DNA from: Bacteroidota bacterium
GTDB taxonomy: Bacteria; Bacteroidota; Ignavibacteria; Palsa-1295
NCBI GenBank assembly: GCA_030706745.1
Contig: JAUZNX010000002.1
Span: forward strand, 124,001 to 188,000
DNA: 64,000 bases
Direction of reading: 5' to 3'
Shown in pieces: positions 1 through 64,000 of the stretch (position 1 is the first letter of the stretch; the number at the start of each line of letters is the position of its first letter). The position numbers were made by a program, and so were the translations under genes. Under the pieces are notes generated by a model. That model saw only the letters and a program-made list of their open reading frames with translations, ran no database searches and had not been told where the DNA came from.

Positions 1-1
1 A

Positions 2-3000
2 GGGAATTCCGTTAATGCATACGATCCGCGCGTGCTGCCGACAAAGAGTCTGGCGCAGCGCTCCACGATCGCTCAGTCTGCCTTAGGTGGTGGTGCTGAG
101 TGGCTTGGAATGACCGATTCGACCTACGCGACTGAATACAATAGCAATCTTGTCATCGGCGGTAACGGCGGTGCGGTTGCGATGGTAGGTCAGGTTTCGA
201 ATAACCAGATTGCAGTCATTAACCGCTACTTCGTAGAAGAAGGCTACCAGATCGGCAAGCCGAACCAGTCACCGATTCCTTCAGACCCGCGCCAGTTGAC
301 GCGCTTCCTGAACAATCAGTGCTATATGGGCGCCGATTCTACCGCCGAGGTTGGCAGTTATATTAACAGTGGAGGTCAAACTTCGCATGCCCGTGGCGGT
401 GGTATCTATCTGAAGATCACGAACCCACAGACTCTGTTTGTGCAGTACGACTCAACATTCTTGAGCCGTGTTCGCCTCGAGCAGAATACTGCATTCACAG
501 GTTCTGCCATCTTCTCTGATAATTTTGACCTTCGGTTCATCACGAACCTCTGCCTGATCGCGAACAATCTTTCCACATCGAAAGCTGTGGCTGATACCGA
601 TCTTGATGCGACAGGGATTTCAAATCCATACAATTTGAACTCCGGTGCTACAATTTGGGCCGAGTTTGAAGGAACACTGCCGTCGTATAATGCTGCGTCG
701 CGTAACGATGCTATCTATGACAATGTCGGCCGTTACATCCTTCGGTTGCCGGTTTCGCAAATCCAGGGCTTAGGCGGCACAGATACAATGCGCGGCCTCT
801 TCTGGGGCGAGACAGGACCGAACGTGATCACGCAGATTAACCCACCGAATGGTGCCGAGCAGTCAACCTTCTTTATTGACTACTTCAATGGATGCTTTGG
901 TAAGGAAATTATTCCTCCGCAGCCACCACCATATGGTGTCTACGAACCGAATAGCAATCCGTCGCAGGGTTATGCACCGCCACCGATTGGGCTCCTGCCA
1001 GATACCACGCTCATGGAAGGTCGCGTCTATGACGTCTATGATCTCGGAACCTCCATGCGAGTTGCCGATTACAACAATCGCCGCATGGCCCCCAGCGAAG
1101 ACATCGCACTTGGCCTGCCGAACGATTTGATGCGCATGCATCGCTATACACGGAACATCTTTGATCTTGATCCAGTGTATGTCAGTAAGATCGATCCTAA
1201 CCAAACGGATTTCGTCGGACCGCACCCGCTTGGCTACCCGCTGTTCCTGCAGGCTGATGTTTCAGCGGCAGACAGCAACCGCGATGCGTATGCAAAGAAT
1301 TACACGACATTTTTTGTCATCAATCAGACCACGAACGAGTTTGTCCGTGTGAATCTGAAAGAGACAATGGTGGATGAAGGTAATGGTCCACAACAGATCT
1401 ATCAGGGTCGGTTGGACTTCGTACCAGATTCATCAATTGCCAAGCGTCATGCGGCGGCTCGCGCAACGACCAACTGGTCGCTGTCGCTGCTGCGCCCGTC
1501 ACCAACGTCGGATTTCAACGAGATTCAGCGCGCTTCCGTACTTGAAGATGCGGCTGCGCTCGATGGACGTGAGTATCCGCTTCAATTGTCGGATCTTCAG
1601 GATACGGCCAATCATGACACGGTATGCACCGAAGGCATGAATGGAACGACCTATTGGTTCGCTGGTGAGCGCTATCATACGCTCCCGGTCCGCCCTGGCG
1701 ATCATATTGCCGTGGTTAGCCGCACACAGCTATGGAAGTGGGGCGCTGCCTATGCCCTTACGAATGGACTGCGCTTCGTCATTGGCGACGTGCTTGCTCC
1801 TCAGTTCGTGACGGATATCCCGAACCTGCAGGCCGATCCGTATAACCCGAACATCAAGTTCGTACACGAAGACGATACGCTTGATGGACGCGATGCCAAC
1901 CATACGCTCTTCCGTGTTGGTGGCTGGGATGCGAACAACTTCTACGATCCGCGTTTCCTGTTTAATCCAGGTAATTACACGCAGCTGGCCTTCAACGTCA
2001 CGTATGATGTTAAGGACACGCTCCAGAAGTACTATGGCACGAGCAACACTCCGCTTACCGTAGGCGATACCTCTGGCATCCGGTTGTTCCGCTGGTTAAA
2101 GCAGACAACGATCTTCAATCAGAACATTACGGGTTCGAATGGCTACGTTCTCCTTTGGGGCACGCCACACAATCCTGATGTCGTACCTGGTGGTGAAGCG
2201 CTTACCGCCACTGTTACCAATTGGCCGCCGAACTACGCCTCCGAGCATAACCTGCTCTCAGCCTTCCCCGGTGGTACGCTTGGTGCCGATAGCCTTGCGC
2301 TCAGCATGTGGACATTCCCACGCTATATGAACTGGAATACCGGATCGTGCCCGCAGCCTGGCTTTGAGCCGGATACGCTGTGCGTCCACTCCACGTCTTC
2401 GACGTATCACTTCCGGATCATTGTCATGGATAGCCTTCCGCGCTTCCTGAGCACACCTCCGGCGCGTTGCTTTGCAAGTCTTACCGATTCGCTCCGTTTC
2501 ATTTACGATGTCAATACGGACGACGAAAGTGAAGACTCAATTGCCGCAACCGAGGCTTCGCAGACCGTCCTTGTCAACGGCAAGAAGACCACTATTCCTG
2601 GATGGGACTTCCGCTATGGCAAGACGACCTACAAATTCCTGTCGCGTCCGATATGGATGCAGCGCTCGCTCAATCCGTTCACACACCCGAATAACTACGG
2701 GACCGTCGATACGGATCAGCAGTTCATCAATCAGGGTAAGATTTATGTCGCCGTGGATTCTGCCTGGGCGGTTCAGCAACTTCTGACACCGACGCCACAG
2801 GTCAATGGTGAGCTTAACTTCGATACCACGATTTCGGTCGAGGCCAACGATGGTCACACTGGAAAGTCGCTGCAGCGTTGGGCTGTGACGGTTAATCTTG
2901 CGCCAGCCATTACAACATCCTTGTTGCCGCCGGCGAAGGAAGGTATTGATTACAGCTTGAACTTTACGGATACATCAAAGGTCAATCGAATTAAGATCTT

Positions 3001-4531
3001 CGATCCGAATTTCGCTGACTACCATACATACAAGCTTCTCTACAAGGGACAATCGGATTCTGAATATCGCGATCCGAACTACCACGTAGGCGGTGCATTG
3101 CTCAATGGTACGACACCGGGCTGGCTCCACATTGACCAGTATTCTGGTGTGCTGACAGGCGTACCGGGTGACACCGATGCCCCACGCACAGGAATTACTT
3201 CCTGCGGCGGTGAGGACACAGTGCTCGTAATCGTTCAGGATGAGTGCGGTCTGACTACCTGGGCTTGGTTGCCAATTGAGGTCGATTCAACGCAACACAT
3301 TCCTGGATTCGTCCGAGGACCGAAGCAGGTCTGTATCTGGAATGGCGTACAGTACTGCGACTCGTTGAAGGTGTTCGATCGTGACCTCCTGCGCCCAGGC
3401 TGCTTGGAGTATGACACTGTTACATCGCTTACGCCTGGCGTAACGGTGAATGGTGGAACGACGCCAGCCATCTTGCATGGCCAATTGCAGGGCGACACGT
3501 TACCGATTACCTGGTGCTACACGCCGAACCACGACCAGAAGTACTTCAATACCCCGAATCCGATTCCGGACACGGTGAAGTTCGCTGTTGTCGATGTGGC
3601 GGGTAATACCGACACGATCGCATTCCCGGTGCATGTCGGCGATCTTCCGACATTCAATTGCGCGGTGTGGGTTTCCAATCCGCAGGTGACGGACCCCGTG
3701 TCTGGCGCGATTACGCATCCAATCGATCTCCAGAAGCTCGTATTTGGTACGGGTCAGTACGGTACGGATTCGCTCGATGCTCGCTATTGCGAAGTTGAGA
3801 TTCCGCCGCAGCCGCAGCAGTCTGTCTTCGATGCACGTTGGGTGCTTCCGACAGGCGGCCAGCTCGAAGGAACGCAGATTGACATTCGCCGTGACCTTGA
3901 TAAGGGCGCAACGAATTCGGTAGCATGGCAGGTGAAGTTTACCGCTGGCAATGAGAATGGCAACAATCTTTATCCGGTGGAAATTTGCTGGTCCAGTGCC
4001 TGTGCGCGCGCTGCGCTGAGCACAACGAATCTGAGCGGATCACATCTGTTCCTTCGTAATCCACAGAACTCGAGCAAGTTCTCGATTGACATGTCAACCG
4101 GCCTCGGACCAATTGATCCGACGCTGTATACGCTGACGACCGGATCGGACACGATGTGTCTCTCGATTCGCGATGTCAATCTATCGAACGCGCTCATTGT
4201 GCTCCAGCCTTCGAGCTCGGGCGTGTCGGATAACGATAACGTGGCACCAAGCTTCGCGCTTGAGCCGAACCATCCGAATCCGTTCACATCCGCAACCACG
4301 ATCGACTTCAAGGTCGCGCAGCGCTCGAGTGTTCGGATCGATATCTTCGATCTGAAGGGCACGTTGGTTCGCACGCTTGTTAGCGAGACACTTGATCCTG
4401 GTAGCTACCCAGTAACCTGGGATGGTACCGACGCCACCGGCCACATGATGGCAAGTGGTACGTACATCGCAACGATGACGGCTGGAAGCTTTACCTCTTC
4501 CGTCAAGATGTCACACGAAGCGGCAGAATAA
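2..4531 (+). CDS. Large secreted surface protein, C-terminal part, T9SS-sorted
   Basis: The frame is open to the left window edge without a stop, so this is the C-terminal ~1,510 residues of a longer protein; the GTG at 32 is just an internal codon. The early part has Gly/Asn-rich turns (RGGGIYL, NTAFTGSAIF) of the kind found in right-handed parallel beta-helices. Around residues 975-1060 (counted from 32) lies an Ig/cadherin-like module with the motif PGWLHIDQYSGVLTGVPGD, characteristic of He_PIG-type domains. The last ~75 residues (PNHPNPFTSATTI, then LKGTLVRTL, WDGTDATG and ASGTYIATM) form a T9SS type A sorting domain with a FlgD-like Ig fold, which in known systems directs export and attachment to the cell surface. 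Biological role unknown; adhesin or matrix component is an inference. It is followed after 120 bp by another T9SS protein on the same strand. Confidence 0.85.
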   Translation, partial: GNSVNAYDPRVLPTKSLAQRSTIAQSALGGGAEWLGMTDSTYATEYNSNLVIGGNGGAVAMVGQVSNNQIAVINRYFVEEGYQIGKPNQSPIPSDPRQLTRFLNNQCYMGADSTAEVGSYINSGGQTSHARGGGIYLKITNPQTLFVQYDSTFLSRVRLEQNTAFTGSAIFSDNFDLRFITNLCLIANNLSTSKAVADTDLDATGISNPYNLNSGATIWAEFEGTLPSYNAASRNDAIYDNVGRYILRLPVSQIQGLGGTDTMRGLFWGETGPNVITQINPPNGAEQSTFFIDYFNGCFGKEIIPPQPPPYGVYEPNSNPSQGYAPPPIGLLPDTTLMEGRVYDVYDLGTSMRVADYNNRRMAPSEDIALGLPNDLMRMHRYTRNIFDLDPVYVSKIDPNQTDFVGPHPLGYPLFLQADVSAADSNRDAYAKNYTTFFVINQTTNEFVRVNLKETMVDEGNGPQQIYQGRLDFVPDSSIAKRHAAARATTNWSLSLLRPSPTSDFNEIQRASVLEDAAALDGREYPLQLSDLQDTANHDTVCTEGMNGTTYWFAGERYHTLPVRPGDHIAVVSRTQLWKWGAAYALTNGLRFVIGDVLAPQFVTDIPNLQADPYNPNIKFVHEDDTLDGRDANHTLFRVGGWDANNFYDPRFLFNPGNYTQLAFNVTYDVKDTLQKYYGTSNTPLTVGDTSGIRLFRWLKQTTIFNQNITGSNGYVLLWGTPHNPDVVPGGEALTATVTNWPPNYASEHNLLSAFPGGTLGADSLALSMWTFPRYMNWNTGSCPQPGFEPDTLCVHSTSSTYHFRIIVMDSLPRFLSTPPARCFASLTDSLRFIYDVNTDDESEDSIAATEASQTVLVNGKKTTIPGWDFRYGKTTYKFLSRPIWMQRSLNPFTHPNNYGTVDTDQQFINQGKIYVAVDSAWAVQQLLTPTPQVNGELNFDTTISVEANDGHTGKSLQRWAVTVNLAPAITTSLLPPAKEGIDYSLNFTDTSKVNRIKIFDPNFADYHTYKLLYKGQSDSEYRDPNYHVGGALLNGTTPGWLHIDQYSGVLTGVPGDTDAPRTGITSCGGEDTVLVIVQDECGLTTWAWLPIEVDSTQHIPGFVRGPKQVCIWNGVQYCDSLKVFDRDLLRPGCLEYDTVTSLTPGVTVNGGTTPAILHGQLQGDTLPITWCYTPNHDQKYFNTPNPIPDTVKFAVVDVAGNTDTIAFPVHVGDLPTFNCAVWVSNPQVTDPVSGAITHPIDLQKLVFGTGQYGTDSLDARYCEVEIPPQPQQSVFDARWVLPTGGQLEGTQIDIRRDLDKGATNSVAWQVKFTAGNENGNNLYPVEICWSSACARAALSTTNLSGSHLFLRNPQNSSKFSIDMSTGLGPIDPTLYTLTTGSDTMCLSIRDVNLSNALIVLQPSSSGVSDNDNVAPSFALEPNHPNPFTSATTIDFKVAQRSSVRIDIFDLKGTLVRTLVSETLDPGSYPVTWDGTDATGHMMASGTYIATMTAGSFTSSVKMSHEAAE

Positions 4532-4652
4532 TTATTTCGCCAGAGACTGCTCCGATTGCATAGTCTGATCGGAGCAGTCATGGCGGTAACAATAGCGAAA
4601 CAGGCGAATTTTCAGAGTGTAAATACCTCAACTTTCTAGGAGTATCAGACCC

Positions 4653-6605
4653 ATGAAACGATATTACTGGTTACTGGCCGCGATCACCGGAATCGCAGTG
4701 GGCGCGCTCAGCGTCCCGCTCAACGCTGTGGCACAGCAGGCCGGTGTCTCAGCGCTTTGGGCGAACTACAATGTGGAACCCCACAACGAGTTCTACCCGG
4801 CGTCGATGCCAAACCCGACGACGATTACTGTCGACCAATTTTTGAATGTTGTCGGACTTCCCGACCATGACGATGGTGTCGCCGACGCGATTCCTGTCGG
4901 TTTCACATTCGATTTCAATGGCAATAGCTACAGTGCGGTGAATGTTGGAATCAATGGTTTTGTGACCTTTGGCCCCACACATACTCACTCATACGAAGTT
5001 GGTGGCGGTGGTGGAATTCCACCCGCCGGCAACAGTTACCTTTTTAGCTCTGTCGAGCCGAACAATACGATCGCTCCATATTGGGGTGATCATTACTACC
5101 GTACACTCGAGCCGGGTTACACCCCGAGCACGATCCGTTATACCACAACCGTGGGTTCAAACGGAATTCGTACGTTCTGGCTGGAATGGCAGAATCTTAA
5201 CATTAACGATAAGACCAATCCGAATTCGATCGCGACGTTCATGTTGCAGATTCGTCAGAATCCGCTCGCGAATGATCCTGCGGTTCCTGATCAACGCGCC
5301 ACGTTTGTGTTCGAATACGGCCCGATCGGTAATGTCGGAACGGTTCAGACTGTCGGCGCTGCCGTTGGAGCGGATGACTCCGTTGGCTTCACCCATTTGA
5401 ACGCCCTCTACGCCAGCTTAGCTGCGCCGGATTCAGTCCGTCTCAATACGTCCACACGTACCACGTGCTGGCCTCCTGTTGCTGGTTCGACGGGTTTGAG
5501 TGGACAGACCTGCCTTCCAGGGCGCGACATATGGATCGTGCCACAGGGCCGGGGTTCCTATGCCCAATGGGGCGATGGTGATGTGAACCTGGATCAGATT
5601 TACAATACGAACCCTAAGGTTCGTGCTAATCAGAGCCTCTTTGTCACGCTGACGGACGCGGATCTTATTCTCCAGTCGATTGTGAACAACATTCCGCTTG
5701 ACTCAATCGAGGGACATGCTGCCTTCCACGGTGATGCGAACCATGTTGGTCCAATCAACGTGAATAACGGGCAGAGCCGAGTGTTCAACCCGAACTACGG
5801 CGCTTACTTCTATCATGCCGACGAGTATGATGCCGCCTACATCATGATGTACCTCGCTGGCAAGCTTGCGGTACTTCCGTGGCCTGCGCCGCTTCCTGTT
5901 CCAGGGTACAAAGAGTCAGATGTTCACACGACGGACGTAGCCGCGGTGATCGCCGATGCTTCGAACGCACGCATGTCGGGCAATACTGTGCTCGTACCAC
6001 TCACGCTTCGCGGACGAGTCAATGGTGCCCTTGGAATGGCCTTCGATATTGCTGGCATGAACAGCTCCGGCGTGCAGTTTGCCGGAACACGTGCTGTTGA
6101 TGGTGAAATCGTTCGTGCAAATGCAGCAAATGGTAAAGTTGCACTCGCCCTCAGCGGCAATCTTCAAGATGGTGCGACTGTCGGCTATCTAGAATTCCAC
6201 GTTACCGACAAGCAGAACGCTGACTTTGATCTCACGAATGTGATGGTCAATGACGTGCCGCTTGCGGCTTCGCACGTTGCGTTGAAGCTTTCCGGCGCCG
6301 GTGCCGTGAACAGCGGCAACGTCCTTGGACAGAATGTACCGAATCCGTTTATGCTCGCTTCCGCGGGTTATACGACAATTGGATTTGATCTGCTGAACAG
6401 CGAGAACGTCTCGCTTCGCCTCTATGACATGTTGGGACACGAGGTTCGTAGTCTCCTTTCAGATGAGAATCGCGCTGCTGGACACAATTCAATTGAATGG
6501 GACGGACGTGACGCAAATGGCAACACTGTTGCCAGCGGCTTGTATTACTATCAGTTGGTGACCCCTGACTTCACGCAGACCGTGAAGATGCAGGTCGTCC
6601 GCTGA
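4653..6605 (+). CDS. Secreted protein with dockerin-like and cohesin-like segments and T9SS tail
   Basis: A 650-residue protein with a clear signal peptide (hydrophobic residues 7-24, AVA/Q cleavage near 27). Residues ~50-115 (DDGVADAIPVGFTFDFNG, then VGINGFVTFGP) resemble the start of nidogen-like/choice-of-anchor surface domains. Around residues 305-385 are two calcium-loop-like stretches (GDGDVNLDQ with DADLILQ, and GDANHVG), dockerin-like in arrangement. Residues ~430-535 are a beta-rich cohesin-like module. The C-terminal ~85 residues (GQNVPNPF, YDMLGHEVRSLL, WDGRDANGN, ASGLYYYQL) are a T9SS type A sorting domain. An AGGAGT motif lies at 4637-4643 before the ATG. Both halves of a cohesin/dockerin-type pair in one polypeptide would allow self-assembly; that is inference. 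Function otherwise unknown. Confidence 0.85.
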   Translation: MKRYYWLLAAITGIAVGALSVPLNAVAQQAGVSALWANYNVEPHNEFYPASMPNPTTITVDQFLNVVGLPDHDDGVADAIPVGFTFDFNGNSYSAVNVGINGFVTFGPTHTHSYEVGGGGGIPPAGNSYLFSSVEPNNTIAPYWGDHYYRTLEPGYTPSTIRYTTTVGSNGIRTFWLEWQNLNINDKTNPNSIATFMLQIRQNPLANDPAVPDQRATFVFEYGPIGNVGTVQTVGAAVGADDSVGFTHLNALYASLAAPDSVRLNTSTRTTCWPPVAGSTGLSGQTCLPGRDIWIVPQGRGSYAQWGDGDVNLDQIYNTNPKVRANQSLFVTLTDADLILQSIVNNIPLDSIEGHAAFHGDANHVGPINVNNGQSRVFNPNYGAYFYHADEYDAAYIMMYLAGKLAVLPWPAPLPVPGYKESDVHTTDVAAVIADASNARMSGNTVLVPLTLRGRVNGALGMAFDIAGMNSSGVQFAGTRAVDGEIVRANAANGKVALALSGNLQDGATVGYLEFHVTDKQNADFDLTNVMVNDVPLAASHVALKLSGAGAVNSGNVLGQNVPNPFMLASAGYTTIGFDLLNSENVSLRLYDMLGHEVRSLLSDENRAAGHNSIEWDGRDANGNTVASGLYYYQLVTPDFTQTVKMQVVR

Positions 6606-6620
6606 TCTGACAAAATTTAG

Positions 6621-7865
6621 ATGCTCGATTTTGGTTCGCGTGCATTGCGCACCGAGAGAAAGCATCCGGTGACTGGTTCTTTGAAATTCTATGGCATAAC
6701 GGCTGGGTGTCTGCTCCTGGGAGCGGCACTCAGTCTGATCGGGATATCCAAAGTCCATGCGCAGAATGTGTTCCGGGTCAGAATTGACACGATCACAGCC
6801 AAGGCGGGCGATACGGTGACGGTGAATGTGAACTATCAATTCACAGCCACTCACTCGCACATGCTAAATGGATACGTCGCACGCTTTCTGTATGATACGA
6901 ACCTGATATGGATCGCTTCATACGTGACTGACAGTACGGCGACAGCTGGCTTCATTTCAGAAGTGAGCCATCGTGGTATCAGCATTTGGCCGGACTCACA
7001 TGAAATCGATCTGACGAACCCAGTTTTGTTTCGAATGCGCGTCGTTCTCCGAGCGACCCTTTCGGACACTGCTTGGATCCGTTGGGATTCGAGTTTCGCG
7101 TTGTTCGACCCGAGTACTGGTGTAGACTCTACAATTCAACAGGATGGGTGGGTTCGTACCAGTACGGATGAAGGACATACGATTCTAACATCTCCGGGTG
7201 CGAGCATCGCCGGTTATTCGAACGGTTATGTGGCAGACTCTGTAAAATTTGATTTGCCGGTAACGGTTACAGATCTTAGTCGCGCCAACGTTCAGAAGGC
7301 ACGCTTCGGATTCGTTTATGATCCGAGCCGTTTGATCTTTGAGAGTGCGAGCAGTAACACGAACAGTGACCAGATTCTTGCGACGACCCAATCCTGGGAT
7401 ACCGTATCGATACTAATCGGCGGTCGCAATGGTAATCCGGTGCTGGGTGGCGATACGCTGGCAGTGCTTCATTTCGTGGCCCTAGTCGGGATCGACACGG
7501 AATGCATGATGCTAGGTAATCTTAGCTGGCATCCGGTTAACGCGGACGCTCACATAGGTACATGTGTATTTGACTTCGACTCGATTTGCCTCTTCGGCCA
7601 CTACTTAGTATCCGGCGTGACAGAGAAACCGTCGCTGATGGCGCTACAGGTTTATCCAAGCCTTGCTCGTGATTTCGTAAACGTGACGGGCTTCGAGAAT
7701 TTGATGATTCGCGTTTACGATCCTTTGGGCAGATGCACGGATGAGGAGAGAATTGTAGATGGAATGTGGCGGATTCCTTCGTTTCTACCGAACGGTATCT
7801 ATGTGATAGTCGTACGGGAGACGGGAGGCATAGAGGAATCGGCAAGGATCGTTGTAGAGCGTTGA
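6621..7865 (+). CDS. Secreted protein with two cohesin-like domains and short T9SS tail
   Basis: A 414-residue protein beginning 15 bp after the preceding gene, so probably co-transcribed. A hydrophobic segment (residues 23-45) ends in VHA/Q, a signal peptidase I site. A GTG at 6669 would give a more ordinary 31-residue signal peptide, so the start is uncertain. Residues ~50-160 and ~195-315 each look like a cohesin-type beta sandwich (AGDTVTVNVNY; PVTVTDLSR... ARFGFVYDPSRLIF). The last ~75 residues (LQVYPSLARDFVNVTG, YDPLGR, LPNGIYVIVV, ARIVVER) match a T9SS type A sorting domain. No catalytic motif seen. The similarity in architecture to the neighbours suggests parts of one extracellular assembly, which is an inference. 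Confidence 0.8.
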   Translation: MLDFGSRALRTERKHPVTGSLKFYGITAGCLLLGAALSLIGISKVHAQNVFRVRIDTITAKAGDTVTVNVNYQFTATHSHMLNGYVARFLYDTNLIWIASYVTDSTATAGFISEVSHRGISIWPDSHEIDLTNPVLFRMRVVLRATLSDTAWIRWDSSFALFDPSTGVDSTIQQDGWVRTSTDEGHTILTSPGASIAGYSNGYVADSVKFDLPVTVTDLSRANVQKARFGFVYDPSRLIFESASSNTNSDQILATTQSWDTVSILIGGRNGNPVLGGDTLAVLHFVALVGIDTECMMLGNLSWHPVNADAHIGTCVFDFDSICLFGHYLVSGVTEKPSLMALQVYPSLARDFVNVTGFENLMIRVYDPLGRCTDEERIVDGMWRIPSFLPNGIYVIVVRETGGIEESARIVVER

Positions 7866-7996
7866 ACGATCCATGGCGATGCCATAGAATGTTTTCGAAG
7901 AAAACTGCACCGCAAGGTGTAACAAAGTGTAAGAAAAACAATTAGTTGTCAGGTATGATGAACCCTAACAATTTTACAATCAAGGAGAATCAAGCC

Positions 7997-10975
7997 ATGC
8001 GCAAGCGTTACGGCTCATGGGCGGCAGCTATCGTGCTTGCTGTCCTTGCGGTGTTCAGCGATATCACGCCGGTTCAGGCCCAGAAGCCGCCCGTTTTCTA
8101 TCCGACTATTTCGCTCCGTAACTGGGGTGGCCGGTCAACTTGGGACGGTGTTCAGCGGGTGCCAGCTCCGAATTATCCGGGCAACCGCTACTTCCTCGTT
8201 CCGGTCTATGTCTATAACGAGGTAGATACGACGTTCAACCCGAATATTGGTCCAGCCGTTGGTGGCTCGCCACAAGTCGGCCAGCATCTCGAGCCGATTC
8301 GGAGCTTCTCATTCCAGTTGTATTACTCGTCGCAGGGTTTTATCCTTGATTCGACACAAGGTAATCCAATTGTAATGGTAGGACCTGGTCCGCTCGATAC
8401 AGGTCGTGCGAAGACCTTTTTCACGCGATACTCTGATCAGCAGGTCAATAGTCCGCTGAATCAGAATCCGTACTTGCGCGTGATTCGCGTTGCTGGCGCC
8501 GGATCCGTTCCACTGTGGAATTCCCCGCCTACCACGAATCCGAATCCTTCGGATACGACGGTGCTGCTCTGGCTTCGCTTCCGCGTATTGCCGAATGCGG
8601 TACAGGGAAGTATCATCTTCCTCGATTCCGCTCGCTTCAATGATAAGCTCGGCGATAATCTCGGTGGCGCACCGGGCTTTGGAGCCAAGTATCAATTCCC
8701 ATATCCCCCGCCGTCGGTCCAGACTGTGACCTATGATTACACGCACGGTAATCTTGGTGGTGGTAATTCGCAGACCGCTGGTTCACCGCCATGGCCTGGT
8801 CAGGGTGATGTTGAAATTTCCGCTCAGCCAGCTATGATTCTTCAGCCGGGCAATCAGTTGCTTCCGTTGGATAACAACTTGTACCCCCTGAACTTGCAGC
8901 TTGCAACTGACCTGACATACGATCCGGCGAATCCCCAAACAGTGCAGCGTGGCCTTCAGCTTCGTGACGCTATCGGGTTGACTGAACTTGACAATGTCAA
9001 TATCTCCTCTGACCAAAAGTGGCTTACGATTTCGCTTTCGGCCGGTGGTTCTGCTCTGCAGACGCAGTACATCAAGCAGATCAACTATGGCTCATTGCCA
9101 TCATCGCAGGTCCAGCAGTTCTTCTTGAACGTGAGCAATCCGCAGCAATACCCGCCAGGTATTTACTACGCGACGGTGACCTTTACCGCGGATGGTGCGG
9201 TAAATGCACCGATGAAGCTTTACGTCAAGTTCATCCGTCTTGCAAATCCAAACGAGCCACAGGCCGGCAACGGTACCGGTATTCGTCTTAATATTACGAA
9301 TAGCTGTGTGCCGACATGCACAAGCACGCTCGCTTTTGGTACTGGCCCAGGTGCCAGTGAGGCGCTCGATCTGCTTTACGGCGAACAGCTTGTAAAAATC
9401 TCCGATACGATCAATGCTGATACACTCGGTCAGTGCTTCGCTTGGTTCCGCCCGCAGAATACGGCCGTGGATGCGAAGTATCAGACGCCGGACTTCATTG
9501 GAATTACGCGCGACATTCGCTCGCCGAATACCGATACAACGCTTATTTATGAAGTTGACTTTATGACCGGTGGCGCCTCGTGCTATCCTGTTAAGGTTTG
9601 CGTTAACCCATCGGATTTCCCAGCGGGCGGACGTATTCTGTTAGCGTTTACCCTCAATGGCGGACAACAGCCGATTGATCTGCGTAACGCAACACCGGAT
9701 GGCAATGGTAACATGTGCGTCACGATCGTCGACCACACAATCAACCATTTCTACATTCTCTATACACCAGGTACGATCGCTTCACTCGCGACCTTCCTTG
9801 AGAAGTATAGCTGGAATTTGATCTCCTTACCTGTGATTCCACCGAATCCTGATCCGAAGATTATTTTCCCTCGCGCAGCCGGTGTGCCGTGGCAGTATAG
9901 CTCGTTTAGCAGCTGGTCTTCGGCGACATCGCTTGAATTCGGCCGCGGTTATATGATTCGCTACGGTGGCTTCATCGGTACAGATGGTGTTGTGGCTGGC
10001 ACGCTTTCTCCTGCTGGCGTCGGTTCCACGTCTGTCGACAATGTGAAGATCGATGAAGGTTGGAATTCGGTCGGCGCTGCGAGTTATCCCAGCGATGAGA
10101 CGAACATCGTCCTGAAGCCGATTCCGGGTTCGAACCAAGTTCCAAACCTCGTCAGCGATGTATGGGAGTTCGATCCACACAGCGGATACTTCACCAGCGC
10201 GTTTCTCGTGCCGGGCCGTGGCTACTTCATTAAGGTGGATGCCTCGGGTATCTATTCGCTCCAGAACGTGATTGCACCTCCGCCGCACAGCATGGCACAT
10301 CAGACGAACGGCTCTGGCAAGATCACCGAATCATTGACAGGTCAACTTTCGAATGTACTCTTAAGTGATGCGAATGGCAATGGCCAGACGCTGTACTTCG
10401 GACATGCCTCGACATCGGTGCCAGAAAGCCACTTTGAGATGCCGTCACAATTCCAGGCATTTGATGCGCGCTTCGCAACAAATAGCGGAATGATGAGCTA
10501 CAATCACTCTAGCTACACTGTGAATGTTCGCGCCAGCAACTATCCTGTCACCATGAAGTTCTCGAATCTGACCGGTACGGTCGAGGTTCGTGACGATGAG
10601 GGTGCGCTCCTTGGAACGGCAACGGGCAATGGCTTCGTGACCATTTCCGACGCGAGCGTCAAACAGGTTACAATTGCTGAAAAGCAGAGCAGTGCTCCTG
10701 TTGCCGGTGGCCTCAGCTACCGTCTCGACCAGAACACGCCAAACCCATTTGCTCCAGTGACGACGATTCGTTTCGCCACGCCGCAGGAACAGCCGGTTTC
10801 GCTTGTTGTCTACAATGAGATGGGCGAAGTAGTCCAAACTCTGGTTAGCGGAGTCTTGCCTGCTGGCGATCATATGGCGCTATTTGATGCTACGAATCTT
10901 CCTGCGGGTGCGTATTACTACACGCTCAAGGCTGGCAGCTTCGTTCAGACAGAACGCATGACAGTTGGAAAGTAA
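7997..10975 (+). CDS. Large secreted T9SS surface protein with cohesin-like N-terminus
   Basis: The frame extends upstream to 7946, but the ATG at 7997 is preceded by AAGGAG at 7982-7987 with 9-nt spacing and opens a canonical signal peptide (MRKRYGSWAAAIVLAVLAVF..., cleavage VQA/Q), so I start here; 992 residues. The region after the signal (VPVYVYNEVDTTF, RSFSFQLYYSSQGF, LRFRVLPNA) is cohesin-like. The middle is beta-rich with two Cys-containing stretches (NSCVPTCTST; CYPVKVCVN). The last ~85 residues (LDQNTPNPFAPVTTIRF, YNEMGEVVQTLVSG, LPAGAYYYTLKAG) are a T9SS type A sorting domain. Function unknown; surface location is well supported. A 12-bp-armed inverted repeat follows the stop. Confidence 0.87.
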   Translation: MRKRYGSWAAAIVLAVLAVFSDITPVQAQKPPVFYPTISLRNWGGRSTWDGVQRVPAPNYPGNRYFLVPVYVYNEVDTTFNPNIGPAVGGSPQVGQHLEPIRSFSFQLYYSSQGFILDSTQGNPIVMVGPGPLDTGRAKTFFTRYSDQQVNSPLNQNPYLRVIRVAGAGSVPLWNSPPTTNPNPSDTTVLLWLRFRVLPNAVQGSIIFLDSARFNDKLGDNLGGAPGFGAKYQFPYPPPSVQTVTYDYTHGNLGGGNSQTAGSPPWPGQGDVEISAQPAMILQPGNQLLPLDNNLYPLNLQLATDLTYDPANPQTVQRGLQLRDAIGLTELDNVNISSDQKWLTISLSAGGSALQTQYIKQINYGSLPSSQVQQFFLNVSNPQQYPPGIYYATVTFTADGAVNAPMKLYVKFIRLANPNEPQAGNGTGIRLNITNSCVPTCTSTLAFGTGPGASEALDLLYGEQLVKISDTINADTLGQCFAWFRPQNTAVDAKYQTPDFIGITRDIRSPNTDTTLIYEVDFMTGGASCYPVKVCVNPSDFPAGGRILLAFTLNGGQQPIDLRNATPDGNGNMCVTIVDHTINHFYILYTPGTIASLATFLEKYSWNLISLPVIPPNPDPKIIFPRAAGVPWQYSSFSSWSSATSLEFGRGYMIRYGGFIGTDGVVAGTLSPAGVGSTSVDNVKIDEGWNSVGAASYPSDETNIVLKPIPGSNQVPNLVSDVWEFDPHSGYFTSAFLVPGRGYFIKVDASGIYSLQNVIAPPPHSMAHQTNGSGKITESLTGQLSNVLLSDANGNGQTLYFGHASTSVPESHFEMPSQFQAFDARFATNSGMMSYNHSSYTVNVRASNYPVTMKFSNLTGTVEVRDDEGALLGTATGNGFVTISDASVKQVTIAEKQSSAPVAGGLSYRLDQNTPNPFAPVTTIRFATPQEQPVSLVVYNEMGEVVQTLVSGVLPAGDHMALFDATNLPAGAYYYTLKAGSFVQTERMTVGK

Positions 10976-11013
10976 GAGATAAGCCTGTAACAAGGCACAA
11001 TCTCCGGAGTTAT

Positions 11014-11054
11014 TCGAAGCGGGAGTTGCTTATCATAAGCGGCTCCCGCTTCGA
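11014..11054 (+). terminator. Long inverted repeat after the 7997-10975 gene
   Basis: Perfect 12-bp arms (tcgaagcgggag at 11014-11025, ctcccgcttcga at 11043-11054) enclose a loop that itself contains a smaller hairpin (gcttat/ataagc). It lies 38 bp after a stop and 24 bp before the next start. There is no T-run after it, so it may be a rho-independent-like terminator without tract, an mRNA 3' stabiliser or a protein-binding site. Confidence 0.55.
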
Positions 11055-11077
11055 CCATTCAGATACCAAAAGTTGCC

Positions 11078-11938
11078 ATGAAGAGATTAGTCTCGATATC
11101 CATCATTACGATCATCGGTGCCGTAGCGGGCCTCACCATTCGGGCAGAGGCTCAATCGCCGGAATTCCATTTGGATTTCCTACTTCGTGACACACTGCAG
11201 TCGGGAAGTCATATCGAGTTTGGCGGACGATCGATTGGTTATGATCCCAGTGCGACGGATAGTGTCGATTTGCAATTCCATGAAGATCCGGAATATCCGG
11301 GGACATATCTCGAAGCGGGCAACGACTTGTTCTTTGAGTATCCTCGAAATATCGGAGAGACAAGAATTGACATTCGCAATAAGCCCGCTACAGGTTCTTT
11401 CGTCATCAATTACGTCATGGGTGTCTCGTTCGACTGGTACCCAACGGGTCGTCTTGTCTGGGATCCGGCAGTGATTCCACAAGCTGTGACTGCATTGTGG
11501 CTTCGCCCGTATAATAGGCAAGACACGGTTTTGCGCGACATGCGCGAGCAATCAAGCCTGTCACTCACTCCCACGGAGAATTCGCTGTGGAATGGGAAAT
11601 ATCTTATCACGCTATTCTACAATACGACGCCCCCATCCCTTGGAGTGGCGAAGTCGAGTCAGAATGTGGGGCTGATCGTTAGTGCAGCGGCCTATCCAAA
11701 TCCCGTCATCACAAGTGGAAGACTTGCCGTAAACTTATCTGAGCCAGCGGGCCTCCGCGTCGCTGGCTGCGATGCCGCTGGGCGCGAATGCTTCCGATAT
11801 TCTGCAGAGGCGAATGCAGGGCTTTCGATGCTCGATCTCAGTTCGCTCGAATCGGCACGTGGCGCTGTATTCTTACACATCGATGCTACCAGCGGAACTC
11901 GGCATGATTCACGGAATGTGATGGTGGTTAAGGAGTAG
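11078..11938 (+). CDS. Secreted hypothetical protein with T9SS tail
   Basis: A 286-residue protein with an N-terminal signal peptide (MKRLVSISIITIIGAVAGL..., cleavage AEA/Q near residue 26). The mature part is beta-rich without recognised catalytic motifs; an acidic stretch (LQFHEDPEYPGTYLEAGNDL) is conspicuous. The last ~80 residues (SAAAYPNPVITSGRLAVNL, CDAAGRECF, GAVFLHIDA, RNVMVVKE) follow the T9SS type A pattern though with a weaker GxY element. It ends the plus-strand run of surface genes and faces the minus-strand gene at 12104. Function not recognised. Confidence 0.75.
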   Translation: MKRLVSISIITIIGAVAGLTIRAEAQSPEFHLDFLLRDTLQSGSHIEFGGRSIGYDPSATDSVDLQFHEDPEYPGTYLEAGNDLFFEYPRNIGETRIDIRNKPATGSFVINYVMGVSFDWYPTGRLVWDPAVIPQAVTALWLRPYNRQDTVLRDMREQSSLSLTPTENSLWNGKYLITLFYNTTPPSLGVAKSSQNVGLIVSAAAYPNPVITSGRLAVNLSEPAGLRVAGCDAAGRECFRYSAEANAGLSMLDLSSLESARGAVFLHIDATSGTRHDSRNVMVVKE

Positions 11939-12059
11939 TCCGGTTGGAGAGCTGGCGTCTGACACGTCTGACGCCGTGAAACAAACTGACACACTTATCC
12001 CGCCTTGCCTGGATGTTGCGCAGTTACTTGGCCATAGGATTCGATGGTGACCGATTTCA

Positions 12060-12089
12060 GCTAGCTCGTGAAAGTTGTCATGAGCTAGC
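12060..12089. terminator. Hairpin between convergent surface-protein genes
   Basis: gctagctc (12060-12067) and gagctagc (12082-12089) pair as an 8-bp stem, extendable by four more pairs (one G-T) to a 6-nt loop. It lies between convergent stops at 11938 and 12104. A second imperfect hairpin, ggcgtc/gacgcc, is at 11954-11975. No T-tract is present on either side, so the terminator call rests on position and structure. Confidence 0.5.
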
Positions 12090-12103
12090 AACGAGCGTTC
12101 TCT

Positions 12104-14776
12104 TTATTGCTCCAGTATGAGTTTGCCGGTAGCGGTCTTTTTAGTGCCAGTCAATCGATAGAAGTATGTACCAGTAGGCAACGACGAGATATCGATCCTC
12201 TTTTGGTCGAGCACTTTCGTTAGCACGTTAATCCCCAGCACCGTTTCCAGTTCGAATCCTGTAACGCCTGACCAGTCTGCCGGCAGCACTACATGAAGGA
12301 AGTGACCATCACTAACAACAGTTGGTGACCCGACAGTATGGTCCGCATCGGGACCAACAGAGGCAGCAGGCACTACATTGGCGACCAGGAAATTCGACCG
12401 AATACCGGTCTCTCCCAAATGGATAATCCCTTTACTAAGAGCATACCAGGATGTTTGGTAACTTCCAGCAGTGTCTGCGAGCGTTGTCATGAACGTGAAT
12501 TGCACGCTATCAATCTCATTCGGTGCCATCAGATAACTCGGCGGTGCCCAATACTTTTGAGGAATGATCGGCGCAAAATGGATCGTATCATCGACCCAGG
12601 TCGAGTCGATCACGATTGGTAACCCGCTCGAGCGATTGATGATCTGGGCAAAGCCACTGATCGATGTGCCCAATGGGGTTGTGCCAAAGGAATGACCCGT
12701 TATAGAAAAGTCACTCAGGCCGCCATCGCCTGTGAGAACGACCTCCTGGGTCACGCACACGTCACCAAATAGAATCGTATCGTAAACTGTGGACTTCGTG
12801 AGGGCTTTGAAGCAAATCTTAATCGCTCGTCTTTCGCCGGGGCTCAGAGGAGTCATGACAGCGCTATCGATCGAGAACCCCTGATCGCCATGTGCCAGAT
12901 GCAAGAGGCTGAACGGGAATTGAGCCTGGCCAGTATTGACGAGCGTATCGAATGCATACAGGCAAGTGGAATCGTTGCCGTTGGCGAAATATTGGATTGG
13001 CGGTCCGATCCTCGCCGTCTGTGGGACATAGGTGCTACTGATCGTCGTCCGGTTGCCGCCCATGTCAAACACTGACGCAACGAGACTGGCCGGTTGCGTC
13101 AAATTCGTAACCGTCATGTCATAGAACGAGGCGGTCTTCGCGACACCCTCGATCCAGGTCGGATCGAGTTGGTAGCCCATGTTGTATACCGAATCAATTC
13201 GAATGTAGTCGAGTCCAGGACTTGCGGAATCGCCATCCGCATCCGAGAGATTGATATGTGCAGAGTAACAGGCCCCCGATGCATTTGCGATTGGGGGCGT
13301 GGTGTCTCGGCTTCCAACCGTTGCCATGCCAAGCAGTCCTGACCACGCGTAGGACTCGTCGTGGCCGTAGCCGTAGATATAGACTCCGACCCCGGAATCC
13401 GAGGTCACGATGTGCGTACCGGGAGTGACGGCATCGGCCCGGTATCCCTCATAAATGCCGTCCATGTAAACTTGGTGAAAGCTCTTCACGGACTTGCCAT
13501 CGAACCTGACACTGGTATCGCCGTATTTGGTGACTATGTTCACGTAGCTCGTATATGGTCCTTGAGACCCTATATCGCTTGGTGTGCAGAACACCGCGGT
13601 CTTGGTGAATTCCTCGGCCGAATTAATCACGACTTCGGAAGGGTCACCATTGCCATTGATCCGATCCGGGTAGCTCGCGCTATTGATGTATTGCACGAGC
13701 AGAAATGGTGCCTCTGAAAACCACCTGGTTCCCTGAGTGATATCGTTCAAAAAGCGGAAGTCATACTTTCGGAACGCAGTGAATACGGGCAATAGCCCAC
13801 CAAGATTATCGAAACGACTGATGATCTGCCCCGGCTTCGACGAGACGACGAGGAAGGTCGAAGCCTGATGGCCGGAGGCCGATCCCGGTGGCTGGTAAAA
13901 CGGGATCGAGTAATACGTACTACCCCAGGTCCGCGTTGGCGGAATATAATCGAGTACGTGATCGCAGTAAGGGAAATCACAAGGAATGTTAGTACATTGT
14001 GAGCCGCCCTCCACGCCGATCAGCTTGTCCGATGTGATGACGGTTCCGGTCAGGTCGAAGTTATCACAGTCCAAGGTGCAGGTGGTTTCATATTGCACTG
14101 ACTCGCCCCGGTTCAAGATGACCTGGAAGGTCTGGCCTTTTGCCGCGAGCACGCAACTGCAGCAAGCGCCGCTGCTGGCTTCGACCCGGATGTCCGCGGT
14201 CGGCGTGATCGAGACATGCGTGTTGTCCTGATTCGCGACGATCCCGAACTCACTGGGGAGATCGACGGTAGTACTGCCCGATCCCTCGTTAAGCGCGGCA
14301 TAGGCGGCCACGACATATTCTTTGCCCCACCCGATCGCCGGAATGACGTACATACCATCGGATGTCGCGGGGCTGTGGGACATGACGTAGGCGCAAATAT
14401 CGGCATCGTTCGACCAGACGTGAACTCCGAAATCACCGACGACACCGCTCGAATGCATTTCCCACGCGAGCGGCATGTTGAATGTCGTCGTCTGGTATGG
14501 CTTCACCACAATCGCAGTTCGCGCCCCGCCCGTGAGCTGGACGTAGACGGTTGTCGTGCTCGGCGATGTCACATAAAGCGCGAAGTACTTGCCGGCCAGG
14601 TTCACCGGGCCGTAATTCGTCAGGAGCAAGAACCAGCAGTCGCGGCCGAGCTCGGGGGCGTCATGCCGGGCATGAGTGATCTGGTGCGTGATCCGTTGAG
14701 GTTGTGCCTTAATCGGCGGGCAGACCGCAATTGAAAGGAGGATCAGGAAAGCGGAAATCGAACGAATGAGATTCAT
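12104..14776 (-). CDS. IgGFc-binding-domain surface protein with T9SS tail
   Basis: The start at 14776 (MNLIRSISAFLILLS) gives a normal signal peptide ending KA/Q and has GGAG 10 nt upstream; an ATG at 14809 would add an implausible 11-residue leader. Residues ~30-320 follow the IgGFc-binding protein N-terminal pattern: GRDCWFLLLTNYG near the start, SDGMYVIPAIGWGKEYVV, VANQDNTHVSITPTADI, LTGTVITSDKLIGVEGG and CDFPYCDHVLDYIPP, with the paired cysteines of that family. The middle contains ASH/choice-of-anchor-D-like repeats (GQAQFPFSLLHL; GTTPLGTSISGFAQIINRS). The C-terminus (VLGINVLTKVL, ISSLPTGTYFYRL, KLILEQ) is a T9SS sorting domain. In bacteria this domain occurs in large gliding/adhesion-type surface proteins; actual ligand unknown. 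Confidence 0.83.
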   Translation of the reverse strand: MNLIRSISAFLILLSIAVCPPIKAQPQRITHQITHARHDAPELGRDCWFLLLTNYGPVNLAGKYFALYVTSPSTTTVYVQLTGGARTAIVVKPYQTTTFNMPLAWEMHSSGVVGDFGVHVWSNDADICAYVMSHSPATSDGMYVIPAIGWGKEYVVAAYAALNEGSGSTTVDLPSEFGIVANQDNTHVSITPTADIRVEASSGACCSCVLAAKGQTFQVILNRGESVQYETTCTLDCDNFDLTGTVITSDKLIGVEGGSQCTNIPCDFPYCDHVLDYIPPTRTWGSTYYSIPFYQPPGSASGHQASTFLVVSSKPGQIISRFDNLGGLLPVFTAFRKYDFRFLNDITQGTRWFSEAPFLLVQYINSASYPDRINGNGDPSEVVINSAEEFTKTAVFCTPSDIGSQGPYTSYVNIVTKYGDTSVRFDGKSVKSFHQVYMDGIYEGYRADAVTPGTHIVTSDSGVGVYIYGYGHDESYAWSGLLGMATVGSRDTTPPIANASGACYSAHINLSDADGDSASPGLDYIRIDSVYNMGYQLDPTWIEGVAKTASFYDMTVTNLTQPASLVASVFDMGGNRTTISSTYVPQTARIGPPIQYFANGNDSTCLYAFDTLVNTGQAQFPFSLLHLAHGDQGFSIDSAVMTPLSPGERRAIKICFKALTKSTVYDTILFGDVCVTQEVVLTGDGGLSDFSITGHSFGTTPLGTSISGFAQIINRSSGLPIVIDSTWVDDTIHFAPIIPQKYWAPPSYLMAPNEIDSVQFTFMTTLADTAGSYQTSWYALSKGIIHLGETGIRSNFLVANVVPAASVGPDADHTVGSPTVVSDGHFLHVVLPADWSGVTGFELETVLGINVLTKVLDQKRIDISSLPTGTYFYRLTGTKKTATGKLILEQ

Positions 14777-14927
14777 TGTAGGAAAGCTCCATATTGGGAG
14801 ACCCGCCAACTTGCGAAAGGTTACACCCTATATTAAAACGCTTGAGATCGCCGGGGTTACAAAAAAATCTTCAAATTCCTTGGGAAACGTATAGAACGTG
14901 CTTTCAGAAGTCAGGCTTGCCCTTCAC

Positions 14928-15734
14928 TTAGCTCCCAGAGGCCTCAAACTGGCGCCTGAAGCGCTCCGCTGACCAAAGACAAACATCCCATAGGTTTGCC
15001 ACCGGCTGGCCCGTAGCGGGCTCCGTATGCATGTAGCTCGGCGGGCCATATTCCGGGACGAAGGTCAACTCAGCCTCACCACGCAGCCTGTGGGCCACAA
15101 TCGCAAGATTCCACCAGGCTTCGTGGCGAGTAACACATCGCTCCCATTCCGGGACTCGTGGATCGGGGACCTGCGGGCCATTCTCGTAGCCGACGCGCCC
15201 ATGAACGTGAATAGAGCGCTCTGCAGCGATCGCAATGGCTTGCTCGTGATCTTCGAGCAAAGATTCCGTGACCACGCACCAGTGACTGAAATCCACGTTG
15301 ACGCGCAACTCTGGTAACTCTCGAAGAATGGCCAGCGCATTCATTGGCGAGAAGAGCGGTCGCCGCCGGTGCGTCTCGTGCGCGATGGGGATGCCAATTT
15401 CTTCTTCGATTCGCAAGCAGGATTCCAGAAATCGGACTTGCTTTACATAGCTCATCGTGTCACGTCCTGCATGCGCGACGATCTTCTTTGGATTGAACTC
15501 TAACGCATTATTTGCGAGCCGCTTGAAATCTTCCGCGTGGTCCGGACCTTCGGTATAGACGAGTGAGATGTACTCGAACTCGTGATCGCGTAGGAGTTGC
15601 TGGAACAGGGGAGCGTTCTGAATTTCCTGGGTTGCGCTCTCGATTCCATCATAACCAGCGGCCTTAGTGCGCTCGAATTGCGCTTCGAGCGGCCCAGTCA
15701 TGCCCCAAAGGGACTTGTATATCTTGAGTTGCAT
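14928..15734 (-). CDS. Sugar phosphate isomerase/epimerase-like TIM barrel
   Basis: A ~268-residue xylose-isomerase-like TIM barrel (AP_endonuc_2 family). The order of likely metal ligands is visible: HETHRRR after strand 4, NVDFSHW, HVHGRVGYENGP and FVPEYGPP, which matches the Glu/Asp/His/Glu metal site of this superfamily. The ATG at 15734 (MQLKIYKSLWG) begins directly with the first strand; another ATG at 15752 would add six residues, and neither has a strong ribosome-binding site. The substrate cannot be told from sequence; members act on sugars, inosose or hydroxypyruvate. It stands alone, with the next minus-strand gene 14 bp upstream. Confidence 0.82.
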   Translation of the reverse strand: MQLKIYKSLWGMTGPLEAQFERTKAAGYDGIESATQEIQNAPLFQQLLRDHEFEYISLVYTEGPDHAEDFKRLANNALEFNPKKIVAHAGRDTMSYVKQVRFLESCLRIEEEIGIPIAHETHRRRPLFSPMNALAILRELPELRVNVDFSHWCVVTESLLEDHEQAIAIAAERSIHVHGRVGYENGPQVPDPRVPEWERCVTRHEAWWNLAIVAHRLRGEAELTFVPEYGPPSYMHTEPATGQPVANLWDVCLWSAERFRRQFEASGS

Positions 15735-15765
15735 GGCTTGATCGCCTATCATTTTCGCGTGTCGG

Positions 15766-15948
15766 CTATTTCTTTTTTGCCATCATGGAAGCAATGATGG
15801 GTATTGCCATGCCGAGTAGCAACATCCCCAAAGCCACGGTTGAAAGCCACCTGTAATCTTCTGTAGTCCAACTGAGCAATATCAATCCCATCGCAATGGA
15901 CCAGATGAGGAAGCTCAGTAGGGTTACACGCAGGACAGGTCGCTTCAT
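15766..15948 (-). CDS. Small two-helix membrane protein
   Basis: Sixty residues with two hydrophobic segments (about residues 8-26 and 35-55) separated by a short polar turn (SWTTEDYRW) and ending in basic AKKK. A basic N-terminus (MKRPVLR) and Lys-rich end suit a small inner-membrane protein with both ends in the cytoplasm. It ends 14 bp before the isomerase gene begins and the two may share a promoter. No family recognised. Confidence 0.6.
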   Translation of the reverse strand: MKRPVLRVTLLSFLIWSIAMGLILLSWTTEDYRWLSTVALGMLLLGMAIPIIASMMAKKK

Positions 15949-16047
15949 GCGACAAAGATACGATGGTAGTAGAACTCGGACAAAATATCGCTAGCGAAAG
16001 GACTTGAGGAAGAGAGCAGAACCGAAGCTCGGAACCCACTGTCTATC

Positions 16048-16067
16048 ATATAAGTTATAACTTATAT
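16048..16067. promoter_or_regulatory. 20-bp perfect palindrome, likely ArsR operator
   Basis: The sequence from 16048 to 16067 (centre at 16057/16058, core aagttataactt) is a perfect 20-bp palindrome ending 10 nt before the ArsR ATG at 16078. ArsR/SmtB regulators bind AT-rich inverted repeats overlapping their own promoters, so this is very probably the autoregulatory operator. The short distance to the start leaves no room for a usual ribosome-binding site, so a near-leaderless transcript or an upstream promoter is possible. Confidence 0.75.
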
Positions 16068-16077
16068 AATAATAATC

Positions 16078-16419
16078 ATGAGCAGACCGTTTGCCGAGTG
16101 GGATGTCTATAAAGCGATCGCCGATCCAAATCGGCGGATCGTCCTCGATTTTTTGGTGCGCGGCGAGCAGCCCGTAAGCGCCATCCAGGCGCGCGTGGTG
16201 CTGTCGCAGCCGGCGCTATCGCAGCACTTGAAGGTGCTCCGCGATGTGGGGCTTGTTCGGCAGCGCCGTGAAGGACGCGAGCGAATTTATGCGCTGAATC
16301 CAAAGCCGCTCAAGGAAATTTCTGACTGGATTGCGCACTACGAGAATTTCTGGCACGAAAGACTTGCGGCCTTGGGCGAACACTTGGAGCGGAAGCATAG
16401 GGCTGGAAAGAAGAAGTGA
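16078..16419 (+). CDS. ArsR-family winged-helix transcriptional regulator
   Basis: A 113-residue protein with the ArsR/SmtB HTH: AIADPNRRIVLDFL, then SQPALSQHLKVLRDVGLV as the recognition helix region and RREGRERIYAL as the wing. There is no cluster of cysteines, so metal sensing is not indicated; this is the PadR/ArsR-like subtype usually paired with AHSA1/SRPBCC proteins. The AHSA1 genes follow immediately, and a 20-bp palindrome lies just upstream. The family usually acts as a repressor released by a ligand; the ligand here may be bound by the AHSA1 partners, which is an inference. Confidence 0.88.
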   Translation: MSRPFAEWDVYKAIADPNRRIVLDFLVRGEQPVSAIQARVVLSQPALSQHLKVLRDVGLVRQRREGRERIYALNPKPLKEISDWIAHYENFWHERLAALGEHLERKHRAGKKK

Positions 16420-16451
16420 GTTCGCGCGTCATATTTAACACTGTCATCGAT

Positions 16452-16895
16452 ATGCAAAAATCAATTATCATCGAACAACACTATCCCTGCAGCCCGGATG
16501 AAGTCTGGGATGCGCTTACGGATCAATCACAGATCAGCGAATGGTTGTCTGATAGCACCTTCGAGCCACGACTCGGAGCCGAGTTTGAATTCCGTTGGTC
16601 AAAGGATGGTCAATCGGGTGTCACGCACTGCAAGATACTTGAATTGGTCAGACCACAGAAGCTCTCCTATACTTGGGAGAAGCCCTCGTGGAGCACGAAC
16701 GTCACGGTCGTCACCTACTATCTCGAAGCCAGCAATGGTGGCACCATACTCCGCCTTGAACACGTCGGCTTCGTCGAAGGCAAGGACGATCAGGTCTATC
16801 AAGGAGCCACCAACGGCTGGGACGAAAAACTCGCAGCGCTCAGCCAACACCTCAATCGTATTAGCCGCCCAATGGAGGCTAGCTCACAAATTTGA
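16452..16895 (+). CDS. AHSA1/SRPBCC-domain protein, first copy
   Basis: A START/SRPBCC-fold protein of the activator-of-Hsp90-ATPase-1-like family (147 residues). Hallmarks: IIEQHYPCSPDEVWDALTD, then SEWLSDSTFEPRLGAEFEF, LELVRPQKLSYTWEKP, and LRLEHVGF in the C-terminal helix approach. A GTG at 16416 overlaps the ArsR stop, but the ATG at 16452 aligns exactly with the start of the paralogue at 16927, so I use it. These proteins have a hydrophobic ligand cavity. The ArsR-AHSA1 pairing is a common bacterial arrangement of unknown ligand. Confidence 0.85.
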   Translation: MQKSIIIEQHYPCSPDEVWDALTDQSQISEWLSDSTFEPRLGAEFEFRWSKDGQSGVTHCKILELVRPQKLSYTWEKPSWSTNVTVVTYYLEASNGGTILRLEHVGFVEGKDDQVYQGATNGWDEKLAALSQHLNRISRPMEASSQI

Positions 16896-16926
16896 GCTCA
16901 CCATTTTCACTTAGCTCATTCGAACC

Positions 16927-17355
16927 ATGAACAAATCGATCATCATTGAAGAACAGTATCCCTACAGCCCTGACGAAGTCTGGGAGGCGCTCACCGATCA
17001 GTCGCAGCTCGACGAGTGGCTGATGCATGGGACCTTTCAGCCTCGTGTTGGGGCAGAATTCGAACTCTATTGGTCGGGCAATGATAGCTCCAAAGGAATG
17101 ACCCGCGGCAAGGTCATGGAAATGGTCAGGCCGCATAAGCTTTCCTACTCTTGGGATTGGGGGGCGGATTCAACGCTCGTGACATTCTTTCTCGAGCCAA
17201 ACGCCAGCGGCACCAAGCTGCGGCTCGAGCATACCGGTTTCGTCGAGGGCAAGGATGAGAATGTCTATCAAGGGACAGTCTCCGGCTGGATGGGGAAGCT
17301 CAAAACATCGCTGCCTGCTTCAATCTCCAAACGGCAGAACGCGATGGCAAAATAG
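16927..17355 (+). CDS. AHSA1/SRPBCC-domain protein, second copy
   Basis: A 142-residue paralogue of the preceding gene, 31 bp downstream; shared motifs are SIIIEEQYPYSPDEVWEALTD, DEWLMHGTFQPRVGAEFEL, MVRPHKLSYSW and LRLEHTGFVEGKDENVYQG. The two copies clearly arose by tandem duplication and have diverged in the cavity-lining middle part, so different ligands are possible. Probably part of the ArsR transcription unit. Confidence 0.85.
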   Translation: MNKSIIIEEQYPYSPDEVWEALTDQSQLDEWLMHGTFQPRVGAEFELYWSGNDSSKGMTRGKVMEMVRPHKLSYSWDWGADSTLVTFFLEPNASGTKLRLEHTGFVEGKDENVYQGTVSGWMGKLKTSLPASISKRQNAMAK

Positions 17356-17417
17356 GCGTTCGACCCGCTGCTATCTTGAGATTGTTACCGGTGCGGTTTC
17401 CGCGCCGGTACAAAAAA

Positions 17418-17441
17418 AAGACCTCGGAGATCCGAGGTCTT
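17418..17441 (-). terminator. Rho-independent terminator of the alpha operon
   Basis: A hairpin with a 9-11-bp stem (agacctcgg/ccgaggtct, loop agat) is preceded on the plus strand by a run of eight A, which on the minus strand is a U-tract straight after the stem. It lies 24 bp beyond the rplQ stop. A second hairpin (taccgg...ccggta) at 17386-17410 lies on the AHSA1 side, so the pair may end transcription from both directions. Confidence 0.88.
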
Positions 17442-17465
17442 CTAATTACAATCCATTGGAATAGC

Positions 17466-18029
17466 TTATTCCGATGCCGGTGCTTTCTTCTTCCGCGTAG
17501 CACGAGGCTTCTTCGGCGCTGCCTCAGGAGCGGCAGTTTCTTCATGGTCGGCCAGTTTGGCTTCAGCAGTCTTTGCCTTGTTGCGTGTTGGACGCGGCTT
17601 CGCCATCTTGGCTTTTGGCGCCTCAGTCGTCTCACCTCCAGTGAAATCGACCAGCTCGAGCATTGCCATCTCGGCGTTATCGCCGTGGCGATATCCGAGT
17701 TTGATTACGCGGGTATAACCACCAGCACGCTCAGCAACTTTCGGCGCGACTTCGGTAAAGAGCGCCTTGATCGCTGCCTCATCATGGATCACGCGACCAA
17801 TTTCGCGGCGAGCGTGAATGCGTGCCGGCGCGCTGGAATCGGCATTGAGTGCGATCGCACGCTTTGCACGAGTGATGATCGGCTCGACGTATCGGCGCAT
17901 TTCTTTTGCCTTCGCTTCAGTCGTGCGGATCTTCTTGTGCAGCAGGAGCGATGTCGCAAGCCCGCTCAGCAGCGCGGCGCGATGGCTCGACGTGCGCTTT
18001 AACTTTCTTCCTTTTACTCCGTGTCTCAT
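17466..18029 (-). CDS. rplQ: 50S ribosomal protein L17
   Basis: Begins MRHGVKGRKLKRTSSHR, the invariant L17 N-terminus, at the ATG at 18029, with AAGGA 5 nt upstream; an upstream in-frame start at 18053 would add eight non-conserved residues. Residues 1-120 are the L17 fold. The protein is 187 residues, longer than the usual ~120-130, because of an Ala/Lys/Glu-rich tail ending ATRKKKAPASE. Such disordered basic extensions occur in the FCB group. Last gene of the alpha operon, in the conserved order after rpoA. Confidence 0.96.
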   Translation of the reverse strand: MRHGVKGRKLKRTSSHRAALLSGLATSLLLHKKIRTTEAKAKEMRRYVEPIITRAKRAIALNADSSAPARIHARREIGRVIHDEAAIKALFTEVAPKVAERAGGYTRVIKLGYRHGDNAEMAMLELVDFTGGETTEAPKAKMAKPRPTRNKAKTAEAKLADHEETAAPEAAPKKPRATRKKKAPASE

Positions 18030-18045
18030 TGTTGTCCTTGAGCGT

Positions 18046-18077
18046 AAGACCAACCAGCCCGATCGGACCGATCCGTC
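18046..18077. repeat. Inverted/heptad-like repeat in the rpoA-rplQ spacer
   Basis: The spacer contains a 6-bp-armed inverted repeat gatcgg-a-ccgatc (18061-18073) within a degenerate period-7 stretch (gaccaac, cagcccg, atcggac, cgatccg). The rpoB-rpoC spacer (32852-32881) holds related words around a 12-bp-armed hairpin. Confidence 0.45.
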
Positions 18078-18088
18078 TAATAAAAGAT

Positions 18089-19078
18089 TTAGTGGGCCTC
18101 TGCCGGTTGTTCCAAGTAGCGATCGACATCCATTCCGAAGGAGAGGCCGAGTGAATCGACGATCTTACCAAGCTCGTCGAGCGATTTGCGGCCAAAGTTG
18201 CGGAACGTGAGCAGATCGCGCTCATCGCGGCGAACAAGTTCGCCAATCGTCTTGATGTTCGCGGCGCGCAAGCAATTCTGCGAGCGGACCGAAAGGTGCA
18301 GGGTGTCGACCTGCGTCAAAAGAATCTGGCGAATGCGCTCGGTCTCGGTATCGGCAATCTGGCGCACTGGTTCTTCCTCTTCGGGGCCGCCAAAGCGGAC
18401 GAATAGGTTGACGTGGTCGCGGAGGATGCGTCCGCCGATGGTGACGGCCTCTTCCGGGGTGATCGAGCCATCAGTCTCAACTTCCAGGATCAGACGCTCG
18501 TAGTCGGTCTTTTGTCCAACACGCGTTGGTTCGACAACGAAGCGGACATTGACGATTGGGGTATAAATCGAATCGATCGCAATCGTGCCGATTGGGGCGT
18601 CGATTGTCTTGTTCTCATCGGAGGGCACGTATCCACGACCGTGACCGACACGCAATTCCATCTGGACGCGCGTGGTTGCGGACATCGTAAAAAGATGATG
18701 ATCCGGATTGAGGATCTCGACTTCCGGCGTGAACTCCTGCAAATCGCCAGCCTTAAACTCGCGCGGTCCTTGCACATCGATCAGGATGCGCGTGCTCGAA
18801 GTCTGCTCGGCGCGCAGTCGGACTCCTTTCAAATTCAGGATGATCTCGGCAACATCCTCGACAACACCCTTCATCGTCGAGAACTCGTGCAGCACACCTT
18901 CGATTCGAATATTGGTGAATGCTGTTCCGGGAATAGAGGAGAGCAGCACGCGGCGCATAGCATTGCCGAGTGTTGTGCCGTACCCCTCTTCGAGCGGCGA
19001 GGCGATGAACCGTCCGAATGTCGGCGTTTGCGACAATTCTTCCAGTTCGATCCGTTCGGGCATGTGTAGGTTGGTCAT
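18089..19078 (-). CDS. rpoA: RNA polymerase alpha subunit
   Basis: A 329-residue alpha subunit of normal length. N-terminal assembly domain: FGRFIASPLEEGYGTTLGNA, RRVLLSSIPGTAFT, EFSTMKGVVEDV, then GHGRGYVPSDENK and PVVNVRF-type region (TPIVNVRFVVEPTRV). The C-terminal domain (residues ~245-320) contains LHLSVRSQNCLRAANI and LLTFRNFGRKSLDELG, the UP-element/activator-contacting helix-hairpin-helix part. A purine-rich AGGAAGAG precedes the ATG. Conserved alpha-operon position between rpsD and rplQ. Confidence 0.97.
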   Translation of the reverse strand: MTNLHMPERIELEELSQTPTFGRFIASPLEEGYGTTLGNAMRRVLLSSIPGTAFTNIRIEGVLHEFSTMKGVVEDVAEIILNLKGVRLRAEQTSSTRILIDVQGPREFKAGDLQEFTPEVEILNPDHHLFTMSATTRVQMELRVGHGRGYVPSDENKTIDAPIGTIAIDSIYTPIVNVRFVVEPTRVGQKTDYERLILEVETDGSITPEEAVTIGGRILRDHVNLFVRFGGPEEEEPVRQIADTETERIRQILLTQVDTLHLSVRSQNCLRAANIKTIGELVRRDERDLLTFRNFGRKSLDELGKIVDSLGLSFGMDVDRYLEQPAEAH

Positions 19079-19155
19079 AAGCTCTCTTCCTGTGGTTAGT
19101 ACTAAATTCGTGTTAAGGCGCCGATAGAAGAAATAGAAACCATAATTCCGCTGGC

Positions 19156-19788
19156 TTACTTCGAGTAAAGCTCGACGATTAGCTGCTCGTTCGCATTGAG
19201 CGGAATGTCCGCGCGCTCAGGCACGGCAAGAAATACGCCGGACAAGTTTGCCTTATCGAGCGCGAGCCAGTTCGGGACCGCGGCATCGCCACGGGTCCGC
19301 TGAAGTGACTCGTGAACGACAGAAAGCCTGCGGCTCGATTCCTTCACCTGGATCGTATCGCCCGGGGAAACGAGATACGACGGAATGTTGACGTTCTTCC
19401 CATTGACAGTAATATGGCGATGCAATACCAACTGTCGAGCGGCTTTGCGCGAGGGTGCAAGGTTCAGGCGGTACACCACGTTATCGAGGCGGCGCTCGAG
19501 AAGCTTCACCAGGTTCTCACCGGTGATACCGCGAAGACGCTGGGCCCTGGCAAACGTGTTGCGAAACTGGGTTTCGAGCATTCCATATTGCTTCCGCACC
19601 TTCTGCTTTTCGCGGAGCTGGACGCCGTATTCAGATACTTTTTGGCGACGATTCAGGCCATGTTGTCCGGGCGGATATGACCGCTTCTCGACCGGACATT
19701 TTTCGGAGTAGCACTTGGCGCCTTTGAGGAAGAGCTTCTGACGCTCTCGGCGGCAAAGCTTACAGGATGCATCGGTATAACGAGCCAT
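19156..19788 (-). CDS. rpsD: 30S ribosomal protein S4
   Basis: A 210-residue S4. The N-terminus has the four-cysteine zinc motif (C9, C12, C26, C31: CKLCRRE ... [11 protein letters not shown]), so this is the zinc-binding (C+) form. The S4 RNA-binding domain follows ([38 protein letters not shown]). It ends in the expected LIVELYSK. S4 also acts as translational repressor of the alpha operon in other bacteria; whether that holds here cannot be seen. Confidence 0.97.
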
Positions 19789-19796
19789 GAAATCAG

Positions 19797-19953
19797 TTAA
19801 GAATTAAGAGTTAAGGATTAAGAATAATCCCTCACTCATGTCGGCCTTCGTCCTTCATCATGCTCAGACTGAAGTTTACGACCTAAAAAAAACTACTACT
19901 ACCTCGTTAAGAATCAAGGGAGAAGATTACTCTTCGCTCCTCATTCTTAACTC
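19797..19953. repeat. Heptanucleotide repeat in the rpsD-rpsK spacer
   Basis: Four heptads in tandem at 19797-19824 (ttaagaa, ttaagag, ttaagga, ttaagaa), then a partly inverted partner ending ctcattcttaactc at 19940-19953. The rest of the 169-bp spacer has a run of eight A followed by actactactac but no gene. Confidence 0.7.
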
Positions 19954-19957
19954 AAAA

Positions 19958-20344
19958 CTAAACGCGTCGCTTCTTTGGTGGACGGCAGCCGTTGTGCGGC
20001 ATGGGCGTGATGTCCTTAATCGTCAGGACTTCAATGCCTGCAGTCTGCAATGCGCGGACGGCGGCCTCACGGCCCGAACCCGGTCCCTTGATCAGCACAT
20101 CGACCTTCCGAAGGCCCATATCGAAGGCTTCCTTCGCGGCGCTCTCCGCCGAGACCTGCGCGGCGAACGGTGTGTTCTTGCGCGAGCCCTTGAAGCCCAT
20201 TTTGCCGGCAGTCGCCCACGAAAGGGTGTTGCCCTGCGGGTCTGTCAACGTAATCATCACGTTGTTAAACGTCGCCTTGACATGCGCAACGCCCTTGGAC
20301 TCCGCTGTCTTCTTCTTCTTCGATCCGCTTGCTGTTTTTGCCAT
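19958..20344 (-). CDS. rpsK: 30S ribosomal protein S11
   Basis: A 128-residue S11: [51 protein letters not shown], and the C-terminal [17 protein letters not shown], all diagnostic. A basic N-terminal tail ([13 protein letters not shown]) is usual. Standard alpha-operon position between rpsM and rpsD. Spacers on both sides carry palindromic repeats. Confidence 0.97.
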
Positions 20345-20350
20345 TCGATC

Positions 20351-20403
20351 AGTGCTGAATGCTGAGTGCTACGAATTCGATTCCGAGTGTAGCACTCAGC
20401 ATT
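20351..20403. repeat. Palindromic heptad repeat in the rpsK-rpsM spacer
   Basis: Heptads agtgctg, aatgctg and agtgcta at 20351-20371 are followed by an inverted partner; aatgctgagtgctac (20358-20372) and gtagcactcagcatt (20389-20403) are perfect 15-bp arms around a 16-nt loop. The element fills nearly the whole 64-bp spacer. Confidence 0.8.
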
Positions 20404-20408
20404 AAAAC

Positions 20409-20786
20409 TTACTTGGTTGCTTTCTTCTTTCCTGCGACGGTCTTGCGACGACCCTTACGGGTGCGGGCATTGGTCCGCGTACGCTGTCCGCGGACTGGAA
20501 GGCCCTTGCGGTGCCGGAGTCCACGATACGAGCCAATATCCATGAGTCGCTTGATCGCGAGTTGCATCTCGCTGCGGGCGACACCCTCGACCTTAAAGTC
20601 AGTGGTCAGAATCTGACGCACATTCGTGACTTCATCTTCGGTCAGATCGGCGACTTTCTTATCGTCCGGGATGCCGGCGGCCGCCAAAATCTTGTGGGCC
20701 GACGTCTTGCCGATGCCGTAAATGTAGGTCAGCCCGACGACGGACCGCTTGTTCTTCGGAAGATCGATACCTGCTATTCGAGCCAT
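20409..20786 (-). CDS. rpsM: 30S ribosomal protein S13
   Basis: A 125-residue S13 starting [14 protein letters not shown] with the helix-turn-helix segments [19 protein letters not shown] and the C-terminal [16 protein letters not shown] and [11 protein letters not shown] motifs that reach the P-site tRNA. The Lys-rich tail (VAGKKKATK) is usual. Alpha-operon order is conserved. Confidence 0.97.
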
Positions 20787-20795
20787 TCTCTAATA

Positions 20796-20879
20796 AGTGC
20801 TGAGTGCTAAGTGTTGAGTGCCTAAGTCCATGCCGGACTGCGAATACTAAGCACTTAGCACTTAGCACTCAGCACTGTG
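20796..20879. repeat. Palindromic heptad repeat in the rpsM-rpmJ spacer
   Basis: Four heptads (agtgctg, agtgcta, agtgttg, agtgcct) at 20796-20823 and an inverted set (cacttag, cacttag, cactcag) at 20852-20872. The 18-bp arms 20796-20813 and 20859-20876 are perfect inverted complements with a 45-nt loop, so the transcript would form a long hairpin between two ribosomal genes. Confidence 0.82.
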
Positions 20880-20882
20880 AAC

Positions 20883-20999
20883 CTATCCCTGACGCTGCTT
20901 GTGCTTCGGATTCGTCTTGCAGATTACGCGCACGACGCCCTTACGGGTAATTACCTTGCAGTTTTCGCAGCGTTTCTTCACTGATGCCTGGACTTTCAT
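20883..20999 (-). CDS. rpmJ: 50S ribosomal protein L36
   Basis: A 38-codon gene read directly from the sequence: [20 protein letters not shown], then [18 protein letters not shown] and stop TAG. The zinc ribbon ligands C11, C14, C27 and H33 are all present, so this is the zinc-binding (type B, C+) L36. It lies in its normal place between infA and rpsM. Confidence 0.97.
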
Positions 21000-21017
21000 G
21001 GTCGTGCCTTGAAAAAC

Positions 21018-21236
21018 TTATTTATACCGATACGTGATGCGTCCTTTGTTCAAATCGTATGGCGAAAGCTCGACGGTCACACGGTCACCCTGCAGGATCT
21101 TGATGAAGTTCATCCGCATCTTGCCGGCCACATGGGCCAGAATCTTATGGCCGTTCTCGAGCTTCACGCGAAAACTCGCGTTCGGCAGTACTTCATCGAT
21201 CACGCCATCGACCTTGATCGCCCCTTGTTTCGCCAT
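21018..21236 (-). CDS. infA: Translation initiation factor IF-1
   Basis: A 72-residue S1-like OB-fold protein: [60 protein letters not shown] and KGRITYRYK, an almost consensus IF-1. It is the first gene of this alpha operon; the usual upstream neighbours (secY, adk, map) are not in the window, where a divergent surface gene follows after ~380 bp. Confidence 0.97.
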
Positions 21237-21615
21237 TCAGTCGTTTTAGACGCACCCTGCGGTCCGGGCTTCAATTGGGCTATTTCCAAAAGAATAGAAA
21301 GCCCATAACCCATTGGATTTCAATCGGTTTAAGCTTTTTCCGCTTCTATACCTCGATTACGAGAGAAACGCCGTCCCGCCGAAAGTGCGGCCAAGTAACC
21401 GCAATCGGTTGGTGAATGTTCCTGAGATCTCGAACTAGCGTGCCAAAGCACGAGATTGCTCCAACCGACTGCCAAAAGTCTCTGATTTGTGAGTCCGATG
21501 TCATTCATCGGAACCTCTCCGCAGATTCGCTCCTTAGCAACCCAAGCACGTCCCTTTCGTGTGAGGTTCCGGCGCCCGTAGCGTTATTATGGAAAGGATT
21601 CGGGGTCTTAGAGTT
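21237..21615. other. Divergent intergenic region, promoter area of infA
   Basis: No convincing gene. It must contain the promoter of the alpha operon and one for the plus-strand surface gene, but I cannot place boxes with confidence. An imperfect inverted pair tgggct (around 21276) and agccca (around 21300) flanks an A/T-rich centre. Confidence 0.4.
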
Positions 21616-24600
21616 ATGCGCGTGACGCTTCGTAGTGTTTTTTGCCATTCATTTGCCGTCTTGCTATTAGCAGGTTTCTCCGTGCGGGACGTTGATGCTA
21701 CGTGGCGTCTCTTATATTCAAATCCAAAAAATACCATTGCTTTCCATGCTGGGTTCTTCTTTGATGAGCACAGTGGCTTCATAGGTGGCGATGGCCTTCA
21801 AGGGGTTTTTAAGACGGTCGATGGTGGGCTCACTTGGACCACGGTCCCTCTCATTCCCATCCCAATTTCCTCTGGCGGTAATAACCCAACCATTGAGGAC
21901 ATCTGGATGCTCGACCGAATGCATGGTTGGCTAACGATCGAGTGGGTTGCCGGGCCGGGAGTGTATGAAACGACGGATGGTGGTGCTAGTTGGCACGGGA
22001 CCACCTTCATCGGAGATGCAGGCTGCGTGCGGAAGACTCCCGCAGCATTGGTTGTGACGAGTCGGAGTTCGGTTAATACGGGAGGTTTCTCAACCGATGG
22101 GGGACTGACCTTTACCCGGCTTCCTGTGCTCGACTTCACGAATGGAGTTGACTTTGTCGATGATTTTCACGGCGTGGCTACCAGCTATTGGGATACCATT
22201 TGGAGCAGAACGACCGATGGAGGAATCACATGGATTAAACTCCCGGCGGCGTATCACTCGGAGACATGGAGTGTATATGGAGTTCCGGGGACATCCGTTT
22301 TTTACACCGCTGGAGAGGGTCTTCAGAATGTCAACAGTTCAGTGAACAAATCCACTGACTACGGTGCGACCTGGCCAATCAACCTAAAATCGAATCTGCC
22401 ATTTCGAACGACTGGACACATCGGTGGAGTTGCAGATACCGCCCTCTACGTGCAAGTGTCACTCGTTGACGCATCCTCGGTGCCACGACAGATGTTCCGT
22501 TCAACCGACCATGGAAAAACGTGGGTGCCTGTCGGTGGTCCAGCAAATGAACGGGATACGCGATTCATAGTGCTCGGCTGTCGTGGCGAGGTCGTGATTG
22601 CATTTGACGATTTGGGCAATGTGTATAAGACCACCGATGGTGGCGATGGCGCATTTGCGCAGTCCAGCTTGTCATCGTCGAGCACCCTGCTGGTCGATTC
22701 GATCAATGTCTGCTCGCCGCGGGATACGATTATCACAATAGAGAACCTGGGGTGTGACACTATATACATCACGAATGCCAACGTGCCGGCCATGCCGCGG
22801 CTTGATGTGCTCGATCCCTCTGGAGGTCCGCCGCAATACCCTTACGTGATATTGCCGAACCAAAGGCGATCGCTCCGGCTCCGGCTGTATTCCGGATTTG
22901 CGGGAGCCTATCAAACAAGGCTTATTGTGGAGCTTCTGCGCGAGGGGGTCTATAGCTACGACACGGTCCATATCCTCTCGGCGATGCGGTTTACGAATCC
23001 GGTTTACGCGGATAGGAAATCGGTCGCGTTCGATTCGACCGCGCTCTGTGACTCGCGCGATACCACGATCACGCTCGCGAACGATAGTTGCTTTACCGTG
23101 CAGATTCTGAATTCATCGATCAAGACGGGTACGAATTTTTCGCTTGTGACGGTGATCAAGAACGATTCAATCCCGTCGGGTGGCCGGAAGACGTTTACGA
23201 TTCGTTTCAATCCGACCGAACTCAACGCCAGCCACGATTCTCTGATCGTCAATCTTATCATCCTGGGTCAGCCGGCGCGCCTGGCCTATGCTCTTAGTGG
23301 TATCGGCAAGCCGGATAATCCGAAGTTCATTATGCTACTCGGCAATGCTCGAACGCTCGCCACTTCGATTGACTTTGGGACAAAGACGACGTGTGACAAC
23401 GATACGATCATCCCGTTCCTCATTACAAATCCTGGTTGTACCTACCTCAACGTGAAGGTGGCATTGCTCGATTCGACGAAGACGGCAGCGCCGCCCGCTA
23501 CGTTGTTCAAGTGGTTTGTACCCGGCGGCTTGCGGAAGATCCATAATGGTGACACGCTGATCGGCGGCCTGAAGGCATCGATACTCCAACGTGGTACCTA
23601 TCGCGGATATCTGCGCGTGATCGATTCGATCGATGGGAGACCTGCCGTGACAACCGACTTACCATATACTATTACCATTACGAACGGACCGAAGGTACTT
23701 GCACTCGACGATACCCATCGCGATCTGGACACGATTGCATTCTGCGAAACTAAGGACGTTCTTATTCCATTTGCAAACAATAGTTGCGACACGATCTTTT
23801 TCGATAGTCTGAGCCTCGCTGGCGCAGGCTTTTCGCTTGTCAATCCGCCGTCAGTGCCCTTTATGCTACTGCCTTATAAGAGCAGCGCATTGATGGTTCA
23901 TTTTGCCCCGGTTGTATCGGGTGGCACTTCTGCAACCCTGGCTCTGCGATCTGATGCCGACTCTGCCAAACTTCGAACAATCCACTTTACCGCGGCTGCA
24001 ACACCGACCGACACCGTCAAACTGAGTGCAATCATTGGTCGACTTTCGGTCCGAGCGGGCGATACCTCGGTGGTCTCGATCGTACCGCAGAGTACGTTTC
24101 ACAACAAGGGTATTAATTCGATCAATGTTACGCTCGAATACAATGGTGATGTGATGGAAGCGATTGGCGATCCTCAGCCAGGCAGTCTGCTGGAGACCAC
24201 CACGAGCGATCCTCTGATCATCCCGCCAGTCGGCAAGCTCGTGCAGCTACCGCTTCACGCAAAGGGCCCGAACCTCTCCCTCGATGCCGAGACGCCGTTC
24301 ATCAGCCAGAAGTTTCGGTTCTTCGTTTCGGATTCGTCGCAGACGGGATTCAGAATTACGCACGTCGATTTCAATGGCGGAGATTACATTTTCAGCAAGT
24401 GCGCGCTCGGAGATGTCATCGATTCCGGTACAATCTCCATCAATTTTGCTTGTGGTGATTCGATACTCTATCGGTTCATGCGGGATGGCGCCGGTTTTTC
24501 TGTCAATGACGGGATCGCTCGCTCCACCAATATGCCTCGACCGAATCCGGTCACGTCAGGCGAAGTGGAAATTCCATTCCTGGCATTGCGGTCTGTCGAT

Positions 24601-24789
24601 GCGCAACTCTCGCTTATCAACGAGACCGGACAAGAAGTCCGATCTGAGAATGTATCGGTCCTGCAGTCGGGGATGGCCTCGTTCTCTGTTAGTACGACAC
24701 GGCTTGCAAGTGGGGTGTACCACTACATGATCCGTCCACTCGATGGTGGACGCGGGGTCGCCTCGGGTGAGTTTGTAGTGATGAAATAG
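21616..24789 (+). CDS. Secreted beta-propeller protein with four ASH-like repeats and T9SS tail
   Basis: Start at 21616 (MRVTLRSVFCHSF) gives a compact signal peptide with GGGGT upstream; an ATG at 21589 would add nine residues. Residues ~20-350 contain Ycf48/BNR-type blades with Asp-box motifs (KTVDGGLTW, ETTDGGASW, RTTDGGITW, RSTDHGKTW, KTTDGG). Four choice-of-anchor-D/ASH-like repeats follow (~355-760), each opening with a Cys before a DT dipeptide and closing with a second Cys (SPRDTIITIENLGCDTIYI; SRDTTITLANDSC; ETKDVLIPFANNSCDTIFF). A cohesin-like domain (VRAGDTSVVSIVPQSTF) precedes the T9SS tail (MPRPNPVTSGEVEIPF, INETGQEVRSE, LASGVYHYMI). A surface protein probably displaying a binding propeller; ligand unknown. 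Confidence 0.85.
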   Translation: MRVTLRSVFCHSFAVLLLAGFSVRDVDATWRLLYSNPKNTIAFHAGFFFDEHSGFIGGDGLQGVFKTVDGGLTWTTVPLIPIPISSGGNNPTIEDIWMLDRMHGWLTIEWVAGPGVYETTDGGASWHGTTFIGDAGCVRKTPAALVVTSRSSVNTGGFSTDGGLTFTRLPVLDFTNGVDFVDDFHGVATSYWDTIWSRTTDGGITWIKLPAAYHSETWSVYGVPGTSVFYTAGEGLQNVNSSVNKSTDYGATWPINLKSNLPFRTTGHIGGVADTALYVQVSLVDASSVPRQMFRSTDHGKTWVPVGGPANERDTRFIVLGCRGEVVIAFDDLGNVYKTTDGGDGAFAQSSLSSSSTLLVDSINVCSPRDTIITIENLGCDTIYITNANVPAMPRLDVLDPSGGPPQYPYVILPNQRRSLRLRLYSGFAGAYQTRLIVELLREGVYSYDTVHILSAMRFTNPVYADRKSVAFDSTALCDSRDTTITLANDSCFTVQILNSSIKTGTNFSLVTVIKNDSIPSGGRKTFTIRFNPTELNASHDSLIVNLIILGQPARLAYALSGIGKPDNPKFIMLLGNARTLATSIDFGTKTTCDNDTIIPFLITNPGCTYLNVKVALLDSTKTAAPPATLFKWFVPGGLRKIHNGDTLIGGLKASILQRGTYRGYLRVIDSIDGRPAVTTDLPYTITITNGPKVLALDDTHRDLDTIAFCETKDVLIPFANNSCDTIFFDSLSLAGAGFSLVNPPSVPFMLLPYKSSALMVHFAPVVSGGTSATLALRSDADSAKLRTIHFTAAATPTDTVKLSAIIGRLSVRAGDTSVVSIVPQSTFHNKGINSINVTLEYNGDVMEAIGDPQPGSLLETTTSDPLIIPPVGKLVQLPLHAKGPNLSLDAETPFISQKFRFFVSDSSQTGFRITHVDFNGGDYIFSKCALGDVIDSGTISINFACGDSILYRFMRDGAGFSVNDGIARSTNMPRPNPVTSGEVEIPFLALRSVDAQLSLINETGQEVRSENVSVLQSGMASFSVSTTRLASGVYHYMIRPLDGGRGVASGEFVVMK

Positions 24790-24803
24790 GCAATTCGTTT
24801 CGG

Positions 24804-25433
24804 TCACCGCAGTTTGTCGATCGCATCGACGAACGTTGCCTCGGGTTGCTCGCCGACAAAATACTTGGCGATTGTTCCGGACGGCCGGAGAAGGAATGTA
24901 TATGGAATATCGAAATTCTGGCCATAGCCATCGACCGCCCAGAGCTGATAGATGTGATAATCGGAGTCGATGACCATCTGGTACGTGTCGCCGTTCTGTT
25001 GGCAATAGCTGGATACTTTCCCGAACGCATATCCATTATTATCAACGGAAACACCGATGACAATAACGGAGTCGGGAGAGTATTTCTTGGCGATCGCCTG
25101 GAGGCCGGGGATTTCGGCCTTGCACGGACCGCACCAGGTCGCCCAGAAATTTAGAAGCACAATCTTGCCAGCCTGACCACTAAGGGAGTCGAGGGCGCCT
25201 GAACTCGATCGCCAATAAAAATCCGGTGCTGCCGGATCGTTCGCGCTGTCCCGAGCTGGGCCATGCGTACCATAAAATGCGGAGACATTGCCGGCATACT
25301 CTTCCTTAAAGATCAGCGGATCAGGCGCCGACGGAGTCGAACATCCGGAAAAGAATGAAACGTAGCCAAAGCCGCTAATGCAGAGTATTGCTGCATGAAG
25401 TATTGAAAGTCGATGGTTTTGTATGCGACTCAT
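24804..25433 (-). CDS. TlpA/ResA-like thiol-disulfide lipoprotein
   Basis: A thioredoxin-fold protein with the CXXC active site WCGPC (C101, C104 in the 209-residue form), preceded by VLLNFWAT and followed by EIPGLQAIAKKY; the cis-Pro loop is IPYTFLL. The N-terminus is a lipoprotein signal (hydrophobic run, FFSGC lipobox), so it should be membrane-anchored and face the periplasm. The frame stays open to 25649, but that would overlap the divergent gene at 25584; ATGs at 25454, 25445 and 25433 are all possible. Family role: reducing cysteines of cytochrome c or other exported proteins, consistent with the DsbD at 48.1 kb as electron donor (inference). Confidence 0.86.
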   Translation of the reverse strand: MSRIQNHRLSILHAAILCISGFGYVSFFSGCSTPSAPDPLIFKEEYAGNVSAFYGTHGPARDSANDPAAPDFYWRSSSGALDSLSGQAGKIVLLNFWATWCGPCKAEIPGLQAIAKKYSPDSVIVIGVSVDNNGYAFGKVSSYCQQNGDTYQMVIDSDYHIYQLWAVDGYGQNFDIPYTFLLRPSGTIAKYFVGEQPEATFVDAIDKLR

Positions 25434-25583
25434 GGTTATAGGCATAAATTCCATCAAGAATAACACTCTCGGAGCGTTTCTGTTACACCGCCTCAAAGTT
25501 TTGTCCTGGCAATCCCACGCATCGAATTCCCGGCATGGAATTGGACGATAAAAGCTGGTACATCGGAAACAATTTGTACCCCC

Positions 25584-26036
25584 ATGAGAAAGCTCCTTCT
25601 CCCATTGGCTGCTTGCAGTGGAATTCTTGTCGGATGTGCCTCCGGCCATCTTACGACTCCGTCAGGCCATCCTGAGATTGCAGTCCGTAACGCCGACTGG
25701 AAGCGTGCTTCCATCGCAATCGCGGAATACAATCTTTCGAAAGGCCGTGAATTCGACCATGTGAATCCAAATGAACTCGTGCTGTATGAGGCCGTACACG
25801 GCTCGGACGGAACAGATGAAATCCATAGCAAAACCGTCTATACGATTCTCCCTCGGAACGACAGTCTGGTGATTGAAAGCCATCGGTTCTTCACCTCAGA
25901 TCTTGACGATGAGGCAGTCAGCGAGGCACTCGATCAGGCAACGCTCGATCTCGAGCAGCAGGAGCTTGCGGAAATCGCACGAATGATGGAATCGAATAGT
26001 CAAGGAGAGATCGCGTCACCGGGGCGAGCCCAGTAA
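25584..26036 (+). CDS. Small lipoprotein, function unknown
   Basis: A 150-residue protein with a lipoprotein signal peptide (MRKLLLPLAACSGILVGC, lipid Cys C18). The rest is polar and acidic with a likely helical C-terminus (DEAVSEALDQATLDLEQQEL). No known domain seen. It is divergent from the TlpA-like gene, with about 150 bp between likely starts, so the two may share a regulatory region. Confidence 0.75.
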   Translation: MRKLLLPLAACSGILVGCASGHLTTPSGHPEIAVRNADWKRASIAIAEYNLSKGREFDHVNPNELVLYEAVHGSDGTDEIHSKTVYTILPRNDSLVIESHRFFTSDLDDEAVSEALDQATLDLEQQELAEIARMMESNSQGEIASPGRAQ

Positions 26037-26115
26037 TTCGAAGAAATAGGTTGGCAGCATCTGGACTCCGTGAGCATTCCTGCAATTCTCCCGTGTCGCG
26101 GATTGTTGCCATCGC

Positions 26116-27018
26116 GTGATTCGAAAAACATGCATTGCACTTCTTTTCTTCGTCGTCTCTCTGCCCGCGCTCGCTCAGCGTGGGACCAAGGTGCTTATCG
26201 TCGACGCGCATCCCGATGATGAGACGGCATACGCCGCGACTATCTATAAGTTGACACATGAGCTCGGAGGCTCGGTCGATCTTTGTGTCATTACCAATGG
26301 GGAGGCGGGATACAAGTACTCGACTTTGGCCGAACCATATTATCAACTAAAACTAACGAACGAAGACACGGGTCGAAAGTATCTTCCCCGAATTCGTCAT
26401 CAGGAGCTGGAAAACGCCGGGACGATCATCGGGCTTGGCAAAATCTATTTTCTCGACCAGCGTGATAATCGATATACGTTGAATCCGCACGAAGTACTGG
26501 ATAGCAACTGGAATATTCCATTCGTAAAATCCCGGCTCCAGCAGATCCTCGGCGATGGCCATTATGATTTCGTGTTTACGCTGCTTCCAACCGATTCGAC
26601 TCACGGGCATCATAAAGCGGCCTCAATCCTTGCGCTCGAAGCGGTAAAGGATTTCCGAGGCCCGCATCCGATTATACTTGCTGGTAGCAATTCGAAGAAG
26701 GGCGTGACGCCACGGATGGCGTATGGTCTTGCGGAATTCCCGATCACACACATTGCGAGCGGTCAGCCGGAATTCTCGTTCGATCGGACGCAGAGCTTTG
26801 GATTTCATCACGCGCTAAATTATAAGATCGTTGTCAACTGGGAGATCGCCGAGCATAAATCGCAAGGCACTATGCAACTCGGCATGAATGAAGGGGACAT
26901 CGAGGATTATTATTATTACGATATCAATCCACCGGAAGGACGAATGAAGGCCAAAGCCCTGTTCGACGCACTCGCGAAAAATTACTATCCGGAAGTCACG
27001 TATCCCGGTATTAAGTGA
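26116..27018 (+). CDS. PIG-L/LmbE-family deacetylase, exported
   Basis: A 300-residue zinc-dependent N-acetyl hydrolase of the LmbE/PIG-L family. The signal peptide ends ALA/Q (residue 20). The metal motif AHPDDE is at 31-36 (H32, D35), the second motif is VITNGEAG, and the third ligand is in HGHHKAASI. Family members deacetylate GlcNAc-containing lipids or glycans, or mycothiol/bacillithiol precursors; the signal peptide here points to an extracytoplasmic glycan or peptidoglycan-related substrate, an inference. Start is a GTG at 26116; no better start keeps the signal. Confidence 0.86.
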   Translation: MIRKTCIALLFFVVSLPALAQRGTKVLIVDAHPDDETAYAATIYKLTHELGGSVDLCVITNGEAGYKYSTLAEPYYQLKLTNEDTGRKYLPRIRHQELENAGTIIGLGKIYFLDQRDNRYTLNPHEVLDSNWNIPFVKSRLQQILGDGHYDFVFTLLPTDSTHGHHKAASILALEAVKDFRGPHPIILAGSNSKKGVTPRMAYGLAEFPITHIASGQPEFSFDRTQSFGFHHALNYKIVVNWEIAEHKSQGTMQLGMNEGDIEDYYYYDINPPEGRMKAKALFDALAKNYYPEVTYPGIK

Positions 27019-27057
27019 TGTCTTCTCTCCATATGTGGAATTGCATGATGCCGAATC

Positions 27058-28416
27058 ATGGCAGATAGCCCCAAGCTTCTTCGCTCACTCACACTCCGAC
27101 AGGCGACCGCGATCAACATGATCGACATGGTCGGAATCGGCCCATTCGTAACGATGGCGCTGGTGATTGACATTATGGCTGGCCCGCAATGCATTGTCGC
27201 ATGGTTGCTGGGCGCATTGCTCGCGGTGCTGGACGCCATGGTCTGGTCTGAACTTGGTGCGCGCTGGCCCGAGGCGGGTGGAAGCTTCATATTCCTGCGC
27301 AAACTGTATGGGGAGAATTCGTGGGGCCGATTTTTCTCGTTCTTGTTTATATGGCAAACGGTTTTTCAGGCTCCACTGGTCGTTGCCTCCGGCTCCATCG
27401 GATTTGCCGAGCATGTCGCGTACCTTATTCCACTCTCATCGCTTGAGCGGCGGATGGTATCTGGTGCGCTTGTCATCTTGATTACCTTCGCGCTCTATCG
27501 CCGGATAACAACTGCCGGACGAATATCCGTGGTATTGTGGGGTGTGCTCATACTCACAATCGGATGGATTCTTTTTGCAGGTGCAACGCACTTCGATCCA
27601 AAGCTCGCATTCACCTATCCATCGAATGCCTTCTCACTCACGCCAATCTTTTTCATTGTACTAGGACAAGCAATGGGGAAGAGTGTCTATAGCTTCCTCG
27701 GCTACTACAACGTTTGTCATCTCGGTGCGGAGATCCAGCAACCGGAGAAGAATATTCCGCGAAGTATGTTTATCTCCGTCCTGGGCATCGCGGCGATCTA
27801 TATCGCAATGCAACTATCGGTCTTGGGCACATTACCATGGCAGGAGGCTCGGCATTCGTCTTTCGTATTCAGTCTGATGTTCGAACGGATCTATGGCGAG
27901 ACAGGGGCGCAGATCGTAACCGTTTTGATTCTTGTGATCGCCTCTGCATCGCTTTTTTCCGCGTTGCTTGGCTATTCGCGAATTCCGTATGCGGCTGCAA
28001 AAGAAGGAGCCTTTTTTCCGATCTTTGCTCGCGTCCATCCCACGAAGAATTTCCCCCACGTTTCTTTGCTGGTTATGGGAGCGCTGGGCTTTATTTTTGG
28101 GGTATTCTTTAACCGCATGAGTGATGTCATCAGCGCGATCCTGGCGATGCGGATTCTGGTGCAATTTACTGGACAGACGTTAGGTCTCGTCCTCTGGCAC
28201 CGCTCGCCCGAGCGTGTCCGCGACCTGCCGTACCGGATGCCGTTCTTTCCGGTGCCGGCCATCCTGTCCATTCTGATTTGGCTGTTTGTGTTTTATTTTA
28301 CAGGACTGCCTTTCATCAGTGGGGCGCTCGGAGTAATCGCGGTAGGGGTGGTTGTATTCCTGGTCAGGTCGAAAGTCACGAAAGAGTGGCCGTATGCGGT
28401 TCCAGTAATCCCATAG
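27058..28416 (+). CDS. APC-superfamily amino acid permease
   Basis: A 452-residue integral membrane protein with about 12 hydrophobic segments. The first helix carries MIDMVGIGPFVTMAL, the APC-family G-[IV]-G unwound substrate region, and WSELGARWPEAGGSFIFLRK is the conserved loop after helix 2. Later SALLGYSRIPYAAAKEGAFF and FARVHPTKNFPHVSLL match the helix 8-9 signature. Substrate not determinable. It begins 39 bp after the PIG-L gene; co-transcription is possible but no functional tie is evident. Confidence 0.86.
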   Translation: MADSPKLLRSLTLRQATAINMIDMVGIGPFVTMALVIDIMAGPQCIVAWLLGALLAVLDAMVWSELGARWPEAGGSFIFLRKLYGENSWGRFFSFLFIWQTVFQAPLVVASGSIGFAEHVAYLIPLSSLERRMVSGALVILITFALYRRITTAGRISVVLWGVLILTIGWILFAGATHFDPKLAFTYPSNAFSLTPIFFIVLGQAMGKSVYSFLGYYNVCHLGAEIQQPEKNIPRSMFISVLGIAAIYIAMQLSVLGTLPWQEARHSSFVFSLMFERIYGETGAQIVTVLILVIASASLFSALLGYSRIPYAAAKEGAFFPIFARVHPTKNFPHVSLLVMGALGFIFGVFFNRMSDVISAILAMRILVQFTGQTLGLVLWHRSPERVRDLPYRMPFFPVPAILSILIWLFVFYFTGLPFISGALGVIAVGVVVFLVRSKVTKEWPYAVPVIP

Positions 28417-29003
28417 GGTGCCTCGCGGCAATGATGGGTGTGAGGCTTCCACAATATACAAACAATTCATTGAGTTTTCTCGGAATTCTTCGCACTAAAA
28501 GCAGGTTTGCTGTCCCGCGCGAAAAAGAGGGAGTGAATTAACAATAGACATCCGCTCTTAAGCGCAGCAGAGGTATCTGGGGCACGCAAAAACTGCCCGT
28601 ACTGCCAAAAAACCGTCTGTTTGTCTGCATTTCGCTGTATTGTTGAGCAAGTATGCTCTGACAATCTGAGAAGTTCAGCGGCAGGCACAACCGAAATGAC
28701 ATTGAACCGACACACCGCCTTTCTGGCCGGCGCCACGCGCCCGCGTGCCTGCCGCTTTGCATGCGTCGTCCATACCACGCTCTTCCTCTCAATGGTCACA
28801 CTTTGCGGGCAACCTCCGACATGGGGCGCATCCAATAGTAGATTTCGAAGATCCTTGTAGTTTGCGGTTTCCGCGGCCTTCCACAGGCCTCGCGCTTACC
28901 CGCGCTCAGTCGTGAGCGGGTGGAATCCCCGCCGCCACAAATTGAATGTGCATCGAGTAGCTACGAGCAGAGATAGATTTTTCAGTTTCCGATCAGAATA
29001 GAC
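28417..29003. other. 587-bp region upstream of rpoB without recognised gene
   Basis: An open frame at 28621-28860 has no recognisable similarity and poor composition, so I do not call it. No ribosomal protein gene (rplJ, rplL) is present, although these normally precede rpoB. The rpoB promoter and leader must lie here; GC-rich blocks near 28720-28760 and 28870-28940 could fold. Confidence 0.5.
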
Positions 29004-32000
29004 ATGGCGAAAGCAACCAAAACATCGAACGGCGTCGCGCTTTTGAATGGCACGCACGTCGCGGATAATGGCCGCATCTCTTTTTCGAAGATCCCGCGTG
29101 ACTATGAGTTGCCCGATCTTCTCGACGTGCAGCTCAAGTCGTTTCAGGAATTTCTTCAGGAGGGCATCCCCATCGCCGACCGAATCGCGATGGGTCTCGA
29201 ATCGGTCTTCCAGTTGAATTTCCCGATTATCGATTCGCGCGAGACCTTCACGCTCGAGTATCTCGATTATCGATTGGAAAAGCCCCGGTATAGCGTGCAG
29301 GAGTGCCAGGAGCGCGGGCTGACATATAGCGTGCCGCTGAAGGCTCGTTTGCGTCTCAGTTCGAAGAATCAGGACGAGAAGTCCGAAGATTTTGTCGAGA
29401 CGGTCGAGCAGGAAGTGTTTCTGGGCAACCTTCCGCAGATGACCGAGCGCGGAACATTCATCATCAATGGCGCCGAGCGCGTCGTTGTCTCCCAGTTGCA
29501 TCGTTCGCCGGGTGTCTTCTTTGGCGAGAGCCTTCACCCGAATGGAACCCCGATCTATTCCGGTCGTGTCATCCCGTTCCGCGGAAGCTGGGTCGAATTC
29601 ACGACCGATATTAATAATGTCCTCTGGGCCTACATCGATCGGAAAAAGAAATTTCCGGTGACGATGCTGCTCCGTGCACTTGGATGGTCGAGCGATGAGG
29701 ATATTCTCCAACTCTTCGGGCTTGTCCATGAAGTTGATGTCAAGTCGGCAGATCTTCCCGGATACATCGGTAAGCTGGTTGCGAGCGATGTCATCGATAT
29801 GAATACCGGTGAGATTTTTCTTTCGAAGGATTCAACCTTCACGGAAGAATCGGTCGAACGTCTGAAATCCAGTGGCGTCCGCAAAATCAAGTTCATGGAT
29901 TTGGAGGACACCGGAGGTTCGGTGATTCTGAATACAATCGCGAAGGACCCTTCGCGTTCGACCGATGATGCCTACGAGGCGATCTATCGAGTGATGCGTT
30001 CGAGCGAGGCCCCGGATATGGAAGCCGCTCGCGGGTTGCTCGAAAAATTGTTCTTTAACCAGAAGCGCTACGATCTTGGATTGGTCGGACGCATCCGGTT
30101 GAACCAAAAACTGCACGAGGCGACGGCGCTTGGCATCCCGAACGAGATCACGACGCTGACCAAAGAGGACATCGTTGAAATTCTCAAGTACATCATCCGG
30201 CTTCAGCTTGGTAAAGCCGCCGTCGATGACATCGATCATCTTGGCAATCGCCGCGTGCGCACTGTCGGCGAACAGCTCGCGCAGCAGTTTAATATCGGAT
30301 TGGCCCGCATGGCGCGCACGATCCGCGAGCGCATGTCAATCCATGACGAGAAGGTCGGCCCGGCCGATCTTGTGAATGCGCGAACCGTAACGAGCGTAAT
30401 CAATACGTTCTTCGGCACCAATCAGCTTTCGCAGTTCATGGATCAGACGAATCCGCTGGCCGAAATGACGCACAAGCGCCGCATGTCTGCCCTCGGACCT
30501 GGTGGTCTTACTCGTGAGCGTGCCGGCTTCGAAGTCCGTGACGTTCACTATACTCATTACGGTCGCCTCTGCCCGATCGAAACGCCGGAAGGACCGAACA
30601 TCGGTCTTATCTCGTCGCTGTCGGTTTATGCTCGCGTCAATGAGTTCGGATTCCTCGAGACGCCGTATCGAATGGTGAAGAACGGCAAGGTCTCGAGTGA
30701 TATCACCTATCTCACGGCCGATGACGAGGAAGATAAGATCATTGCGCAGGCGAATCATCCGCTCGATGAGAAAGGACATTTCGTCGGCGATCGCATTAGT
30801 GCTCGCCAGTTCGGTGATTTTATTGTCGTTGCCCCGGACGTCATTCAATATATGGATGTCGCGCCATCGCAGATCGTCTCGGCAGCCGCGGCGTTGGTGC
30901 CGTTTCTCGAGCATGACGATGCAAACCGCGCGCTCATGGGTTCGAATATGCAACGCCAGGCGGTGCCATTGCTTCGTCCCGAAGCGCCTCTTGTGGGTAC
31001 AGGGTTCGAAGGCAAGATCGCTCGCGATTCACGTGCATTGATTCTCGCCGAACGTGATGGAATTGTTGAGGCTGTCGATGCCGAACGCATTCTCATGGTC
31101 TATGACGATGAAGGCACACCGAATGAGATACTTGCTTCATTCGATGACCGTCGCCGTCGTGAGTACAAGCTCGTAAAGTTCTTCCGCACCAATCAGGACA
31201 CATCGATTACGCAGCGTCCTTCGGTCAAGCAGGGGCAACGGGTGGCGAAGGGTGATGTGCTCGCGGATTCGTCTTCGACGGAGCTCGGCGAACTTGCACT
31301 GGGACGCAACGTCCTTGTTGCCTTCATGCCGTGGCGCGGATATAACTTCGAGGATGCCATCGTCATCAGCGAGCGCGTCGTCTCCGAAGATATTTACACG
31401 TCGATCCACATCGAAGAATTTGAGCTTCACGTCCGAGACACGAAGCGCGGCGAGGAAGAACTCACGCGTGAAATTCCGAACGTCTCCGAAGAGGCGACCA
31501 AAGATTTGGACGAGAGCGGCGTCATTCGCACTGGTGCGGAAGTTAAAGAAGGCGACATTCTGATTGGAAAGATTACGCCGAAAGGCGAGACCGATCCAAC
31601 GCCGGAAGAGAAGCTGTTGCGCGCGATCTTCGGCGATAAGGCCGGCGACGTGAAGGACGCTTCGATGAAAGCGCCTCCCGGCATCAAGGGTGTCGTTGTT
31701 GATACGAAGTTGTTCTCGCGTAAAGGTCTCAAGAAAGAGGGCGAGGAAAAACGCGAAGAGAAGCGCCGGATCGATCTCATTGAGAAGACCTACAAAGATC
31801 AACTCGATGACACGAATCGGAAACTTGCCGAGAAGCTTCTGAAAGTCTTGGATGGTGAAACATCCATTGGCGTTCGCGATCTCGATGGTGGCGCAGTGAT
31901 CCGTTCGGGAGTCCAATTCAAGCACGATACATTCTTTTCGCGCCTGGATGAGATCGAGCGTCTTTCGGTCGGTACCGATTGGATCGACGATCGTCGCAAG

Positions 32001-32840
32001 ATGAATCAGGTCCGTCGCATTTTCGAAGGATACTGGATCAAACGCGAGGACATCGATTCGGACGTCCGCCGTGAACGCTCGAAAGTTGGACTGGGCGATG
32101 AACTCCAGCCTGGCATTATGCAGATGGCCAAGGTGTACGTTGCCAAGAAGCGCAAGCTTTCCGTGGGTGACAAGATGGCTGGACGCCATGGTAATAAGGG
32201 TGTCGTTGCCAAGATCGTCCCAATTCAGGACATGCCATTTCTCGCGGATGGAACGCCGGTCGATCTCGTGCTCAACCCGCTCGGCGTACCAAGTCGTATG
32301 AACATTGGCCAGCTTTACGAGACAGCCCTTGGCTTTGCGGCAAAGAAGCTCGGCGTTCGTTTCGAGACTCCGATCTTCGATGGCGCTCACTGGTCTGATG
32401 TCCAAAGCTACCTGGAGGAGTCGGGGCTCGATGTCGATGCCCGGACAGAACTCTACGACGGACGAACGGGCGACAAATTCGATCAGCGCGTTACCGTCGG
32501 TGAGATCTATATGATGAAGTTGTCGCATTTGGTCGATGATAAGATTCATGCTCGGTCGATCGGACCATACTCCCTGATCACACAGCAGCCGCTCGGTGGA
32601 AAAGCGCAGTTCGGCGGGCAGCGGTTTGGAGAGATGGAAGTCTGGGCGCTCGAAGCCTACGGTGCAGCGCATGCCTTGCAGGAGATTCTGACTGTGAAGT
32701 CGGATGACGTGCCGGGCCGCTCGAAAGTCTACGAGGCCATCGTCAAGGGCGAGAATATGCCCGAGCCGAGTGTGCCCGAGTCATTCAGCGTACTTGTGCG
32801 CGAGCTTCAGGGCTTAGGCTTGGAAGTTCGGATCGATTAA
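29004..32840 (+). CDS. rpoB: RNA polymerase beta subunit
   Basis: A 1,278-residue beta subunit. The rifampicin cluster I region (from ~residue 469: [17 protein letters not shown] then [19 protein letters not shown]) keeps the wild-type Asp, His and Ser positions, so no resistance substitution is visible. Other hallmarks are [42 protein letters not shown] and the C-terminal [21 protein letters not shown]. An RpoB flap and insert of ordinary size are implied by length. It is followed after 90 bp by rpoC, but the usual rplKAJL cluster upstream is missing. Confidence 0.98.
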
Positions 32841-32851
32841 GTGACTTAAGA

Positions 32852-32881
32852 GACCGATAGGACCAACCAGTCCTATCGGTC
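32852..32881 (+). repeat. 12-bp-armed hairpin in the rpoB-rpoC spacer
   Basis: gaccgataggac (32852-32863) and gtcctatcggtc (32870-32881) are perfect inverted arms around a 6-nt loop caacca, 11 bp after the rpoB stop. There is no following T-run, so it is probably not a full terminator. It could be a processing or attenuation site, or a member of the palindromic repeat class seen in the alpha operon. Confidence 0.7.
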
Positions 32882-32930
32882 CAGTTCGACAAAAGTTAGA
32901 AGAGTTTTAGAAGAAGGATTAGGAGACACT

Positions 32931-37211
<4,281 letters not shown>

Positions 37212-37264
37212 GTTCATCGTCTCCCTACCGATTCGGTAGAGTATTGGGTGAGGGTTCTTTTTTC

Positions 37265-37297
37265 AGCCCCGGCCATCACATGGCCGGGGCTTTTTTT
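37265..37297 (+). terminator. Rho-independent terminator of rpoBC
   Basis: An 11-bp perfect GC-rich stem (agccccggcca at 37265-37275, tggccggggct at 37281-37291), a 5-nt loop and a run of seven T. Textbook intrinsic terminator 54 bp after the rpoC stop. Confidence 0.95.
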
Positions 37298-37564
37298 CTG
37301 GCCAGTCCCAAGTTGTGCCCTCGCGCAGTTTTGCGCTTGAGGCAGCCCAGTTCACCGAGCCAGCTAAAATCCAGTGGGATTCAGTAACGAAGAGAACCCC
37401 TTCCACCCTATATAACGCGATTGGGGTGTCGATCTGCTTCAAGTACATCATAAAAATATATACTTTGGCGCGGAATTCATGCAATATTCATACAGGTACT
37501 AAATCTACCGTGTATTCCTTTTTCTTAATGCAAAGAACTGAAGGACGACGAAGGGGTTCAGGGC
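37298..37564. other. Spacer before the cassette array
   Basis: No supported gene. An open frame at 37315-37587 runs into the array leader and looks non-coding. The promoter of the first array gene may be in the A/T-rich part near 37440-37540. Confidence 0.4.
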
Positions 37565-37617
37565 AGAAATCAAGCCCTATGGAATGATGCCATTATCCGG
37601 GTGTTTCGAGGAGCGAA

Positions 37618-38469
37618 ATGGCTTCCTTCCGATTCGCGATCGTCTTTCTACTTCTCCTGTATTTCGTGCCACAGTGCGAAAGCCAGAAGCGAAAGTGTTC
37701 ACTGATTTTTCGATTTAACGGAATGTCGCAGAGCGTTGGTTTTCGCACTACTCTCACCAACCTCGTCTACAAGTCACCAGGGGACACAATCGCCTGTAGT
37801 TTCAAGCCAGCATTCGAGATCGATACAGTTATCGAATACCGGGACACAATGAGTTTGGTCGATAGTCTGGATGGACGATCATATTCCATGTCGTTCGTCT
37901 ACGATTCTTCAACCCAAGTTGTGAAAAATCTGCGGGTGCGAATGGACTCGAATTGGCATGATCACTCCCCTTACCATTATCCGGAGGTATCTGGCACAGG
38001 CGCTTATTTGGCTTGGTCATTTAGAGAAGACTTCGATTCCTTATTGAACGGGAAAGGCACGTCCTTCCTATCAATAATGACTCGTCCGTTGCAAGGTCTT
38101 TACGCTTGGTCGTTCTCATTTTTCGGTGGTACTTTCGATCCAGTAAGGTACTATGAAGAGGGCAATCAAAACGAAACGGGAATCGAGACCGATACCGTTA
38201 CACTAAGGGTTTCCTTCCCATCGAATCGTGTTGTTCAACTTTCTGCAGACCCACCATTCACTCTTGCCAATTCTCAATCTGGTTATGTCGCAAGTTTCCG
38301 GACTAGTAAAATAGTGCGCTCACTTCAACTCTTCAACTTGTTGGGTCAGCCGGTTGCTTCGATGCAGATCGCCACAGGTGCCGGTAGCATCAACATTCCA
38401 ATTCTTCCTCCCGGCTGCTACTTCGCCCGGCTGGGCACCGAGGTCGCGAAGTTTTGCGTGGCGGAGTAG
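37618..38469 (+). CDS. Array surface protein 1, secreted, T9SS tail
   Basis: A 283-residue protein with signal peptide MASFRFAIVFLLLLYFVPQC, variable beta-rich middle and C-terminal sorting domain (LQLFNLLGQPVASMQI, then ILPPGCYFARLGTEVAKFC and VAE). It shares with its paralogues a motif of the form S-x-F-x-x-D-(S/T)...V-x-x-L (MSFVYDSSTQVVKNLRV). First unit of the array; the leader upstream (from 37565) is related to those at 38489, 39957 and 41485. Function unknown. Its ending differs from the other copies by VAE instead of VVE. Confidence 0.8.
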   Translation: MASFRFAIVFLLLLYFVPQCESQKRKCSLIFRFNGMSQSVGFRTTLTNLVYKSPGDTIACSFKPAFEIDTVIEYRDTMSLVDSLDGRSYSMSFVYDSSTQVVKNLRVRMDSNWHDHSPYHYPEVSGTGAYLAWSFREDFDSLLNGKGTSFLSIMTRPLQGLYAWSFSFFGGTFDPVRYYEEGNQNETGIETDTVTLRVSFPSNRVVQLSADPPFTLANSQSGYVASFRTSKIVRSLQLFNLLGQPVASMQIATGAGSINIPILPPGCYFARLGTEVAKFCVAE

Positions 38470-38545
38470 AGGGCGCACGATTCTCCGTGAGGTCACAAAT
38501 CAAGCCCTGTGGAATGATGCTGCACGCCGCATGTTCCGATGTGAG

Positions 38546-39307
38546 ATGACATTCTACCGATTCACGATCGTCTTCGTGGTTCTGTTGCTCGCTGGACGAG
38601 CGTCGGGGCAAATTGACTCGAACTCACTTGTCACGATCAAAACCTCTGATGCGTCGGCAGGCTGCACAATGACGATATTCGATACCGGGCGTCCTGCTGG
38701 AACGTACTCTCCTTATTTGAGCACTATTTGTGATCGTACTCTTCCTCTACGAGAAATGAAGTCGACGAACTATCCTTACGGCATTAGTTTCGACTTATCG
38801 CTCGACACTGCAAACAAGATGGTCAAGTACCTTCGTATCTATAACGCCCAGTGGTACCAGACGCACATCACTGTGTATGATCTCCCCGGAAATTCGTATT
38901 TCACTTTAAGATTTGAAGACTTGCCATACCAACAACTCAAAAGTGGGATTCTGCTTCAAGGTATCTTTGAGTGCACATACACCTTTCAGTCTGGAATAAA
39001 TTGGATGGGAAGTCCTCGTGTATGGTTTCAAGGCTTTTGTAGCGACTCTGGCCATCTAACGGATACTCTCACATTGTCTATTGTTCCAGCCACATTTCGA
39101 GATGTTAGAGGCTCGTATCGTGAGAGGTCCGAGGACGAAGGAATGGTGGTGATCTGCGATCAACTCGGTAGGGCCATCCGTTCAGTACAAAGGAAAGTAT
39201 ATGAGAGCGGGGTACGAGGAATGATTGCCCATTTTTCTTTTCTTCCTCCCGGCTGCTACTTCGCTCGGCTGGGCACCGAAGTCTCGAAGTTTTGCGTGGT
39301 GGAGTAG
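38546..39307 (+). CDS. Array surface protein 2, secreted, T9SS tail
   Basis: The frame stays open upstream to 38354, but that part overlaps the previous gene and translates its tail in another frame. The ATG at 38546 opens the conserved signal peptide (MTFYRFTIVFVVLLLAGRASGQ), so 253 residues. The middle has the paralogue motif GISFDLSLDTANKMVKYL and little other similarity to copy 1. The end is the common tail FLPPGCYFARLGTEVSKFC plus VVE. Secreted and probably surface-attached by T9SS; role unknown. The TA pair at 39346 follows 38 bp later. Confidence 0.8.
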   Translation: MTFYRFTIVFVVLLLAGRASGQIDSNSLVTIKTSDASAGCTMTIFDTGRPAGTYSPYLSTICDRTLPLREMKSTNYPYGISFDLSLDTANKMVKYLRIYNAQWYQTHITVYDLPGNSYFTLRFEDLPYQQLKSGILLQGIFECTYTFQSGINWMGSPRVWFQGFCSDSGHLTDTLTLSIVPATFRDVRGSYRERSEDEGMVVICDQLGRAIRSVQRKVYESGVRGMIAHFSFLPPGCYFARLGTEVSKFCVVE

Positions 39308-39345
39308 CGGGGCACTACTATTTGGCCTGGCAAGTTCAAAAAAGC

Positions 39346-39576
39346 ATGGACAGAGATTTTGAATCGATTGCGGCCGACGCGGAGCGCCTCGACACCCGCG
39401 AGCAAATTCTACTTGCGCAGCGGCTCATGCGAAACGCAGGTCCGAGCCATGAGCACCGCGAGGCGTGGCTCGCGGAATCACAGCGACGAGCGGAGGCATA
39501 CGATCGCGGGGAAATGGAGGCCTTCGATGGTGACGATGTGATGCGAGAATTGCATCAATTGATTCGCAGCAAGTGA
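39346..39576 (+). CDS. Antitoxin of the Unstab_antitox (addiction module component) family
   Basis: A 76-residue acidic helical protein starting MDRDFESIAADAERLD at 39346 (a start at 39292 would overlap the preceding tail). The pattern of REQILLAQRLM followed by WLAESQRRAEAYDRGEMEAF and DDVMRELHQLI is that of PF09720-type putative addiction module components. It overlaps the toxin start by four bases (GTGA), giving translational coupling. The family neutralises a RelE/ParE toxin and may autoregulate the pair. Confidence 0.85.
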   Translation: MDRDFESIAADAERLDTREQILLAQRLMRNAGPSHEHREAWLAESQRRAEAYDRGEMEAFDGDDVMRELHQLIRSK

Positions 39577-39863
39577 ATTTCCGGATTATCTCGCCGGCAA
39601 AAGAAGAGCTGGCCGAATCCGCACTGTTTTATCTGCACGAGAGTCCTCAGGCAGCGTTCGATTTTGAGGTCGAAGTCGATGCAGCCTTGACGGCGATCAG
39701 GGAAGCTCCAACCCGGTACCGAATCCACGCTCGCGATATTCGGGTTAAAGAACTCGACCGGTTTCCGTTTTCACTTTACTATCGCACTAAAGGAGAAGAG
39801 ATACTGATCCTTTCCGTTGCGCACAACACGCGCATGCCCGATTTTTGGATCGATCGAGTCTGA
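39573..39863 (+). CDS. RelE/ParE-family toxin
   Basis: A 96-residue ParE/RelE-fold toxin: FRIISPAKEELAESALFY, SPQAAFDFEVEVDAAL, REAPTRYRIHARDIRVKEL, FPFSLYYRTKGEEILIL and VAHNTRMPDFW. This is the ParE-like pattern (two N-terminal helices then beta sheet with FPFxxxY), so the target may be gyrase or ribosome-bound mRNA; it cannot be decided. Starts with GTG overlapping the antitoxin stop. An orphan copy of the T9SS tail repeat begins 11 bp after its stop. Confidence 0.87.
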   Translation: MNFRIISPAKEELAESALFYLHESPQAAFDFEVEVDAALTAIREAPTRYRIHARDIRVKELDRFPFSLYYRTKGEEILILSVAHNTRMPDFWIDRV

Positions 39864-39874
39864 GGTTGATTGTT

Positions 39875-39937
39875 CCTCCCGGTTGCTACTTCGCCCGGCT
39901 GGGCACCGAAGTCGCGAAGTTTTGCGTGGTGGAGTAG
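39875..39937 (+). repeat. Orphan T9SS-tail repeat after TA module 1
   Basis: A full 63-nt copy encoding PPGCYFARLGTEVAKFCVVE and stop, but with no gene attached: the toxin stop lies 11 bp upstream in a different frame. The similarity extends a few codons further left (IV before PPG). Sequence to the right is the next array leader. Confidence 0.88.
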
Positions 39938-40083
39938 CGGGGCATGCGATTCGCGGTGAGGTCACAAATCAAGCCCTCTGGAATGATGCCCTTATCGGCG
40001 TGTTTCGACTTGCGAAATGTCTTCCTACCGATTAGCGATCATCTTTGCGCTTCTTCTGCTCGCCGGGCGGGCGGCCGGGCAGA
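39884..40083 (+). repeat. 200-bp direct repeat, copy A
   Basis: Near-identical (about five mismatches, no gaps) to 41412-41611, at an offset of exactly 1,528 bp. It covers the orphan tail, the leader and the signal peptide codons of the next surface gene. Confidence 0.9.
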
Positions 40084-40832
40084 CAGACACCTGTCTACTC
40101 AACTATGAGATCCTGGGCGGGACTTTCAACTGGACGGTCCAGACGACATTCATGCCCTGTCCCAAACCCAGCAACACCTATACTGGTATCATTCCTCTCA
40201 ATCTATCTTACTTTGGACATGCAGTCCTGCATGGTGATACAATCAGTCTCCCGCAACAAAGCGCAGTTCGCTTCGTCGTGGACACTATGCAACACAGAAT
40301 TACTCACTTTACGATCAGTGGTCTCGGCACTCCTACGCAAGGTTTCTCGCAATTCTCGAGCTCTTGCACACTCGCATTTGATCCCATAGTTTATGACATG
40401 GATTCGACATCGAGCCTTCGTGTCGCATCTGGAAGCTATCATGCGACGGCACATACGGACGTTTCATTTCTGAACCTCCCTACGCCCGATTCCGGTTGCA
40501 GAGGTGAATCGGAGACCGGACACTTTGATTCGACGTGGGCGTCGGATTATGGTTTGGTACTCTGGATTTCCCCTATTCCTAAGTCTGGCGTTCAGGACGC
40601 TGCAATCCATGATCGCACACCTCTCCACATTGCTGTGTCCGGCAAGAACCTGGAAGTTACCTCATCGTCTTCGGGCCGATTGATCGTTATGGATTTATTG
40701 GGTCGAACAGAGATGTCGCAAGAGATTCCGATTGCGAGATCAGGACTTCAAATCTCAATAAGATCACTCCCTCCCGGTTGCTACTTCGCCCGGCTGGGCA
40801 CCGAAGTCGCGAAGTTCTGCGTGGTGGAGTAG
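40017..40832 (+). CDS. Array surface protein 3, secreted, T9SS tail
   Basis: A 271-residue protein with signal peptide MSSYRLAIIFALLLLAGRAAGQ, then a mature start LLNYEILGGTFNWTVQT that is echoed in the fragments at 41545 and 42462. The middle has the paralogue motif VRFVVDTMQHRITHFTI. The sorting domain (VMDLLGRTEMSQEI, SLPPGCYFARLGTEVAKFC, VVE) is complete. Function unknown; the shared mature N-terminus suggests one ancestral binding domain diversifying in copies. Confidence 0.82.
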   Translation: MSSYRLAIIFALLLLAGRAAGQTDTCLLNYEILGGTFNWTVQTTFMPCPKPSNTYTGIIPLNLSYFGHAVLHGDTISLPQQSAVRFVVDTMQHRITHFTISGLGTPTQGFSQFSSSCTLAFDPIVYDMDSTSSLRVASGSYHATAHTDVSFLNLPTPDSGCRGESETGHFDSTWASDYGLVLWISPIPKSGVQDAAIHDRTPLHIAVSGKNLEVTSSSSGRLIVMDLLGRTEMSQEIPIARSGLQISIRSLPPGCYFARLGTEVAKFCVVE

Positions 40833-40871
40833 CGTGGGCACTACTATTTCACGGCCTAAGTTCAATTTTGT

Positions 40872-41114
40872 ATGGATAGAGACGTCGATTCGATTCTTCA
40901 TGACGTGCGCGAGTTGGACCGCGAAAGCCAGATTCAGCTTGCCGAGAAAATCATCGCAGGTGTTTTGCCGTCGTCTGAAATAGAAGCTGCCCAACGGAAA
41001 GAGGTCCGAACCCGAGTCGAGGCATATCGGCGCGGTGAACTGAAAGCAGACGATGCGAGACCGATGCTCGAGCGCGCTCGAAAAATGATCGCGGATGCCA
41101 GGAAGCAACGATGA
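40872..41114 (+). CDS. Antitoxin of the Unstab_antitox family, second module
   Basis: An 80-residue paralogue-like antitoxin: MDRDVDSILHDVRELDRESQ, IQLAEKIIAGVL, VRTRVEAYRRGELKADDARP. Its first residues and the ~40 bp upstream (GGGCACTACTATTT, then a short spacer) resemble those of the antitoxin at 39346, so the two modules share ancestry. The overlap with the toxin is ATGA. It starts 39 bp after the tail of array gene 3. Confidence 0.83.
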   Translation: MDRDVDSILHDVRELDRESQIQLAEKIIAGVLPSSEIEAAQRKEVRTRVEAYRRGELKADDARPMLERARKMIADARKQR

Positions 41115-41401
41115 CCGTCCGCCGCCTTTCACCGGCTGAGGAGGAATACATAGCGTCGGTGGCCTTTTATGTTGCTGAAAGCCCTCAAGCTGCGGATGGA
41201 TTTGCGGATGAAGTTGAAAGCGCGATTGATGAAATCGCGCAGAGTCCGACACGATATCCGATATATGAGGAGAACGTCCGTCGTAAGGTCTTAGACGTTT
41301 TTCCATTTTCAATCTATTACGTTACCGAGAATGATGAAGTCATGATCGTTGCAATCATGCACAATTCACGAAGACCGAAGTATTGGCGTGAAAGATTGTA
41401 A
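41111..41401 (+). CDS. RelE/ParE-family toxin, second module
   Basis: A 96-residue toxin with the same layout as 39573: VRRLSPAEEEYIASVAFYV, SPQAADGFADEVESAI, SPTRYPIYEENVRRKVLD, FPFSIYYVTENDEVMIVAI, HNSRRPKYWRERL. Clearly homologous but well diverged, so the antitoxins may not cross-react. It is followed after 10 bp by a truncated orphan tail repeat. Confidence 0.87.
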   Translation: MTVRRLSPAEEEYIASVAFYVAESPQAADGFADEVESAIDEIAQSPTRYPIYEENVRRKVLDVFPFSIYYVTENDEVMIVAIMHNSRRPKYWRERL

Positions 41402-41410
41402 ACAGTTTGC

Positions 41411-41465
41411 CTGCTACTTCGCCCGGCTGGGCACCGAAGTCGCGAAGTTTTGCATGGTGGAGTAG
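41411..41465 (+). repeat. Orphan T9SS-tail repeat after TA module 2
   Basis: Similarity to the other tails begins sharply at CTGCTAC and reads CYFARLGTEVAKFCMVE and stop, with no upstream gene in frame. The left edge is the same as in the orphan at 43605. Confidence 0.88.
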
Positions 41466-41611
41466 CGGGGCATGCGATTCGCGGTGAGGTCACAAATCAA
41501 GCCCTCTGGAATGATGCCCTTATCGGCGTGTTTCGACTTGCGAAATGTCTTCCTACCGATTAGCGATCATCTTTGCGCTCCTTCTGCTCGCCAGGCGGGG
41601 GGCCGGGCAAG
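41412..41611 (+). repeat. 200-bp direct repeat, copy B
   Basis: Partner of 39884-40083 with about five mismatches and no gaps. Recombination between the two would delete or duplicate the 1,528-bp unit holding surface gene 3 and TA module 2. Confidence 0.9.
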
Positions 41612-41802
41612 GTACAAATGTGCTTGATTTTGAATTGAAGGGCAGCCCAATACCATGGAGTGTTCAAACTTGGCCGGATGGTGCGAATCACAGAGGTGGA
41701 TGCAGGACGCGATCGCCAAGCCCGTCAAAAGCAAGGGCGGAATACGATAATCCGACTGTGGCACGGTCTCTGATGAATCACCCGGTGCGGGTGATTCATT
41801 GA
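41545..41802 (+). pseudogene. 3'-truncated array surface gene
   Basis: Signal peptide MSSYRLAIIFALLLLARRGAG is nearly identical to that of 40017, followed by VLDFELKGSPIPWSVQT, the same mature start as surface protein 3. After about residue 45 (41680) the reading changes character (Arg/Ser-rich) and stops without a T9SS tail. It is a gene cut off at its 3' side by the following two-gene segment. Confidence 0.75.
41774..41798 (+). terminator. Hairpin before the two-gene insert
   Basis: tgaatcaccc and gggtgattca form perfect 10-bp arms with a 5-nt loop, followed by an A-rich stretch containing the ribosome-binding site of the next gene. It could terminate weakly or shield the following start. 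Confidence 0.45.
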
Positions 41803-41821
41803 ATTAAAAAGGAGACACACC

Positions 41822-42106
41822 ATGAAGGCGACATTCGTATTCCTTATTCTTTTTCCGGCCGTGGCCTTTTCGCAGATGAAGAGGCCCAACTTCTATCAGG
41901 ACAGCGCCGTGATCGTTCACGGCGACGGCCACCTGGACACGGTAAGTACGGCTTCGTTGGCGGCACAGGACTCGCTCGACCGGCTCGATGGCATCGTTCC
42001 GATGGAAGCGGCCACAAGACCGAAGCGTCCGACAGTGGCACCATCGCCGTTTGTCGATCCGCGCGAGCCGCGCCCAAACGACCCGCCGACGCGAAGGGAG
42101 TCGTAG
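41822..42106 (+). CDS. Small secreted proline-rich protein
   Basis: A 94-residue protein with a signal peptide (MKATFVFLILFPAVAFSQ) and a short mature chain ending in a Pro/Arg-rich disordered tail. AAGGAGA is positioned 8 nt before the ATG. It precedes the lipoprotein gene by 2 bp, so the two form an operon. No family recognised. The pair interrupts the surface-gene array. Confidence 0.7.
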   Translation: MKATFVFLILFPAVAFSQMKRPNFYQDSAVIVHGDGHLDTVSTASLAAQDSLDRLDGIVPMEAATRPKRPTVAPSPFVDPREPRPNDPPTRRES

Positions 42107-42108
42107 TC

Positions 42109-42438
42109 ATGCGAAGGCCTGCTGCTAACGCACTACTGTCGATTTTGCTGCTCGCGATGGCGCTCTCCGGCTGCATGGCCGACCGGATCAGCGAAAAGAT
42201 GAAGAGCTGGGTCGGTCGTAGCGAGGCCGATCTCGTCCAAGCGTGGGGCCCACCGACAAGTGTTTACAAGCTGGACGACGGATCTAAGGTCCTCACGTAT
42301 GCCTACGAAAACGACGATGCTTCGTCGCGGGTCGATGCCTTTGGCGTGCGCCGCTACTCTGAAGCGACGCAGCGGACTCGGAGCTTCACGATAGGCCCAA
42401 ACGGCATCGTCGTCCGTTGGCGTTGGCAAGGATACTGA
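42109..42438 (+). CDS. Small lipoprotein, SmpA/OmlA-like outline
   Basis: A 109-residue lipoprotein (lipobox LSGC, C22). The mature region has the pattern MKSWVGRSEADLVQAWGPP, then LDDGSKVLTYAY, a layout common in small bacterial lipoproteins resembling SmpA/BamE-type folds (helix-helix then strands with W-G-x-P and an aromatic Y). A role in envelope maintenance is inference. Immediately follows the 41822 gene. Confidence 0.75.
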   Translation: MRRPAANALLSILLLAMALSGCMADRISEKMKSWVGRSEADLVQAWGPPTSVYKLDDGSKVLTYAYENDDASSRVDAFGVRRYSEATQRTRSFTIGPNGIVVRWRWQGY

Positions 42439-42461
42439 CGCGCCAACGACTTCTTTCGGCA

Positions 42462-43124
42462 TGGAATGTTACGGCTTTCAATGTGGTTTTGCCTCTACCT
42501 TGGGTTGTGGAGGGCCAGACCACACGCAGCAAGGACACTATAAGCTATGCGCCCTTTCCACCATTTAGTATAGGGTTTGAAATTGACACCGTTCAAAACA
42601 GTTTGAACAATGTCACTGCAAATTATTGGTACTTGGACCAAGAACCGAAAGAACGGCAAGAGTTTCAATACTCTCTTAAATTTGGTAACCTATCTTATTT
42701 CAAAGATACGGATGGTAGCATTCAAGTAGGTCCTGCGGCTGTAACTGCGTTATTGAGCGGGACTGGATCGATCGTCATCTTCGATGGTACTCAATATAAC
42801 GAGTCTGGTAATTGGTATGGCAATGAGACGATTCAGGATACTCTCTACCTGAGACTCGGACAACCTAGGCAGGTTGAGACGGTTGCTCATCTGGCTGAAA
42901 AACCATCGCTCCGCATTCTTCAAACCACTCACTCCATCGGTTTCTCCTATGACTTAAAAGAGTCTTCGCTTCTTCTGATTTCGAATTCTCTCGGCCGGAT
43001 CGTTTATGACCAATTAATCCACGCCCAAGAATCCATGATACAAATACCGTCATCCTTTCTCCCTCCCGGCTGCTACTTCGCCCGGCTGGGCACTGAAGTC
43101 GCGAAGTTCTGCGTGGTGGAGTAG
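42462..43124 (+). pseudogene. 5'-truncated array surface gene with intact tail
   Basis: The frame is open from a TTG at 42417 inside the lipoprotein gene, but similarity to the array family starts near 42462 (TAFNVVLPLPWVVEG, aligning with the FNWTVQT/PWSVQT region). There is no signal peptide, start codon or leader. Paralogue motif SIGFEIDTVQNSLNNVT and the sorting domain (LISNSLGRIVYDQLI, FLPPGCYFARLGTEVAKFC, VVE) are intact. It appears to be the 3' part of a surface gene beheaded by the two-gene segment. It could still act as a donor for recombination. Confidence 0.7.
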
Positions 43125-43131
43125 TGAGGTA

Positions 43132-43347
43132 CTACAGGTCTTCAGGTTTGAGGCCGGTGTGTTTCGCAATGCGAGCGAGCATTCGGGGCCCAATCTCTTC
43201 CGTGTCATGGAAAGAAAACACATAATCGGGCCACCCTTCGCGCATCAGGACTTGATGGGACCCACCGCGAAATCGCTTGACTTGCCAGCCAATACGAAGC
43301 AGCGCACTAAGGACGCGAGCAGCTCTTGTTGACGGCCAGGAACTCAC
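43132..43347 (-). CDS. hicA: HicA-family toxin
   Basis: A 71-residue HicA/YcfA-like mRNA interferase: ALLRIGWQVKRFRGGSHQVL with the catalytic His after GGS, and a C-terminal LARIAKHTGLKPEDL. Translation starts inside the antitoxin stop (ATGA overlap). Gene order is antitoxin first, the reverse of the classical hicAB. Its stop abuts the tail of the surface gene at 43124 by 7 bp. Confidence 0.86.
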   Translation of the reverse strand: MSSWPSTRAARVLSALLRIGWQVKRFRGGSHQVLMREGWPDYVFSFHDTEEIGPRMLARIAKHTGLKPEDL

Positions 43348-43550
43348 GGCACGAGGAATGTGACATCTGTCAAATTTGCCTGCGCTTCACCATGCTCCAG
43401 CCGCTCAGCCAGGGCATGCAGCGCAATTGCTTTAGCGTGAGCCATTGCTTCGTCAGGGCTGCTCCCGTAAGCCAAAGCGCCAGGCAATTCGATCACTTCG
43501 GCAATCCAACGGCCATCCGCTTCTCGCTCGTATTCAATCGTGAACTTCAT
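43344..43550 (-). CDS. hicB: HicB-family antitoxin
   Basis: A 68-residue HicB-like protein, MKFTIEYEREADGRWIAEV, ELPGALAYGSSPDEAMAHAK. The start at 43550 is chosen; a start at 43601 adds a basic, non-conserved leader. It lacks a C-terminal DNA-binding domain, like the short HicB forms that bind the toxin through the partial RNase-H-like fold only. Coupled to hicA by a 4-base overlap. Confidence 0.85.
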   Translation of the reverse strand: MKFTIEYEREADGRWIAEVIELPGALAYGSSPDEAMAHAKAIALHALAERLEHGEAQANLTDVTFLVP

Positions 43551-43604
43551 TATGTTATGGTAGCGTGTCGTGCGAGGCTTCCGTTCCCGGATGCCTTTCA
43601 TGTA

Positions 43605-43659
43605 CTGCTACTTCGCCCGGCTGGGCACCGAAGTCGCGAAGTTTTGCGTGGTGGAGTAA
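43605..43659 (+). repeat. Orphan T9SS-tail repeat after TA module 3
   Basis: The sequence CTGCTAC... to the stop (here TAA) encodes CYFARLGTEVAKFCVVE without an upstream gene; the left edge matches that at 41411. It lies 54 bp beyond the hicB start, on the opposite strand orientation from the TA pair. Confidence 0.88.
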
Positions 43660-43748
43660 CCCCGAATCAATTTCCCGTCCGGCCCGTTTTGAACCTGCTG
43701 GCGGGTGCGCCAGATGGCCCGCACATTCCCACTTTTTCCCCTGCTGAT

Positions 43749-44390
43749 ATGAGACTTCGAGGCATCCTGTTTTCATCCATTCTTATCCTTTCACTCGTTG
43801 CGTTAACTGGCTGCAAGAGCGATACGACGGCGCCAGCAAATACCAATTCCTTTCCCGGAGTCGGGAGCACGTTCACCGTGGCCAATTGGGAGGACAATAC
43901 GGACTTGCAAGACACGACCACCTATCAGATTGCCAACGCGGATACCACGTTTGATGGAAAGCAGCATGCGGTTAAGATGATCCAACTCGTGCTGGCTGGT
44001 CTGCCGCAGCCGGACCCATTCTACTTAGCGTTCGAAGCAAATGGCGATGTTAGCGTCTGGCCGAAGCCTTCGTTGAGCCGGGCCGATTGGTTTACCATTC
44101 CCTATGCAACTCAGGCGCACGGCGCGACGAACTGGGACCCGGATGGGACTGATAGTTCGATGACCATTGCCGATGGCGATTCGCCATCTTCGGGATCGAT
44201 CACAATTAACGGGACCGCATATCCAACGGAGCGGGTCAAAGTGACAATCATGCACGACATGAGTGTGGCGGTCCATCACTATGCGTATTCGCCCGCGCTT
44301 CGCTTCCGCGTTTCGGACGATGAGGATGCCTTGCCGGATGGAACGCAGTTCGCGCAGCACTGGAAATTGGTCTCGTTCGTGAAAAAGTAG
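43749..44390 (+). CDS. Lipoprotein of unknown function
   Basis: Start chosen at 43749 (MRLRGILFSSILILSLVALTGC; lipid Cys C22); the frame upstream to 43326 passes through the orphan tail in another frame. The 213-residue mature part is Thr/Asp-rich with beta-strand alternation (STFTVANWEDNTDLQDTTTY; VKVTIMHDMSVAVHHYAYS). No domain recognised. It stands beyond the last repeat copy, so it is probably not an array member. Confidence 0.75.
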   Translation: MRLRGILFSSILILSLVALTGCKSDTTAPANTNSFPGVGSTFTVANWEDNTDLQDTTTYQIANADTTFDGKQHAVKMIQLVLAGLPQPDPFYLAFEANGDVSVWPKPSLSRADWFTIPYATQAHGATNWDPDGTDSSMTIADGDSPSSGSITINGTAYPTERVKVTIMHDMSVAVHHYAYSPALRFRVSDDEDALPDGTQFAQHWKLVSFVKK

Positions 44391-44502
44391 ACGGAAGATT
44401 GACCGTTTCTTCGGAAATAGTCTCTCTCATCTGACTGTTTCAAGCCCGCGCCGGATCCCGTTTTCATCGGGTGGGGCGTGTACATCGATCATTTCCTATT
44501 TC

Positions 44503-46206
44503 ATGGACCTCCAAAAGAAACGCGTCCTCGTTCTGGGTGGCTTTGGCCTGGTGGGACAAGCTCTCATTCAACGGCTCATGGTTGAAGGGCCGTCCGGCAG
44601 ACCCTCACACATTATTATCACATCGCTCCGCAAGGAGGAAGCCGAGTCCGCGGTCAAGCTATTCGAAGAACGGTATGCCCATAGCGGGACGACCTTCGAG
44701 CCATTCTGGGGAAACTTGTTCGTCCGTGAGAATTGGAAAGACCTGACCCGAGATGCCATACTGGCTGATCCGGAACTGCGGGACCAGTTGATCGAAGACA
44801 CCCTCGGCGATCTGACCGAAGAAGTCTTATGTATGAACACACTCTACTCGGCAATCGAGTGGGCCCGGCCAGACGCGATCATTGATTCGATCAACACATC
44901 CACCGCAATCGCGTATCAGGATTTGTTCACGATGGGGCAGCGCGTGAAAGCAGCGATTCATGCGAACGCACAAAATTCCGGCGAATTAGTCGAGCGGCTT
45001 TTGGCCAGTCTTTACATTCCGCAACTCATTCGTCACGTGCAGATTCTGCATCGAGCGCTGATCGATTTCAAAGTGCATGCCTATATTAAGATCGGCACGA
45101 GCGGCACCGGCGGCATGGGATTGAACATTCCGTTTACTCATTCGGAGGAGCGTCCCTCCCGCATGCTGCTTTCGAAGTCTTCCATCGCTGGAGCGCACTC
45201 ATTGCTGCTGTTCCTTATGGCGCGCACCCCGCGCGCGGCAACGATCGTGAAGGAAGTGAAGCCTACGGCCACCATCGCGTGGAAAGAAATCGGATACGGC
45301 CCGGTAAAGAAAGGCGCGAAGCCTATTGAATTATTCGATGTCACGATGAGTGATGCCGAAGTTCTGGGCAACACGCTGAACCTCCTGGATGAATCGCATG
45401 GGACCGCGACAGGACAAGTACTCGAGGCCGTCTATGTCGATACCGGTGAAAACGGCATCTTCTCGAAAGGCGAGTTCGAAACGATCAGCGCGCTCGGACA
45501 AATGGAGATGATCACGCCGGAAGAAATCGCTGAAGACGTGGTCCGCGAACTCACTGGAGTCTCCACCGGTAAAGACATCATTGCTGCGCTCGACGCCTCG
45601 ACGATGGGACCAACATACCGCGCGGGCTACCTGCGTGAGTCCGCATTGCGAATGCTCACGGCGCTCGAAGTCGAGACCGGGACATCGAGCGTTGCATTCG
45701 AAATGCTCGGACCGCCAAGGCTGGCGAAGCTGCTCTTCGAAGCGCATTTGCTCAAACTTGCAGCAAATGATTTTGGTGGAATGCTCAGCCATACGCCAGA
45801 AGAGCTTTCGAAAAAAGTCGAGACGATCATCAGCGAGAATGCACGCCTCCGAAGCGAGATCGTATCGATCGGGATTCCGATCCTGCTCGCCGATGGCAAA
45901 AAACTTGTACGAGGCAAGCAGATCAAGATTCCACCGGCCAAGCACGGCAATTCCATCGAGCTCAACGATGAGAAACGCGATGCGTATGCGCGCGAGGGAT
46001 GGATCGATCTCCGGCCGGAGAACATGGCCGTGTGGCAAGCGCGATTCGCGCGGATCCGTGACGAAGCGGAGTCCACGCGGGGCATAACTGGCTCGGCGGT
46101 GGATCGCTCTCCGGCTTACTGGGACAATTTCATGCAGATCTCTGAAGGCCGGCTAGCGGCGTGGATATTCTCGGTGGAGGAAGGCGGGGAGCGGATAAAG
46201 CGATGA
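44503..46206 (+). CDS. Rossmann-fold NAD(P)-binding protein, function unknown
   Basis: A 567-residue cytoplasmic protein starting with a Rossmann nucleotide-binding motif (VLVLGGFGLVGQAL; GGFGLVG at 12-18). The region 120-215 (DAIIDSINTSTAIAYQDL; HAYIKIGTSGTGGMGLNIPF) resembles the core of extended short-chain dehydrogenases but the YxxxK pair is not evident. The C-terminal half is helical and unfamiliar. The length and the loss of the catalytic pair suggest a divergent oxidoreductase or an NAD(P)-sensing protein. No operon partner. Confidence 0.75.
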   Translation: MDLQKKRVLVLGGFGLVGQALIQRLMVEGPSGRPSHIIITSLRKEEAESAVKLFEERYAHSGTTFEPFWGNLFVRENWKDLTRDAILADPELRDQLIEDTLGDLTEEVLCMNTLYSAIEWARPDAIIDSINTSTAIAYQDLFTMGQRVKAAIHANAQNSGELVERLLASLYIPQLIRHVQILHRALIDFKVHAYIKIGTSGTGGMGLNIPFTHSEERPSRMLLSKSSIAGAHSLLLFLMARTPRAATIVKEVKPTATIAWKEIGYGPVKKGAKPIELFDVTMSDAEVLGNTLNLLDESHGTATGQVLEAVYVDTGENGIFSKGEFETISALGQMEMITPEEIAEDVVRELTGVSTGKDIIAALDASTMGPTYRAGYLRESALRMLTALEVETGTSSVAFEMLGPPRLAKLLFEAHLLKLAANDFGGMLSHTPEELSKKVETIISENARLRSEIVSIGIPILLADGKKLVRGKQIKIPPAKHGNSIELNDEKRDAYAREGWIDLRPENMAVWQARFARIRDEAESTRGITGSAVDRSPAYWDNFMQISEGRLAAWIFSVEEGGERIKR

Positions 46207-46248
46207 ACTAGGAATTTTTGGAAAGGAAGGGATTCTTTGGATAGGATA

Positions 46249-46312
46249 GGATTTTTGGGGGACGTGGAATTTTGGGATGATGACTGCCGATGGAATTCGC
46301 TCCCAAAAATCC
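46249..46312. repeat. Inverted repeat of ggatttttggg type
   Basis: ggatttttggg (46249-46259) and cccaaaaatcc (46302-46312) are perfect 11-bp arms; a nested pair (ttttgggat / atcccaaa) overlaps. The upstream part (46208-46260) has repeated ggAAttTTtgg-like words. It may end transcription of the 44503 gene. Confidence 0.6.
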
Positions 46313-46362
46313 GACGAAATCCCAAACATCCCAGTCAAATTGTCGTATATTTGTAATTGCTT

Positions 46363-46800
46363 ATGAGAAGGCTCCTCTTTATTGGCATTTTCGCCGCGAT
46401 TACCGCATTTGGCTTCGATGTTGCGGGTCTTGTCGATTCTTTTACTGCACGGCCTGATGGTGATGGAATAACGCTCGATTGGCGTTCCGAGGTTGAGAGC
46501 GGTGTCAAGAATTACACGATCGAACGGTGCGATGTTCGGAGTGCCAATGATTTTCAGGAAGCTGGCCAGGTTCAGCCATCCGGCAGCTACTCCTCGTATC
46601 GCTTTCACGATGGCCACTTGAGCATTGCGCCTATTGCCGGCCAAACCGGTAGCGCCAAGCCATTGGCCGATGCCTACAAGTATCGCATCCGAATCAATCT
46701 GACGGATGGCGAACTTAGCTATTCGCAGACCATCAATGTGACGAAGCCCTCCAGCGGAGTCCGCCGTACCTGGGGCATGATCAAAGAGATGTTCCACTGA
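46363..46800 (+). CDS. Secreted FN3-like protein
   Basis: A 145-residue protein, signal peptide MRRLLFIGIFAAITAFG, then a single fibronectin-type-III-like sandwich: LVDSFTARPDGDGITLDW, ESGVKNYTIERC and YKYRIRINLTDGELSYSQTI. This is the FN3 variant often adjacent to T9SS sorting domains in FCB surface proteins, but here it stands alone without a tail. Start set at the ATG at 46363, two codons after an in-frame TTG. Confidence 0.75.
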   Translation: MRRLLFIGIFAAITAFGFDVAGLVDSFTARPDGDGITLDWRSEVESGVKNYTIERCDVRSANDFQEAGQVQPSGSYSSYRFHDGHLSIAPIAGQTGSAKPLADAYKYRIRINLTDGELSYSQTINVTKPSSGVRRTWGMIKEMFH

Positions 46801-46907
46801 AGCGCTGGCTGAGCGCCGACCCCCTAAGGTTGTTGGAACGGCCAGTCCCGGCCTGAAGTTTAGAATTACGGGTTGTACCATTCGTGCAATCACATTCTGA
46901 TGGCCTC

Positions 46908-47504
46908 ATGAGACGTTCACTCCTCCATATCCTGTTTCTGACCTTGATCCCGGTCGTGGGTGTTGCCGGGAATGGGTGGAATGAGCCGAAGCTCGCGACG
47001 AAGATCTTCCAGGATTCGACGATCTTCACGCTCCATCTCGATCCCAAACAGTCGCACAAAGCTGGTTCGACATTCGAAGTGACCATCCATGTAAAGCCCG
47101 GCGCAGGCTGGCATGTCTGGAGTGCCGACATGTCCTCCGAAGGTGGACTCACGCCGCTCAAGGTTACTCTGCCCGGCGATCTCTCCAAGTATTTCGAACT
47201 CGTCAGCTTCCACGAGACCGGGGACGTGAAAGTTGGTTATGACTCAGCATTCGATGTTGCAACGCGTGCGCATTACGGCGAGTACGATGTGATCGCAAAG
47301 GTTTCCGTCCGCGAAGCAGCGCCAACACCGTTGCCGTTCTTCTTGTATGTCAATTACCAGACCTGCAACGAGGTCGTTTGTGAGCCGCCGCGCTGGTACC
47401 AGGTGCCGATGACCGCGCTCGGCGCGAAGCCCATCGAATTTACCTTCGCCGATGCCGATAGAAGCCAACCCGCTAAAATGGGAACAGCAGGAGGGGAGCG
47501 ATGA
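46908..47504 (+). CDS. DsbD N-terminal-domain protein, first copy
   Basis: A ~198-residue exported protein (MRRSLLHILFLTLIPVVGVA signal). The immunoglobulin-like nDsbD fold is visible as FEVTIHVKPGAGWHVWSADM, EGGLTPLKVTLP and the redox pair in LYVNYQTCNEVVCEPPRW. In DsbD that pair relays electrons to periplasmic partners. Here there is no membrane or thioredoxin part, so it is a stand-alone nDsbD. It overlaps the next gene by four bases (ATGA). Confidence 0.83.
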   Translation: MRRSLLHILFLTLIPVVGVAGNGWNEPKLATKIFQDSTIFTLHLDPKQSHKAGSTFEVTIHVKPGAGWHVWSADMSSEGGLTPLKVTLPGDLSKYFELVSFHETGDVKVGYDSAFDVATRAHYGEYDVIAKVSVREAAPTPLPFFLYVNYQTCNEVVCEPPRWYQVPMTALGAKPIEFTFADADRSQPAKMGTAGGER

Positions 47505-48049
47505 GACGAATGCAAGTCATTGGGCTTGTTCTTATCACCTCCTTGACTCTCGCGGTGGTGAAGGGGTATGCGAACGATCCGAAGCGGATCGAGCGTCGAA
47601 TCCATCTTGACTCGACGATCCTTAGCCTTTCAATGCATCCATTGAAGATACTTCACAATGGAGATTTGGTGAAGGCTCGCATCCATGTCGATGTCCATGA
47701 TGGTTGGCAAATCGGCGCTCTATCTGATTCGCAGAAGAATAATTGCGAATGCCAAATGGCGTTCCGTGTACATCTTCCTGATTCTCTTGCGAGTAACTAT
47801 GAGATAGTGTCGCTGAGAGAAACAGGAAAAGTAACTACGGTTTTTGATTCCGATTTCCTCGAGTTGAGATCCTACCATACGGAACCCTTCGATGTGATTG
47901 CAACTCTAAAGGCACGCAGGAAAGTTAAGACTTTGGCTGACTTCCGATTATTCGCCGGTTACCAGGCGGTCAACATGATTAGGAAGCAATGTCTGCCACC
48001 CAGCTGGTATGAAGTATCGCTTAAAAAACCAGACATCGTAGCGAATTAA
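47501..48049 (+). CDS. Degenerate DsbD N-terminal-domain protein, second copy
   Basis: A 182-residue exported protein sharing the layout of its neighbours (DPKRIERRIHLDSTIL, VKARIHVDVHDGWQIG, HTEPFDVIATLKA). The redox loop reads LFAGYQAVNMIRKQCLPPSW: the first catalytic Cys is replaced and only the second remains. It carries a different Cys pair (NNCECQM, near residue 84) in place of the usual segment. It has therefore lost the canonical nDsbD function or been repurposed; alternatively the new pair forms a structural disulfide. Confidence 0.78.
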   Translation: MRRMQVIGLVLITSLTLAVVKGYANDPKRIERRIHLDSTILSLSMHPLKILHNGDLVKARIHVDVHDGWQIGALSDSQKNNCECQMAFRVHLPDSLASNYEIVSLRETGKVTTVFDSDFLELRSYHTEPFDVIATLKARRKVKTLADFRLFAGYQAVNMIRKQCLPPSWYEVSLKKPDIVAN

Positions 48050-48101
48050 GTGCAGAGCGGATTCATGAAATTGCAATTCAAGAGAGAAATTAATTCATAA
48101 A

Positions 48102-50225
48102 GTGAGAAGCATCCTCCGATATATTGCTCCCTTTGCACTGCTCTGCGCGGTCCTCGCAGCAGCACTGACCAGTCGTGCGACCGATCCGAAGCGGATTGAG
48201 CCAAAGCTTCACATGGATTCGGCAATCTTCAAGATGAAGCTCGAGCCAAAGGCTCATCCGCAGGCTGGCAAGACGTTTCAGGTCCGAATTCATGTCGATC
48301 TCCGGCATCCATACCATATTTGGAGTTCATACATGTCGGATGAAGGCGGACTGATCCCTCTTAGTCTGCAGGTACCGGACGCAATTTCGAAGTACTTCGA
48401 AATCGTTGGAAAACTCACAGAGACCGGCAAAATCATTCCAAAGTATGACTCAGGCTTTGAGATGGTCACGAAGGCCCATCACACTCCTTTTGATGTAATC
48501 GCTACAATAAAGGTTAAGGCGAATTCCAAGGACCCCGTCCCGTTTTCGCTTTTCCTGAAGTATCAGACCTGTAACGAAACTCAATGTTTGCCACCGGCCG
48601 TCTATGTGGTACCGATGGATATCCTTGGTGAGAAGCCATTGATGCTAACCATCGCCGAGGGTACTCCTGATACGACATCGGAGAACATGGCAAGTGCGCC
48701 GCGCATTGATAGCGCGGACAAGGCGATGCTGCGGAACAAAGATTCATCAGTGAAGATGAGTCAAAGTTCTCCGGGGGCATCGAGTCAGCCGCCGTCGAGT
48801 CCGGGTGGCGGAGAATCTGCCGCAAAAGGTGATGTGGTCGCAATCGCGCAGGATTCGATTTGGAGCTTCATCTTCGCTGCGATGGGATTTGGCTTCCTCG
48901 CATTGCTCACGCCGTGCGTCTTCCCGATGGTGCCGATCACGGTGAGCTTCTTTACCAAGCGTAATGCCGGCAGCCGCAAGGAAGCAACGAAGGACGCACT
49001 GCTCTATGCGACGGGTATTGTCGTTACGTTTGTTCTGCTCGGGTTTTTCCTATCGTTGATTGCTGGTCCTGCCGGCATCAATCAGTTTGCGGCGAACCCG
49101 TGGGCGAACCTTGCCATTGCGGCGATTTTCATTGCCTTCGCGCTGAATCTGTTCGGCTTGTTCGAGATTGGTATTCCCTCATCGGTCTTGTCCAAGCTCA
49201 ACATGACGGCGCAGAAATCGAAGAACAAAGTATTCTCGGTCGTGCTGATGGGCTTCGTATTTTCTCTGACGAGCTTTACCTGCACGGTGCCGTTCGTCGG
49301 CACGCTGATGGTCACGTTCTCACGCGGCTCGTGGTTCGTGCCACTCATCGGGATGGTGGCGTTCGCGACGATCTTCGCGCTGCCGTTCTTCCTGTTGGCC
49401 CTCTTCCCGAACCTGATGAAGCAGCTTCCGCGCTCGGGTACGTGGATGAACAATGTGAAAGTCGTGATGGGGTTTTTGGAAATCGCGGCCGCGCTTAAGT
49501 TTTTCTCGAACGTCGATCTCATTTGGTCGTGGCATTTCTTCAACCGCGATTTGGTGCTTGCGGCCTGGGTCGCTATTGCGATCATGACTACGATCTATTT
49601 GCTCGGTCGCTTCCAGTTGTCGCATGACACTCCGGTCGAGCATATTGGGGCACTACGGCTTTGCATCGCGGTGATGTTTTTGTCGGCGGGCATTTATTTG
49701 TATACCGGCTTCCACAATCAGCCATTGGGCGATCTCGATGCATTCCTGCCACCGGCTTCCGAAGTTGGCGAAGTCGGCGCGAACATGGCTTCGATGGTGC
49801 CATCTCAAAAAACCGCGACTCAAAGTAACCAGCCGCAGAGTTGGATACCAAGTTATCCGGCCGCACTTGCAGAGGCGAAGAAGACAGGTAAGAATATCTT
49901 TATCGACTTTACCGGATATACCTGCACGAATTGCCGCGCAATGGAAGCGTCTGTGTTTAGCCGACCAGATGTGAAGGAGATGTTCGGCAGCTTTGTACTT
50001 GCGCGACTCTATACGGATAATGGCACATCGCTCAACGATTCGAATCGCGATTTGGAAGAATCACGGTTCAACACGATCGCGTTGCCATATTACGTCATCG
50101 TCTCTCCCGACGATAAACCGCTGGCCACGGTCCCCGGCTTCACGCGGGATGTCGAGTCGTTCAAGGCCTTCCTGAAAGTGGAGAAGCCTGCCAGCGCGAC
50201 AAGCGTGGCAATGCTGGGACGATAA
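48102..50225 (+). CDS. dsbD: Thiol:disulfide interchange protein DsbD
   Basis: A full three-domain DsbD of 707 residues. Periplasmic nDsbD with redox pair C157/C162 (YQTCNETQCLPP); a linker rich in Ser/Pro/Gly; a transmembrane domain from ~245 with the cysteine motifs TPCVFPMVPITVSFF and TSFTCTVPFVGTL; and a C-terminal thioredoxin-like domain with YTCTNCRAM (C608, C611). It carries electrons from cytoplasmic thioredoxin across the membrane to exported thiol proteins, likely including the TlpA-like lipoprotein at 24.8 kb (inference). Starts with GTG at 48102. Confidence 0.93.
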   Translation: MRSILRYIAPFALLCAVLAAALTSRATDPKRIEPKLHMDSAIFKMKLEPKAHPQAGKTFQVRIHVDLRHPYHIWSSYMSDEGGLIPLSLQVPDAISKYFEIVGKLTETGKIIPKYDSGFEMVTKAHHTPFDVIATIKVKANSKDPVPFSLFLKYQTCNETQCLPPAVYVVPMDILGEKPLMLTIAEGTPDTTSENMASAPRIDSADKAMLRNKDSSVKMSQSSPGASSQPPSSPGGGESAAKGDVVAIAQDSIWSFIFAAMGFGFLALLTPCVFPMVPITVSFFTKRNAGSRKEATKDALLYATGIVVTFVLLGFFLSLIAGPAGINQFAANPWANLAIAAIFIAFALNLFGLFEIGIPSSVLSKLNMTAQKSKNKVFSVVLMGFVFSLTSFTCTVPFVGTLMVTFSRGSWFVPLIGMVAFATIFALPFFLLALFPNLMKQLPRSGTWMNNVKVVMGFLEIAAALKFFSNVDLIWSWHFFNRDLVLAAWVAIAIMTTIYLLGRFQLSHDTPVEHIGALRLCIAVMFLSAGIYLYTGFHNQPLGDLDAFLPPASEVGEVGANMASMVPSQKTATQSNQPQSWIPSYPAALAEAKKTGKNIFIDFTGYTCTNCRAMEASVFSRPDVKEMFGSFVLARLYTDNGTSLNDSNRDLEESRFNTIALPYYVIVSPDDKPLATVPGFTRDVESFKAFLKVEKPASATSVAMLGR

Positions 50226-50230
50226 GAGGC

Positions 50231-50746
50231 GTGGACGTAGTTTGCGAGTCTAATCGATTGTCACTGCGGAAGTATACGCAGGACGATGTTCCGCTGCTGC
50301 ATGTGATCACTTCCGATGCTGCGACGATGAGCTTTTATCCTGCTCCGTTTACGATCGAGCAAACCGCAGCATGGATCGAACGCAGCATGAAGAGTTATGA
50401 CGAGCATGGTTTTGGCCGCTACGCGACATTTCTGAAGAGGACTGGCGAGTATATTGGTTGCGTCGGTTACTTCCGGACCATGGTTAACGATGTGATGGAA
50501 AACGACCTCGGATACATCATTGCTCGTGACCATTCGAACAAGGGCTACGCGACGGAGGCTGCAAAAGCATGTTTGGACCTGGCGGAAAGAGAGAAGTGGT
50601 TCTGCGGCGTGGTGATCCAGATGGCGCACGACCATATCGCGTCACGACGCGTTGCCGAGCACCTGGGCGCAACGCTGGAGGCTACCTTCATCAATCGAAG
50701 GAATCGAGATATTCTGACGAATTTGTTCTTGATAAACTTGGAGTGA
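50231..50746 (+). CDS. GNAT-family N-acetyltransferase (RimJ/RimL-like)
   Basis: A 171-residue acetyltransferase: RLSLRKYTQDDVPLLH at the start, YIGCVGYFRT in the central strand, LGYIIARDHSNKGYATEAAK with the acetyl-CoA-binding (R/Q)xxGxG/A-type loop (HSNKGYA), and SRRVAEHLGATLEATF at the end. The RimJ/RimL-type group acetylates N-termini of proteins or small amines. The GTG start at 50231 is 5 bp after the dsbD stop. Confidence 0.87.
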   Translation: MDVVCESNRLSLRKYTQDDVPLLHVITSDAATMSFYPAPFTIEQTAAWIERSMKSYDEHGFGRYATFLKRTGEYIGCVGYFRTMVNDVMENDLGYIIARDHSNKGYATEAAKACLDLAEREKWFCGVVIQMAHDHIASRRVAEHLGATLEATFINRRNRDILTNLFLINLE

Positions 50747-50759
50747 TTCCGAATGGAAA

Positions 50760-51167
50760 TCACCGCTCGAACAACGATACGATCGTCATTCCCTGAACAC
50801 GAAAGATTGGGGAGGTCGGCTTTTCGCCGGTGATAAATTCGTCGGCGTTGAGAATTCGCGCTGCGGTCAGGTGAAGAGCATCGAGTCCACCGAGTCCGTA
50901 TTGTTTAGCTAAATCTAGTGCCGATTCAATGGCGTAAGATGTTGGCTGAAGCCAGTCCACAACGGAATCGAAGTACGCGGAATAAAAATCAACTTCGACT
51001 TGTCGCCGGTGGTACGTTGCTTTCGGTAAAACTTCGAGCCGCAGGAAAATGCTCGATACAAACTCACGATTCGAATCGGTAATCAGACGCAGTGCGATTG
51101 CCGACTCCGGCAGGACAGCACGGGCTGCTGCTATTAGAACATTGGCATCAACGAACGTTCGAATCAT
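50760..51167 (-). CDS. PIN-domain ribonuclease toxin (VapC-like)
   Basis: A 135-residue PIN domain with the acidic cluster D7 (TFVDANVLI), E45 (FLRLEVLPKA), D96 (GLGGLDALHL) and D109/E110 near the end (NADEFITGE). These bind the metal in VapC-type RNases. The start codon overlaps the stop of the upstream small gene (ATGA). It is convergent with the acetyltransferase. Confidence 0.86.
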   Translation of the reverse strand: MIRTFVDANVLIAAARAVLPESAIALRLITDSNREFVSSIFLRLEVLPKATYHRRQVEVDFYSAYFDSVVDWLQPTSYAIESALDLAKQYGLGGLDALHLTAARILNADEFITGEKPTSPIFRVQGMTIVSLFER

Positions 51168-51388
51168 GAAACATCGAAAGCTTCTCGCTGTTGTTCGGCA
51201 TGTTCTCTTCTAATCTCTTCCAGCGTCAGCAATGGAATGCCCGATTCCTCGATTCTTTTCCGAATTGCCAGCAATTTGCGGCCAAGCTCCGAGGTATTTT
51301 CGGGTGGATTTGCGCTATTGCGCACGGCCTTGCGCGTGTGTTTGACCCTCGATGCAGTTGTCTTCTTGGTTTTTGCTTTTACGGCCAT
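51164..51388 (-). CDS. Probable antitoxin partner of the PIN toxin
   Basis: A 74-residue basic-then-acidic protein (MAVKAKTKKTTASRVKH..., LGRKLLAIRKRIEESGIPLL, REHAEQQREAFDVS), starting at 51388; the frame is open to 51493 but that part overlaps the divergent gene at 51476. The last part is helical. Its 4-base overlap with the PIN gene and its size identify it as the antitoxin; no DNA-binding motif is recognised. Confidence 0.75.
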   Translation of the reverse strand: MAVKAKTKKTTASRVKHTRKAVRNSANPPENTSELGRKLLAIRKRIEESGIPLLTLEEIRREHAEQQREAFDVS

Positions 51389-51475
51389 GATGAGTAAACG
51401 CCGCGAAATCGTTATTCGGTTCGATAGGCTCATTGCGGGACAAACCCCGCTTTTCAAGCGTTCGGCATCCGTCAA

Positions 51476-53395
51476 ATGCCAGAAATCGTCCATCCAAGTA
51501 TTCCTGTTTCCTCTCCCCTTCAGGGGATAGGGCAGGGTGAGGGGTCCGACCGCTTTTCCCAGCGGCTTCGGGAGTCTGTTGTCAGGCCGATCCTTACCGA
51601 TGGATCGATCGTCGCAACACTTGCCGCGCAGGGGCTAACGGACCCGCTGCCAGAGCGGTATAATCTCACGCAGCCCATCGCTGTCGAGCACGTTCATCGC
51701 GCCTTTGCCGAAGCAGGAGCGGAGCTTCTCGTCTCGAACACCGAGCGTGCTAACGCCATCACATTAGCCCGGCATCATCTTGCTGAGAAGGCATACGAGA
51801 TCAACCGAAAAGGCGTGTGGCTTGCGCGGACGGCTGCGAGCGATCACGAACTACTGGTCGCCGCTGCCATGGGCCCGGTTGGCAAATTCTTGTCGCCGAT
51901 TGGTCCACTGAAGCGAGAGGACGTTCGCCAGGCATTTCACGAGCAAGCCCTCGCACTTCTCGATGGCGGCCCGGATGTTTTTATGCTCCGCAGCTTCATC
52001 GACATGGATGAACTCGAGATTGCAATCGAAGAAGTCCAGCGAGTCGCACCGCATATTCCAATCATCGCGCAAAAGACCTTCCCAGAGGATGGCGCTTTGT
52101 TAGCGACAGATTTCGCCCACAAGGTTGCACGGCGATTGATCGCGCATGGCGTCGCCGCGATCGGCTCGAACGGTACCGTCGGCCCGAACCGGATGCTTTC
52201 CATCATTCAGGCACTTGCCGTGCCGGGCATTGCGATCAGCGCACAGCCGGACATTGGAATTCCTACGCTGGCCGATGGACGCCCAGTCTATCATGCGACG
52301 CCGGAATACATCGGCGAAAGCGCGCGCCGGTTGGTCGAGGCGGGCGCCTCGATCGTTGGTGCCGCCGGTGGCGCAAGACCGGAGCATATTCGCGCGATAC
52401 ACGATGCCATTCACGGCCTCAGCGCCGGCGAGATTAAGGTGCATGAGGCGCACGTCAACGCCGAACAGCACAACGGCAAGGCCGATCAGACGAAGTTCTC
52501 GCAGTTCAAGCAAAACCTCGGCAAGAAGTTTCTCGCAACCGTCGAGCTCGATGTGCCGAGAGGATTGGATATGTCCAGCGTGTTTGAAGGTGCGTCGTTT
52601 CTGGCAAAAGCTGGAATGGATGCGGTCAATATCTCCGACGGCGCTCGGGCACGTCTGCGCATGAGTTCGTTTACGATCGGGCACATGGTGCAGACGCAAT
52701 GCGGCATCGAGGCCATGACGCATCTGGCCTGCCGAGATCGCAACATGGTAGGTTTGCAATCCGAGTTGCTTGGTGCTGAGGCGCTCGGCGTGCGAAATAT
52801 CTTGTGCGTCACCGGCGATCCGGCGCAAATTGGTGATTACCCGTACGCGACAAGCGTCTATGACATCGACGCGATCGGTCTAATCCGCGCGGTTCACTCG
52901 ATGAACGAGGGATGCGATTTGCTCGGCAACTCGATCTCTGGCGGTGCGGCAAATTGCACGCATTTCCTGATCGCTTGCGGATGCAATCCTGTTGCCGACG
53001 ACATGGACCGTGAACTGGCGCGTCTCGAGCGCAAAATTGCGGAAGGCTGTGAAGTCATCTTCACGCAGCCGCTCTTCGAGATGAAGGCGCTCGCGCCATT
53101 TCTGGACGCGATCAAGACCTTTCCGGGGAAAGCGAAAATCATGCTCGGAATCATGCCGCTCCGGAGTATTAGGCACGCGGAGTTTCTGCACTATGAAGTA
53201 CCGGGTATGTCGGTGCCGCAGTGGATTCGGGATCGGATCGCAGCAAGGTCAACTGTCGATGCCCAAAGTAAGGAAGGCGTTGAGATCTGCGTTGAATTCC
53301 TGAAGGAAGCGCGCGCACATGTGGATGGAGTTTACATGATGCCGCCGTTCCGGCGATATCAGATGGCGGTCGACATATTAGAGCGGCTGGGATGA
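51476..53395 (+). CDS. Homocysteine S-methyltransferase-like / methylenetetrahydrofolate reductase fusion
   Basis: A 639-residue fusion like B. subtilis YitJ. Residues ~35-310 are the homocysteine-methyltransferase (BHMT/MetH N-terminal) barrel: AEAGAELLVSNTERANAI, then AAAMGPVGKF and YHATPEYIGESARRLVEAG. The three zinc cysteines are all missing: the GxNC position is G233 (IGSNGTVGP), and the GGCCG positions are A297/G298 (VGAAGGARPEHI). Residues ~345-639 are MTHFR with ELDVPRGLDM, HLACRDRN, NILCVTGDP and VIFTQPLFEMK intact. So the reductase half looks active and the transferase half does not. The first 30 residues include a translated repeat (51511-51544). Confidence 0.87.
   Translation: MPEIVHPSIPVSSPLQGIGQGEGSDRFSQRLRESVVRPILTDGSIVATLAAQGLTDPLPERYNLTQPIAVEHVHRAFAEAGAELLVSNTERANAITLARHHLAEKAYEINRKGVWLARTAASDHELLVAAAMGPVGKFLSPIGPLKREDVRQAFHEQALALLDGGPDVFMLRSFIDMDELEIAIEEVQRVAPHIPIIAQKTFPEDGALLATDFAHKVARRLIAHGVAAIGSNGTVGPNRMLSIIQALAVPGIAISAQPDIGIPTLADGRPVYHATPEYIGESARRLVEAGASIVGAAGGARPEHIRAIHDAIHGLSAGEIKVHEAHVNAEQHNGKADQTKFSQFKQNLGKKFLATVELDVPRGLDMSSVFEGASFLAKAGMDAVNISDGARARLRMSSFTIGHMVQTQCGIEAMTHLACRDRNMVGLQSELLGAEALGVRNILCVTGDPAQIGDYPYATSVYDIDAIGLIRAVHSMNEGCDLLGNSISGGAANCTHFLIACGCNPVADDMDRELARLERKIAEGCEVIFTQPLFEMKALAPFLDAIKTFPGKAKIMLGIMPLRSIRHAEFLHYEVPGMSVPQWIRDRIAARSTVDAQSKEGVEICVEFLKEARAHVDGVYMMPPFRRYQMAVDILERLG
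51511..51544 (+). repeat. CCCTCTCCCC-type repeat within the start of the 51476 gene
   Basis: ctctccccttcaggggata followed by gggcagggtgagggg is a palindrome-containing, G/C-skewed dispersed repeat of a type seen in intergenic DNA of many bacteria. Here it is translated as SPLQGIGQGEG in the N-terminus. Confidence 0.65.
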
Positions 53396-54380
53396 GACCC
53401 ACAGTGGAGAGTGGAGAACGGAGAGTGGAGAACGGTAAGCCGAGGGTCGGCATTGTGCTCGTGAACTTCAACGGCTACACTGATACCGCCCGGTGCCTCA
53501 AGTCTCTTGCGGATATTTCCTATCCTGATGTCGAGATTATCGTTGTCGATAACGGCTCGCACGATGGAAGTGGCGTCCGGCTTCGCCAGGAGTTTCCAAA
53601 TGTGACGCACATCCGGTCGGAGGAGAACACGGGCTTCACCGGCGGCAACAACATTGGCATCGAGCACGCAATGTCAAATGGCTGCGATCATGTGCTGCTG
53701 CTTAACAACGACACGATCGTGACACCGGGATTTCTCGAGCCATTAGTGGCGCGTCTCGAATCCGATCCGAAGATTGCCGCTGTGAGCGGTAAGATTTACT
53801 ATGCGCCCGAGAAGCGCGGTGGACAGTCGGACATCATCTGGTATGCAGGATGCTACCAGAAGTGGCACATGGGTTATCATCACGTTGGAATCGAGGAGAA
53901 GGACACAGGTCTGTATGATACTCCACGAGACATACCGTATGCCTGCGGTTGCCTGATGCTGATGCGTGGCTCTGTCATTCGCGAACTCGGAATGCTTTCG
54001 CCAGACTATTTCATTTATTGGGAAGAGGCGGACTGGTGCCATCGCGCGCGGAACGCCGGATATACGTGCATGTATGAGCCAAAGAGTGTGATCTATCACA
54101 ATCTGGCCGGCGCGCCGATCGGCGACGAAACGCCGTTTTACATGTATCTTCAGCACCGCAACGCGTTTATCTACGCGCGCAAGTTTTATCATGGCCTGAC
54201 TGCAATTCGGTACTGGGCGTTTTATCCGTTGTTCTTAGCATATCGCTTCGCTTATGATTGGCGAATCCACAAACGTCAAGCTGCCAGAGCCATGCTGGCC
54301 GGTATCAGAGATTACTTCCGAGGCTATCGAGGTACGCAAGGACTCGAAGAGCGCGGCTTCATTCATAGAAAGTTAGCCAA

Positions 54381-54384
<4 letters not shown>
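53392..54384 (+). CDS. Family 2 glycosyltransferase
   Basis: A 330-residue inverting GT-A fold enzyme (GT2, rhamnosyl/dTDP-sugar type): VGIVLVNFNGYTDTARCL, EIIVVDNGSHDGS, NTGFTGGNNIGI, the DxD-like LLLNNDTIVTPGF, and YFIYWEEADWCHRARNAGY with the conserved ED/EE acid. C-terminal amphipathic segments suggest membrane association. The ATG overlaps the preceding stop (ATGA). Its first 15 codons consist of a heptad repeat (53404-53438), so the real start may lie further on, but the GT fold begins right after it. Followed directly by an epimerase, so surface polysaccharide synthesis is likely. Confidence 0.88.
53404..53438 (+). repeat. Heptanucleotide repeat within the glycosyltransferase start
   Basis: Heptads gtggaga, gtggaga, acggaga, gtggaga, acggtaa in tandem; equivalently ggagagtggagaac repeated twice (53406-53433). 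Translated as VESGERRVENG in the glycosyltransferase frame. Confidence 0.8.
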
Positions 54385-59048
<4,664 letters not shown>

Positions 59049-59052
<4 letters not shown>

Positions 59053-59807
59053 TGTGCCACCCACCCCCCGTCAACCGGCAATGCGATACCCGTCACGAAC
59101 GACGCGGCATCGGAGCAGAGCCAAACCACTCCGTTGGCGATTTCCTCAGGTTTACCAATGCGACCAATCGGTTCGCCTGCGGTAAGTAGTGCTTCCATTC
59201 CAGGATTGTTGCGGATAGATCGCTCTACCATAGGCGTATCGATAACGCCGGGGCAAATAGCATTCACGCGAATGCCCTGTTTGACATAGTCGAGCGCCGC
59301 CGCTTTCGTCAAGCCGAGTAACCCATGCTTGCTTGCAGTGTACGCTGGTGCTCCGGCGAATCCGACAAGACCACCAATCGAAGAGCAGTTTACGATCACG
59401 CCTTTGCCTTGCTTCAGCATATAAGGCAACTCATATTTCATGCAGAGCCAGACGCCCTTGAGATTAATGTCAAGCACGCGGTCCCAATTGTCCTCGGTGC
59501 AATCGGCGGTTGGACTAGACTCGCCTTCAATGCCTGCGTTATTGAACGCATAATCGATCGATCCGAAGGCGCTGAAGACAGCATCGATGGCTTTCTTTAC
59601 ACTTGCACCATCGGAGACATCACAATGGAAATACTTGGCATGGCCACCCTCAGCAAGGAGCATTTCTACCGTTTTTTGACCCTCCGCGTCCGATACGTCG
59701 AGAACGGCCACATTTGAGCCTTCTCGAGCGAATCCACTCGCGGCCGCTCGGCCAATGCCCGAGGCAGCTCCCGTAATGATTGCACTCTTTCCTTTAAACA
59801 GGTTCAT
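59049..59807 (-). CDS. Classical short-chain dehydrogenase/reductase
   Basis: A 252-residue [22 protein letters not shown] (TGxxxGxG), [10 protein letters not shown] (NNAG), [22 protein letters not shown] (catalytic Ser, Tyr-x-x-x-Lys) and [14 protein letters not shown]. This is the type with an Asp after the second strand (AVLDVSD), which favours NAD over NADP. Substrate unknown; the family includes glucose 1-dehydrogenase-like and 3-oxoacyl reductases. Coupled to the acyl-CoA synthetase gene by overlap. Confidence 0.88.
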
Positions 59808-59815
59808 GCAAGCTT

Positions 59816-59995
59816 TTACGCTGAGCGGGCTTGGTGTTTCCGCTCTTCACGTTTCTTCATCTGTTCTTTCACCCAGTCCGGCGCAGCGCGGCACGCGCAG
59901 TGCTTCGCATGACCGATATGCCACCGGAGTCGTTCTGCATCACTCGGATTTTTCGGCATTCGGTGCGATTCGTGCCAGATGCGGTTGATCGTCAT
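59816..59995 (-). CDS. Small conserved-looking protein with CxC and His motifs
   Basis: A 59-residue protein starting at 59995 (MTINRIWHESHRMPKNPSDA), with LRWHIGHAKHCACRAAP and a charged Lys/Arg/Glu tail. The MPKNP...RxxWHxxHxxxCxCRxxP layout recalls a family of small uncharacterised bacterial proteins; a metal site from the His and Cys pairs is possible. A short AGCGGG precedes the ATG. It sits between ppsA (stop 4 bp upstream) and the SDR (8 bp downstream), so it is in the operon. Confidence 0.62.
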   Translation of the reverse strand: MTINRIWHESHRMPKNPSDAERLRWHIGHAKHCACRAAPDWVKEQMKKREERKHQARSA

Positions 59996-59999
59996 CCCG

Positions 60000-62525
60000 C
60001 TATTCTTCCGCGTCGAAATCGAACAAATGGCTCGCATGTGCGAGCATGGCTGCTTCGGAGGCCTTCTCGAAGTGTGTCGGATACTTCGCTTCAGCCGCAT
60101 TGATATTCTCGATGCCACGCAACAGTGCATCGGGGTTAAATGAAATGCTATCAATGTGATGCGAGACGAGAAACTCGGCGAAGGCCGGATAATCGCTCGG
60201 TGCCTGACCACAAAGTCCAATTTTCCGATCGGCAACCCGTGCGGCTTCGATCATTGCTGCAATCATTGCTTTGGGCGCCTCATTCTGTTCATCAAACAGA
60301 TCGTGGATGATCGCGGAATCGCGATCGATACCGAGTGTGAGTTGTGTCAGGTCATTAGAGCCGATCGAGAAGCCGTCGAAGATTTCCGCGAAACCCTTGG
60401 CTAGAAGCACGTTGCTTGGAATTTCCGCCATGACATAGACCTCAAGACCATCTTCACCGCGATGCAGACCTTGTTGTTCCATGATCTTGATGACCCGCTC
60501 ACCTTCAGCGATCGTTCGACAGAAGGGGATCATCAGCTTCACATTAGTAAGACCAATTTCATTTCGGACCCAGTGCATGGCCTGGCACTCCAGTTCGAAT
60601 CCCGGTTGATACCGCGAGTTGTAATAACGCGAAGCACCACGGAAGCCAATCATCGGATTCTCTTCCTTGGGCTCGAACTCCGCGCCTCCGATCAAATTTG
60701 CATATTCATTCGTTTTGAAATCGCTCATGCGGACAACAACATCTTTCGGATAAAATGCTGCGGCGATCGTTGCGACGCCCTGAGCCAACATCTCGACAAA
60801 GTACTGAGACTTATCGGAATATCCGGCCGTCAAGTGCTCGATCTGCTTCTTAGCCTGTTCGTCCTTGATATTGGGAAAATTGACCAGCGCCATCGGATGA
60901 ATCTTCACGAGATTATTGATGATGAACTCTAGTCGGAGCAGGCCGACCCCCATGTTGGGGTAGAAAGAGAGACGAAACGCTTGCTCAGGATCACCGAGGA
61001 TCAGCATCGGATGCGTTTTCGGCATAACGATCGAGCCGATCTCTCGCTCAAGTTTCGTAAAGCGAAGTTCACCTCGATAGATCTCGCCGCGTGAGGAAGT
61101 GTTACAGACAATAGTGACTGTCTCGCCGTCCTTGATCGTACTCGTACCGTTAATCGTACCAATGATTGCTGGTGTGCCGAGCTCTCGTGCCACAATCGCC
61201 GCATGACTCGTGCGGCCGCCGTTGTTCGTTACAATCGCCCCAGCGCGCTTCAAGATCGGGTCCCAATCCGGACTGGTGATGTCCGTGACGAGAATATCGC
61301 CGGCTTGAAGAAGATTGCCTTGTTTCGGCGAAGCCAGGACGCGCGCGCGGCCTGATACAATCTTATTTCCAAGTCCCAGACCGTGTGCGAGCAAGATTCC
61401 CTCCTCAGCAAGCTCATACTCGGTGATCGTTAGGTGTTTCTCGCGTGATCGGACCGTTTCAGGGCGTGCCTGAAGAATCCAGAGTTCGCCCGTGATACCA
61501 TCGAGTGCCCACTCGACGTCCATTGGCCGATCGTAATGATCTTCGATCGCAAGCAGCCATTCACCAAGATGCTCAAGTTGAAGGTCGTTTAGCACGAAAG
61601 CATTGCGCAGTGATTCCGGCGTATCAATGTTCCAGACACCAGCATCGTGATCGCTTGGGCTGAATGCCAGTCCATTGGCCAACTTCGATTCGCCAAAGAT
61701 CATCATTTTTTCTTTGGACCCAAGCTTTTTTGAGATCACCGGACGACGGCCCGAGAGCAAGGATGGTTTGAATAACAGAAACTCGTCCGGGATGACCACG
61801 CCACCGACCACATTCTCACCCAGGCCCCACGATCCGGTAATCAGCATCGCATTATCAAAGCCAGTGTCGGGATCGATTGTAAATGCCACGCCGGAGGCGC
61901 CCTTGTCGGCACGGACCATGCACTGCACACCGACCGAGAGGCCGACCTTCATATGATCGAAGCTATTGTCTTCCCGGTACTTGATTGCTCGGTCCGTATA
62001 GAGCGATGCATAGCATTTATGAACTGCACGCACGACATTCTCTTCACCCGATACGTTAAGATAGGTTTCCTGCTGACCGGCAAAGCTTGCGTTCGGGAGA
62101 TCCTCGGCCGTTGCGCTGCTGCGCACCGCTACCGTGGCCATTGTACCGCTCTCCGAAAGAGTCATATAGCCATCGATGATTGCCCGTTGTATCTCTTTCG
62201 GCAGTGTGCCTAGCATGATTTGTGCACGGATGGCCTCGCCAATTTCATGCAGATTCGAGTAATCTTTCCGATCGAGAGAAGCGAGTTTTTCCAGGATGAA
62301 TTGTTTCAGGTTGTTTGCAGTAATAAAATCCCAAAAGGCTTCGGTCGAGAGTGCGAAGCCTTTGGGTATGCGGATCCCCAGTTGCGAGAGACGGGATGTC
62401 ATCTCGCCGAGTGACGCATTCTTACCGCCGACGCGTGGGAGGTCCGACATTCCGATACGCGCAAAGGGCAGTACATACTGTAGTCGGCCGTTGGTGCTTG
62501 TTTCGAGCAAGAGTTGAGGGTTCAT
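60000..62525 (-). CDS. ppsA: Phosphoenolpyruvate synthase
   Basis: An 841-residue enzyme with the N-terminal ATP-binding domain (VGGKNASLGEMTSRL, VRSSATAEDLPNASFAGQQET, DVEWALDG), the phosphohistidine domain (GGRTSHAAIVARELG, catalytic His), and the PEP/pyruvate TIM barrel (VVVRMSDFKTNEY, MIGFRGASRYY, GSNDLTQLTLGIDRD, catalytic Cys in IGLCGQAPSD). It makes PEP, AMP and phosphate from pyruvate and ATP. With the tyrosine phenol-lyase-like gene downstream it would turn amino-acid-derived pyruvate to gluconeogenesis (inference). Begins 2 bp after the baeRF-like gene. Confidence 0.94.
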   Translation of the reverse strand: MNPQLLLETSTNGRLQYVLPFARIGMSDLPRVGGKNASLGEMTSRLSQLGIRIPKGFALSTEAFWDFITANNLKQFILEKLASLDRKDYSNLHEIGEAIRAQIMLGTLPKEIQRAIIDGYMTLSESGTMATVAVRSSATAEDLPNASFAGQQETYLNVSGEENVVRAVHKCYASLYTDRAIKYREDNSFDHMKVGLSVGVQCMVRADKGASGVAFTIDPDTGFDNAMLITGSWGLGENVVGGVVIPDEFLLFKPSLLSGRRPVISKKLGSKEKMMIFGESKLANGLAFSPSDHDAGVWNIDTPESLRNAFVLNDLQLEHLGEWLLAIEDHYDRPMDVEWALDGITGELWILQARPETVRSREKHLTITEYELAEEGILLAHGLGLGNKIVSGRARVLASPKQGNLLQAGDILVTDITSPDWDPILKRAGAIVTNNGGRTSHAAIVARELGTPAIIGTINGTSTIKDGETVTIVCNTSSRGEIYRGELRFTKLEREIGSIVMPKTHPMLILGDPEQAFRLSFYPNMGVGLLRLEFIINNLVKIHPMALVNFPNIKDEQAKKQIEHLTAGYSDKSQYFVEMLAQGVATIAAAFYPKDVVVRMSDFKTNEYANLIGGAEFEPKEENPMIGFRGASRYYNSRYQPGFELECQAMHWVRNEIGLTNVKLMIPFCRTIAEGERVIKIMEQQGLHRGEDGLEVYVMAEIPSNVLLAKGFAEIFDGFSIGSNDLTQLTLGIDRDSAIIHDLFDEQNEAPKAMIAAMIEAARVADRKIGLCGQAPSDYPAFAEFLVSHHIDSISFNPDALLRGIENINAAEAKYPTHFEKASEAAMLAHASHLFDFDAEE

Positions 62526-62527
62526 GG

Positions 62528-63679
62528 CTAGGATTGGTTAACCGTAACCGCGGGTCGCAGCAGCGCGGCGACTCCGGTGGGTGAATGAAAATTCGTTCTG
62601 GACATCACAGTGCCGTGATGTCGCAATGTCAAGATGAGGGCAGCGTTGACGTGATCTGGATTGGATGGATCGGAGCTGATGGCTGCGAGTTCGGGCTCGT
62701 TGACCATCAGGGTCATAATGCCACCCGTGGCGGATAGCGATAAGATGGTGTCGATGTCTTCTGTCACACGACCTTGCGCGCGCAGAGCTTCGAGCTGACT
62801 CCCTTCAGTTTCGGATACGTCCGCGCGGCTGGAGTCAAGCAGGGCACAGGTTTGCCAGAGATGACCGTCGAGTGTAAGCGGATTTCCTTCCGGAACGGCT
62901 AGCCGATTCGGACTCACGAGGACGTTATGATACGGAAGGTGCTTGCGAAAATGGGCGATGACTTCTTCGGTCCCGGTAATGACCAGCGGCACATGCTCAT
63001 TTCGAAGCGCGCTATTGACAGCCTGCGCAAGTGCCTGGATCAGGTGTTCTCGCTTGCGAAAATCACCATCCTGGGAGCCGCCATGGGGGACCATCCCACC
63101 GTGGTGAGCTTCTCCGCTTGCCGGCGCTGACGTGTGGAATGCCCGGTCATGCACGATATCCTCACTGTCGAATGATTCCTCGAGCGCCCATACATCTTCC
63201 AGTGAAATGGGGATCGCGAATTGTGGATGAATGCGGGCCATGCGCGGCTTGCCACGCGAGACATCCAGAAGATAGAAGTGCTCAGGCAGCGATAGAAGCG
63301 GAATCAGCGGCGTCAAACGAAAGTCGTTACCGATCCAAACATTCTCAGCTACACGAAGTGGGAGTGCATAGTACCGAAGAATTGATGGGCTGGCAAAGAT
63401 TGCGTAACTCTCACTTCGTTGACTCCAAAGTTTGGGCTCTTGGAGGAGCGAGCGAAGTGTTTCAAGAACTGCATGACTCGCTTCATCCGAAAAGCTGCTA
63501 CTCTTTAAGAGCGTTGCCGCAGTGTGAATGTGCCCCTTGAGTTCTGCACGACCAATGATTCCGAAGTCCGAGGACTGCGGTACCGAGAAATAAATCGTGA
63601 CTTTCGGACCTGCGGTCTTCGATTCCTGCTCGAACATCTCGAGCAAGCTTTGAAGATCAATTATGGATTGTTGTTTCAC
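62528..63679 (-). CDS. baeRF-type (bacterial archaeo-eukaryotic release factor-like) protein
   Basis: A 383-residue cytoplasmic protein with the layout of baeRF family 3: an N-terminal helical-beta part (VTIYFSVPQSSD), the signature RYYALPLRVAENVWIG and FRLTPLIPLLSLPEHFYLL (the eRF1 domain-2-like fold), and a C-terminal L7Ae/eRF1 domain-3-like part (VPLVITGTEEVIAHFRKHL, EDIDTILSLSATGGIMTLM). An insert with His/Gly (EAHHGGMVPHGGSQ) is near residue 190. These proteins are thought to act on ribosomes or be linked to translation stress; no function is shown. I am moderately sure of the subgroup. Confidence 0.72.
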   Translation of the reverse strand: MKQQSIIDLQSLLEMFEQESKTAGPKVTIYFSVPQSSDFGIIGRAELKGHIHTAATLLKSSSFSDEASHAVLETLRSLLQEPKLWSQRSESYAIFASPSILRYYALPLRVAENVWIGNDFRLTPLIPLLSLPEHFYLLDVSRGKPRMARIHPQFAIPISLEDVWALEESFDSEDIVHDRAFHTSAPASGEAHHGGMVPHGGSQDGDFRKREHLIQALAQAVNSALRNEHVPLVITGTEEVIAHFRKHLPYHNVLVSPNRLAVPEGNPLTLDGHLWQTCALLDSSRADVSETEGSQLEALRAQGRVTEDIDTILSLSATGGIMTLMVNEPELAAISSDPSNPDHVNAALILTLRHHGTVMSRTNFHSPTGVAALLRPAVTVNQS

Positions 63680-64000
63680 GAGCGTTATGAGCGTTATGAG
63701 TGTGGCGACCCGGGATTCCGGTCTCGGGTCGGCGGATCGTCAATTCAGAGAGAGTCCCAGCTTCAGGTTGTGCAGCCGTTGCCGCCACGGTTGCATCGTC
63801 CGTAATGACGGTCCGTGGCGCACGGAGCCCATACCAGTTGAGAACATGGCGTTCGAGCTCAGCCATATGTTCCGGTAATAGTTCTTTGATGCCATGCTGC
63901 TCCAGCAGCAAGTGCATAGCCCTGGCGAGCGAATCCGATGCAAGCTCCAAATCGGCTTCGGCCAGTTCATATTTCATCAATGCGGTTCGGGCCTGTTGAA
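63657..64000 (-). CDS. Unrecognised protein, C-terminal part
   Basis: The frame is open to the right window edge without a stop, and the residues before the TTG/ATG at 63980/63977 (QQARTAL) continue a helical pattern, so it is probably the C-terminal end of a longer gene. Helical half (YELAEADLELASDSLARA, HMAELERHVLNWYGLRAP), then a Thr/Ala-rich, His/Asn-rich tail. Its stop overlaps the start of the baeRF-like gene by 23 bp, so it is the upstream gene of the operon. Function unknown. Confidence 0.55.
   Translation of the reverse strand, partial: QQARTALMKYELAEADLELASDSLARAMHLLLEQHGIKELLPEHMAELERHVLNWYGLRAPRTVITDDATVAATAAQPEAGTLSELTIRRPETGIPGRHTHNAHNARETTIHN

Follow-up and report, generated by a model that had tools for sequence, protein, structure and literature searches.

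Results

Three Consecutive nDsbD Genes at a DsbD Locus

The window analyzed here is the whole stretch of 64,000 nucleotides (contig JAUZNX010000002.1, positions 124,001 to 188,000) taken from a Bacteroidota genome of 3.8 Mb in 30 contigs, hereafter G000. Three consecutive open reading frames (ORFs) bearing N-terminal DsbD domains (nDsbD; DsbD alpha, PF11412) lie on its plus strand, in agreement with a preliminary description of this DNA (Table 1). They run head to tail and are separate, with stops between them. The active-site motif reads YQTCNEVVC in the first protein, nD1, and YQTCNETQC in the full DsbD, both of the form C-x4-C, whereas the hairpin of the middle protein, nD2, lacks the catalytic Cys pair (V...C). 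The preliminary description had reported both this loss and a different Cys pair gained by the middle copy, and the two features are present: Val stands in place of the first Cys while the second is kept, and NNCECQM lies elsewhere in the domain. The starts of nD1 (alternative start, GTG at 46884) and nD2 resemble, by eye, Sec signal peptides without a lipobox. Among the genomes of the genus, 9 of the 13 junctions would allow a four-base start/stop overlap as judged from predicted starts (at 2 of these 9, a start at −1 is available too), which points to coupled translation.

Table 1. Features of the array in window coordinates
Feature	Coordinates	Strand	Description
nD1, stand-alone nDsbD	46908-47504	+	ORF; intact C-x4-C; signal-peptide-like start (by eye)
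nD2, single-Cys ("monothiol") nDsbD	47501-48049	+	Val in place of the first catalytic Cys; second Cys present; CEC gained
nD1/nD2 stop/start overlap	47501-47504	+	ATGA
New Cys pair of nD2	47738-47758	+	NNCECQM; loop before strand C, flanked by model strands 46-49 and 66-68
Degenerate active-site hairpin of nD2	47960-47992	+	YQAVNMIRKQC; second Cys retained
Full DsbD	48102-50225	+	GTG start; nDsbD, DsbD_TM and thioredoxin-like C domain

The third gene encodes a DsbD whose DsbD_TM and Thioredoxin_7 domains score above the Pfam cut-offs and whose six catalytic Cys (C157, C162, C272, C394, C608 and C611) are invariant in all 12 aligned DsbDs of the family. Each of the seven genomes of the genus has one strong DsbD_TM match, which is the single match in G000; in G002 and G006 a further, weak match of about 30 bits barely passes the cut-off. 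With the Pfam DsbD_N profile (cut-off 25 bits), nD1 and the DsbD N domain reach 20.8 and 20.0 bits, both below the cut-off, and nD2 has no Pfam match, which says little about nD2 since the full DsbD of the window fails as well. The nD2 sequence aligns to both neighbors, nD1 and the DsbD N domain.

nDsbD has been called the redox interaction hub of the periplasm, passing electrons from the DsbD C domain to DsbC, CcmG and DsbG, with Cys103 and Cys109 on opposite strands of a hairpin beneath a cap loop (PMC7347389). On motif order and fold, the residue retained by nD2 is equated here with E. coli Cys109 and the one replaced with Cys103.

nD2 Is Predicted to Retain the nDsbD Fold

Structure prediction with cysteine mapping, the check proposed in the preliminary description, gave a model of nD2 (pLDDT 90.1, pTM 0.85) in which the Ig-type fold of nDsbD is predicted to be retained. 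The best structural match is N. meningitidis nDsbD (6dps_E; Z 10.6, rmsd 2.5, 112 aligned), with further matches to E. coli nDsbD entries (Z 8.9-9.8), to 1vrs_B and 1jzd_C (both Z 9.8), to ScsB (6c29, Z 9.3) and to the C103S mutant (2k0r, Z 9.1), and unrelated Ig-type matches stand at Z 6.8 and below. The third copy of G002, another single-Cys protein, gives the same eleven entries (pLDDT 88.9; Z 9.7-10.9, unrelated matches from 8.0 down), and partner-bound nDsbD forms are among the best matches of both models. At the sequence level, phmmer found no match for nD1 among PDB sequences up to E 1. The CEC of nD2 maps to model residues 59-61, between strands 46-49 and 66-68, and borders a stretch of lower confidence (mean 68, residues 51-60).

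The Array Is Shared by the Genus

When nD2 was used as a query against 61 genomes, it matched 13, all of one family, with best E values per genome from 4.5e-121 (its own) to 8.2e-11; the observation is thus more than chance. A contig scan with nD2 as query found no relative. The array was present in all seven genomes found for the genus, with 3, 3, 4, 3, 3, 2 and 2 nDsbDs in G000 to G006, respectively; in G006, an ORF of 486 residues lies between the stand-alone nDsbD and DsbD. Around DsbD in the six family genomes of other genera, only the fused nDsbD was found, and a more sensitive search added a second match in three of them (G007, G011 and G012). The locus is best read as a tandem set of electron-exit domains in the periplasm, shared at the level of the genus and fed by one DsbD.

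Every array of the genus with at least three nDsbDs (five of five, G000-G004) has, just before DsbD, a copy whose first Cys is gone, replaced by V, I, L, V and V, while the second remains; the two-nDsbD arrays of G005 and G006 have no such copy. In the comparison of gene order with relatives that the preliminary description suggested, nD2 is intact at the same place in the sister genome G001, and a single-Cys copy precedes DsbD in G002, G003 and G004 but not in G005 or G006. Breakage or absence of the middle gene in all relatives, which the preliminary description had named as fatal to its proposal, is thus not what these genomes contain, the G001 gene being 53% identical. The intact gene in the closest relative and the similar single-Cys repeats in three more species suggest that nD2 was remodeled rather than inactivated.

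All 52 rows of the working alignment have the second Cys, and the five single-Cys copies share 22 invariant residues among 148 filled columns, including the C, P and P of C-x-P-P. Their cap region has invariant E, D and S, and ETG is kept in only three of the five. The degenerate copy is the last before DsbD in all five of these arrays, as is the degenerate copy among the stand-alone ones of G151 (see below); because orthologues are not independent, this position effect is suggestive only.

The preliminary description took the shared opening DPKRIE of the second and third copies as a sign of recent duplication. This dating does not hold, as the same opening, in nearly the same codons, occurs in both copies of G001. 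nD2 and the DsbD N domain have 61 identical residues over 172 aligned positions, and a clade of the second and third copies of G000 and G001 is not rejected (AU p 0.379); if real, this clade would be older than the G000/G001 split. In the trees, the single-Cys copies of G000 and G001 group together with full support and that of G002 is placed next to a two-Cys copy from the same genome (97/94). On the two trees made, two or three changes account for the five single-Cys copies, and one origin for all five is not rejected (AU p 0.15).

Some Copies without the First Cys Carry a Cys Pair in a Neighboring Loop

The loop before strand C holds CEC in G000 and CC in both G001 and the third copy of G002; in the single-Cys copies of G003 and G004 it is without Cys. 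We aligned 152 nDsbDs, gathered by similarity to the genus or by signs of tandem copies and so not a random sample, of which 142 have both catalytic Cys, 5 have one, 4 have neither and 1 is unreadable (L053, where unread bases give X at the first Cys; it is within the 152 and excluded from the 3/6 and 3/9 counts). The loop pair occurs in three of the five single-Cys copies, and not one of the 142 two-Cys nDsbDs has any Cys there. For copies lacking the first Cys, the comparison (3/9 versus 0/142) gives a Fisher p of 0.00015, and 0.0016 in a smaller set with G000 and G001 counted once, from which domains with E >1e-5 or shorter than 105 residues had been dropped, along with any locus that repeated a genus or family genome and with 13 duplicates (127 to 114).

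Three thiols in the one domain of G000, together with Cys pairs in the same loop of G001 and of the third copy of G002, would suit binding of a metal, such as Cu(I) or Zn, by CEC and the kept Cys. However, the G003 and G004 copies hold one Cys outside the leader region, so there is no metal site shared by the five, and we regard this explanation as quite improbable.

The loop also invites comparison with CsgC, whose Ig fold has been likened to that of nDsbD and in which a C-x-C is placed at the border between the BC loop and strand C (PMC3173608). On the model, the CEC of nD2 lies in what appears to be the same loop, before strand 66-68. Unlike CsgC, nD2 also retains the second Cys of nDsbD and is encoded in a DsbD operon, and G001 and G002 have CC. 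The 50 matches listed for the models of nD2 and the third G002 copy do not include CsgC. The resolving thiol might have moved from the hairpin to the neighboring loop, converging with the C-x-C of CsgC and turning nD2 into a reductase of mixed disulfides or sulfenic acids, or into an isomerase, served by the same DsbD hub. The loop Cys are confined to copies without the first Cys, but a resolving loop pair is not general, given the G003 and G004 copies. Such a relocation seems unlikely.

nD2 Evolves Fast but under Constraint

Of the genes in the array, nD2 diverges fastest between G000 and G001, with 53.0% identity (96/181) compared to 68.7% (136/198) for nD1 and 84.5% (596/705) for DsbD. Its frame is nevertheless intact, without a stop in either orthologue, at a divergence where synonymous sites are near saturation. 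In neutral simulations (5000 runs per divergence level), a frame without stops remained in 0.0144, 0.0014 and 0.0004 of runs at 0.3, 0.65 and 1.3 changes per site, respectively. Survival of nD2 under neutrality is thus unlikely, and the gene evolves fast but under constraint. The NG86 dN/dS values of nD2, 0.47 and 2.39, can be used only loosely, as synonymous sites are near saturation and other estimators were unstable.

These results bear on the explanation that nD2 is a redundant paralogue decaying under relaxed selection, its remaining Cys and open frame kept by chance. Fast divergence, the lost catalytic residue and the lack of such a copy in G005 and G006 all fit decay. Against it stand the two orthologues, stop-free despite near-saturated synonymous sites, the rarity of stop-free frames in the neutral runs, the occurrence of single-Cys copies in five of the seven genomes of the genus, and a well-predicted fold, which make decay quite unlikely.

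Extra nDsbDs Recur in the Phylum

A survey covered 245 class genomes and 247 phylum genomes (overlapping sets), in which chosen loci were read. Extra nDsbDs recur among them in several layouts. One two-Cys stand-alone nDsbD precedes DsbD in G122, G132 and G167, and in G110 it precedes a 261-residue ORF bearing an nDsbD. Two two-Cys nDsbDs are fused in one DsbD-length ORF in G245 and G246, and in ten further phylum genomes; among these ten, G302 has one and G373 two stand-alone copies directly before the ORF, and G376 has a stand-alone copy on another contig. These recurring stand-alone and fused tandem forms indicate that the array itself is a recurrent Bacteroidota arrangement. The 20 phylum loci read, picked for signs of extra copies, come from 19 of the 247 genomes; among their 38 domains (those with E >1e-3 having been dropped), none lacks the first Cys while retaining the second.

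G279, G323 and G341 each have a stand-alone nDsbD with two Cys ahead of a DsbD (membrane and thioredoxin-like domains confirmed) in which the N domain is devoid of Cys, which argues that stand-alone nDsbDs can work in trans.

G151 has three stand-alone copies, followed by a gap of about 660 bases and DsbD, and the last of the three lacks both Cys with its frame open. Such a copy fits the explanation that nD2 has no redox role and is an Ig domain for binding or chaperone-like tasks, which holds or presents exported proteins or docks on DsbD partners, its Cys being structural. A precedent would be the action of CsgC on curli subunits; CsgC inhibits amyloid formation, and mutation of its C-x-C had little effect on this inhibition (PMC4838910). 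However, pure binding does not demand the second Cys and the PP that are invariant in all five single-Cys copies. Furthermore, CsgG (PF03783) is found in none of the seven genomes of the genus (the control detected it in E. coli and 3 others of 14), so that a curli client is lacking. We consider a non-redox role less likely than not, though it follows closely on the adaptor reading proposed below. nD2 might also be a decoy.

Discussion

A Proposed Single-Thiol Adaptor beside a Two-Thiol Exit Domain

We propose, at a probability of roughly 40%, that nD2 is a single-thiol adaptor working beside a two-thiol exit domain and forming mixed disulfides through its kept Cys. nD1 would be a freely diffusing nDsbD, accepting electrons from the C domain of DsbD and using them to reduce partners. 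nD2, with the presumed equivalent of the partner-facing Cys109 and an aliphatic residue in the place of Cys103, could not close its own disulfide as nDsbD does. It would instead dock and enter into a mixed disulfide, either with a partner or with the C domain of DsbD, to be released by a second thiol, whether that of the partner, of DsbD or, perhaps in three species, of its own loop pair. Such a single-thiol nD2 would be the nDsbD counterpart of monothiol glutaredoxins.

The adaptor reading is favored by the second Cys, kept in five of five copies within an invariant C-x-P-P, and by an nD2 that is intact in G001 at only 53% identity, against a neutral stop-free rate of 0.0004 to 0.0144. It is also favored by the models of nD2 and the third G002 copy, which match nDsbD structures best, by the stand-alone two-Cys nDsbDs that precede a DsbD with a Cys-less N domain in three genomes, and by the restriction of the loop pair to copies without the first Cys. 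In addition, the kept Cys presumably corresponds to the residue, Cys109, that is thought to initiate reductant transfer (PMC7347389). The reading is weakened by the speed at which nD2 evolves, by the G005 and G006 arrays, which do without a single-Cys copy, and by the ETG kept in only three of five. Two of the five copies (G003 and G004) also lack the loop Cys, a single origin of the five is neither shown nor rejected, and the last stand-alone copy of G151, without either Cys, fits a non-redox role.

Relation to Known Systems

nD2 resembles canonical nDsbD in its predicted fold, in the second active-site Cys followed by PP and in a gene adjoining DsbD, and differs in the missing first Cys, in the Cys pair of another loop and in being a separate protein. 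The N. meningitidis nDsbD C103S variant (2k0r) is likewise a single-Cys form of the same active site; that form was made in the laboratory and carries Ser, whereas here an aliphatic residue occurs in five species and the gene is kept. ScsB is a relative of DsbD with two Ig domains fused ahead of its membrane domain. Its N-terminal region is matched by the nD2 model, but the Ig domains of ScsB belong to one protein and those of the array to separate ORFs. The other Bacteroidota tandems share extra two-Cys nDsbDs before or inside DsbD, and differ in that the loci read contain no copy with the first Cys lost and the second kept. By titles and abstracts, we recognized no single-Cys or tandem nDsbD in the open-access literature, and as far as our searches go, an nDsbD that is retained with one active-site Cys and has two Cys in a different loop is new.

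A lineage that multiplies nDsbD and keeps a single-thiol version would be the natural counterpart of the laboratory single-Cys mutant, and with such a domain the partners could be captured directly, copy by copy. If true, the proposal would reveal how a single electron source in the membrane is divided between exported targets, and would put to the test whether the Cys pair is required for all nDsbD functions.

Clients of the Array

The preliminary description suggested that tandem nDsbDs deliver electrons from one membrane hub to different exported targets. The first half of this idea gains from the several nDsbDs per strong DsbD_TM match in the seven genomes of the genus and from the stand-alone copies of G279, G323 and G341 that can act in trans; array size, on the other hand, is not linked to the number of thioredoxin-fold clients. 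Counts were made in 11 of the 13 family genomes, with G009 and G010 (67% complete) left out. AhpC/TSA matches number 11-16 in the seven genomes of the genus versus 11-13 in four other family genomes, and Thioredoxin_2 matches 4-9 versus 3-6; in neither count does array size track client number. The secreted protein encoded upstream (46357-46800) was considered as a client and set aside, as it has zero conserved Cys over its six copies. As an exception among the client counts, G002, which has the largest array, also has the highest numbers.

Arrangement of nDsbD domains in other genomes

In three of the compared loci (L186, L187 and L189), the catalytic N-terminal domain (nDsbD) seems to have been relocated from DsbD to a separate gene: a stand-alone nDsbD with both catalytic cysteines precedes a DsbD that carries no cysteine in its own N domain. 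In the three-copy array L151, both cysteines are gone from the last of the stand-alone nDsbDs.

The small protein encoded beside the source array is variable among six aligned same-genus copies except in its last 17 residues (PSSGVRRTWGMIKEMFH), which are identical in all six. It has no match in Pfam, and no second copy was found in the source genome.

Features in and around the arrays
Feature	Location	Strand	Remarks
Small secreted-looking protein	window 46357-46800	+	Directly upstream of array
486-residue ORF	L030 4969-6429	+	Between stand-alone nDsbD and DsbD of same-genus genome G006
L151 array	L151 3763-4260	-	Three stand-alone nDsbDs plus DsbD; different family of same class

Fused double nDsbDs

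In several Bacteroidota genomes, two two-cysteine nDsbDs are fused within single DsbD-length ORFs of 811-892 residues (L166, L167, L170, L171, L173 and L175-L181), the membrane domain being checked in L166 and L170 only.
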